A stretch of DNA of 39,792 nucleotides from Bacteroidota bacterium. GTDB lineage: Bacteria > Bacteroidota > Bacteroidia > Bacteroidales > WCHB1-69. Position numbers and translations under genes: made by a program. Of the stretch, positions 1-39,792 are shown one piece after another; position 1 is the first letter of the stretch; every line of letters starts with the position of its first letter. Under the pieces are notes generated by a model. It did not search any database. It saw only the letters and a program-made list of their open reading frames with translations, and was not told the origin of the DNA. Where the stretch lies: NCBI GenBank assembly GCA_029570835.1, contig JAKPTX010000160.1, positions 1 to 39,792 on the forward strand, read 5' to 3'.

Positions 1-77
1 GGAAGTTTTTCGTCTAAACTTGGAGGAAAAAGAAGAACTTGTCCTTGAGGGTAATCTTTAAATACTGCTTTTGCCAT
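1..77 (-). CDS. IS1182 family transposase, N-terminal fragment (runs off window)
   Basis: Translating the minus strand from the ATG at 75-77 gives MAKAVFKDYPQGQ, then a VLLFPPSLDEKL stretch. This matches the conserved opening of IS1182-family DDE transposases, in which a KDYxQxQ segment is followed by an LPPSLD-like segment. Only 25 codons are inside the window, so the catalytic residues and the intactness of the gene cannot be judged. A TAnnTTTG box (TATCTTTG on the minus strand, 95-102) lies 17 bases upstream of the start. The family call rests on this short N-terminus alone. It would normally catalyse movement of the surrounding element. Confidence 0.75.
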   Translation of the reverse strand, partial: MAKAVFKDYPQGQVLLFPPSLDEKL

Positions 78-94
78 ATCCCTTTAATTTTATG

Positions 95-102
95 CAAAGA
101 TA
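95..102 (-). promoter_or_regulatory. Bacteroidota-type -7 box for the transposase
   Basis: The minus strand reads TATCTTTG, matching TAnnTTTG, 17 bases before the transposase ATG. No convincing -33 TTTG box is seen at the usual distance. Confidence 0.5.
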
Positions 103-287
103 CTAAAAATCAATGAGATAGAGGTAAAAAATAGCAAAAAAAACAAAGAAAAAACATAAAAAAAAGAGGCTGTTTTTACTTTTGAGACAGCCCCCATGAT
201 GTTATTATGCGATAGATTGAAAATTTACATCAAATGTTTGATATTAATGGAATTACAAGATGGCAAATTTGAATTGAACGGATTGTA

Positions 288-310
288 GGGGCAGGGCTTG
301 TCCCTGCCCT
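288..310. repeat. GC-rich palindrome (REP-like hairpin)
   Basis: An inverted repeat pairs GGGCAGGG with CCCTGCCC around a five-base loop (CTTGT), giving a stem of 8 to 9 base pairs in otherwise AT-rich DNA. No T-run follows it on either strand, so it does not look like a standard terminator. It resembles the dispersed intergenic palindromes (REP/BIME type) of many bacteria. It lies next to the 50-bp element at 314-363. Confidence 0.6.
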
Positions 311-313
311 TTG

Positions 314-363
314 CCAGAGTGGGGAAATAAAATAACAAATGAACGACCCTCATTCTGCCCCCC
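314..363 (-). repeat. Copy 1 of a 50-bp dispersed intergenic element
   Basis: On the minus strand this segment begins GGGGGGCAGAA and ends CCCCACTCTGG, with exactly 28 bases between. A second 50-bp segment at 28646-28695, on the plus strand, has identical 11-base ends and the same spacing but a largely different interior. The conserved ends and fixed length suggest a small dispersed element or a remnant of one. Its function is unknown. Confidence 0.6.
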
Positions 364-396
364 AAATTTTTTTATTTCAAAATGAAAAAATAAAAT

Positions 397-438
397 CGTA
401 ATTCGTAATTGGAAAAATCCGAAATCCGAAATCCGAAA
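397..438. repeat. Heptanucleotide tandem microrepeats (CGTAATT x2, TCCGAAA x3)
   Basis: Two exact copies of CGTAATT (397-410) are followed by three exact copies of TCCGAAA (418-438). The last copy ends just before the stop codon of the phosphofructokinase gene. The 7-base period recurs in the gaps at 10509-10656 and 28551-28911. The arrangement resembles the short tandemly repeated repetitive sequences first described in cyanobacteria. Confidence 0.75.
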
Positions 439-440
439 TT

Positions 441-1544
441 TTATCGACTTCCAAAGCTGATTCCAATCTCCCTTGCCGTTCTAACTAAATCTGAATGCTC
501 AGGATCAACCAGGTGAGGGTGGTTTACCACTTCGTCCAATGCAATATGCTCAATATTGGGATGATTGTATACCACCATACTCCTAAAAATTCCATTGTTC
601 ACCAATTCAAAGGCTTTAGCCCCAAAAGCAGTGGCTAAAACACGATCGTAAGCAGTGGGGATTCCTCCTCTTTGAAGGTGTCCCAAAACGGTAACCCGGA
701 TATCATGCTCCACACCATACTCAAGCAACTCTTGTTTCAATTTTTCACCCACTCCTCCTAATTTAAAATGAGGATTACCTAGCTCTGTCGGATCAACTCC
801 CGTCAATTTTCCATCCAAACCTTTAGCACCTTCAGCAATCACAATATTGCAAAAGCCTCTTCCGTGGTTGTAGCGGGATTCAATCTTTTTTGCAATTTCT
901 GCTACGTCATAAGGAATTTCAGGAATAATGCAAACCTCTGCACCACCGGCAATAGCGCTGTGTAAAGCTATCCAACCCGCATCCCGTCCCATCACTTCCA
1001 AAATAAAAACCCGGCTGTGACTGGCAGCAGTGGTAACTAACTTGTCAACTGCTTCTGTAGCTATCTGGACTGCAGTTTGAAACCCAAATGTAAAATCGGT
1101 ACAAGAAAGGTCATTGTCAATCGTTTTTGGTACCCCTACAACGTTGATTCCCATATCAGCCAACTGCAATGAGATTCGTTGAGAACCGTCACCGCCAATA
1201 TTGATGATAGCATCTATACCTAACTCCTCTAATCTTTTTTTCATGAGTTGAGAGCGATCTTCTGTAATCCAGGTTCCATCTTTTGTACGTACCGGAAAAT
1301 GAAATGGCCCCCCTTTATTTGTTGTTCCCAAAACAGTACCCCCATTGACATGAATTCCTGCAATATCATGATCAGTGAGACGAACAATTTCTATTTTATC
1401 TTGCAGCAACCCATTGAAAGATTCGATGGAGCCGTAAACTTCCCATCCGCCATGATGTTCTGCGGTTTTAACGATGGCTCTGATTACTGCATTCAAACCG
1501 GGACAGTCGCCCCCACCGGTTGCTATCAATACTTTTTTTGCCAT
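441..1544 (-). CDS. pfkA: 6-phosphofructokinase (group with mixed ATP/PPi signature)
   Basis: This enzyme phosphorylates fructose 6-phosphate to the 1,6-bisphosphate in cytosolic glycolysis. The 367-residue protein has the phosphofructokinase motifs in order: a glycine-rich start GGGDCPGLNAVIRA (10-23), IGGDGS (116-121), PKTIDND (139-145), MGRDAGW (185-191) and a late LGHLQRGG. The Gly of GGDG is typical of ATP users. The Lys of PKTIDND, in place of Gly as in E. coli PfkA (PGTIDND), is typical of pyrophosphate users. This combination fits the mixed-substrate subfamily, so the phosphoryl donor cannot be fixed from sequence. The protein is somewhat longer than the roughly 320 residues of E. coli PfkA. 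It is transcribed divergently from the gene at 1671 and is preceded by a TAnnTTTG box 17 bases upstream. Confidence 0.93.
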   Translation of the reverse strand: MAKKVLIATGGGDCPGLNAVIRAIVKTAEHHGGWEVYGSIESFNGLLQDKIEIVRLTDHDIAGIHVNGGTVLGTTNKGGPFHFPVRTKDGTWITEDRSQLMKKRLEELGIDAIINIGGDGSQRISLQLADMGINVVGVPKTIDNDLSCTDFTFGFQTAVQIATEAVDKLVTTAASHSRVFILEVMGRDAGWIALHSAIAGGAEVCIIPEIPYDVAEIAKKIESRYNHGRGFCNIVIAEGAKGLDGKLTGVDPTELGNPHFKLGGVGEKLKQELLEYGVEHDIRVTVLGHLQRGGIPTAYDRVLATAFGAKAFELVNNGIFRSMVVYNHPNIEHIALDEVVNHPHLVDPEHSDLVRTAREIGISFGSR

Positions 1545-1561
1545 TTTTTATATTTTTTTCG

Positions 1562-1593
1562 CAAAAGTAAGAATAAATTTGGTTTAGAGGCAA
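1562..1593 (-). promoter_or_regulatory. Probable pfkA promoter
   Basis: On the minus strand TACTTTTG (1562-1569) matches the TAnnTTTG -7 consensus and lies 17 bases before the ATG. A TTG at 1591-1593, 21 bases further upstream, may be the -33 element. It overlaps the divergent promoter at 1578-1610, so the two could be mutually exclusive. Confidence 0.5.
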
Positions 1594-1610
1594 CTTTTTA
1601 TATATATTTG
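1578..1610 (+). promoter_or_regulatory. Probable promoter of the 1671 operon
   Basis: TTTG at 1578-1581 and TATATTTG at 1603-1610 are separated by 21 bases. This is close to the Bacteroidota consensus of TTTG, about 19 bases, then TAnnTTTG. A leader of about 50 to 55 bases would precede the ATG at 1671. Confidence 0.55.
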
Positions 1611-1670
1611 CATCTTGTTATATAGACAAATGAATCTATTTAATTTAATTTAGGAAATATAAAAATTGAT

Positions 1671-4571
1671 ATGAACAATCGAGCCATTTTATTAAAGCTA
1701 TTTTTTGTATTACTCATTTTCTCATTGGGGAACCTGTACGCTCAGAATATAAACATGTATCACGGTGTAGAATCTTTACAAAGTGAAACGGGGAATTTTT
1801 ATGATGAGGGTGGTCCTAATGCCGATTATCCTGCGAATGTAGAAGGAGCAATAACCCTAACTTTTGAGTCAGGTACAACCCATAATTTTGGAGCAGGTTG
1901 GGTGACCAGTCAGTTGCAGTTTCAGTTTATTGATTTTGCATTGGGTTTAGGTGACACACTCTTTATTTATGATGGGGATGATGCTACTGCTCCCTTGATT
2001 GGGGCTTATAACTCTGTAAATAGTCCGGGAGTAGTAACATCAACAGGAACCAAAATTACATTTGTATTCTATTCGGATGGTATCCCGGATTTGAACGGCT
2101 TAAATATGGGGTGGCATGCTCGCTTTGCAGCCTATTTTTCACAACCAAAGGTGTATAGAATGGAGGCGGCTACTCACATGACTTTCGCTGAGGGTTGTAA
2201 TATGAAATTATATGATTCAGGTGGTCCGACAGGTAACTTTTCCAGTGGTGAAAACTATACTATAATGCTAACTTCCAATCTGGGGAGTCATATCAAAGCC
2301 GAAAAGGTTACTTTTAATTTAGGCTCCGGCAATAATGTGTTGGAGATATACGATGGAGATTTGGTTTTTGATGCCGGAAATGCAAGACGCATAGGCTACT
2401 TTAAACAAGGTTTTGCTCCTCCGACAATTTTGGTATCAAGCGGGCAATCGATGTCATTTAAGTTTACCTCTTCAGGAGCTACCGGTCAAGGTTTTGAGTT
2501 TAATATCACATGCGTTCCCGAGATATATACCCAGGAACCGGGAGAATCTGCCTGTCCGGGTGTGGAAATAGGGCTTTATGTAGCAGGTCAACCTTTTGAA
2601 GGTCGGGATACGCTTACCTTTGATTGTAATAATCCGATGATTATGCTTCGGGCTAGAGGTAAAGCTCCCGGTCATTTAACTAATGATTATATGCTTCAGT
2701 CGATTCCTTATGATCCTCCATTTCCATGGTTTGGAGAGGGACTAACTCCGGTACCCACTTCTACCGATGACGCTTGGTTGGGACCAAAACCGTTGACCCC
2801 CAATCCTAATAATGCGCCTGTGGATTTTAAATTTACTTTTTATGGTAATGACTACACTCAATGTGTACCTTCAACCAATGGAGCGATCTCTTTCAATAAT
2901 CTTTCTGCCGGTTATGCTGCATGGTCGTTTAATCAGACAATACCTAATACCAATGATCCTAATTACAATTTTATTTCCAGTTCTTACAATTTTAAAAACT
3001 GTATTTTTGGGGTAATGCAAGATACTTATCCCGGTGCCGGTTCTCCACCTGCCAATAGTGGTTACCACTATGGAAATCAGGGAGAGTATCCTTGTAGAAC
3101 GTATGTTCTCTCCTCCTATCGCTTACCTCAATTTTCTTGTACCTCTGATAATTTGTCAACTTATCAGATGGTATTGTACGAAGGAAGCAATATTATAGAT
3201 ATTTATGTTAAAGACAGAACAGTATGTCAATCCTGGAATAGCGGATCAGGATTGCTTGGTATTTTAAACTCAACGGGGAATCAGGCTGTGGTACCTCCGG
3301 GAAGAAATACCGGTCCTTGGGTAGCCCACGAGGAAGCGTGGCGCTTTATTCCTATATCACCTACTGAGTATACTATAACCTGGTATAAAAATGAGGTAAC
3401 TCCGGAAAATGAGATTCCAAATCATAATCTGGATAAACGTATTGTAGCAGTTTATCCTACTGAAACAACCAAATATATTGCAGAGTTAGAGTTTGAAACA
3501 GCAGCGGGTATTACGTATCAATTGTACGATACTATTCGTATTATTGTGAATAAACCTGAATTGAATACTACATCAACTGCTTCCGAAATTTGTCCGGGAG
3601 AACCTGTCGAATTAACCGTGCATACCGCTGATGCCGCTTATGAAGATCAGTTGGCCTCTTTTGAGTGGTACGAAGGTACAACTCTGATAGGGGATGCGCA
3701 AACTATTGAGGTTGCCCCTATAACAACAACCGCTTATTCTGTCCGTATAACATACACCAATAATTGTGAAAATACAGATTCGATTTCAATTGCAGTTCCC
3801 GAATTGCTTATGCCGGTTATTGTCGGAGATACGAGTATTTGTGCCGGAGAACGTACTACATTGACTATGACTGAAGCAGAAGGTTCTTGTACATGGAGTA
3901 CCGGTGCAACAACTCCTTCTATAACAGTGTCACCCAATCAAACGACACAATATTCCGTTGCTGTATCAACCGATATTGGCTGTATTACCAAAGATACGAT
4001 TACAGTTCATGTTTCGCCAACACCTGAACCTCAATTCTTCCCTTCACCTGCTCATGTGTATGTTGAGGATGGAGTGGGTCTGGTTGAGTTTGTCAACCTT
4101 TCACAAGGCGCAACGGATTATTTGTGGCGCTTTGGAGATCCCCATTGTATCCCGGCAGAGAATATTTCTACTGAATTTGAACCCAGTCACGGCTATACTC
4201 GCTCAGGTACCTACAAGGTAGTACTTACTACAACAAGTGAGGAAGGATGTGCTGACTCAATTCATAAGTTTGTGATTGTTGAAGTGCCTTATTTCTTCTA
4301 TGCTCCAAATACGTTTACTCCCAATGGGGATGGTATCAATGATTATTTTTATACAAGTGGGGAGGGATTAGATCCTGATAGGTTTGAAATGATGATCTAT
4401 AATCGTATGGGAAATCTGGTTTTTAGATCAGTAACTCCGTTTGATTACTGGGATGGACGCAATCAGGATGGTTCACTGGCACCGGCTGGGATTTATGTTT
4501 ATGTGATTATTACCCACGATATGGAAGGCAATCCTAAAAAATATGAGGGTACCGTGACTTTGATTAGGTAA
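1671..4571 (+). CDS. T9SS-sorted surface protein with CUB-like, PKD and type B C-terminal sorting domains
   Basis: This is a large secreted protein of 966 residues. An N-terminal signal peptide (about 1-25, hydrophobic FFVLLIFSLG, ending YAQ) is followed by two CUB-like domains at about 41-155 and 177-281, each with an aromatic-rich IYDGD strand. The middle (about 290-560) is not recognised. Ig-like segments with regularly spaced Cys and Trp follow (about 640-790), then a PKD domain (about 795-875, DYLWRFGDP and SGTYKVVLTT). The last 88 residues are the CHU_C or gliding-motility-type C-terminal domain: NTFTPNGDGINDYF, then MIYNRMGNLVF, then FDYWDGRNQDG, ending in TVTLIR. That domain is the type B signal for export by the type IX secretion system. 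Adhesion or glycan binding is plausible, but no catalytic motif is seen. It is first in a tight gene run, and DUF4292 starts 2 bases after its stop. Confidence 0.9.
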   Translation: MNNRAILLKLFFVLLIFSLGNLYAQNINMYHGVESLQSETGNFYDEGGPNADYPANVEGAITLTFESGTTHNFGAGWVTSQLQFQFIDFALGLGDTLFIYDGDDATAPLIGAYNSVNSPGVVTSTGTKITFVFYSDGIPDLNGLNMGWHARFAAYFSQPKVYRMEAATHMTFAEGCNMKLYDSGGPTGNFSSGENYTIMLTSNLGSHIKAEKVTFNLGSGNNVLEIYDGDLVFDAGNARRIGYFKQGFAPPTILVSSGQSMSFKFTSSGATGQGFEFNITCVPEIYTQEPGESACPGVEIGLYVAGQPFEGRDTLTFDCNNPMIMLRARGKAPGHLTNDYMLQSIPYDPPFPWFGEGLTPVPTSTDDAWLGPKPLTPNPNNAPVDFKFTFYGNDYTQCVPSTNGAISFNNLSAGYAAWSFNQTIPNTNDPNYNFISSSYNFKNCIFGVMQDTYPGAGSPPANSGYHYGNQGEYPCRTYVLSSYRLPQFSCTSDNLSTYQMVLYEGSNIIDIYVKDRTVCQSWNSGSGLLGILNSTGNQAVVPPGRNTGPWVAHEEAWRFIPISPTEYTITWYKNEVTPENEIPNHNLDKRIVAVYPTETTKYIAELEFETAAGITYQLYDTIRIIVNKPELNTTSTASEICPGEPVELTVHTADAAYEDQLASFEWYEGTTLIGDAQTIEVAPITTTAYSVRITYTNNCENTDSISIAVPELLMPVIVGDTSICAGERTTLTMTEAEGSCTWSTGATTPSITVSPNQTTQYSVAVSTDIGCITKDTITVHVSPTPEPQFFPSPAHVYVEDGVGLVEFVNLSQGATDYLWRFGDPHCIPAENISTEFEPSHGYTRSGTYKVVLTTTSEEGCADSIHKFVIVEVPYFFYAPNTFTPNGDGINDYFYTSGEGLDPDRFEMMIYNRMGNLVFRSVTPFDYWDGRNQDGSLAPAGIYVYVIITHDMEGNPKKYEGTVTLIR

Positions 4572-4573
4572 TT

Positions 4574-5440
4574 ATGACGATATTCCTGTCTCTTCAAAAG
4601 AGAAATGGCTTAAATTTGATCATCACTACAACGGTAGTGATGATTGTTTTTTGGGGTTGTTCACCACTCAAACGAACGGTAGATTCATCATATTTGCCCA
4701 CTGATACCGTTCAAGTTGAATTGGACTCTCTGCAAGATTCTAAAACTATTGGAAATCAGGTTGCCTATTCCAATATGACTAGTCTGTACACTTATCCCTA
4801 TGATTGGATTAGTTACAGAGGCAAAGCAGAGTACACTTTTGAAGGTAATGAGGGGACTATCAGTATCTTTTTTGTTAATCGGATTGATAGTATTATTTAC
4901 GTAAACCTGAATTTGTCAGGGATTGAAATAGTGAGAGTGACGATTACCCCGCAGGAACTGGTTTATGTGAATAAATTGAATAAAACATACTATCGGGGGG
5001 GCTTTCTTTTGATCGAAAAGTTGCTCAAATTACCGCTGGACTTTCACACACTTCAAGCTGTTTTTAATGGAAAAGATTGGCCGGGGTACGATACTCTTTT
5101 TGCAATCTCTACACAGGATACTCTCTTGGTTTTAGAGAATCAAAATAGAAGATCACTGGATCGAGGGAGACCGATAGCGCAAAAGATGATACTCGATCAG
5201 GCATTGAATTTAATCGCCAATGATATACTATTCAATGCCGATAATAGAAAAATTGCTCTACAGTACAATACCTATACAACCGATCCTTCCGGTTTCTCTT
5301 TTTTTGAAAATCTAACTTTTCAAACGGAAGAGCTGGAATTGGATCTCAAGTTAAAGAATGTGAGGTTTAATACTCCGGGACCCACCTCTAATAAAATCCC
5401 TTCCTCTTTTACACCGCTGATTTTTCAACCCAAACCCTAA
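4574..5440 (+). CDS. DUF4292 family lipoprotein
   Basis: The 288-residue protein has an N-terminal hydrophobic segment (about 14-28) ending in VFWGC, so C29 is a plausible lipidation site. The rest matches the Bacteroidota DUF4292 family, including the segment around residue 115 (LNLSGIEIVRVTITPQ, then VNKLNKTYYRG) and the following LLKLPLDFHTLQAVFNG. Family members are thought to resemble the LolA/LolB fold, so a role in handling lipid or lipoprotein at the outer membrane is possible, but this is inference. In related genomes the gene often lies near cell-wall hydrolase regulators. Here it sits between a T9SS cargo gene (2-base gap) and queG (3-base gap), implying co-transcription. Confidence 0.8.
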   Translation: MTIFLSLQKRNGLNLIITTTVVMIVFWGCSPLKRTVDSSYLPTDTVQVELDSLQDSKTIGNQVAYSNMTSLYTYPYDWISYRGKAEYTFEGNEGTISIFFVNRIDSIIYVNLNLSGIEIVRVTITPQELVYVNKLNKTYYRGGFLLIEKLLKLPLDFHTLQAVFNGKDWPGYDTLFAISTQDTLLVLENQNRRSLDRGRPIAQKMILDQALNLIANDILFNADNRKIALQYNTYTTDPSGFSFFENLTFQTEELELDLKLKNVRFNTPGPTSNKIPSSFTPLIFQPKP

Positions 5441-5443
5441 GCT

Positions 5444-6388
5444 ATGGAATTGATTGTAGCGCGTGATGTCAAGCAAGCCTTTTTAGATGTAGGATTCGAA
5501 TATTGTGGTATTGCTCCCTATCAGGTTTTATCACAGCAACAACACCGGTTTGAAGTCTCGATAGCAGCAGGATATCACGCCCGAATGGGATATTTGGCAA
5601 GAAATATCGAGAAGCGGTTTGATCCTGCTGCTTTGCTGGGAAATTGCCAATCTGTGATTGTGTTGCTGTTCAATTATTATACCGGATTGGCACAAAAGAG
5701 TAACTACAAAATCTCCAAGTATGGCTTTGTCCGGGATTATCATCGGCTGCTCGAAGAGCAGATGAAAAAAGGAATGCAGCGGTTGTTACAATCCTATTCC
5801 GAGTTGCAGTATCGTTGTGTTGTAGATCGATTCCCGATTTCGGAGAAGAGCTGGGCAGTAGCGGCTGGATGCGGCTTCTTGGGTAAAAACGGACTCCTGG
5901 TCACCCCCCTTGGTTCCTTTTTTAACATAGGAGTCATATTAATCAATAAAAAGGTAGATCAATACGATACACCGGTAGAACAAAATCAATGTGGAACCTG
6001 TACCCGTTGTATCGACCACTGTCCGACTCAAGCCATCGTGGCGCCCTATTATGTTGATGCAGAGCGCTGTTTGTCATACCAAACCTTGTCTAACAAAACG
6101 CCGGATTACGCATTAATTAGTGAACATGAGTGGCTTTTTGGCTGCGATGTCTGTCAGGATGTATGCCCGCATAATAAGAAAATTAAGATTAATGAGTTGT
6201 CAGTTCAAAATTCTTCCCTATTTTTGCAACTTGGAAATAGAGAGTTTGAAACGATGAGTAAAACTGATTTCGATCTCTATTTTAAAGATACCCCTTTTCA
6301 TAACAAATATGATCAGATGGTGTCGATGATCAAACATAAAATGGAAAAAACTGATGATAGAAAAAGCAAAACAAGTTCTTCAGAATGA
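5444..6388 (+). CDS. queG: Epoxyqueuosine reductase
   Basis: QueG carries out the last step of queuosine synthesis, reducing epoxyqueuosine to queuosine in the wobble position of certain tRNAs. It uses a cobalamin cofactor and two 4Fe-4S clusters. The 314-residue protein shows the substrate-binding segment RCVVDRFPISEKSWAVAAG, with D128 the likely catalytic acid. The first ferredoxin motif CGTCTRCIDHCP supplies C183, C186, C189 and C193. The second cluster has C209 and CDVCQDVCP (C234, C237, C241). Length and motif order fit the family. Its end overlaps the next gene by 35 bases, so the two are probably translationally coupled. Dependence on cobalamin is interesting given the TonB receptor two genes further on, but no direct link is shown. 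Confidence 0.93.
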   Translation: MELIVARDVKQAFLDVGFEYCGIAPYQVLSQQQHRFEVSIAAGYHARMGYLARNIEKRFDPAALLGNCQSVIVLLFNYYTGLAQKSNYKISKYGFVRDYHRLLEEQMKKGMQRLLQSYSELQYRCVVDRFPISEKSWAVAAGCGFLGKNGLLVTPLGSFFNIGVILINKKVDQYDTPVEQNQCGTCTRCIDHCPTQAIVAPYYVDAERCLSYQTLSNKTPDYALISEHEWLFGCDVCQDVCPHNKKIKINELSVQNSSLFLQLGNREFETMSKTDFDLYFKDTPFHNKYDQMVSMIKHKMEKTDDRKSKTSSSE

Positions 6389-7304
6389 GGCAGATGCCAT
6401 TTTGAGACTCAAAGAGTTGATAGATGAGCAGTTTGTTCAAAGTTTGGAACTAATTTTTCACGCCAAAGGTCGAATTGTGGTAACCGGAATCGGGAAAAGT
6501 GCCATTATTGCTCAAAAGATGGTGGCAACCTTTAATTCTACCGGCACACCCGCGATCTTTATGCACGCTGCTGAGGCAATTCATGGCGATTTAGGTATTA
6601 TTCAGCCGGATGATGTGGTGATTTGTCTCTCTAAAAGTGGGAATACTCCCGAAATTTCAGTGTTGATGCCCTTCCTAAAGAGAAGCGGAAACAAAATTAT
6701 CGCTATTGTCGGTAATCCCAATTCCTTTTTGGCTCGTGAGGCCGATTATTTCATCAATTGTGCGGTGGAAAAAGAGGCGTGTCCCAATAATTTGGCGCCC
6801 ACCAGCAGTTCTACCGCTCAAATGGCTATCGGAGATGCGCTGGCAGCCTGTTTGATCGAAATGAGAGGCTTTACGGCAGAGGATTTTGCTAAATATCATC
6901 CCGGAGGGATTTTGGGTAAACGACTTTACACTACTGTGAAAGAGCTCTACCAGTTTAATCAAGTGCCTGTAGTTCAGCACAATGCATTAATGAAAGAGGT
7001 GATTTTTGAGATCTCCAGTAAGATGTTGGGCATTACGGCAGTTCTGAAAGAAGGAAAGCTGATTGGCTGTATTACGGATGGGGATTTAAGACGGATGTTG
7101 GAACGTTACCCTCACTATGACACATTGACTGCCGAGCAGGTGATGTCGCCCAATCCCAAAACAATTCACGAAAATATTCTCGCCGCGGAGGCGCTGGAAT
7201 TGATGAAACAGAATAGTATCACCAGTTTGTTCGTTGTGGATCAGCAAAATCAATACATTGGGGTCATTCATTTGCACAATATTATTAAAGAGGGTATTTA
7301 TTAA
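6354..7304 (+). CDS. kdsD: Arabinose-5-phosphate isomerase (KdsD/KpsF family)
   Basis: This enzyme interconverts ribulose 5-phosphate and arabinose 5-phosphate, the first committed step toward Kdo for lipopolysaccharide. The 316-residue protein has an N-terminal SIS sugar-isomerase domain (about 30-170). It contains GIGKSAIIAQKM (45-56), the HAAEAIHGDLG segment (71-81), SKSGNTPE (93-100) and EACPNNLAPTSSSTAQ (141-156), all typical of KdsD. HPGGILGKRL (182-191) leads into two CBS domains (about 205-316), the second containing SITSLFVVD. The start codon lies inside queG, 35 bases before its stop. No other Kdo genes are nearby, so the pathway assignment rests on the protein alone. The KpsF and KdsD subtypes cannot be told apart here. 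Confidence 0.92.
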   Translation: MIEKAKQVLQNEADAILRLKELIDEQFVQSLELIFHAKGRIVVTGIGKSAIIAQKMVATFNSTGTPAIFMHAAEAIHGDLGIIQPDDVVICLSKSGNTPEISVLMPFLKRSGNKIIAIVGNPNSFLAREADYFINCAVEKEACPNNLAPTSSSTAQMAIGDALAACLIEMRGFTAEDFAKYHPGGILGKRLYTTVKELYQFNQVPVVQHNALMKEVIFEISSKMLGITAVLKEGKLIGCITDGDLRRMLERYPHYDTLTAEQVMSPNPKTIHENILAAEALELMKQNSITSLFVVDQQNQYIGVIHLHNIIKEGIY

Positions 7305-7338
7305 AAAAGAAAAAAAGGGGGGGAAGGATATTCATACC

Positions 7339-8394
7339 ATGAAGGAAGAGCTATCGGACGAGAGAACGGAGATCGAAGAAAGAGAAGAATTGTATGAGCA
7401 TTTCAATTTTGTCGTGGATAAAGGACAAAGTTTGATGCGCATCGATAAGTATTTGATGGGCTTAATCCCCAATACATCCCGAAATAAGATCCAGAATGCG
7501 GCCAAAGCAGATGCGATTCTGGTGAATCAAAAACCTCAAAAGCCAAGCTATCGTGTTAAACCGCTGGATGTGATCTCCGTGCTGATGGCATCCCCACCGC
7601 GCGAAATTGAGATTATCCCGGAAGATATACCCGTTGATGTGGTGTATGAGGATCAGGATCTGATCATTATCAATAAACCTCCCGGTTTGGTTGTGCATCC
7701 GGGTTATGGAAACTACACCGGAACGCTGGTTAATGCACTCACATTTCGCTTTTTGGGTCAAAAAGATCCAACCGGAGAGGATATGAAACCCTATTTGGTG
7801 CATCGTATCGATAAAGATACTTCAGGATTGTTGCTGGTTGCCAAAAATGAGTGGGCACAAATTCATCTGGCAAAACAGTTTTTTAATCATACAGTGGATA
7901 GAAAATATTATGCTTTGGTTTGGGGAGATCTGCCCGAAGAGGAGGGAACCGTCAATGCGCATATTGGAAGAAATCCCAAAGACAGACTCGTAATGACCAC
8001 CTTCCCGGATGGAGAAGATGGAAGACATGCGATTACCCATTGGAAAGTGGTGGAACGGTTCGGTTATGTTACTCTCGTGGAGTGCAGATTGGAAACCGGA
8101 AGAACACATCAGATTAGAATCCACATGAAATCGATCGGTCATCCACTCTTTAATGATGCCAAATATGGGGGCGATCAAATCTTAAAAGGAACTACTTTTA
8201 CAAAATATAAGCAATATATTAACAATTGTTTTGAACTTATTCCACGTCAGGCGCTGCATGCCAAACAGTTGGGATTTATCCATCCCAATACGGGGGAGTA
8301 TCTGTTTTTTGATTCGGAAATGCCTTCCGATTTGGAAGCGGTGTTGAATAAGTGGCGTGAGTACTCAAAGCATAAACAATTTGAAGAGGAATAA
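7339..8394 (+). CDS. rluD: 23S rRNA pseudouridine synthase, RluD type
   Basis: This enzyme isomerises uridines to pseudouridine in 23S rRNA. An acidic N-terminal tail leads into an S4 RNA-binding domain (about 33-75, RIDKYLMGLIPNTSRNKIQ). The catalytic domain contains IINKPPGLVVHPG (about 110-122), the HRIDKDTSG motif with catalytic Asp (155-163, D158), and the GRTHQIRIH segment. The protein has 351 residues from the ATG at 7339. An upstream in-frame ATG at 7234 lies within kdsD and would add an unrelated 35-residue extension, so the later start is preferred. The gap to kdsD is 34 bases. RluD is the best match among the RluA/C/D paralogues because it has an S4 domain, but the target uridines are not proven. 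Confidence 0.9.
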   Translation: MKEELSDERTEIEEREELYEHFNFVVDKGQSLMRIDKYLMGLIPNTSRNKIQNAAKADAILVNQKPQKPSYRVKPLDVISVLMASPPREIEIIPEDIPVDVVYEDQDLIIINKPPGLVVHPGYGNYTGTLVNALTFRFLGQKDPTGEDMKPYLVHRIDKDTSGLLLVAKNEWAQIHLAKQFFNHTVDRKYYALVWGDLPEEEGTVNAHIGRNPKDRLVMTTFPDGEDGRHAITHWKVVERFGYVTLVECRLETGRTHQIRIHMKSIGHPLFNDAKYGGDQILKGTTFTKYKQYINNCFELIPRQALHAKQLGFIHPNTGEYLFFDSEMPSDLEAVLNKWREYSKHKQFEEE

Positions 8395-8413
8395 TCATTA
8401 AAAAATAGTTGCT

Positions 8414-10447
8414 ATGTTTAAATTACACTTACAAAAAGAGAAGAAGAATCAAGTTTTACACTTTAGAAGATGGTCACGTAAGGGGTATGCTATTTTTTCT
8501 ACGTTAGGTAGAGTAGTGGTTATTGCTGTATTAGCTACCGGAATGATGGGTATTGGCACACAGGATGGGTTTGGACAACAGGGAGCTCCTATGATCTTGG
8601 AAGATGATTCTGTCAAACAGATTGCAGAGGTCGAGATTCAGGAGCAGGCGGTGGGGCTGGTCAATCCATTATTGGAGCCGGTAGTGCTCTTCACTTCAAC
8701 CGAGATAGAGCGAGCGGGGATACGCAATCTGCAAGACTTATTGCAGTTCGTCCAGGGAGTTGATATCAAGGTGAGAGGAAGTGAAGGAGTACAAGCAGAT
8801 ATCAACTACAGAGGTAGCACCCCCGATCAAATGCTGATTTTCCTGAATGGAGTTTTAATTAGTGATCCGCAAACAGGACACCATCACCTCAATATCCCGA
8901 TTGTAATGTCGGAAATTGACCGGATTGAGTTATTGAGTGGGGCAGATACCTGGAGTGCCGGACAAGTCGCCTTTGTGGGCGCCATCAACATCGTTTATCG
9001 CGATTTTTCTGCGCCTGCCCAAACCAAAATAAAGTTGGCAGGGGGAGATTTTGGCTATTTCGATGGATCTCTCTCTACGAGGTATCGTCGGGAAAATTTT
9101 TATCTGAGCGGTGGAACAACCTATTCCCGTAGTTCGGGTTATATCCATAATACCGATTTTTCGATTGGAAATCTCTTTCTAATGGGAGGATATCAATCGG
9201 AACGATTTGGGAATATCCATGCTTTTGTTGGTTTCAATGGAAAGGATTTTGGCGCCAACAGCTTCTATTCTCCGAAATTTAAAGATCAGTATGAGGAAAC
9301 AAGAGCGTTGATTACCACCATTCGATATGAGAAAAACAGCAAATGGTGGAAAAATCGACTCTCCATTTCTCATCGTTATCACACCGACCTGTTTAAGTTG
9401 TTCAGAAGCGATCCGCCGGCATGGTATCTTCAGGATAATCATCACCAAACCAACAGTTTAAACCTGCATTACCAAATGCTGATTCCCTCTAAAATTGGGG
9501 TCACAACCGTGAGTACCAATGTGAAACGGGAGTCGATTTTAAGCAATACACTGGGAATTCCATTGCAAAATCCGGTGGAAAATCTATTTTTCGATGAGAT
9601 TCTTTACACCAAAGGGAAGGTTCGAGACCACTTTTCGATAGCTTTGACACATCAATGGAGTTATCGTAAAAGTCGTTTTGTTGTGAGCATTGTAGAGAGT
9701 GGCAATTTTGATTATGGATTAAAAACATCCGGGGGGATCCAGTGGGAGCGCCATGGGGTAGGGAAATGGGGAGGAATCCGTTTATCGTTGCATCATGCGT
9801 ATCGCTTGCCTACTTTTACAGACCTTTATTATCACGGACCAACCCAGCAGGGGAACCCGGACCTGAAACCGGAACAGGCGATTAATGGGGAATTGGCGTA
9901 TAAAATCCGCAAAGATCCTTTCAGTGGAGAGGTAGTGCTCTTTTCCCGCTACGGTTTTCAATTGATCGATTGGGTGAAACGGTATGATGAGGAGGTGTGG
10001 CGGAATCAAAATATCCGAAATGTGTTGATCAAAGGGGTGACCGTGGCGTTTCAGTACCGTCCTGAGGGAAAGTTCCTGCAATCTCTCTCGTTGCACTACA
10101 CTTACATCGATCCCACTTATCATGATGCGTCACTGCAATCGCTCTATCTCACAGATTATCTGAAACATCAGTTGGTATTTAAACTGCACCATCGGGTGAT
10201 TTACAACTTTTCCGCTCAATGGCTTATGACCTACAACAAAAGAAATGGAGAATTTTTGGATCCGGAATCCTCGCAACTCCAATCTTATCCCCCCTATTTT
10301 TTGATTCATCTGAAAGGATATTATCAATTCTCAAAAGTGCAACTCTTTGTCGAAATTGCAAATCTTTTGAATCAAAAATATTTCGATTACCCTCACATCG
10401 AAGCCCCGGGAAGGTGGTTTAAAGGAGGAATCGAACTGCAATTTTGA
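8414..10447 (+). CDS. TonB-dependent outer-membrane receptor
   Basis: The 677-residue protein has a long basic N-terminus followed by a hydrophobic segment (RRWSRKGYAIFSTLGRVVVI, about 18-37, then to about 54). This form is seen in several Bacteroidales TonB receptors, including BtuB-like ones. A TonB-box-like stretch lies near 68-78 (KQIAEVEIQEQ). The plug domain follows (about 85-198) with RNLQDLLQFVQGVDI, NYRGSTPDQMLIFLNGV and IDRIELLSGADTW. The remainder is a 22-strand barrel-like region rich in alternating aromatic residues and ends in Phe, as outer-membrane barrels do. The substrate is unknown: metal chelates or cobalamin are possible, but no riboswitch, SusD partner or transport genes are adjacent. 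The gene begins 19 bases after rluD. Confidence 0.88.
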   Translation: MFKLHLQKEKKNQVLHFRRWSRKGYAIFSTLGRVVVIAVLATGMMGIGTQDGFGQQGAPMILEDDSVKQIAEVEIQEQAVGLVNPLLEPVVLFTSTEIERAGIRNLQDLLQFVQGVDIKVRGSEGVQADINYRGSTPDQMLIFLNGVLISDPQTGHHHLNIPIVMSEIDRIELLSGADTWSAGQVAFVGAINIVYRDFSAPAQTKIKLAGGDFGYFDGSLSTRYRRENFYLSGGTTYSRSSGYIHNTDFSIGNLFLMGGYQSERFGNIHAFVGFNGKDFGANSFYSPKFKDQYEETRALITTIRYEKNSKWWKNRLSISHRYHTDLFKLFRSDPPAWYLQDNHHQTNSLNLHYQMLIPSKIGVTTVSTNVKRESILSNTLGIPLQNPVENLFFDEILYTKGKVRDHFSIALTHQWSYRKSRFVVSIVESGNFDYGLKTSGGIQWERHGVGKWGGIRLSLHHAYRLPTFTDLYYHGPTQQGNPDLKPEQAINGELAYKIRKDPFSGEVVLFSRYGFQLIDWVKRYDEEVWRNQNIRNVLIKGVTVAFQYRPEGKFLQSLSLHYTYIDPTYHDASLQSLYLTDYLKHQLVFKLHHRVIYNFSAQWLMTYNKRNGEFLDPESSQLQSYPPYFLIHLKGYYQFSKVQLFVEIANLLNQKYFDYPHIEAPGRWFKGGIELQF

Positions 10448-10508
10448 AATTTGAAACCCTGAAGAAGGCAATTTTAGGATTTCGGAAAAAATTACGAATC
10501 TCAAAAAA

Positions 10509-10529
10509 GTCGAAAGTCGGAAGGCGGAA
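10509..10529. repeat. Degenerate heptanucleotide repeat (GTCGAAA, GTCGGAA, GGCGGAA)
   Basis: Three adjacent 7-base units differ by one base at each step and end in GGCGGAA, the unit found in arrays at 28551-28578 and, inverted, at 28884-28911. The series suggests array decay or unit conversion within one repeat family. Confidence 0.65.
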
Positions 10530-10600
10530 TCCAAGCAAGTGGGGTGATAATTTATCAACCTGATAATCAATCCTTTCAATGTATTATATTCTAAAAAAAT

Positions 10601-10656
10601 CTACCTTCTACCTTCTACCTTCTACCTTGTAAAAACGTAATTCGTAATTCGTAATT
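10601..10656. repeat. Heptanucleotide tandem repeats (CTACCTT x4, CGTAATT x3)
   Basis: Four exact copies of CTACCTT (10601-10628) are followed, after seven bases, by three exact copies of CGTAATT (10636-10656). They lie directly upstream of the likely yggS promoter, in the 245-base gap after the TonB receptor gene. Copy-number change here could alter promoter spacing, but no effect is shown. Confidence 0.8.
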
Positions 10657-10662
10657 TTTCTA

Positions 10663-10670
10663 TATTTTTG
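10663..10670 (+). promoter_or_regulatory. Bacteroidota-type -7 box for yggS
   Basis: TATTTTTG matches TAnnTTTG and lies 22 bases before the yggS ATG at 10693. The region where a -33 box would fall is occupied by the CGTAATT heptad array. Confidence 0.5.
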
Positions 10671-10692
10671 TATATTAAATTATAACGCGCAT

Positions 10693-11355
10693 ATGGTTAA
10701 CATAGAACAATATCATCAAATTAAAAAAGAGTTGGGTGCTGATGTGAAGCTGATTGTGGTCTCTAAAACGAAACCGGCAGAGCAGATTCAAACTCTTTAT
10801 AATGAAGGACATAGAAAGTTTGGGGAGAATAGAGCGCAGGAAATGCAGCAAAAATATGAACAGCTGCCTCAGGATGTTGAATGGCATTTTATCGGGAAAT
10901 TGCAAACCAATAAAGTGAAATATATTGCTCCGTTTGTTACTATGATTGAGAGTGTGGACTCTTTTAATTTGCTGAAAATGATCCAAAGACAGGCACTCAG
11001 AAATGAGCGAATTATTCCTTGTTTGTTGCAGTTTCATATCGCTCAGGAGGAGTCCAAGTCCGGATTTACGGTTGAAGAAGCAGTTGAAATGTTGCGCTCT
11101 CCCGAGTTTAAAGAGATGACACAGATTCAACTTTGTGGAGTTATGGGAATGGGTACCTTTACTGACGATACCTCCCTGACTCGTAAGGAGTTCCAATCTC
11201 TTTTCCAAATATTTACTAAGTTGAAAGCCGAATTTTTCCCGGATGATCCGAATTTTAAAGAGATCTCCATGGGAATGAGCGGCGATTACCCGATTGCCAT
11301 TGAAGAGGGAAGCACGATGGTGCGCATCGGAAGTGCCATTTTTGGAGCCAGATAG
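10693..11355 (+). CDS. yggS: YggS/PLPBP family pyridoxal phosphate homeostasis protein
   Basis: YggS proteins bind pyridoxal 5'-phosphate without a known enzymatic reaction and help keep vitamin B6 and amino-acid pools in balance. The 220-residue protein has the PLP lysine motif VVSKTKP (K25), the GENRAQEMQQK segment, WHFIGKLQTNK (about 65-75) and the conserved end SMGMSGDYPIAIEEGSTMVRIGSAIFG, spanning about 193-219. It adopts a single-domain alanine-racemase-like barrel. A long frame also runs antisense through the gene, but the protein-level conservation lies on this strand. It is followed after 62 bases by ftsY, which has its own candidate promoter. Confidence 0.93.
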   Translation: MVNIEQYHQIKKELGADVKLIVVSKTKPAEQIQTLYNEGHRKFGENRAQEMQQKYEQLPQDVEWHFIGKLQTNKVKYIAPFVTMIESVDSFNLLKMIQRQALRNERIIPCLLQFHIAQEESKSGFTVEEAVEMLRSPEFKEMTQIQLCGVMGMGTFTDDTSLTRKEFQSLFQIFTKLKAEFFPDDPNFKEISMGMSGDYPIAIEEGSTMVRIGSAIFGAR

Positions 11356-11394
11356 GTGAGTGGATTTCACCTCATAAATCTCCATAAAAATTTG

Positions 11395-11402
11395 TACCTT
11401 TG
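11395..11402 (+). promoter_or_regulatory. Bacteroidota-type -7 box for ftsY
   Basis: TACCTTTG matches TAnnTTTG and lies 15 bases before the ATG at 11418. The box overlaps an in-frame TTG at 11400, which argues against that codon being the start of FtsY. Confidence 0.55.
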
Positions 11403-11417
11403 CCAAATTTTATTACA

Positions 11418-12377
11418 ATGGGATTATTTTCGTTTTTTTCAAAAGATAAAAAAGAGGAACTGAATAAAGTTCTGGAAAAATCTAAGGAAAACTTCTTTCA
11501 GAAGTTGGCTCGGACTGTTGTAGGACGATCCAAAGTGGATGATGAGTTGCTGGATGACCTGGAAGAGGTGTTGATTGCCTCTGATGTGGGTGTGGAAACA
11601 ACATTGAAAATCATTGAAAGAATAGAAGGCAGAGTTCAAAAAGATAAATACTTAGGTGCCAATCAGTTGAATAAAATCCTCAAAGAGGAGATTGTGGCAC
11701 TGCTTCTGGATAATAAGCAGGAAGAGTTGGAAGATTTTCAACTTCCTGAATCTGATATGCCCTACGTAATGATGGTGGTCGGTGTGAATGGCGTGGGTAA
11801 AACTACAACTATCGGGAAGCTGGCTAAGAAGTTCAAAGATAAAGGATACAGCGTTATGCTGGGTGCTGCCGATACTTTTAGAGCTGCCGCAGTAGATCAA
11901 TTGGAGATTTGGGCAGAACGCGCAGGGGTACCTATCATCACGCAAAAGATGGGTTCCGATCCCGGTTCAGTAGCTTATGATACAGTGGCTTCCGCCATAG
12001 CCAAAAAAGCGGATGTGGTGATTATTGATACTGCCGGCAGATTGCACAACAAAGCGCCGTTGATGAAAGAGTTGTCGAAGATTAAAAATGTAGTGGGAAA
12101 ACTGATTCCTGATGCACCGCATGAGATTCTGCTGATTTTGGACGGTTCAACCGGTCAAAATGCAATCGAACAGTGCAGACAGTTTATGGCTGCTACGGAT
12201 GTTACGGCTCTGGCAATCACTAAATTGGACGGAACAGCTAAAGGGGGTGTGGTAATCGGAATCTCCGATCAATTCCAGGTACCTGTGAAATATATTGGAG
12301 TGGGAGAGAAAATAGATCAGATTCAGGTCTTTAACCGCTACGAGTTTATAGATTCCCTTTTCCCTGAAGATTGGTAG
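11418..12377 (+). CDS. ftsY: Signal recognition particle receptor FtsY
   Basis: FtsY is the membrane-associated GTPase that docks SRP-ribosome complexes at the Sec translocon. The 319-residue protein lacks the long acidic A domain of E. coli FtsY, as in many Bacteroidota. The helical N domain (about 10-100) is followed by the G domain with GVNGVGKTTTIGK (G1, 122-134), the DTFRAAAVDQL insertion segment (152-162), DTAGR (G3, 204-208) and TKLDGTAKGG (G4). The C-terminus carries the conserved VPVKYIGVGEKIDQIQVF stretch. A short hydrophobic MGLFSFFSK start may form the lipid-binding helix. The ATG at 11418 is chosen over an upstream TTG that lies in the promoter box. ispH begins one base after the stop. 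Confidence 0.95.
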   Translation: MGLFSFFSKDKKEELNKVLEKSKENFFQKLARTVVGRSKVDDELLDDLEEVLIASDVGVETTLKIIERIEGRVQKDKYLGANQLNKILKEEIVALLLDNKQEELEDFQLPESDMPYVMMVVGVNGVGKTTTIGKLAKKFKDKGYSVMLGAADTFRAAAVDQLEIWAERAGVPIITQKMGSDPGSVAYDTVASAIAKKADVVIIDTAGRLHNKAPLMKELSKIKNVVGKLIPDAPHEILLILDGSTGQNAIEQCRQFMAATDVTALAITKLDGTAKGGVVIGISDQFQVPVKYIGVGEKIDQIQVFNRYEFIDSLFPEDW

Positions 12378-12378
12378 A

Positions 12379-13269
12379 ATGAAAGTGGAAATCGATACCC
12401 ATTCCGGATTCTGTTTTGGAGTGATGGACGCTGTGCAAACTGCTGAAAAGTGGCTCCAAACACATCCTTTTCTCTATTGCCTTGGCGATATTGTTCACAA
12501 CGAGGTGGAAGTGGAGCGACTTTCCAAATTAGGGTTGAAGGTGATCCGACATGAGCAACTGAAAGAGCTGCATGACACGCACGTGCTGATCCGAGCGCAT
12601 GGCGAACCTCCCGAGACTTATGAGATTGCTAAAAAAAATCGAATTCAGTTGATTGATGCAACCTGTCCGGTTGTGTTAAATCTCCAAAAGAAAATAAAAG
12701 AGCAATATCTGGCAGAAAGAGAGAGTCAGATTTTGATATTCGGCAAGCCGGGTCACGCAGAAGTGGTAGGACTACAAGGACAAACCGACAATGAGGCGAT
12801 TGTGATTACCTCCGTCGAGGATTTGCAACAGATTGACACTTCCCGACCCGCTTATTTGTACGCACAAACTACCCAAAATTTAGAAAAATACACTCAGATC
12901 ATTGAGAAACTAACTGAAATTTACAAAAAAGAGGGTAGGGAAACCGATTTTCATTATCAAGATACCATTTGCAGACGAGTTTCCAATCGGGCGGAACAGA
13001 TCAAGACGTTTGCTAAAGCGTATGATATGATTCTGTTTGTATCAGGAGAGAAAAGTTCCAATGGACTTTACCTGTATCAAACTTGCCTCACGGCCAATCC
13101 ACGCTCTCACTTTATTTTCAAAATTGATCAAGTGGAAGAAATTCCATTCGATTCCACTACATCTATCGGGATTTGCGGTGCTACATCCACTCCGATGTGG
13201 TTGATGGAAGAGGTAAAAAAACGGGTAGAAGAGCGAATGACCGGTTCCCCTAAAAACGAAACAGCATGA
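12379..13269 (+). CDS. ispH: 4-hydroxy-3-methylbut-2-enyl diphosphate reductase
   Basis: IspH carries out the last step of the MEP isoprenoid pathway, reducing HMBPP to IPP and DMAPP with a 4Fe-4S cluster. The 296-residue protein shows all three cluster cysteines: C12 (HSGFCFGV), C96 (DATCPVV) and C198 (QDTICRRVSNR). Diphosphate-binding residues are visible as GDIVHNE (H40), RAHGEPP (H74) and GKPGHAEVVG (H126, with E128 as probable proton donor). The end contains the conserved GICGATSTP. One base separates it from ftsY, and its stop overlaps the mnmA start by four bases, so the three genes form an operon. Confidence 0.95.
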   Translation: MKVEIDTHSGFCFGVMDAVQTAEKWLQTHPFLYCLGDIVHNEVEVERLSKLGLKVIRHEQLKELHDTHVLIRAHGEPPETYEIAKKNRIQLIDATCPVVLNLQKKIKEQYLAERESQILIFGKPGHAEVVGLQGQTDNEAIVITSVEDLQQIDTSRPAYLYAQTTQNLEKYTQIIEKLTEIYKKEGRETDFHYQDTICRRVSNRAEQIKTFAKAYDMILFVSGEKSSNGLYLYQTCLTANPRSHFIFKIDQVEEIPFDSTTSIGICGATSTPMWLMEEVKKRVEERMTGSPKNETA

Positions 13270-14354
13270 AAAAACGGGTTTTACTGGCTATGAGTGGAGG
13301 AGTGGATAGCTCCCTGGCTGCTGTTTTGCTCCAAAATGAGGGGTATGAGGTGATCGGATTGACGCTCAAAGTGTGGAGTTATGAGAAAACCTACTTTGGT
13401 AAGAAGGGCATTGTTTCCGATGAGCAATATATTTTTGATGCGCAAGCGTTGGCTCAACGTTTGGGAATAGAACATCATGTGGCGGATATTCAGGAGCAGT
13501 TTTATGATGCTGTGATTACTCCTTTTATGGCAGAGTACATGGCAGGAAGAACGCCCAATCCTTGCGTGCAATGTAATCCGACCATGAAGTGGGGAACCTT
13601 TGTTCATTATGCGGATCAGTTTGATTGTGAGTATGTTGCCACTGGGCATTATGTCAAAAAGGTAGAGGAAAAGGGACGTTTTTATCTTGTTCAGGGCAAG
13701 GATCAGGTCAAAGATCAATCTTATGTTTTGTGGCAATTGACTCAAGAACAGTTGAGGAGAACACTCTTTCCCCTGGGAGGTTACAATAAAAATGAAGTCA
13801 AACAGATGGCTCAGGAGTCGGGAATTGAGTTTTCTACTTCACAAGGCGAGAGTTATGACATCTGCTTTATCCCGGATGGTGATTATCGCTCTTTCCTTTT
13901 TCTACATTGTCAGGATCGGTGTGAAAAACTAAGAGGGGGGGTGATTTGTGATTCCAAAGGAAAATGGTTGGGGAAACATAGAGGTTACCCTTTTTACACC
14001 ATTGGTCAAAGAAAAGGATTGCAAGTAGCAGTGGGGCATCCCGTTTATGTTACACATATTGATGCGGAGAACAACAGAGTTATTTTGGGAGAAAAAGAGG
14101 AGTTGTTATCCAAAAAAATAGCGTTGAGTAATATCAATATTCAAAAATATGACCAATTACCGGACTCGTATCGGGCTTTGGTGAGAATAAGATATAAAGA
14201 CAAAGGAGCTATGGCTCAAATTTATCAGGAAGGGACACAATATTTTTGCGAATTTGATGTTCCTATTTCTGCGGCTACTCCCGGGCAATCTGCTGTTTTC
14301 TATGAGGGTGAACAATTGGTGGGTGGTGCTATAATTGAATATGCAATACAGTAA
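13266..14354 (+). CDS. mnmA: tRNA-specific 2-thiouridylase
   Basis: MnmA installs the 2-thio group on wobble uridine 34 of tRNAs for Lys, Glu and Gln, using ATP and a sulfur relay. The 362-residue protein opens with the PP-loop SGGVDSS (10-16). The two catalytic cysteines are visible as C103 in NPCVQCNPTMKWG and C200 in SYDICFIPDGDYRSFL. GHYVKK and YTIGQRKGL are further family motifs, and a small beta-barrel domain (about 245-362) ends the protein. The ATG overlaps the ispH stop by four bases. Length is typical. Confidence 0.95.
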   Translation: MKKRVLLAMSGGVDSSLAAVLLQNEGYEVIGLTLKVWSYEKTYFGKKGIVSDEQYIFDAQALAQRLGIEHHVADIQEQFYDAVITPFMAEYMAGRTPNPCVQCNPTMKWGTFVHYADQFDCEYVATGHYVKKVEEKGRFYLVQGKDQVKDQSYVLWQLTQEQLRRTLFPLGGYNKNEVKQMAQESGIEFSTSQGESYDICFIPDGDYRSFLFLHCQDRCEKLRGGVICDSKGKWLGKHRGYPFYTIGQRKGLQVAVGHPVYVTHIDAENNRVILGEKEELLSKKIALSNINIQKYDQLPDSYRALVRIRYKDKGAMAQIYQEGTQYFCEFDVPISAATPGQSAVFYEGEQLVGGAIIEYAIQ

Positions 14355-14381
14355 AAAATAAGAATTTAAAGATCATAATTT

Positions 14382-15413
14382 ATGAAAAAGGGAACTTTAA
14401 TTCTGGTCATGGCTTTCTTTTCCGTTGTGCTAATGGCGCAACCGCAAGCACCTAACCGAATTGACGGTCAAGGAAAAAAACAGGGTGAATGGAAAAAGTA
14501 TGAAAAAGGAGTTTTACTCTACGAAGGGCGATTTAAGGATGATGTCCCCATCGGAGAATTTAAATATTACCATCCTAATGGCAGTTTAAAAAGTATATCC
14601 CACTTTATACAAGGTGTTCATGAAGTAAAAACAACGATTTTTCACACCAATGGGCAGAAAGCTTCGGAAGGCAGATTTTTAGATCAGCTCAAAGATGGCG
14701 AGTGGAACTATTGGAGTGAAAATGGGAATTTGATCAGTGTGGAAACCTACGCAAAAGGGAAGAAAAATGGAGTTTGGAAGACCTTCTCGGCTCAAACCGG
14801 AATTTTATTAGAAGAGATTAACTACAAAAATGAATTACTGAATGGGGTTGTAAAAACGTTTTACACCGATGGTAATCCGTGTACTGTGGAACATTTTATC
14901 ATGGGAAAACGCTTCGGAGAGTCTATTAGCTATTTTGTTGGTGGGGTGGTTTCTATCAGGGGTAGCTATAAAGATGACCTAAAAATAGGAGAGTGGGAGT
15001 ATTTTGATCAAAATGGGAAGTTGAGAAAAGTGATCCTCTTTGATCGCTCCTATGAAAAAAGTACACACTTAATTTTTTATAATCGCTCACAACCCATTAA
15101 ATTAAAACAGGAGGCGATTGCTTACTTTTTATTTGAGGGGAATCAAACTGTAATTTACACCAGAAAAGGGGATAAAATCACCATTACCGATGATGCTGAG
15201 GTTGTTAAAAGTTGGGCTGATATCTACAATTTTATGCCTGTAACACCAAAAATTCATGCGGCTCATTGGGCAGTTAAAAGCTATGTTGAGGTAGATGAAG
15301 AAACCATTGAAGTGATTTTAGAACCAAAATTACCTTATCCTGTTTATTCAAGAGGTGATGAAGCAGGAATGGTAAAAATCTTGTTTATGAGAGAATTGCC
15401 AAAATTAGAGTAG
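14382..15413 (+). CDS. Secreted MORN-like (YwqK-type) repeat protein
   Basis: The 343-residue protein has a signal peptide (about 1-20, ILVMAFFSVVLMAQ). A run of MORN-variant repeats follows, spaced about 23 residues apart from about 35 to 225. Typical units are GEFKYYHPNGSLKS, GEWNYWSENGNLIS and GVWKTFSAQTG, each with the aromatic-x-x-NG-x-L pattern. Databases often label such proteins as antitoxin components of the YwqK family, but the signal peptide argues for an envelope role here. The C-terminal 110 residues are not recognised. It begins 27 bases after mnmA. Function is unknown; protein interaction or surface display is inference only. Confidence 0.75.
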   Translation: MKKGTLILVMAFFSVVLMAQPQAPNRIDGQGKKQGEWKKYEKGVLLYEGRFKDDVPIGEFKYYHPNGSLKSISHFIQGVHEVKTTIFHTNGQKASEGRFLDQLKDGEWNYWSENGNLISVETYAKGKKNGVWKTFSAQTGILLEEINYKNELLNGVVKTFYTDGNPCTVEHFIMGKRFGESISYFVGGVVSIRGSYKDDLKIGEWEYFDQNGKLRKVILFDRSYEKSTHLIFYNRSQPIKLKQEAIAYFLFEGNQTVIYTRKGDKITITDDAEVVKSWADIYNFMPVTPKIHAAHWAVKSYVEVDEETIEVILEPKLPYPVYSRGDEAGMVKILFMRELPKLE

Positions 15414-15445
15414 ATTTTTCTCTTCTTTGTATGCTAAAAATTATA

Positions 15446-15453
15446 TATATTTG
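15446..15453 (+). promoter_or_regulatory. Candidate -7 box just upstream of the bamD-like gene
   Basis: TATATTTG matches TAnnTTTG and ends four bases before the ATG at 15458. A TTTG at 15426-15429 is 16 bases upstream, shorter than the usual 19. If active, transcription would begin at or within a few bases of the ATG, giving a leaderless or nearly leaderless mRNA. The AT-rich context makes a chance match possible. Confidence 0.35.
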
Positions 15454-15457
15454 CAGG

Positions 15458-16390
15458 ATGATTAAAAATAGGGTATTTTTGGTTAAGTGTTTGATATTCA
15501 TTACTTTGCTAATGTTGTGTTTGGCAGGTTTTGAACTAAAAGCTTCCAATTTTTCAATGGAAGTTCTTCCTATTTCCAATTATGAATTGGGGATACCTCA
15601 GGATTCTGTTAAAAAACAGGAGACCAAAAAACCCAGAAGAGGAAGATTTAGATCTCATAAGGTCTCATTTGAAACATTTCATGAGAGTTATCAAAGGGCA
15701 TTGAGATATTACGAAAAAGGCGCTTATTTGTCTGCAGTACAACTGTTCGAGCAGCTTTATCCTCTTGCTGTAGGAACACGTCAAGGAGATTCGATCTTGT
15801 TCCTTTTTGCAGACAGCTATTTTAAGAATAAGGATTATCACCTGGCGGCTTATCATTTCAAAGATTATACCAGAAGATATCCGGGTACCGGAAGGACAGA
15901 GTTGGCTGCATTGAATTGTGTTAAGGCGCTATACAGTATCTCCCCCTCTTATGAAGTAGATCAAACGGATACATATTACGCTATTGATGAAATTAAGGAT
16001 TTTATCAAACAATATCCTAACAGTCCTTACATTGAAGATTGCAACACCATGTTGGATGAGTTGCGGAATAAGTTGGCCCAGAAACAGTTTGAAGCAGTGA
16101 AGTTGTATTACAATACCGGGCATTACAGGGCTGCTCAATTGATGGTTCAAGACTTTATGAAAGAGTATTCTTACTCAACCTATGCACCTGAAGCACTCTT
16201 TTTGTTAGTAAGAAATAATTATGAGTATGCATCTAAAAGTGTTGAAAGAAAGCAAAAAGAGCGTTTTATTGAATGTGCTGAAGCGTATGATGCTTTAGTT
16301 GCACAATTTCCTGATTTTGTGAGTCTGCAAGAAGCAAAACGAATTTATGATCAAGCATTAACAGAAATAAATAAAATTAATTCTAAATAA
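15458..16390 (+). CDS. bamD: BamD-like outer-membrane assembly protein with TPR-type repeats
   Basis: BamD is the essential lipoprotein of the BAM complex that inserts outer-membrane barrels. The protein (310 residues from the ATG at 15458) has a hydrophobic start (VFLVKCLIFITLLMLCLAGF), a basic linker around 48-65 (KKPRRGRFRSHK), then helical repeats. These include ALRYYEKGAYLSAVQLFEQL, DSILFLFADSYFKNKDYHLA, FIKQYPNSPYIEDC and YNTGHYRAAQLMVQDFM, as in BamD/YfiO. The position before omega, coaBC, DUF4835 and recN is the usual BamD place in Bacteroidota. Unusually, no clean lipobox is seen: the candidate is LMLC, with Leu before Cys instead of Gly, Ala or Ser. An earlier in-frame ATG at 15431 lies upstream of the candidate promoter box. 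The family call is good; lipidation is doubtful. Confidence 0.78.
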   Translation: MIKNRVFLVKCLIFITLLMLCLAGFELKASNFSMEVLPISNYELGIPQDSVKKQETKKPRRGRFRSHKVSFETFHESYQRALRYYEKGAYLSAVQLFEQLYPLAVGTRQGDSILFLFADSYFKNKDYHLAAYHFKDYTRRYPGTGRTELAALNCVKALYSISPSYEVDQTDTYYAIDEIKDFIKQYPNSPYIEDCNTMLDELRNKLAQKQFEAVKLYYNTGHYRAAQLMVQDFMKEYSYSTYAPEALFLLVRNNYEYASKSVERKQKERFIECAEAYDALVAQFPDFVSLQEAKRIYDQALTEINKINSK

Positions 16391-16396
16391 AAATAG

Positions 16397-16723
16397 ATGA
16401 AATCAAACGAGTACCACAAGGCAAGAATTAACCCATTGGCGATCACCCGTGACCTAAGGGTTTTTGATAGAGAAAACAATAACATTTACAAAACCATTGC
16501 AATTCTATCAAAAAGAGCAAATCAGATCGCTTCAGATATGAATGAGGAGTTTAAAGAGCGAGTTAAAGAGTTTGAAAAACGCGAAGATATTATTGATGAG
16601 GTGTTTGAAAACAAGGAACAGATTGAACTGGCTCGTTTCTATGAACATCTGCCAAAACCAACAATATTGGCTATTCACGAATTTGAGAATGATAAAATTT
16701 TCTACAAAGATCCGGAAAACTAA
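16397..16723 (+). CDS. rpoZ: RNA polymerase omega/Rpb6-like subunit
   Basis: The 108-residue protein matches the Bacteroidota form of the omega subunit, which helps assemble and stabilise RNA polymerase. Visible family segments are ITRDLRVFDRENNNIYKTIA (about 15-34), the conserved ILSKRANQIASDM (35-47), and IELARFYEHLPKPTILAIHEF near the C-terminus. It is longer than E. coli omega and shares little outside the RANQI core, as expected for this phylum. It follows the bamD-like gene by 6 bases and is 2 bases upstream of coaBC, the conserved neighbourhood for this subunit. Confidence 0.88.
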   Translation: MKSNEYHKARINPLAITRDLRVFDRENNNIYKTIAILSKRANQIASDMNEEFKERVKEFEKREDIIDEVFENKEQIELARFYEHLPKPTILAIHEFENDKIFYKDPEN

Positions 16724-16725
16724 TT

Positions 16726-17937
16726 ATGGCTTTGCCAAATAAAAAACATATTGTTATTGGAATTACAGGGGGGATCGCAGCTTACAAAGCGCTTTCCCTG
16801 ATTCGTTTATTTAAGCAGGCAGAATATGAAGTGAGAGTAGTAGCTACGAAGAATGCTTTGGAATTTGTAACTCCTCTCTCTATAGAAACATTATCACAAA
16901 ACTCTTTGTATCACGAAATGTTTGGACCCACTCCTAAAAGGAATGTGGATCATATCGCGATTGCCGATTGGGCGGATGCCGTTGTGATTGCGCCGGCATC
17001 TGCGAATATCATAGGTAAATATGCTCATGGGATTGCAGATGATCCGCTTTCAACCCTACTTTTAGCGGTGAAATCTCCTGTTTTTGTGGCTCCTGCCATG
17101 AATTGCAATATGTTTGCACACCCTGCAGTTCAGGATAATCTGGTTACTTTACAAAAAAGAGGAGTTCATATTATTGAGCCTCAAGGTGGATTTTTAGCTT
17201 GTGGCTATGAAGGAAGGGGTAGATTAGAGGAGCCGGATCAGATTTTTAAAGTAGTGGATCAGCATCTGAAACAAGAACTTTTGTTACAGGGAGTCCAGGC
17301 ATTAGTTACGGCTGGTCCAACCTATGAATCAATTGATCCGGTGCGTTTTATTGGAAATCACTCCTCCGGTTTAATGGGATTTGAGTTGGCTCAGGTTTTG
17401 GCCGAGATGGGAGCGCAGGTAACACTGGTTACCGGACCGACCCAATTGACTGTAAAGCATCTTTCAATAGAACGGGTTAATGTAGTCTCTGCACAGCAGA
17501 TGTACGAAGCAGTGATGGCAAGGTCTCAGTCTGCAAAACTGATCATCATGGCTGCCGCCGTTGCAGATTATACCCCGGTTATTGTGGCAGATCAGAAAAT
17601 TAAAAAAGAACAACAAGAGTTTCAATTACTATTGCGCAAAACAAAAGATATTTTGTGGGAGTTGGGGCAAACTAAAAGGGAAGATCAGTGTGTTGTCGGT
17701 TTTGCTTTGGAAACTGAAAATGAGATTGAGAATGCACAAAAAAAATTGCAAAATAAAAAATGTGATTGGATCGTTCTTAATTCTATGAACCATCCTCAGG
17801 CAGGATTTAACAAACCAACGAATAAAGTAGTGATGATATCAAAAGAGCATCAAATTATTGAAACGGAACTGTTGTCCAAAAGGGAGATTGCCGGAGAGAT
17901 CGTTCGAACAGTAGTTAATTCGTTAAAAATCAACTAA
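16726..17937 (+). CDS. coaBC: Bifunctional phosphopantothenoylcysteine synthetase/decarboxylase
   Basis: CoaBC performs two steps of coenzyme A synthesis: joining cysteine to 4'-phosphopantothenate, then FMN-dependent decarboxylation. The 403-residue protein has the N-terminal CoaC flavoprotein domain (about 5-185) with GITGGIAAYK (12-21), active-site His in VDHIAIADWAD (H76), APAMN (122-126) and the active-site Cys loop LACGYEGRGR (C159). The C-terminal CoaB domain (about 190-403) has VTAGPTYESIDPVRFIGN, SSGLMG, the AAAVADY segment and late AxETEN (ALETEN). It starts 2 bases after the omega gene, so the two are co-transcribed. Confidence 0.95.
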   Translation: MALPNKKHIVIGITGGIAAYKALSLIRLFKQAEYEVRVVATKNALEFVTPLSIETLSQNSLYHEMFGPTPKRNVDHIAIADWADAVVIAPASANIIGKYAHGIADDPLSTLLLAVKSPVFVAPAMNCNMFAHPAVQDNLVTLQKRGVHIIEPQGGFLACGYEGRGRLEEPDQIFKVVDQHLKQELLLQGVQALVTAGPTYESIDPVRFIGNHSSGLMGFELAQVLAEMGAQVTLVTGPTQLTVKHLSIERVNVVSAQQMYEAVMARSQSAKLIIMAAAVADYTPVIVADQKIKKEQQEFQLLLRKTKDILWELGQTKREDQCVVGFALETENEIENAQKKLQNKKCDWIVLNSMNHPQAGFNKPTNKVVMISKEHQIIETELLSKREIAGEIVRTVVNSLKIN

Positions 17938-17948
17938 ATAATACTGTC

Positions 17949-18860
17949 ATGATCAAGAGATTCGTTTTACTTTTACTTTCTGTTACTTTCACAACTGCTC
18001 TTTTAGCGCAGGATTTTCAGTGTCAGGTTTCTATCAATTCACAAAAAATTGCAGGATCTAATTATGAACGGTACAGAGATCTTCAACAAGAGTTGTACAA
18101 GTTTGTACATGAAAGAAAATGGTGTCAGTATAATCTGAAAATGAATGAGCGGATTGAGTGTGCGATTGTAATCACGTTGGAGAGTCAGGCGGGAGATAAA
18201 CTTAATGCCACCGTGATGCTCCAATTGCAAAGACCTGTGTATAAAACCAATTATAAAACATCTCTGCTTAACTTTCAGGACAAAAATGTTCAGTTTACTT
18301 ATATTGACGGCGAACCTCTCGAGTATGTTGAGAATAACAATACAAATCAATTGACATCTTTGATTGCCTTTTATTTGAATTTCTTTTTAGGTGTAGAGTT
18401 TGATACTTTTGCAATGGGTGGAGGTTCTCCATACTTTGACAAAGCACAAAATATAGTCAATTTATGTCAAACCGGAGTGGAACCGGGTTGGAAACCCTTT
18501 GAATCGGGTCAAGCCAATCGCTATTGGCTGATGGAGAACTTGACCAATACTTCCTATTCTAAATTCCATGATTTTTTCTACCAATATCATCGTTTGGGCC
18601 TGGATGTGATGTCCGAATCACCGGATGCAGGTAGAGCTGAAATTATGGAAAGTTTGCGACTTCTACAGCAGGTTAATCAGCAAAGATCAGGGCTCTTTAT
18701 GATGCAAATTATAGTTCAAACTAAGGCACTGGAGATTATTGAGATTTTTAAGGAGGGGACAGCAGGAGAGAAAACACAAGTGGTTGCAATTATGAAACAG
18801 TTGGATCCTGCCAATGCTTCCAGATATGATGCAATTACACAATCATCAGGTCCAAAGTAG
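17949..18860 (+). CDS. DUF4835 family secreted protein (possible T9SS factor PorD)
   Basis: The 303-residue protein has a signal peptide (about 1-20, FVLLLLSVTFTTALLAQ). It matches the DUF4835 family: FQCQVSINSQKIAGSNYERYRDLQ opens the mature part, WCQYNLKMNERIECAIVITL follows, and LTSLIAFYLNFFLGVEFDTFA lies in the middle. In Bacteroidota it is nearly always found between coaBC and recN, as here. I recall some annotations naming this family as the type IX secretion protein PorD, but I cannot confirm that from sequence. The T9SS cargo in this window makes the idea reasonable. No enzymatic motif is visible. recN begins 2 bases after its stop. Confidence 0.82.
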   Translation: MIKRFVLLLLSVTFTTALLAQDFQCQVSINSQKIAGSNYERYRDLQQELYKFVHERKWCQYNLKMNERIECAIVITLESQAGDKLNATVMLQLQRPVYKTNYKTSLLNFQDKNVQFTYIDGEPLEYVENNNTNQLTSLIAFYLNFFLGVEFDTFAMGGGSPYFDKAQNIVNLCQTGVEPGWKPFESGQANRYWLMENLTNTSYSKFHDFFYQYHRLGLDVMSESPDAGRAEIMESLRLLQQVNQQRSGLFMMQIIVQTKALEIIEIFKEGTAGEKTQVVAIMKQLDPANASRYDAITQSSGPK

Positions 18861-18862
18861 TC

Positions 18863-20521
18863 ATGTTATTCTCGTTACAGATAGAAAATTACGCCATTAT
18901 TAAGTCGCTTAATATGACTTTTGATAATGGTTTTACCGTTATCACCGGAGAAACAGGAGCGGGTAAATCGATTTTGATCGGTGCTCTCTCCCTGATTCTT
19001 GGGAATAGAGTCGATAATTCCGTACTGTACGATAGAACTCATAAATGTATTGTTGAAGGCGTATTTGATATTCATAAATTGGATTTAAACTCTTTTTTTG
19101 AGGAGAATGAACTGGATTATGCAGACCATACCATTTTAAGACGGGAAATCAGCATATCCGGAAAATCCCGAGCTTTTATCAATGATACTCCGGTATCTTT
19201 GGCACTATTGAAAGAGTTGGCAGAACATTTGGTTGATATTCACTCACAACATCAACATTTGTTACTCGCTAATCATGATTTTAGAATTCGCATCCTAGAT
19301 GATTATGCACAAAATGGTGCTTTATTGGAGCAGTATCAAGCGCAATATAAACAACATCAGCAAGTTACATCCCTTTTATCTCGATTGATTGAGGAGCAGG
19401 AAAAAGCGGCACAGGAGCATGATTATCACACTTTTTTATTGCAAGAGTTGGAAACTGCCAATCTGCGTGAAGGAGAACAGGAGGAGTTGGAGCAACAAAT
19501 AAAAAGATTGACGCATGCCGAGACAATTAAAGAAAGATTATACCGCTCGACTCAATTGTTAGAACGAGATCAATTCTCTATTTTGTCAATGCTTCGTGAC
19601 TTGAAATCGGAGTTGAGTCATATTGTTGAGATTGATCCTCGCTATCAAGAGTTGTGGAGTCGGGTGGAATCGGTTCATATTGAACTTAAAGATTTGGAAA
19701 GTGAGATTACTGCTTTAGGGCAAGAGGTTGAGGTGAATCCGGAACTGTTAGCGCAACTGAATGAGCGTCTTGATCTGCTGAATAGATTGCAGCTCAAGCA
19801 TAAAGTAAACAGCGAGAGGGAGTTGATGGAGCGTCAAGCTGAGCTGCAAGGTTGGGTGTTACAGTTTGTGGATATGGAGTCACAGGTTGCAGCTAAGCAA
19901 AAGGAGTTGTTGAATATAAAGGGATTATTGGAGAGCAGTGCCAAACAGTTGTCCGAAAAGCGAAAGGCTGCCTCCCCCCTGGTTGAAAAGGAAATAAAAA
20001 ATAATATCCAACTCCTGGGCATGGAAGAGGCTACTTTTAAGGTACTGGTAAATAATAGTTCCCAATTGGGGCTCTTAGGCAGCGATCAGGTTCAGTTTTT
20101 GTTTTCTGCAAATCGGGGTGGACCGGCTCTGGAAGTGGAAAAGATTGCATCGGGAGGAGAAATTTCCAGGTTGATGCTGGCAATTAAATATGTAATTACT
20201 TCAACAAACTATTTACCCACTGTCATTTTTGACGAAATTGATACCGGTGTATCAGGTGATATTGCGGGGAAAGTAGCACGATTGATGACGAAAATTGCTC
20301 AGGAGAGACAATTGTTGGTGATAACTCACCTACCTCAGATTGCAGCGAAGGCAAATCTGCACTATTTTGTATATAAAAAAAATGAAGGGGACCAAACTTA
20401 TACCCATATCAAACCATTGAATAATCTGGAAAGAGTGGAGGAAATTGCGACATTGATAAGTGCTGAAAAAGTAACTGATGCTGCACGTCAGACTGCCCAA
20501 TTATTAATAGATGAACCATAA
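18863..20521 (+). CDS. recN: DNA repair protein RecN
   Basis: RecN is an SMC-like ATPase that acts early in repair of double-strand breaks. The 552-residue protein has Walker A GETGAGKS (29-36). The central region is helical and rich in Glu, Gln and Leu (about 155-375), as expected for the coiled-coil arm. The ABC signature ASGGEISRLMLAIK lies at 429-442 and Walker B VIFDEIDTGVSG at 454-465, with the LVITHLPQIAAKA switch segment after it. Length and order match the family. It is tightly linked to DUF4835 upstream (2 bases) and to a small outer-membrane protein gene downstream (11 bases). Confidence 0.95.
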   Translation: MLFSLQIENYAIIKSLNMTFDNGFTVITGETGAGKSILIGALSLILGNRVDNSVLYDRTHKCIVEGVFDIHKLDLNSFFEENELDYADHTILRREISISGKSRAFINDTPVSLALLKELAEHLVDIHSQHQHLLLANHDFRIRILDDYAQNGALLEQYQAQYKQHQQVTSLLSRLIEEQEKAAQEHDYHTFLLQELETANLREGEQEELEQQIKRLTHAETIKERLYRSTQLLERDQFSILSMLRDLKSELSHIVEIDPRYQELWSRVESVHIELKDLESEITALGQEVEVNPELLAQLNERLDLLNRLQLKHKVNSERELMERQAELQGWVLQFVDMESQVAAKQKELLNIKGLLESSAKQLSEKRKAASPLVEKEIKNNIQLLGMEEATFKVLVNNSSQLGLLGSDQVQFLFSANRGGPALEVEKIASGGEISRLMLAIKYVITSTNYLPTVIFDEIDTGVSGDIAGKVARLMTKIAQERQLLVITHLPQIAAKANLHYFVYKKNEGDQTYTHIKPLNNLERVEEIATLISAEKVTDAARQTAQLLIDEP

Positions 20522-20532
20522 AATAAATCAAT

Positions 20533-23231
<2,699 letters not shown>

Positions 23232-23233
23232 TA

Positions 23234-23251
23234 AATTATTAATTAATAATT
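23234..23251. other. Perfect 18-bp AT palindrome between ligA and pdxJ
   Basis: AATTATTAATTAATAATT reads identically on both strands. It starts 2 bases after the ligA stop. With no loop and only A and T it would make a weak RNA hairpin and has no following T-run. It could be a protein-binding site or simply a product of AT-rich composition. Confidence 0.35.
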
Positions 23252-23281
23252 GTATAAAATTTATATAAAAGAAAAATAACC

Positions 23282-24007
23282 ATGCGTAATCCTAAATTAA
23301 GTGTCAATATCAACAAAGTAGCTACAATTCGTAATGCAAGAGGTGGAAATATTCCTGATCTGATTCAGGTGGCCATCGATTGTGAAAAATTTGGAGCAGA
23401 GGGAATCACAGTTCATCCGCGTCCCGATGAAAGACATATTCGCTATCAGGATGTGAGGGATCTGAAAAAAGTAGTGACAACCGAGTTTAATATTGAAGGG
23501 TATCCCTCAGAGAATTTTATTAATTTGGTTTTGGAGGTGGTTCCTGAGCAAGTTACCTTGGTTCCTGATCCACCGGAAGCAATAACATCCAATAACGGCT
23601 GGGATACGATAACTTATCAGGATTTTTTAAGGGAGGTGATTGCACGTTTTCACCAGAAAGGGATTAGAACCTCCATTTTTGTGAATCCGGATCCAAAATA
23701 TATCGCTCCTGCGAAAGAAACAGGAACAGACCGAATCGAGATGTATACCGAAAGTTATGCTTCAAATTACCTAAAAAATAGGGAAAAAGCGATCCAACCT
23801 TTTATTGAAACAGCTGTAGAAGCTCATCGTTGCGGATTGGGAATTAATGCAGGGCATGACCTTTCCTTGGAGAACTTGCACTATTTTGCTTCAAATATTC
23901 CTCATTTGTTAGAGGTTTCTATTGGTCATGCACTGATTTCAGATGCACTCTATTTTGGATTGAAAGAGACTATTGAACGTTATAAACAGCAATTGATTAT
24001 CAATTAA
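23282..24007 (+). CDS. pdxJ: Pyridoxine 5'-phosphate synthase
   Basis: PdxJ condenses 3-amino-2-oxopropyl phosphate (aminoacetone phosphate) with 1-deoxyxylulose 5-phosphate in the last ring-forming step of the DXP-dependent vitamin B6 pathway. The 241-residue protein shows the family motifs [17 protein letters not shown] near the N-terminus, [13 protein letters not shown] (about 41-53), the QVTLVPDPP strand, TDRIEMYTE, and [15 protein letters not shown] near residue 190. It forms a single TIM barrel. Its presence along with YggS shows an active B6 economy. It lies 50 bases after ligA across a palindromic AT stretch, so it may be either co-transcribed or separately expressed. Confidence 0.95.
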
Positions 24008-24048
24008 ATTGAAAAAATAGTTAATTCTACTATTTTCATTATTTTTAT

Positions 24049-24056
24049 TATCTTTG
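24049..24056 (+). promoter_or_regulatory. Bacteroidota-type -7 box for the DUF349 gene
   Basis: TATCTTTG matches TAnnTTTG and lies 51 bases upstream of the ATG at 24108. It is followed by an AT-rich leader. No clear -33 element is seen. Confidence 0.5.
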
Positions 24057-24107
24057 CGGACTTTTTTAATAAACAAATTAAATATTTATTTACTTACGTA
24101 ATTAATT

Positions 24108-26414
24108 ATGGAATCTAAAGATCTTCTCCACCCGGAAAATGAAAACAATCAAACTCCAGAGGTGAACAACGGTGCTTCTATGGAAGACCAAAACAATGCC
24201 AGTCAAACTGAGATCCCTTCAGAAGAAGTTGTTGATGCAAATGAACCTCATGATGAGGTTGAAACAACGGTTGAACAAACGGTAGAGCAACCGGTTGAAG
24301 AGCCGGTTGAGCAACCCATTGAGGAATCAATTGAAAAACAAACAGAACAACCTGTGGAACAACCAGTTGAAGAGCCGGTAGAACTATCAGTTGAACAACC
24401 TGCTGAGCAGCCAATTGAAGAATCAATTGAACAATCAGAAGAACAGCCGGAAGAACCGGCAGTTGAACCTGTTGCAGAACTCGTAGAAGAAGCAACTCCG
24501 GTTGTTGAAGCTACTCAAATCGAAGAAGTTACTCCAATTGCAGAACCTGTAGCTCAGGTTCAACCTTCAAAGGAATCTGCTTCCGCTTCAGATATTATGT
24601 CTGAGATTGAGGAAACAGAATCTGCCAAATCAGAAGAGGATGAAGAAGAGGAAGAGGAAGAGGATGTTGAAACAGCTCAAATTACTGTCGAAGAATGGCA
24701 AAGACAATACAGTGAGTACACTTTTGAACAACTGGTTCAAGAGATTGACACTGTTGCGCAAAATGAAAATTACAATCAGATCAAGAATCAATTCTCCGTG
24801 CTCAAAACGTTGATTCTTGAACAAATAAAAATAGATAAAAAGAACCAATTTGACCAGTTTATTGAACAAGGTGGTGAAAGCGATGAGTTTGAATATGAAA
24901 CTACCGAATTAGAAAAGACTTTTAACAAAGCTTTTTCAAACTATAAGAAAAATAGAGTTAAATTTCTTGAAAAACTGGAACTTGAAAGACAACAAAATCT
25001 TGAAGCTAAAAATAAAATCATTGAGGGTTTGAAGAATTTAGTTGAAACTGAAACCAATTTAAAAGTTTTAAATGATCAATTCAAACAGTTTCAGGATGAG
25101 TGGAGATCGATTGGTCCGGTTCCACAGAACGAAACAGCTAATTTATGGCAAAACTATCACTTCTACGTTGAAAAGTTCTTTGATATTCTAAGAATGAATA
25201 AGGAATTAAGATCCTTGGACTTGAGAAAAAATCTAGAACAAAAAGTGAAGTTATGTGAAGCTGCTGAATCGCTTCTTCTTGAAGATTCTATCAATAAGTC
25301 ATTCAAATTGTTACAACAGTATCATAATGACTGGAAAGAGATAGGACCGGTTCCGGAAGAGAAAAAAGAGGAGATTTGGGAAAGGTTTAAAAATGCTTCT
25401 GATCAGGTTAACCAAAGAAGAAGGGAGTATTATGACAAATTGTACACAGAGCAACAAAATAATTATAATGCCAAATTGGTGTTGTGTGAACAAGTTGAAG
25501 AGTTGGTCAAAGAATTACCTCAAAATGCAAGAGAATATAATACTTTAAGTGATCAATTAACAGAGGTCCTTAAAGTTTGGAAGTCATTGGGTCAAGCTCC
25601 TGCAAAATTAAATGATGAGATTTGGGAAAGATTTAAAAAATCGTTGGATTATTTCTTTGAATCCAAAAAGAGTTTCTTCACTCAAATTAAAGAAACTTAT
25701 ACTCAAAATCATAACTTAAAAGTGAATTTGGCAATCAGAGCTGAGGCTATTGCAACACGTACCGACTGGAAACAGGCAACGGATGATATTATTGCATTGC
25801 AAAAAGAGTGGAAAGAGATTGGTCCATCTACGAAAAAAAGTTCAGAGATGATTTGGAAACGATTCAGAGCTGCTTGCGACCAGTTTTTTGAAGCTAAATC
25901 TCACTATTTTACCAATGCTAAAGCAATTGAAGCCGAAAACCTAGCTAAAAAAGAGGAGATCATTAAAAATATTCTTGAATATGAATTCACCGATAATAAG
26001 GGTGAAAACATGGAAGCAATGAAAAAAATGCAGCGTGAGTTTTTAGAGATCGGATTTGTACCAAGAAAGGAGAAAGATCGCGTTTTCGAAGCGTTTAGAG
26101 CTGCGGTGAATAAACGTTTTGCGGAATTGAAAGTATCCGGGGATGAGTTGAGAAAAGACTTATATAAATCTAAAATCAAAGATATATTGGATAATCCCAA
26201 TGCTGATAGAATTCTGGATAAAGAAAAACGTTATCTATATAATAAGCTGCAACAATTGAAAGAGGATATTGCACTGTGGGAGAATAATTTGGGATTTTTT
26301 GCAAACTCTAAAAATGCAGATTTGTTGAAAGCTGAGTTTGAAAAGAAGATTGAACAAGCTAAGAAAGAGGTGGAAGAGATTCAATTTAAACTCAAAATGA
26401 TGAATCAGAAATAA
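24108..26414 (+). CDS. DUF349 repeat protein with acidic Glu/Gln/Pro/Val N-terminal repeats
   Basis: The 768-residue protein has no signal peptide or membrane segment and is probably cytosolic. Residues 1-200 are acidic and low in complexity: a VEQP/VEEP/IEES repeat tract (about 55-121), then an EEDEEEEEEED run near 185. The rest is helical and contains five DUF349 units beginning near 331 (WRSIGPVPQ), 408 (WKEIGPVPEE), 491 (WKSLGQAPAK), 568 (WKEIGPSTKK) and 647 (FLEIGFVPRK). Each ends in an FEAKSHYF-like helix. DUF349 proteins are widespread in Bacteroidota, and their molecular role is not established to my knowledge. The gene has its own candidate promoter and is 15 bases upstream of a DUF2147 gene. 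Confidence 0.85.
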   Translation: MESKDLLHPENENNQTPEVNNGASMEDQNNASQTEIPSEEVVDANEPHDEVETTVEQTVEQPVEEPVEQPIEESIEKQTEQPVEQPVEEPVELSVEQPAEQPIEESIEQSEEQPEEPAVEPVAELVEEATPVVEATQIEEVTPIAEPVAQVQPSKESASASDIMSEIEETESAKSEEDEEEEEEEDVETAQITVEEWQRQYSEYTFEQLVQEIDTVAQNENYNQIKNQFSVLKTLILEQIKIDKKNQFDQFIEQGGESDEFEYETTELEKTFNKAFSNYKKNRVKFLEKLELERQQNLEAKNKIIEGLKNLVETETNLKVLNDQFKQFQDEWRSIGPVPQNETANLWQNYHFYVEKFFDILRMNKELRSLDLRKNLEQKVKLCEAAESLLLEDSINKSFKLLQQYHNDWKEIGPVPEEKKEEIWERFKNASDQVNQRRREYYDKLYTEQQNNYNAKLVLCEQVEELVKELPQNAREYNTLSDQLTEVLKVWKSLGQAPAKLNDEIWERFKKSLDYFFESKKSFFTQIKETYTQNHNLKVNLAIRAEAIATRTDWKQATDDIIALQKEWKEIGPSTKKSSEMIWKRFRAACDQFFEAKSHYFTNAKAIEAENLAKKEEIIKNILEYEFTDNKGENMEAMKKMQREFLEIGFVPRKEKDRVFEAFRAAVNKRFAELKVSGDELRKDLYKSKIKDILDNPNADRILDKEKRYLYNKLQQLKEDIALWENNLGFFANSKNADLLKAEFEKKIEQAKKEVEEIQFKLKMMNQK
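24270..24470 (+). repeat. In-frame 12-bp-period repeat tract encoding VEQP/VEEP units
   Basis: Imperfect 12-base units (GTTGAACAACCG-like) encode four-residue repeats of Val/Ile-Glu-Gln/Glu-Pro. A longer-range duplication is visible, with QPIEESIE and QPVEEPVE each appearing twice. Unit gain or loss would keep the reading frame. Confidence 0.75.
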
Positions 26415-26429
26415 AAAAATAGTTTAGAT

Positions 26430-26897
26430 ATGAAACGAATGATCTCCCTTGTGATTCTCTTGCTTTTTTGCTTACCTTTTTCGAGTGTAGCACAAAGTAA
26501 ACAGAGTGGAGATCAACTTTTAGGGGTCTATTGGGTTCCGAAACCCAACTCACATTTGGCAACCAAGGTGAGAGTCTATAGAACTGCCAAAGGGGAGTAT
26601 GAAGGAAGGGTGATCTGGTTTAATGAACCGAATCATAAAGATGGAACTCCTAAGTTGGATCGCTATAATCCGGATCCGAAACTAAGAAATCAACGCGCAG
26701 ATCAAGCTGTGATATTGCGAGGGTTCACTTATAATCCTCAAACGAAAGAGTGGGTTGGAGGTGAGGTTTATAATCCGGAGGATGGCAGATCCTATAGGTG
26801 TAAACTTAAGTTTCATGATGATAAAACCTTGAGAGTACGAGGTTACGTCGGGGTTCCGTTGTTGGGCAGAACTCTTTATTGGAAGAAATTGGAATGA
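26430..26897 (+). CDS. DUF2147 family secreted protein
   Basis: The 155-residue protein has a signal peptide (about 1-21, ISLVILLLFCLPFSSVAQS). The mature part matches DUF2147: LLGVYWVPKPNSH opens it, KVRVYRTAKGEYEGRVIWF follows, and it closes with VGGEVYNPEDGRSYRCKLKF and RVRGYVGVPLLGRTLYWKKL. The fold is a small calycin-like beta barrel and the protein is likely periplasmic. In other bacteria the family is sometimes tied to envelope or metabolic stress, but the ligand is unknown. Its TGA overlaps the ATG of the next gene. Confidence 0.85.
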   Translation: MKRMISLVILLLFCLPFSSVAQSKQSGDQLLGVYWVPKPNSHLATKVRVYRTAKGEYEGRVIWFNEPNHKDGTPKLDRYNPDPKLRNQRADQAVILRGFTYNPQTKEWVGGEVYNPEDGRSYRCKLKFHDDKTLRVRGYVGVPLLGRTLYWKKLE

Positions 26898-27283
26898 TAA
26901 ATTTAGAAATCAGAATTGACAAGTGGCTCTGGATGGTGAGGATTTTTAAAACCCGTTCTATGGCAACTGAAGCATGCAATGCCGGGAAAGTCAAAATGGA
27001 TGGTCAAAATCTAAAACCTTCCAAATCGGTGAAGATAGGGGAAATTTATAACGTAAAGTTAGATCAGTTGAACAAAACGATTCAGGTTGTCAATGCTCCC
27101 AAAAATAGAGTAGGAGCGAAGTTGGTTCCTGAATATTGCACAGATTTAACCCCTCAGGAGGAGTATGAAAGAGTGAAAGCATTGAGAACCAGCTTCGAAA
27201 TCAGATCTCACGGATTGGGAAGACCGACAAAAAGAGACAGGAGACAGATCGACTATTTAAAAGATTATTTTGGTGATGACTAA
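26894..27283 (+). CDS. hslR: S4-domain RNA-binding protein, Hsp15 type
   Basis: Hsp15 proteins bind free 50S subunits carrying a stalled nascent chain and tRNA, helping recycle them. The 129-residue protein begins with the S4 domain IRIDKWLWMVRIFKTRSMATEAC (about 6-28) and GKVKMDGQNLKPSKSVKIG. A basic C-terminal tail follows (SHGLGRPTKRDRRQID). An in-frame ATG at 26879 exists, but the ATG at 26894 gives the common four-base ATGA overlap with the preceding stop and a normal S4 start, so it is preferred. Confidence 0.88.
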   Translation: MINLEIRIDKWLWMVRIFKTRSMATEACNAGKVKMDGQNLKPSKSVKIGEIYNVKLDQLNKTIQVVNAPKNRVGAKLVPEYCTDLTPQEEYERVKALRTSFEIRSHGLGRPTKRDRRQIDYLKDYFGDD

Positions 27284-27295
27284 ATATATTTTACA

Positions 27296-28546
27296 ATGAA
27301 AAAAAATAACGTAAATTTCAGCATTTTCATTATCGGATCACTCTTCTTTGTGTTCGGGTTTGTAACCTGGCTCAACAGTGTTTTGATCCCATTTTTACAA
27401 ACCGCTTGCGAGTTGAATAAAACACAAGCCTCCTGGGTCAACTTGTCCCTCTATATCTCCTATTTTGTGATGGCTATTCCTTCTTCATATATCCTTAAAA
27501 AGACAGGGTTTTCTAATGGAATGGCATTGGGGTTAGTGATCATGGCTGTAGGTTCTATTCTCTTTGTTCCTGCTGCTATGGAGAGACACTATCCCCTCTT
27601 TTTGATAGGAATTTTTATTCAAGGTACCGGTTTAGCACTGCTACAAACTGCGGCTAATCCTTATGTAACCATCTTAGGACCGATCGAAACTGCGGCGAGA
27701 CGCCAAAGTATCATGGGAGTAGCTAATAAAGTAGCCGGAATGATCGGGATTTTGATTCTTTCTTCTGTGGTGTTTTCAGGCAGTAATGAGTTGTTGGCAC
27801 AGATTAAAACAACCGTTGATCCGGTTTTAAAAGAACAATTATTGGTTCAGCTGTCCAGAAGTGTGATTGTCCCTTATATCATCATGACGGTAGTTCTGAT
27901 TGCCTTGATGCTCTTTGTTAAAGCGGCAAAATTACCGGAAGTTGGTGATGAAGCCAATGTTTCAGAAGAAGACAATTCAGATAAGTCCATTTTTGCATAC
28001 CCCTACTTATGGTTGGGGATTTTAGCCCTTTTCTTTTACGTAGGTGTGGAAGTAGTAGCAGTTACCTATCTTATACCCTATGGAGATGAGTTGGGAATCC
28101 CTATGGAGATCTCCAGGCATTTCCCAATCTACGCACTGATTGCATTGGTAGTAGGTTATCTGTTGAGTATTGTTTTGGTTCCCCGTGTGTTGTCACAACG
28201 TGCATTGGGAATCATTAATCTCATTTTGGCAATCATTCTCTTGTTGATGGCTTGGTTGAGCTCAAATCCTTATGTATCCATCATTTCAGTGATTTTATTG
28301 AGCTTTACACATGCTATTTTATGGCCGGTTATCTGGCCGCTTTCTATTCAGGGATTGGGAAGACATACCAAATTGGGATCCGCATTTCTGATCATGGCAA
28401 TTGCCGGAGGTGGAATTATTTCGTGGGTTTATGCTGCTTTAGCTGATAAACAAGGATATCAAGATGCTTACTCGATCCTCCTTGTCGCGTATATATTTAT
28501 GCTTTTCTTCGTAACCATCGGTTCGAAAATCAAGAAATGGAGCTAA
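27296..28546 (+). CDS. FucP/GluP-type sugar MFS transporter
   Basis: The 416-residue protein has about twelve hydrophobic helices and matches the fucose/glucose/galactose:proton symporter branch of the MFS. Family marks are FGFVTWLNSVLIPFLQ in helix 1, TAANPYVTILGP in helix 4, and the GGGIISW-type helix 10-11 region near 380. Compared with E. coli FucP as I recall it, Asp46 (LNDILLP) corresponds to Ser here (LNSVLIP). Glu135 (LETAANP) corresponds to Gln (LQTAANP), as in the glucose/galactose branch. Sugar specificity and even proton coupling are therefore uncertain. No catabolic genes for fucose or other sugars flank it. It is 12 bases downstream of the S4 gene and is the last gene before a convergent gap. 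Confidence 0.87.
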   Translation: MKKNNVNFSIFIIGSLFFVFGFVTWLNSVLIPFLQTACELNKTQASWVNLSLYISYFVMAIPSSYILKKTGFSNGMALGLVIMAVGSILFVPAAMERHYPLFLIGIFIQGTGLALLQTAANPYVTILGPIETAARRQSIMGVANKVAGMIGILILSSVVFSGSNELLAQIKTTVDPVLKEQLLVQLSRSVIVPYIIMTVVLIALMLFVKAAKLPEVGDEANVSEEDNSDKSIFAYPYLWLGILALFFYVGVEVVAVTYLIPYGDELGIPMEISRHFPIYALIALVVGYLLSIVLVPRVLSQRALGIINLILAIILLLMAWLSSNPYVSIISVILLSFTHAILWPVIWPLSIQGLGRHTKLGSAFLIMAIAGGGIISWVYAALADKQGYQDAYSILLVAYIFMLFFVTIGSKIKKWS

Positions 28547-28550
28547 AAAA

Positions 28551-28578
28551 GGCGGAAGGCGGAAATCGAAAGGCGGAA
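28551..28578. repeat. GGCGGAA heptad array (3 copies)
   Basis: Exact copies lie at 28551-28557, 28558-28564 and 28572-28578, with one divergent heptad between the second and third. They begin four bases after the transporter stop codon. The inverse unit forms the array at 28884-28911. Confidence 0.75.
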
Positions 28579-28604
28579 TTGTTTCTCACCTCTTTCCTAT
28601 TTCT

Positions 28605-28625
28605 ACTTCTTACTTCTTATTTCTT
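28605..28625. repeat. ACTTCTT/ATTTCTT heptad array
   Basis: Two copies of ACTTCTT are followed by one of ATTTCTT with an exact 7-base period. Confidence 0.65.
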
Positions 28626-28645
28626 ATTTGGTATTTTAAATAAAT

Positions 28646-28695
28646 GGGGGGCAGAACAGAAACTCCTTTTCAATCATTCCATTCCCCCACTCTGG
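28646..28695 (+). repeat. Copy 2 of the 50-bp dispersed intergenic element
   Basis: It starts GGGGGGCAGAA and ends CCCCACTCTGG with 28 bases between, matching the ends and exact length of the inverse-oriented copy at 314-363. The interiors agree at only about a third of positions. Confidence 0.6.
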
Positions 28696-28825
28696 AACGT
28701 TTGACCTTTTTGGACATGCGTGATCAATTACGAATTACGATCGATCCTAGTTCTATCTCTAATTCTAATTTACAACCATGTTACTCCTTCGGGGTTGTTG
28801 TAAAGATGGAAAAAACTCGGTGCTA

Positions 28826-28858
28826 ACTCGGGGTGCGACTTAAAGTCGCGCCCCGAGT
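28826..28858. repeat. 33-base near-perfect palindrome
   Basis: ACTCGGGGTGCGACTT is followed, after one base, by AAGTCGCGCCCCGAGT. The arms pair over 16 positions with a single T-G wobble on the plus strand. It is GC-rich against an AT-rich background. On the minus strand six T residues follow after about ten bases, so termination of the minus-strand transcript is possible but not a textbook case. It also resembles a REP-type palindrome. Confidence 0.65.
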
Positions 28859-28883
28859 ATCCCGTAATTCGTAATTGAATTCA

Positions 28884-28911
28884 TTCCGCCCTCCGCCTTC
28901 CGCCTTCCGCC
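28884..28911. repeat. TTCCGCC heptad array (4 copies, one with a substitution)
   Basis: Units at 28884, 28891 (CTCCGCC), 28898 and 28905 are in exact 7-base register. This is the reverse complement of the GGCGGAA array at 28551-28578. It ends beside the stop codon of the HAD phosphatase gene. Two CGTAATT heptads lie just before it at 28863-28876. Confidence 0.75.
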
Positions 28912-28912
28912 T

Positions 28913-29530
28913 TCAAAAAAGATCACAAATATCCCCCGCAGCATGGTGGTACGTCCATAATCCAACCGATTGTGCGCCTTTGAGATGGCGTTCAATGTCG
29001 TCAATGAAGAGTGTTTTGGCGGGATCGAGGTGGTTTTCCTCAATGATCCGCAGAAAAGCTTCCGGTTTGGGCTTTTTTATTTGCAATGTGTGAGAATAGT
29101 ACGCCTTTTCAAAATGATGATTGAAAATGTTGTATCCGTATTTGTTAATGACATACTCCGTAAAATACTCACAATTAATCTGGTTGGTATTGCTGAACAG
29201 AAAGACACGGTACTGCTGTTGTAAACGCTTTAGCATCTCAATACGACACTCCGGTATGTCAATCATGATCGCATTCCATCCCCGATCAATCTGCTCATCA
29301 GTCAAGGGGACATCAGTTAGGGAGCGGATATAGTTCCTGAATCGGGCAGGAGAGATTTTCCCCTCTTCAAACAGGTCTATCTCTTCGGTTTGTCCCGCCA
29401 GAGAGTACGATTTTTCAAAATCAGCTACACCGAACTCCCGGAATTGATCGCTAATGTTTTCATAACGAATGTCATAGATAACATTCCCCAGATCAAAAAT
29501 AATAGCATTAATAGATTGTAAATCGATCAT
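28913..29530 (-). CDS. HAD-superfamily phosphatase, YihX-like
   Basis: The 205-residue protein has the four HAD motifs. Motif I is IIFDLGNVIYDI with nucleophile D13. Motif II is FLFSNTN (about 109-115), motif III is the Lys of QIKKPKPEAF, and motif IV is LFIDDIERHLKGA. The second Asp of the usual DxD is Gly (DLGNV), as in E. coli YihX, a glucose-1-phosphate phosphatase, and similar subfamily IA members. The helical cap (about 20-95) is of C1 type. The true substrate is not predictable. It starts 2 bases after the nucleoside phosphorylase gene on the same strand, suggesting a role linked to sugar phosphate released in nucleoside salvage, which is inference. Confidence 0.85.
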   Translation of the reverse strand: MIDLQSINAIIFDLGNVIYDIRYENISDQFREFGVADFEKSYSLAGQTEEIDLFEEGKISPARFRNYIRSLTDVPLTDEQIDRGWNAIMIDIPECRIEMLKRLQQQYRVFLFSNTNQINCEYFTEYVINKYGYNIFNHHFEKAYYSHTLQIKKPKPEAFLRIIEENHLDPAKTLFIDDIERHLKGAQSVGLWTYHHAAGDICDLF

Positions 29531-29532
29531 AT

Positions 29533-30399
29533 TTATTTGGTAATTCGTTCAATAACGGTATCAATCAAATGATCCATATAGATTTGATAATTAGCAGTAA
29601 ACTCATTTGTAACCCGATTGGCAATACCTACACAAACAGTTAATGTTTCATGTTTTAAGAGGTGTCCCAATCCGTAAATAGCGGAACATTCCATCTCTAA
29701 GTTTGTGAATCTTAGATCTTTATATCTAAACTGTTCGATTTTTTTATTCAGTTCCGGAAACGCCAGAGGAGTACGTATTTCTCTTCCTTGTGGACCATAG
29801 AACCCGGGGGCACTGGCTGTGATTCCTTTCACCATGTCAAAAGCGACTTGAGATAACAAAGCGGGTGCGGCAGGTATGCAATAAGGGTGAGGTAGGCGTC
29901 CCCCCCAATTTGTTTTTTCAATAAAAGAATCCACTAAATCATCATAGATAGAGGAATCATGTTGATAAAACTGCAACAAACCATCAAATCCAAACCCGTA
30001 CTGACTGGCAATCAAAGAGTTGATTGGAATATCAGGTTGAAGAATACCGCAAGTTCCCATTCTGATGATTTTCAAGGTACGATGCTCCTTTTTGAGAGTT
30101 CGGGTCTCAAAATCAACATTGGCTAAAGCATCCAGCTCAGTCATCACAATGTCAATATTATCAGTTCCCATACCGGTAGATAGTACCGTAATTCGTGTAT
30201 TTCCAACCCATCCGGTATGTGTAACGATCTCTCTGTTAGACCTTTTGGTGTCAATCATATCAAATCGTTGGGAAACCAAAGGTACCCGACCGGGATCTCC
30301 AACCAACAGGACAATATCTGCCAACTGTTCGGGATGAATGGCTAAGTGATAAATAGAACCGTCTTGACGTAGTGGAAGTTCGCTTAATTTAATATCCAT
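29533..30399 (-). CDS. Nucleoside phosphorylase (uridine phosphorylase-like, PNP/UDP family)
   Basis: Enzymes of this family split nucleosides with phosphate into base and ribose 1-phosphate in cytosolic salvage. The 288-residue protein has the phosphate-binding GDPGRVPLVSQRF (about 34-46), the STGMGTDNIDIVMTEL segment (about 74-89), IIRMGTCGILQ (about 111-121) and the ribose-binding EMECSAIYGLG near 240. The pattern is that of the hexameric or dimeric PNP_UDP_1 family and is closest to uridine phosphorylase, but base specificity is uncertain. It is transcribed away from the FKBP gene across a 205-base AT-rich gap, and the HAD phosphatase gene follows 2 bases later. Confidence 0.88.
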   Translation of the reverse strand: MDIKLSELPLRQDGSIYHLAIHPEQLADIVLLVGDPGRVPLVSQRFDMIDTKRSNREIVTHTGWVGNTRITVLSTGMGTDNIDIVMTELDALANVDFETRTLKKEHRTLKIIRMGTCGILQPDIPINSLIASQYGFGFDGLLQFYQHDSSIYDDLVDSFIEKTNWGGRLPHPYCIPAAPALLSQVAFDMVKGITASAPGFYGPQGREIRTPLAFPELNKKIEQFRYKDLRFTNLEMECSAIYGLGHLLKHETLTVCVGIANRVTNEFTANYQIYMDHLIDTVIERITK

Positions 30400-30564
30400 A
30401 GTTTAAAGTTTTACTGTTATTTGCAAGTTTGCAGTATAATTTAATATAACGTTAAAAGAGAGAAAATAGTACAAAAATGAAAAATATGAAATAAGAAGTA
30501 GTTACAAAGTTTTAAAAATGCAATTAAAGTGAAAAAAAGTTACTCATGATATTGGATTATTATA

Positions 30565-30572
30565 TATCTTTG
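30565..30572 (+). promoter_or_regulatory. Bacteroidota-type -7 box for the FKBP gene
   Basis: TATCTTTG matches TAnnTTTG and lies 32 bases before the ATG at 30605. No convincing -33 box is visible. Confidence 0.5.
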
Positions 30573-30604
30573 CAGATTGAATTTTAACTGAATTACTTAA
30601 AAAT

Positions 30605-31276
30605 ATGAAAAGAATAATTGGAATAGGCTTACTCGTACTAGGTATGATGTTAAGTTTGACCGTAAAATCACAAGAAATGACTCAAGAACAAAAAGTTAGT
30701 TACGCTTTAGGAGCGAACATAGGTGAAAACTTTAAAACTACCGGTATCGAATTAATCTATGATACTTTCCTTCAGGGAGTACAAGATGGAATGAATGGTG
30801 CCAATAAGTTATCTCAGAATGAAATGCAGGCAATTTTCAATCAACTGAATGAAGAACTTCAAAAAAGACAACAGGCTGAAGTAGAGGTTGAAAAAGAAAA
30901 AGGTAGAGCTTTTTTAGCTGAGAATGGAAAGAAGGAAGGTGTGATTACCACCCCATCTGGACTTCAATATAAAGTAATCACAATGGGAACAGGTGCAAAA
31001 CCCACTGCTACTGATAAAGTTAAAGTTCATTACCATGGAACTACAATAGATGGAGAAGTGTTTGATTCCTCAGTTCAAAGAGGTGAACCCATCTCATTTC
31101 CATTAAATCAAGTAATTAAAGGTTGGACAGAGGGTGTGCAATTGATGCCGATTGGATCCAAGTTTATTTTCTATATACCATCCGATTTAGCGTATGGTGA
31201 TCGTGGTGCCGGTCCTTCAATTAAACCCGGAGCCACGTTGATTTTTGAAGTTGAATTATTTGACATAGAAAAATAA
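30605..31276 (+). CDS. FKBP-type peptidyl-prolyl isomerase, FkpA/Mip-like
   Basis: This is a periplasmic folding helper that speeds proline cis-trans isomerisation. The 223-residue protein has a signal peptide (about 1-22, IIGIGLLVLGMMLSLTVKSQ). A helical dimerisation domain (about 25-105) has the VSYALGANIGENF and GVQDGMNG motifs of the FKBP_N family. The catalytic FKBP domain (about 112-223) shows GLQYKVI, VKVHYHGTTIDGEVFDSS, VIKGWTEGVQLMPIG, IPSDLAYGDRGAG and ATLIFEVELFDI. All the usual pocket aromatics are present. It is followed by a strong intrinsic terminator, so it is probably monocistronic. Confidence 0.93.
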   Translation: MKRIIGIGLLVLGMMLSLTVKSQEMTQEQKVSYALGANIGENFKTTGIELIYDTFLQGVQDGMNGANKLSQNEMQAIFNQLNEELQKRQQAEVEVEKEKGRAFLAENGKKEGVITTPSGLQYKVITMGTGAKPTATDKVKVHYHGTTIDGEVFDSSVQRGEPISFPLNQVIKGWTEGVQLMPIGSKFIFYIPSDLAYGDRGAGPSIKPGATLIFEVELFDIEK

Positions 31277-31281
31277 AATAT

Positions 31282-31313
31282 AAAAAACTACCTTTTTGAG
31301 GTAGTTTTTTTTT
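31282..31313 (+). terminator. Rho-independent terminator after the FKBP gene
   Basis: AAAAAACTACC and GGTAGTTTTTT pair around a seven-base loop (TTTTTGA), followed by more T residues for a run of nine. It begins five bases after the FKBP stop codon. The A-rich and T-rich flanks make it usable in both directions, but no gene converges on it. Confidence 0.9.
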
Positions 31314-31357
31314 AATTGATGATGTTGGGAAAAGTCCATTGATTATAAAAATTGATT

Positions 31358-33499
31358 ATGAAAAATAAGAAAAAGACCCCACTGGGAACTCGGATTATTG
31401 AAGCACTCAGCTCTTATGGAAGTGAGAAACTAAACTACAAACAGATTGCTGCTAAGGTAGGGGTGTTTGATAAAGCGGGAAGGATTGAGGTGCAAAAACA
31501 GATTGCTCACTTTTTGGAAGCACAAATTTTATTATCTGCCGGACGTGGGAAGTATCGCTTAAATCCTAAGTATATATCGAAAGAAACTACAGGTAGAAAT
31601 GTTATCGTGGGTGAGATCCAGTTTAATCGGAGTGGCAATGCATTTGTGGTTAATGAGGAACAGGAAGAGGATGTTTTTATCTCTGAACAGAACCTGGGTA
31701 TGGCTCTGCATAGGGATAAAGTGAAAGTGATGCTGTTCCCTTTGAGGAAAAACAAAAAGCCGGAAGGACAAGTTATTGAGATTATCAAGAGGAGTACTGC
31801 ACTGATTGTCGGAACGATTCAATTTCAAAAGGGGATTGCATTTGTTGTACCGGATAATAATTTTTACCGCAGAGAGATTATTATTCCTTCCCGCATGTTA
31901 AATCAGGCAAAAGAGGGGGACAAAGTAGTCTTCCGCATTGTAGAATGGAAAGAAGGAACACGAAATCCGATTGCAGAAGTGGTTTACTTATTGGGGAAAC
32001 CTGGTGAGAATGAGGTGGAAATGAATGCCATTCTGGCACAATTTGGCTTTCCATTGAGTTTTTCTCATGAGGTGGAAGAGGAGTGTGCACGGATTCAAGA
32101 AACAATTTCTAAAGAGGAGATCTTGAAGAGAAGAGATTTTCGCGATGCTTATACCTTTACTATTGACCCGGCGGATGCCAAGGATTTTGATGATGCCATC
32201 TCTTTTGAAGAAAAAGCAAATGGAGATGTAAGGATAGGTGTTCACATTGCGGATGTTTCGCACTATGTACGAAGAGGATCGGCAATCGATAAGGAAGCCT
32301 ATTTAAGGGGAACCTCTGTTTATCTTGTGGATAGAACGATCCCTATGTTGCCGGAGAAATTATCCAATAATCTGTGCTCACTGAGACCCCATGAAGATAA
32401 ACTCTGCTTTAGTGCTATTTTTGAAATGGATTCCAACGCAAAAATTAAGTCGGAATGGTTTGGAAAAACGGTGATCCATTCCGATGCAAGATATAGCTAC
32501 GAAGAGGTACAAGAGATGATTGAAACCGGAAAAGGGGAGGGCTCGGAACCGATTTTAAAAGTGAATGCGATAGCTCAAAAGTTGAGAAAAAAACGTTTTG
32601 ATCAGCACGCGATTAACTTCGAAACAGAGGAGGTGAGGTTTGTATTAGATGAAAATAGTAAGCCGATAGCTGTGCAGTTGAAAGTCCAAAAGGAAGCTAA
32701 TTTTTTAATCGAAGAGTTGATGCTGCTGGCGAACAAAAGAGTGGCTGAAAGAATAGGAAAGAAAACGGCAAAAAACAAAGAACCCAAAACCTTTGTTTAT
32801 CGTATTCACGATGAACCGATTCATGATAAATTGGAAAATTTTAAAAGTTTTGTTCAGAAACTGGGCTTTGATTTTCAGGATGGGAGCAGGAAAAAGTTGA
32901 CCCAATCTTTGAATCAGATGTTTCAGATTGCAAAAGAAAAAAATCAATACAATATGCTGACTCAGCTCTCTGTGAGGATGATGGCACGTGCTGTCTATTC
33001 TACCGATAATATTGGACACTATGGGTTGGCATTCCCATATTATTCTCACTTCACTTCTCCTATCAGAAGATATCCGGATTTAATGGTTCATCGCTTATTC
33101 CAAGCTTATTTGGATGGTGCACCTTCTGTTGCTGTCGCCGAATATGAAGAGTACTGTAAACATTGTTCTAAAATGGAACAAAAAGCTGTAGATGCAGAAC
33201 GGGCTTCCATCAAATTTAAGCAAGCAGAGTACATGTTGGATAAGGTTGGAGAAGCTTTCGATGCGGTGGTGAGCGGATTGGCTAAGTGGGGTGTATTCGC
33301 TGAATTAAAAGATTCCAAATGTGAAGGATTGATCCCAATGAAAGAGTTTACCGATGACTTCTACTATCTGGATCAGGACAGTTACACTTTGATTGGACTA
33401 CATTATGGAAGAAATATCCAATTTGGGGATCAAATCAAGGTGAAGGTTGTCGAGGTGGATCTGTTGAAAAAATCGCTGACCTTTTCCCTGGTGCGATGA
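31358..33499 (+). CDS. rnr: Ribonuclease R
   Basis: RNase R is a processive 3'-to-5' exoribonuclease that degrades structured RNA. The 713-residue protein has an N-terminal winged-helix region (about 5-70), cold-shock-type RNA-binding domains (about 80-210) and an RNB catalytic domain. The RNB domain begins with the metal-binding TIDPADAKDFDDAIS (D270, D276, D278 and D279 in the active site). GVHIADVSHYV, RTIPMLPEKLSNNLCSL, YRIHDEP and PYYSHFTSPIRRYPDLMVHR are further RNB motifs. A C-terminal S1 domain starts near 635 (VGEAFDAVVSGLAKWGVFAEL). An in-frame TTG at 31352 would add two residues; the ATG at 31358 is preferred. It converges with the MBOAT gene, leaving 20 bases between stop codons. 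Confidence 0.95.
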   Translation: MKNKKKTPLGTRIIEALSSYGSEKLNYKQIAAKVGVFDKAGRIEVQKQIAHFLEAQILLSAGRGKYRLNPKYISKETTGRNVIVGEIQFNRSGNAFVVNEEQEEDVFISEQNLGMALHRDKVKVMLFPLRKNKKPEGQVIEIIKRSTALIVGTIQFQKGIAFVVPDNNFYRREIIIPSRMLNQAKEGDKVVFRIVEWKEGTRNPIAEVVYLLGKPGENEVEMNAILAQFGFPLSFSHEVEEECARIQETISKEEILKRRDFRDAYTFTIDPADAKDFDDAISFEEKANGDVRIGVHIADVSHYVRRGSAIDKEAYLRGTSVYLVDRTIPMLPEKLSNNLCSLRPHEDKLCFSAIFEMDSNAKIKSEWFGKTVIHSDARYSYEEVQEMIETGKGEGSEPILKVNAIAQKLRKKRFDQHAINFETEEVRFVLDENSKPIAVQLKVQKEANFLIEELMLLANKRVAERIGKKTAKNKEPKTFVYRIHDEPIHDKLENFKSFVQKLGFDFQDGSRKKLTQSLNQMFQIAKEKNQYNMLTQLSVRMMARAVYSTDNIGHYGLAFPYYSHFTSPIRRYPDLMVHRLFQAYLDGAPSVAVAEYEEYCKHCSKMEQKAVDAERASIKFKQAEYMLDKVGEAFDAVVSGLAKWGVFAELKDSKCEGLIPMKEFTDDFYYLDQDSYTLIGLHYGRNIQFGDQIKVKVVEVDLLKKSLTFSLVR

Positions 33500-33519
33500 A
33501 TTTCCTTCCCCCCTTTTTT

Positions 33520-35238
33520 TTAAAATTGAAAATAAATAAAAGGCTGTAAATCAGCAGTAATAAACTGATATACAATAAATACCGCCAATACTACAATGAT
33601 TACCATGGCCCAAATGGGGAGTAGGGCAAAATTGACGCGGTACCATCTTTTCCATCGATCCGGTAACCAGTGCACTATCATTCCTAAAATGAATAAAATA
33701 ACCACATATTTGTAAGTGCTTATAATTGAGGGTATTACTGATAAATTCCAGTCGCCTCCGATCTGGTTAACCATATTCTTAGCGGTATTCCAGGCAGTTG
33801 AACTTGCTTCTTTGGGATCCAGATTGGATCCGGAGCGGAAAAAGAGTCGGGTAAAGGTGATAAATATAAAAGTGAGGAAAATGCCCCATACTCGCTGCAT
33901 CCAACCGATAGGATCTTGATGCGTGATGATATGGCGAATGTAACTGATTAAAGTTCCGATAAAGATGATACCGCTCCACACGGCTCCCAGCATCCAGATA
34001 GGTTGATGGAAAAGGAGTTCCAGTGTACTGAAGAGAGCAAAAAGGAGTAGTGTGGCAATCATTTTAGTGAGCGGAGTCCATTTTCTCCACCTTTTGAATA
34101 TGAGAATACCGATTCCGTTTAAACCACCCCAGATTACAAAATTCCAACTGGCTCCGTGCCAGAGTCCTCCTAATAACATGGTGATCATCAGGTTGATATC
34201 GGTTCTAATTTTTCCTTTTCTGTTTCCTCCTAAGGGGATATATAGATAATCTTTAAGCCAGGTAGACAGAGATATGTGCCATCTTTTCCAAAATTCTCCC
34301 GGATTGGTTGCTTTGTAAGGAGAATTAAAGTTTTTAGGGAGATAGAATCCCATCAACATAGCTACTCCAATGGCAATATCTGTATATCCTGAAAAATCGG
34401 CATATACCTGAAGTGAGTACCCGAAAAGTGCAAAAAGATTTTCAAAAGAGGTGAATAACAGCGGATTATCAAATACGCGGTCAACAAAGCTGACTGCAAT
34501 ATAGTCGCTGAGAATGATCTTTTTTAGTAATCCGTTTAAAACCCAGAAAACCGCTATTCCAAATTGTTTTTTTGTTAAGAAAAACTTCTTATACACCTGA
34601 GGCATAAACTGATTGGCACGCACAATGGGACCGGCTACCAGTTGTGGAAAGAAGGTTACATAAAATCCAAAGTTGAAAAAGTTGCGGGTATGGGGCATCC
34701 TTCTTCGATAAACATCCAGCACATAGCTGATGCTTTGGAAGGTGTAAAAAGAGATTCCCACCGGCAACAATATTCGGGAAGAATCAAAATGCTCTTTTTG
34801 GATCACATCATTGCTCCATTTGGCAATATAGTTGATCACTTCATAATCTGTCTGAAATAGCGAGTTGTAGAGATCCGTGAAAAAGTAGGCATACTTAAAA
34901 TAGGCTAAAATAGCTAAATTGACAAAGACTCCCAGGATCATATAGAATTTTCTTAATCCGGGTTTTGAGGTTAAATCGATTGCTTTTCCAGAGTAGAAAC
35001 AGACAATGGTTGTAACAACCAGCAGGATTAAGAACAAACCGGAAGTTTTATAGTAAAAGAGCATACTGAAGAAAAAGAGAAAGGTATTACGAAGTAATAT
35101 CCTATTTCCTATCAGTGCAAAACCGGCATAAACAATAGCAAAAAATGCCCAGAAATAGAATTGGGTGAACAGTAAGGGATACTTATTGTCAAAAGAGAAT
35201 AGTGTAGTTAAAAATGCAAGAAAATTATCCCAACTCAT
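33520..35238 (-). CDS. MBOAT family O-acyltransferase, AlgI/PatA-like
   Basis: MBOAT proteins of this type move acetyl or other acyl groups across the inner membrane for transfer to extracytoplasmic glycans. The 572-residue protein has about eleven to thirteen hydrophobic helices. The AlgI-type core includes LLPVGISFYTFQSISYVLDVYRR-like sequence (about 158-180), FFPQLVAGPI (196-205), YADFSGYTDIAIG (279-291), FWKRWHISLSTWLKDYLYIPL (from 316) and LLGGLWHGASWNF. H361 of the latter is the invariant catalytic His and H321 is also conserved. Its start overlaps the stop of the adjacent SGNH gene by four bases. Together with two SGNH genes it suggests an O-acetylation cassette, but the glycan target is unknown. 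Confidence 0.92.
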   Translation of the reverse strand: MSWDNFLAFLTTLFSFDNKYPLLFTQFYFWAFFAIVYAGFALIGNRILLRNTFLFFFSMLFYYKTSGLFLILLVVTTIVCFYSGKAIDLTSKPGLRKFYMILGVFVNLAILAYFKYAYFFTDLYNSLFQTDYEVINYIAKWSNDVIQKEHFDSSRILLPVGISFYTFQSISYVLDVYRRRMPHTRNFFNFGFYVTFFPQLVAGPIVRANQFMPQVYKKFFLTKKQFGIAVFWVLNGLLKKIILSDYIAVSFVDRVFDNPLLFTSFENLFALFGYSLQVYADFSGYTDIAIGVAMLMGFYLPKNFNSPYKATNPGEFWKRWHISLSTWLKDYLYIPLGGNRKGKIRTDINLMITMLLGGLWHGASWNFVIWGGLNGIGILIFKRWRKWTPLTKMIATLLLFALFSTLELLFHQPIWMLGAVWSGIIFIGTLISYIRHIITHQDPIGWMQRVWGIFLTFIFITFTRLFFRSGSNLDPKEASSTAWNTAKNMVNQIGGDWNLSVIPSIISTYKYVVILFILGMIVHWLPDRWKRWYRVNFALLPIWAMVIIVVLAVFIVYQFITADLQPFIYFQF

Positions 35239-36530
35239 AGTTCACCATTGTAGCTGTTCATATTGTGATTTTCTAGTCTTATTTTGCTCTCCATCAAGGC
35301 ATCAAGAAAAAGCATCCCCATCAGTTCATAACCTTTACGGGTAAAATGAACACGATCCCTTTGCGCTAATCCTTTTTGTACCCATTGATACATTGATTTG
35401 GCTCCCCCCATGATATGATACTGATCAAATACGGCTCCTTGTGTTAAAGAGGCTAACTCATACATCACTTGTTGTACTTTCTTTCCATTTTCGTTGTTTC
35501 TCCAATACACTTTTCTTTTTCTTCTTATCCTTTTGTAGGTGTCATTGTTGGTAATAAAAATAAAAGCACATTGAGGATTTATTTTTTGAAACCTTTCAAT
35601 TAGCGCCAAATAGTTGTTTTTGAACTCTTCAGGATTGAAGTTGGGTCCGGAAGCATCGTTGACCCCAATATTCATAATGACTAAGTCGGGATAGATCAGA
35701 TCCAGATCTTGTTCGAAATTTTCACATCTTAAGTAAGAAGGAACGGAGGCACCATTCACACCAATGGAGTGATATGTGATGCCCGGTTTTGGATTTTTTA
35801 GGTAAAAGCCATTCAGAATAAAACGCTCTCCTTGGAAACAGTTAAAACGAACTGTAAATGAATCTGAAAAATGTAGCGATTCGTAATGGAATCTTCTTTT
35901 TAGGGTATCTATTTTGGTTGGGAAATATTCTAATGAGTCGATCCAAATTGTGGGTACAATATAGGAAGAGTCCGAATAACCCATTAAAATAAGTTCTTCT
36001 GTTTCAAATTTTAGCAATGAGTCAGTGAAAATAATTCTCAATTCAGCCAGGGTATCTTGAGTAATTACTGCAACTCCGGTTAAACCCAGAGGAACCTCAT
36101 GAGGGTCAAAAACATTTCTGACAATAGAGAATGAACCGATACTGCGTACCCGATAATCAATGGGATTATTTGATTTCGGAGCAGCAGAGTACGGGAAAAT
36201 AAGCCCTCTTTCACCAATTAAATCGGGATTTTTGAGTAGAAGTTGTTGTCGGATAGTATGGGGAAATGTACCGGCCTGAACATGAGACCCACCTATATGA
36301 ATGATGTTTAGATTTCCTTCTTTTGTTTTGACAATCTGATCCCATTTGTTAAAGAAATGGATTAATAATGATGAATCATATTGGGTAACTAGTGTGTCTG
36401 CATAGAAGTTGATAAAAGGGTAGGAGACAAAGTCCGAAACATTCTCTGAAGTCGTATCTGTTTGTCCAACACTAATGTTGAAAAAGATAAAACTTAAAAT
36501 AATTGTACTAACAGCCTTTTTTATTATCAT
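35235..36530 (-). CDS. Secreted SGNH-hydrolase-like protein (GGSH variant), MBOAT partner
   Basis: The 431-residue protein has a signal peptide (about 1-22, VSTIILSFIFFNISVGQ). SGNH blocks are present. Block I is IIHIGGSHVQAG with candidate nucleophile S82; Gly replaces the Asp of GDS. A block III-like segment is IMNIGVNDASG with Asn, and block V is DRVHFTRKG with Asp and His about three residues apart. An intermediate region (about 115-250) is beta-rich and may be a carbohydrate-binding or jelly-roll part. In alginate, cellulose and peptidoglycan acetylation systems an SGNH protein receives the acyl group from the MBOAT protein, so that role is likely here by context. It overlaps the MBOAT start by four bases and follows the next SGNH gene after 12 bases. 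Confidence 0.82.
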   Translation of the reverse strand: MIIKKAVSTIILSFIFFNISVGQTDTTSENVSDFVSYPFINFYADTLVTQYDSSLLIHFFNKWDQIVKTKEGNLNIIHIGGSHVQAGTFPHTIRQQLLLKNPDLIGERGLIFPYSAAPKSNNPIDYRVRSIGSFSIVRNVFDPHEVPLGLTGVAVITQDTLAELRIIFTDSLLKFETEELILMGYSDSSYIVPTIWIDSLEYFPTKIDTLKRRFHYESLHFSDSFTVRFNCFQGERFILNGFYLKNPKPGITYHSIGVNGASVPSYLRCENFEQDLDLIYPDLVIMNIGVNDASGPNFNPEEFKNNYLALIERFQKINPQCAFIFITNNDTYKRIRRKRKVYWRNNENGKKVQQVMYELASLTQGAVFDQYHIMGGAKSMYQWVQKGLAQRDRVHFTRKGYELMGMLFLDALMESKIRLENHNMNSYNGEL

Positions 36531-36542
36531 ACATCTCCCTTT

Positions 36543-37979
36543 CTATTTTACTTTTTGGAAAAGTTCATCAAAGTCCACATCGCTATTATTGGCTCTCAAC
36601 TTATAAAACTGGTACATTGTTTCAAAGGATTGAACTAAAATCTCTCCTATTTTTTGAGCACCTTGCGGGGTAAAGTGAACATAATCGCTTCCTGCCCATC
36701 CTTTATTCACCCAAGCTACCATAGAGTTTTCGCCTCCCATCACTTCATACATGTTCCAAAAAGCGGCTCCATGAGCAGGGATTCTTGTCTTTAACTGTTC
36801 AACCAGATAGGGTAGGTAAGGATAGGTTCCCATTTCTCCTTTAACACGGGTGCCCATATCGGATGGTCCAATAAAAAGAATAGGTAGATCAGGGAACAAA
36901 CGATGAAAATAATCTATTTGGGATAAGATTTGATCAACATATTTGTCAGCACTTTTTTCATTATAAATGGAAGGTACGGAGTTCCCTCCAAATTGAAGCA
37001 CGATCATTTTGACATTGATCTCTCTGTAGGTTTGTTGCATTAGCTGACCATCAATTTGAGAGAAGAAGGTGCCGCTTGCTCCTCTCATCGGAATATTATC
37101 CACTGCAACTCCTGCTTTACCGTCAACTAAAACTCCGTGGATATTTCCCCACCCGTTCATTTGAATTGAAAACTGTGATAGAGCAGTGTCTAATCTCCAG
37201 TTGATGGTGTGAAATCCAGGTTCAGAGATAGTTTCAACTGAGATAGCCGGCTTTCCTTTTTGTGATAATGTAGCTTTAAATTGTTCACCTAAATGTGTGA
37301 GTAACAGGGTTATATTGGAATAGGGAGCAAGTTTTGTTTTTCGTTCTTGAGCAGATGTGGAAACGTAAAATGAGCCGGGAGAAGAGATTTGGAAAGTTTT
37401 AGCCATCAATCCGTAATCTCTGCTTTTGGTTCTCGAGCCATCCCCATACAAGGCGTATGTTGTGTATTCCCCTGAATAACTTTGGTATACTGATGCAGTA
37501 GGAATTGATTGGTATAGAGGGAGTAATCCGGGACCCGATCCTCCAAAAACAGATTGGAAATAGTTTCTCATATTGATACTAATCCGGTCTAACTCAATCT
37601 GTGAATCGCCATAATGCAATACCCGAATCACGCGATTTGAACTTCTTGCCTGTTCCGCTTCCTTAAAAAAGGAGTCAAAAAAGCTATAATCATCGTTGGG
37701 TAAATAAAAACGGGTAGGGTGCACCATCGCCTTAGCATAGTAGGTCAATGTATCCTTAAATTCATGATGTAAAGAGTCCAATTGCGCCAACTCCTGTTGT
37801 TGTAAGATTAATTCGGGATCGATTGTTTCTTTTTCTTTATTACGAATCATTTCCTGGGGGGCAGGAAAGTCAAAGCGGTATCCGAAAATTTGAATACCCC
37901 CCTCTGGAAATACCAGCGATATGATCACTAAGAGGGCAATGATGACAAAGATAAACAATGAGATCTGGTAGGGGCGCAT
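36543..37979 (-). CDS. Membrane-anchored SGNH-hydrolase-like protein, MBOAT partner
   Basis: From the ATG at 37979 the protein has 478 residues. A single hydrophobic helix near the N-terminus (about 6-25, ISLFIFVIIALLVIISLVF) probably anchors it in the inner membrane, facing the periplasm. Block I is VLHYGDSQIELDRI with S126, a block III-like segment is VLQFGGNSVPS, and block V is SDYVHFTPQGAQKIGE. It is a clear relative of the adjacent SGNH protein but keeps the normal GDS motif. An in-frame ATG at 38030 would overlap rpe by 44 bases and add a charged tail before the helix, so the later start, 7 bases after the rpe stop, is preferred. AlgJ/AlgX-like or PatB-like acetyl transfer is inferred. 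Confidence 0.82.
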   Translation of the reverse strand: MRPYQISLFIFVIIALLVIISLVFPEGGIQIFGYRFDFPAPQEMIRNKEKETIDPELILQQQELAQLDSLHHEFKDTLTYYAKAMVHPTRFYLPNDDYSFFDSFFKEAEQARSSNRVIRVLHYGDSQIELDRISINMRNYFQSVFGGSGPGLLPLYQSIPTASVYQSYSGEYTTYALYGDGSRTKSRDYGLMAKTFQISSPGSFYVSTSAQERKTKLAPYSNITLLLTHLGEQFKATLSQKGKPAISVETISEPGFHTINWRLDTALSQFSIQMNGWGNIHGVLVDGKAGVAVDNIPMRGASGTFFSQIDGQLMQQTYREINVKMIVLQFGGNSVPSIYNEKSADKYVDQILSQIDYFHRLFPDLPILFIGPSDMGTRVKGEMGTYPYLPYLVEQLKTRIPAHGAAFWNMYEVMGGENSMVAWVNKGWAGSDYVHFTPQGAQKIGEILVQSFETMYQFYKLRANNSDVDFDELFQKVK

Positions 37980-37986
37980 TGATAGT

Positions 37987-38649
37987 TTATTTTTCCGTGG
38001 TGCAATTGCGTAAGTTATGAATAGCTTCAAGCGGATCTTCAGATTTAAAAATAGCGTTTCCGGCTACCAAAATATCCGCACCCGCTTCAACTAAAGAAAG
38101 ACAATTGTCCTGATTAACACCCCCATCTACCTCAATGAGAGCATCAGAGTTGTTCCGGATGATGAGATCTTTGAGTTCTCTAATCCGATCTAAACTTTTT
38201 TTAATAAACTCTTGTCCTCCAAATCCCGGATTAACAGACATGATCAATACAAAGTCCAGATCTTGAATAATATCTTCCAAAAGTGTTACCGGAGTATGTG
38301 GGTTTAATGCCACACCGGCCAACATATCCAAGTCGCGGATGGCATGAACAGTACGATGAAGATGGGTTGACGCCTCCCAATGTACTGCGAGCATATCCGC
38401 ACCTGCTTTTTTAAAATCAGCAAGATATCTTTCCGGTTTTTCAATCATAAGGTGAACATCCAAAGGCTTTTCGGAAATCTTTCTGATAGCTGAAATTACC
38501 GGCATCCCAAATGTGATGTTGGGAACAAAGTGACCATCCATGATGTCTAAATGGAGGTAGTCCGCTTCCGATTGGTTAATTAATCTGATATCTCGTTCTA
38601 AATTGCCAAAATCAGCTGATAGTAATGAAGGGGATATAATCGGTTTCAT
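37987..38649 (-). CDS. rpe: Ribulose-phosphate 3-epimerase
   Basis: Rpe interconverts ribulose 5-phosphate and xylulose 5-phosphate in the pentose phosphate pathway. The 220-residue TIM-barrel protein shows the family motifs: SPSLLSADFGNLERDI (about 6-21), YLHLDIMDGHFVPNITFG (31-48), LDVHLMIEKPERYL, VLIMSVNPGFGGQEF (about 137-151) and ALIEVDGGVNQDN. Metal-binding His and Asp residues are all present. It is the first gene of the minus-strand run leading into the two SGNH genes and MBOAT, with a 7-base gap. The link between epimerase and acylation genes is probably positional only. Confidence 0.95.
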   Translation of the reverse strand: MKPIISPSLLSADFGNLERDIRLINQSEADYLHLDIMDGHFVPNITFGMPVISAIRKISEKPLDVHLMIEKPERYLADFKKAGADMLAVHWEASTHLHRTVHAIRDLDMLAGVALNPHTPVTLLEDIIQDLDFVLIMSVNPGFGGQEFIKKSLDRIRELKDLIIRNNSDALIEVDGGVNQDNCLSLVEAGADILVAGNAIFKSEDPLEAIHNLRNCTTEK

Positions 38650-38668
38650 AACTTGAAAAATTAACCGA

Positions 38669-38676
38669 CAAAAATA
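38669..38676 (-). promoter_or_regulatory. Bacteroidota-type -7 box for the rpe operon
   Basis: The minus strand reads TATTTTTG, matching TAnnTTTG, 19 bases before the rpe ATG. It probably drives rpe and the three acylation genes. Confidence 0.5.
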
Positions 38677-38793
38677 CTAAAAAAGTAGCATAAATTAGGA
38701 ATATCTTTTTATTTATAGAGTTTGATGAGAAAATAGTATAATATTTCAAATATATTCTCAAAATGTGGAACTTTTTTTGTAATATTGCGTCTA

Positions 38794-38801
38794 TAAATTT
38801 G
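38794..38801 (+). promoter_or_regulatory. Bacteroidota-type -7 box for the 38838 gene pair
   Basis: TAAATTTG matches TAnnTTTG and lies 36 bases before the ATG at 38838. A TTTG at 38776-38779 is only 14 bases upstream, closer than the usual -33 spacing. Confidence 0.45.
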
Positions 38802-38837
38802 GACCTGATTTTTAAAAAAAAATAAATTGCAAAAAAA

Positions 38838-39296
38838 ATGAATATGATGAAAAGAACGATCCTTTTTTTTAGTTTGATAATCCTCTTGCAGGGTGTATTT
38901 GCACAACAAAGGCAAGAAACGGTCTATGCGGATCCAAGAATTGTTGAAGTATTTGGACAAGAGACAGTTGACTTCTATCTTCAAGAGAATCCCAGGGTGA
39001 TCCAGTACTATAATTTCTTCCTGGATAATGCCTATACTATTGCTGAAGTTCCACAGGAAAAGATGCAATATATCAACGAAGTACCCGAAATGAAACCAAA
39101 AGAAAAGTACCAAATGGAGTACTTCGACTACACAGACAAAGGACTGGAAGATTTGAATATTATGAAATTTGATATAAAAATTGATCCCAATATCGGTCCT
39201 ATTTACCGTTTAGGAAATACAAATAAGTTGATTTACTTCCTATCAGGAAAAGAGATTCAGGAAAAATACAATCAGTACAGGTTAGAAAATAAATAA
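38838..39296 (+). CDS. Small secreted protein of unknown function
   Basis: The 152-residue protein has a signal peptide (about 1-22, TILFFSLIILLQGVFAQ). The mature part is charged and soluble in character, with an early YADPRIVEVFGQETVDFYLQ segment, a YYNFFLDNAYTIAEVP segment near 56-71, and a lysine-rich tail. No cysteine, lipobox or catalytic motif is seen, and I do not recognise a named family. It is followed after one base by a CUB-domain secreted protein gene, so the two are very likely co-expressed. A helper or accessory role for that cargo is possible but unsupported. An in-frame ATG two codons after the first could equally be the start. Confidence 0.75.
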   Translation: MNMMKRTILFFSLIILLQGVFAQQRQETVYADPRIVEVFGQETVDFYLQENPRVIQYYNFFLDNAYTIAEVPQEKMQYINEVPEMKPKEKYQMEYFDYTDKGLEDLNIMKFDIKIDPNIGPIYRLGNTNKLIYFLSGKEIQEKYNQYRLENK

Positions 39297-39297
39297 A

Positions 39298-39792
39298 ATG
39301 AGATCCATAAATATGAAAAAAGTTTTATTAACATTAGCTGTTTTAATTCCATATATTCTGTTTGCTCAAACAAATATCAATATGCCATCCGGTTCCAATA
39401 CCGCTACGCATACCACTTGTAATGCTCGTTTTTATGACACGGGTGGTTTGAATGGCAATCATGGAATTAACCAAAATTCAAGTATTAAGTTCGCACCTGC
39501 CACTGCGGGTCTGGCTATTCGTATTCAGTTTAATATCTTTACTGTTGGAGAGGGAGCAGTTATGACATTATATGATGGTCCGGACAATACCTATACCGTC
39601 ATTGCAGTGTATGATCAATTTATTAATCCTTCAGGTTTGGCGATTGTAGCTGGTCCTCCTCCTGCAAATCCGGACGGTTCCATCTATATTGAGTTTACAT
39701 CCGGAACGATGAACGAAATTGGCTGGCAGGCCGATATTACTTGTCGTGCACCATGTCAAAGTTTTAATGTTCAAATTGACCCGCTGGTAACT
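39298..39792 (+). CDS. CUB-domain secreted protein, N-terminal part (runs off window)
   Basis: The frame is open for 165 codons to the window edge. A signal peptide (about 6-24, KKVLLTLAVLIPYILFAQ) is followed by a CUB-like domain (about 35-150): CNARFYDTGGLNGNHG, then VMTLYDGPDN, then IYIEFTSGTMNEIGWQADITC. This architecture is like the start of the T9SS-sorted protein at 1671, so a large surface protein with a C-terminal sorting domain is expected beyond the edge. Either the ATG at 39298 or the one at 39313 may be the start; the second gives a more usual MKK signal peptide. Confidence 0.8.
   Translation, partial: MRSINMKKVLLTLAVLIPYILFAQTNINMPSGSNTATHTTCNARFYDTGGLNGNHGINQNSSIKFAPATAGLAIRIQFNIFTVGEGAVMTLYDGPDNTYTVIAVYDQFINPSGLAIVAGPPPANPDGSIYIEFTSGTMNEIGWQADITCRAPCQSFNVQIDPLVT

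Follow-up and report, generated by a model that had tools for sequence, protein, structure and literature searches.

Three adjacent minus-strand genes in the window, the 39,792-nucleotide stretch of DNA analysed here, probably form a Bacteroidales version of the peptidoglycan O-acetylation (OAP) cluster, in which an MBOAT would work with a transferase in the role of PatB, here called P3, and an esterase, here called P2. What may be new is the assignment of the two similar enzymes, namely which of them adds the acetyl group and which removes it; among the open-access literature matches listed, no paper assigns the peptidoglycan O-acetyltransferase in Bacteroidales. On balance, we lean towards a PatB-free acetylation of peptidoglycan in much of the Bacteroidales, in which an ancient Ape1 paralogue turned into an acetyltransferase, losing the active-site His and Asn and gaining a near-invariant block II Arg, while its sister stayed an esterase. 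O-acetylation of peptidoglycan matters for resistance to lysozyme and for the control of autolysins. If the proposal is true, the writer and the eraser of one mark are paralogues in a single operon, which in some lineages lies right behind a lytic transglycosylase that the acetyl mark blocks. As each gene is given a distinct role, the question of roles is testable.

The cassette opens with the gene for P3 (36543-37979, minus strand), a membrane-anchored Ape1-type SGNH protein of 478 amino acids in the place of ape1b, followed by the gene for P2 (35235-36530, minus strand), a secreted Ape1-type SGNH protein of 431 amino acids in the place of ape1c, and by a third gene (33520-35238, minus strand) for an MBOAT of the PatA/AlgI type with 572 amino acids. 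The P3 and P2 genes are separated by 12 bp, and it is the P2 gene, not the P3 gene, that overlaps the MBOAT gene, by 4 bp (ATGA). The ATG start given to P3 is the one used by most homologues, and an alternative TTG start at 38030 yields a longer ORF that would overlap rpe, the gene for ribulose-phosphate 3-epimerase (37987-38649, minus strand). Because rpe ends 7 bp upstream of P3 on the same strand, the transcription unit may begin with it; the gene lies outside the acetylation system proper and adjoins P3 in 5 of the 80 named loci. No RNA families or tRNAs were found within the window. These coordinates confirm the preliminary description of three adjacent minus-strand genes with overlaps or gaps of 12 bases or less. 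Its assignment of an AlgI-like MBOAT, an anchored SGNH protein and a secreted one agrees with the Pfam matches, the PDB matches and the conserved site residues. An O-acylation cassette with two related SGNH proteins is very probable, and peptidoglycan was already among the targets that the preliminary description named.

P3 starts with a hydrophobic helix and P2 with a signal-peptide-like N-terminus. Pfam Lipase_GDSL_2 matches P2 at 4e-13 and P3 at just 1.3e-5, under the Pfam cut-off, but a search of the PDB pairs P3 with Neisseria Ape1 at E = 1.1e-16. Structure prediction of both SGNH proteins, proposed earlier as a check, gave models that match Ape1 with Z 36-38: against N. meningitidis Ape1, Z reaches 36.2 for P3 (best non-Ape1 row, 14.6) and 38.0 for P2 (best non-Ape1 row, 19.0), and the ranges over three Ape1 entries are 31.8-36.2 and 36.8-38.0, respectively. 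Both models possess the SGNH domain and the beta domain inserted after block I that are characteristic of the Ape1 fold. P2, Ape1-like both by sequence and by overall fold, aligns with Ape1 over residues 45 to 420, including a beta-rich segment after motif I at about residues 109-257. Four entries titled PatB rank 10-16 for P3 (Z 13.1-13.5), and one so titled comes 34th for P2 (Z 15.8); adjoining rows are tied in both cases, and the structural ranking does not separate transferase from esterase.

The SGNH residues Ser, Asn, Asp and His are present in both proteins and kept in their relatives: Ser126, Asn333, Asp432 and His435 in P3, with block I GDSQIE and block II RG (Arg299-Gly300), and Ser82, Asn291, Asp392 and His395 in P2, with block I GGSHVQ and block II NG (Asn259-Gly260). 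Of the Ape1 esterase motif (GDSH in block I, NG in block II), P2 keeps SH and NG, but Gly replaces Asp (GGSH), and in P3 both the His and the Asn are missing. The block I position is His in 107/108 P2-type and 0/142 P3-type proteins, and the block II position is Asn in 104 of 108 P2-type proteins and Arg in 139 of 142 P3-type ones. Lacking both the block I His and the block II Asn, P3 was not classed with the esterases.

The window MBOAT (Pfam MBOAT match, E = 1.9e-30) bears both hallmarks of the PatA type, the MBOAT His (conserved His361) and the C-terminal FXYXXF tyrosine motif, here FIYFQF with Tyr569. This acyl-shuttle motif is present in all 53 MBOATs of the named loci (FIYFQF in 52, FVYFQF in one); in a wider set, His361 is kept in 105/105 MBOATs and the shuttle Tyr in 93/105, the other 12 being gaps and none another residue. 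A tyrosine shuttle has been demonstrated for C. jejuni PatA (PMC12148441). By analogy with PatA, the MBOAT would move an acetyl group from cytoplasmic acetyl-CoA to the tyrosine in the FIYFQF peptide at its C-terminus. P3 would then take the acetyl onto its own serine and acetylate MurNAc at the C6 hydroxyl, replacing the missing PatB, a step suggested by co-occurrence, motifs and natural part-swaps, and P2 would presumably strip it off again like Ape1, letting lytic transglycosylases act. Two other systems were considered and rejected: teichoic acid D-alanylation by DltB (143.9 bits for the window MBOAT vs an NCBIfam LTA_dltB cut-off of 375 bits) and alginate AlgI/J/X/F (neither window SGNH protein matches PF16822, the AlgX-type partner, at E≤1). 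The genome's other MBOAT does have a PF16822 (AlgX-type SGNH) partner.

No match to the DUF459 PatB (PF04311) was found in the source genome, where P2 scores 12.9 bits vs a cut-off of 27.2 and P3 gives no match at E≤1. This absence holds for the source genome only, because the control genome of Bacteroides ihuae has a DUF459 match over the cut-off, which could be a true PatB or P2. Matches over the cut-off occur in 5/89 genomes of the order, three of them on P2; 8 of the 14 DUF459 matches in the order survey fall on P2, and weak similarity at E≤0.01 is seen in 12/43 P2 members vs 1/46 P3 members. Both the DUF459 similarity on P2 and the B. ihuae match count against reading P3 as the transferase.

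The survey of homologous neighbourhoods, likewise proposed earlier, found the order P3, P2, MBOAT in 57/80 named loci, some of the other 23 being broken by contig ends. Among 40 genomes of the family, P3 is present in 38, P2 in 37 (38 matches minus a cross-match on P3) and the orthologous MBOAT in 38 (39 matches minus one genome with a paralogue alone, at 43% identity). At the level of the order, the MBOAT was found at E≤1e-120 in 30/89 genomes (29 families), which hold P3 in 30/30 cases and P2 in 25/30, none of them having P2 without P3. The five genomes without detectable P2 have P3 adjoining the MBOAT in each case, and the genome G181 and the locus L150 present the same picture. Fisher values computed for this co-occurrence take no account of relatedness among the genomes. 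Genomes without P2 occur in several parts of the P3 tree, a quick tree with unresolved forks, with P3 and the MBOAT retained. A further 14 genomes with an MBOAT beside P3 (G166 and G244 included) were kept out of the 30/30 count because they were found by inspecting the P3 neighbourhood. The absence of P2 rests on the P2 genome survey and not on the ORF lists: where frames overlap, these retain the longest, and some true genes were concealed in this way, among them those for P2 in L235 and for the MBOAT in L240; at most 20 first-look candidates per genome were scored in the P2 survey and 14 in the MBOAT survey. One genome whose lone P3-profile match is a P2-type protein was not counted as holding P3. 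Across the phylum, a P3-profile match was obtained in 24/118 genomes, a figure used for spread and tree rows only. A scan of viral_contigs with P3 found no relative, and an anti-phage role was rejected with no PADLOC match.

The roles could be reversed, P2 being the acetyltransferase partner of the MBOAT and P3 a membrane-bound esterase, a reading we consider improbable. The overlap of the P2 and MBOAT genes and the weak DUF459 similarity of P2 favour it, as does one locus (L218) where a PatA-type MBOAT and a P2-LysM protein have no P3 beside them, the full trio lying elsewhere in the same genome. Yet five of the 30 MBOAT genomes hold P3 without detectable P2 and none the converse, the Ape1 His and Asn are kept in P2 and not in P3, and P2 is also found with a DHHW protein: in three loci, P2-LysM comes after a DHHW SGNH protein and an AlgI-type MBOAT, so that P2 is paired with DHHW instead of P3. 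The gene overlap and L218 also count against P3 as the transferase, together with two genomes (G162 and G167) in which P3 is present and an adjacent MBOAT absent, two (G036 and G032) in which the MBOAT is present and genome searches found neither SGNH protein, and the esterase naming and the Ape1c segment reported in 2005 (see below). That P3 and P2 are both transferases, acting sequentially or at different sites as AlgJ and AlgX, would agree with the Ser, Asn, Asp and His kept in both and with the presence of both in nearly all family genomes searched, but it is very unlikely given the Ape1-like sequence and overall fold of P2 and its absence from genomes in several parts of the P3 tree where P3 and the MBOAT persist.

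The target of the cassette, left open in the preliminary description, is probably peptidoglycan: the Ape1 folds, the LysM and SPOR fusions and the lytic transglycosylase neighbours of distant loci favour it over LPS or T9SS glycans. LysM is carried by at least 7/109 distinct P2-type proteins and SPOR by at least 1/144 distinct P3-type proteins, both lower bounds because the scan took in proteins with long extensions only. In at least 11/34 order-level P3 loci, an SLT+LysM lytic transglycosylase lies immediately upstream of P3 or is separated from it by a single gene, a lower bound because the upstream genes of about 20 of the 34 lay outside the scan. These loci, which represent 33 of the 47 genomes that hold P3, were partly picked for oddness, so that 11/34 is no rate. 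Another envelope glycan as acceptor, such as LPS O-antigen or a T9SS cargo glycan, would fit the lack of a recognised peptidoglycan gene beside the cassette within the window and the several glycans that MBOAT-SGNH pairs acylate (PMC12148441), but is the least probable reading given the fusions, neighbours and folds above and the O-acetyl peptidoglycan measured in two hosts of a like cluster, at 69% in B. fragilis and 27% in B. thetaiotaomicron (PMC1199599).

Described as uncharacterised at first, the arrangement corresponds to the ape1b-ape1c-pat OAP cluster known since 2005 from Bacteroides and Porphyromonas, gut and oral relatives (Weadge et al. 2005, PMC1199599); B. fragilis, B. thetaiotaomicron and P. 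gingivalis have their genes in this order. The finding that was to speak against the first proposal, homologues lying within an established Pat locus, was largely made, except that no DUF459 PatB was found in the source genome. The OAP cluster shares with the cassette its Bacteroidales hosts, two Ape1-type SGNH genes followed by an MBOAT, and an N-terminal anchor retained in some of the Ape1-type proteins. Both SGNH types were named esterases in that study, and Ape1c was said to be without a segment of ~100 residues after motif I (PMC1199599). P2 has such a segment and is, on the strength of its fold, classed as Ape1-type rather than as Ape1c. The comparison with the 2005 proteins is by description, here and for block I, given there as GDS(H/F); P2 has GGSH and P3 has GDSQ. 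The PatA/PatB/Ape1 systems of Neisseria gonorrhoeae and Campylobacter jejuni have in common with the cassette the MBOAT FXYXXF motif, the Ape1 esterase fold and an operon that encodes one more SGNH protein; they differ in their DUF459 PatB, whereas the additional SGNH protein here, P3, follows the Ape1 plan, with the inserted beta domain and the block II Arg. Like PatA1/PatB1 of B. cereus, which O-acetylates a secondary cell wall polysaccharide, the cassette would combine an MBOAT with a separate SGNH transferase. The block II Arg of the B. cereus system serves the oxyanion hole (PMC9487903), and Arg299 of P3 recalls it, but one place earlier, before Gly. The DHHW protein of B. cereus belongs to another SGNH family, which in the three loci above occupies, with a P2 relative, the setting of P3.

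Four consecutive minus-strand genes form a probable transcription unit, the first being rpe (37987-38649). It is followed after 7 bp by the gene for P3, a membrane-anchored SGNH protein of the Ape1 (O-acetyl-peptidoglycan esterase) type (478 aa; 36543-37979, start ATG at 37979), after a further 12 bp by that for P2, a secreted Ape1-type SGNH protein (431 aa; 35235-36530), and, with a 4 bp overlap, by that for an MBOAT acyltransferase of the AlgI/PatA kind (572 aa; 33520-35238; Pfam, 1.9e-30). P3 has one hydrophobic segment within residues 1-34 and the N-terminus of P2 is signal-peptide-like, with cleavage judged by eye. P2 is the sole relative of P3 found in its own genome, and P3 is 90% identical to that of a near relative, Bacteroidales bacterium UBA5429. 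Two plus-strand ORFs divergent from rpe (38838-39792; 152 aa, plus an open one of 165 aa) gave no Pfam match at E<=1. Elsewhere in the window, 1671-4571 encodes a protein of 966 aa that combines a PKD domain with a CHU_C type IX secretion signal domain. One further MBOAT lies on another contig of this genome (locus L082; contig C32, 3090-9775); it ends in NPFIYFRF, and its gene stands between those for a 1309-aa protein bearing a T9SS sorting tail, before it, and for an AlgX-type SGNH protein (PF16822, 29.9 bits), after it.

The best solved relatives of P2 are the Ape1 proteins of Campylobacter jejuni (1.9e-18) and Neisseria meningitidis (8.3e-16), and that of P3 is N. meningitidis Ape1 (1.1e-16). 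The AlphaFold models (mean pLDDT 88.9 for P3 and 92.4 for P2) match Ape1 over nearly the whole chain after the N-terminus, with Z 36.2, rmsd 2.9 and 343 aligned residues for P3 and Z 38.0, rmsd 2.8 and 347 for P2; the top non-Ape1 structures reach Z 14.6 and 19.0, respectively. Both proteins are therefore predicted to share the Ape1 plan, a beta domain inserted in the SGNH domain after block I. A quick tree built from 113 proteins separates P2 from P3 by a single branch with support 100.

Their active sites differ in a way that bears on our proposal that P3 would be the transferase and P2 the esterase. P2 proteins have the His that follows the catalytic Ser in Ape1 (107/108) and the block II Asn (104/108). 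In P3 this His occurs in none of 142 proteins and Arg replaces the block II Asn in 139, and the Ser, block III Asn, Asp and His are all present in 142/142; the block II Gly is kept in 123 (Ser in 16, Ala in 3). Noncanonical block II sequences have been reported for PatB, the classical peptidoglycan O-acetyltransferase (PMC12148441), for some OatA proteins (PMC6174289) and for Bacillus cereus PatB1 (PMC9487903), but the residue changes described there differ from that of P3; a 2018 review still assigned PatB an invariant block II Gly (PMC6174289). Two side observations are that 87 of 108 P2 proteins have Gly, Ala or Ser in place of the GDS Asp, with the catalytic Ser and next His kept, and that Asp374 of P3, outside the classical SGNH blocks, is invariant (142/142).

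The PatB family domain, DUF459, has no match in the own genome; this absence is claimed for that genome alone, because the control genome Bacteroides ihuae exceeds the cut-off, with either a true PatB or a P2, which counts against the role split. Five of 89 Bacteroidales genomes do so in the order survey, three of these matches being on P2, and 8 of the survey's 14 DUF459 matches fall on P2. Weak DUF459 similarity in 12 of 43 P2 members versus 1 of 46 P3 members counts against the role split. We infer that this similarity reflects general SGNH likeness, since P2 also outscores P3 on Lipase_GDSL_2.

The order survey covered 88 families with 89 genomes, each 95% complete or better. The MBOAT profile (E<=1e-120) matched 30, of which all 30 have P3 and 25 have P2. 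In the other five (G159, G163, G188, G227, G243), P3 adjoins the MBOAT and the sole P2-profile match falls on P3. G181 likewise has P3 and MBOAT without P2, its MBOAT lying below the threshold; P2 was also not found in the genome of L150, where P3 adjoins the MBOAT, or in G020, where the two are on separate contigs. Loss of P2 seems to have been repeated, as P2-less loci fall in several places of the P3 tree, some of whose forks are unresolved. Counting against the role split, L218 has an MBOAT and a LysM-bearing P2 with no P3 beside them; further contrary cases are P3 without an adjacent MBOAT (G167, G162) and an MBOAT with neither SGNH protein found (G036 and G032, the latter on a contig of 3,572 bases). 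Where the three genes are scattered (G009, G035, G014, G029), no other SGNH candidate was found near the MBOAT by motif and eye.

Several features point to peptidoglycan as the target. At least seven of 109 distinct P2-type proteins carry one or two LysM domains at the C-terminal end, three of them in P3-P2-MBOAT operons (L210, L217, L219), and at least one of 144 distinct P3-type proteins, in L214, carries SPOR. A same-strand SLT and LysM lytic transglycosylase gene lies upstream of P3 in nine loci (L198, L199, L222, L223, L227, L229, L237, L238, L241) and, with one DUF4837 gene in between, in L209 and L214, giving at least 11 of 34 order-level P3 loci in a scan of likely-looking neighbours; a fragment in L239 matches LysM and SLT just below cut-off. 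Farther upstream are genes named by eye as ParB-like (L198, L199, L237, L241) and ParA-like (L198, L199). O-acetyl on MurNAc C6 is reported to block lytic transglycosylases (PMC6174289), which would explain their partnership with the operon.

A second kind of cassette occurs in distant Bacteroidales (L202, L220, L221), where an AlgI-type MBOAT and a DHHW SGNH protein are followed by a LysM-bearing P2 protein; the esterase-like part is retained and a different family takes the other slot. A P3 locus is present elsewhere in G184 and G178, two of the three genomes, and the third (G168) had none in the order survey. L082 is a candidate separate O-acylation system, better suited to a non-peptidoglycan target.

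With peptidoglycan as its probable substrate, the P3-P2-MBOAT cassette is an O-acetylation operon of known kind. Weadge, Pfeffer and Clarke named the OAP cluster in 2005, placed its genes as ape1b, ape1c, pat wherever a species has both (by their legend, Bacteroides and Porphyromonas), and reported base-labile acetate relative to muramic acid of 69.4% in B. fragilis and 27.0% in B. thetaiotaomicron (PMC1199599). C. jejuni PatA is reported to acetylate the tyrosine of a C-terminal FXYXXF motif, and PatB to use an acetylated peptide of this type as donor (PMC12148441). The window's MBOAT shares the motif, ending in FIYFQF; it is present in all 53 MBOATs of the 80 loci read around P3 (FIYFQF in 52, FVYFQF in one), and its Tyr in 93 of 105 of a wider set, the remaining 12 having gaps. 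A further point against is that P2 differs from Ape1c of the 2005 description in having a segment that Ape1c reportedly lacks. What is new relative to the searchable literature is the proposed division of roles between P3 and P2.
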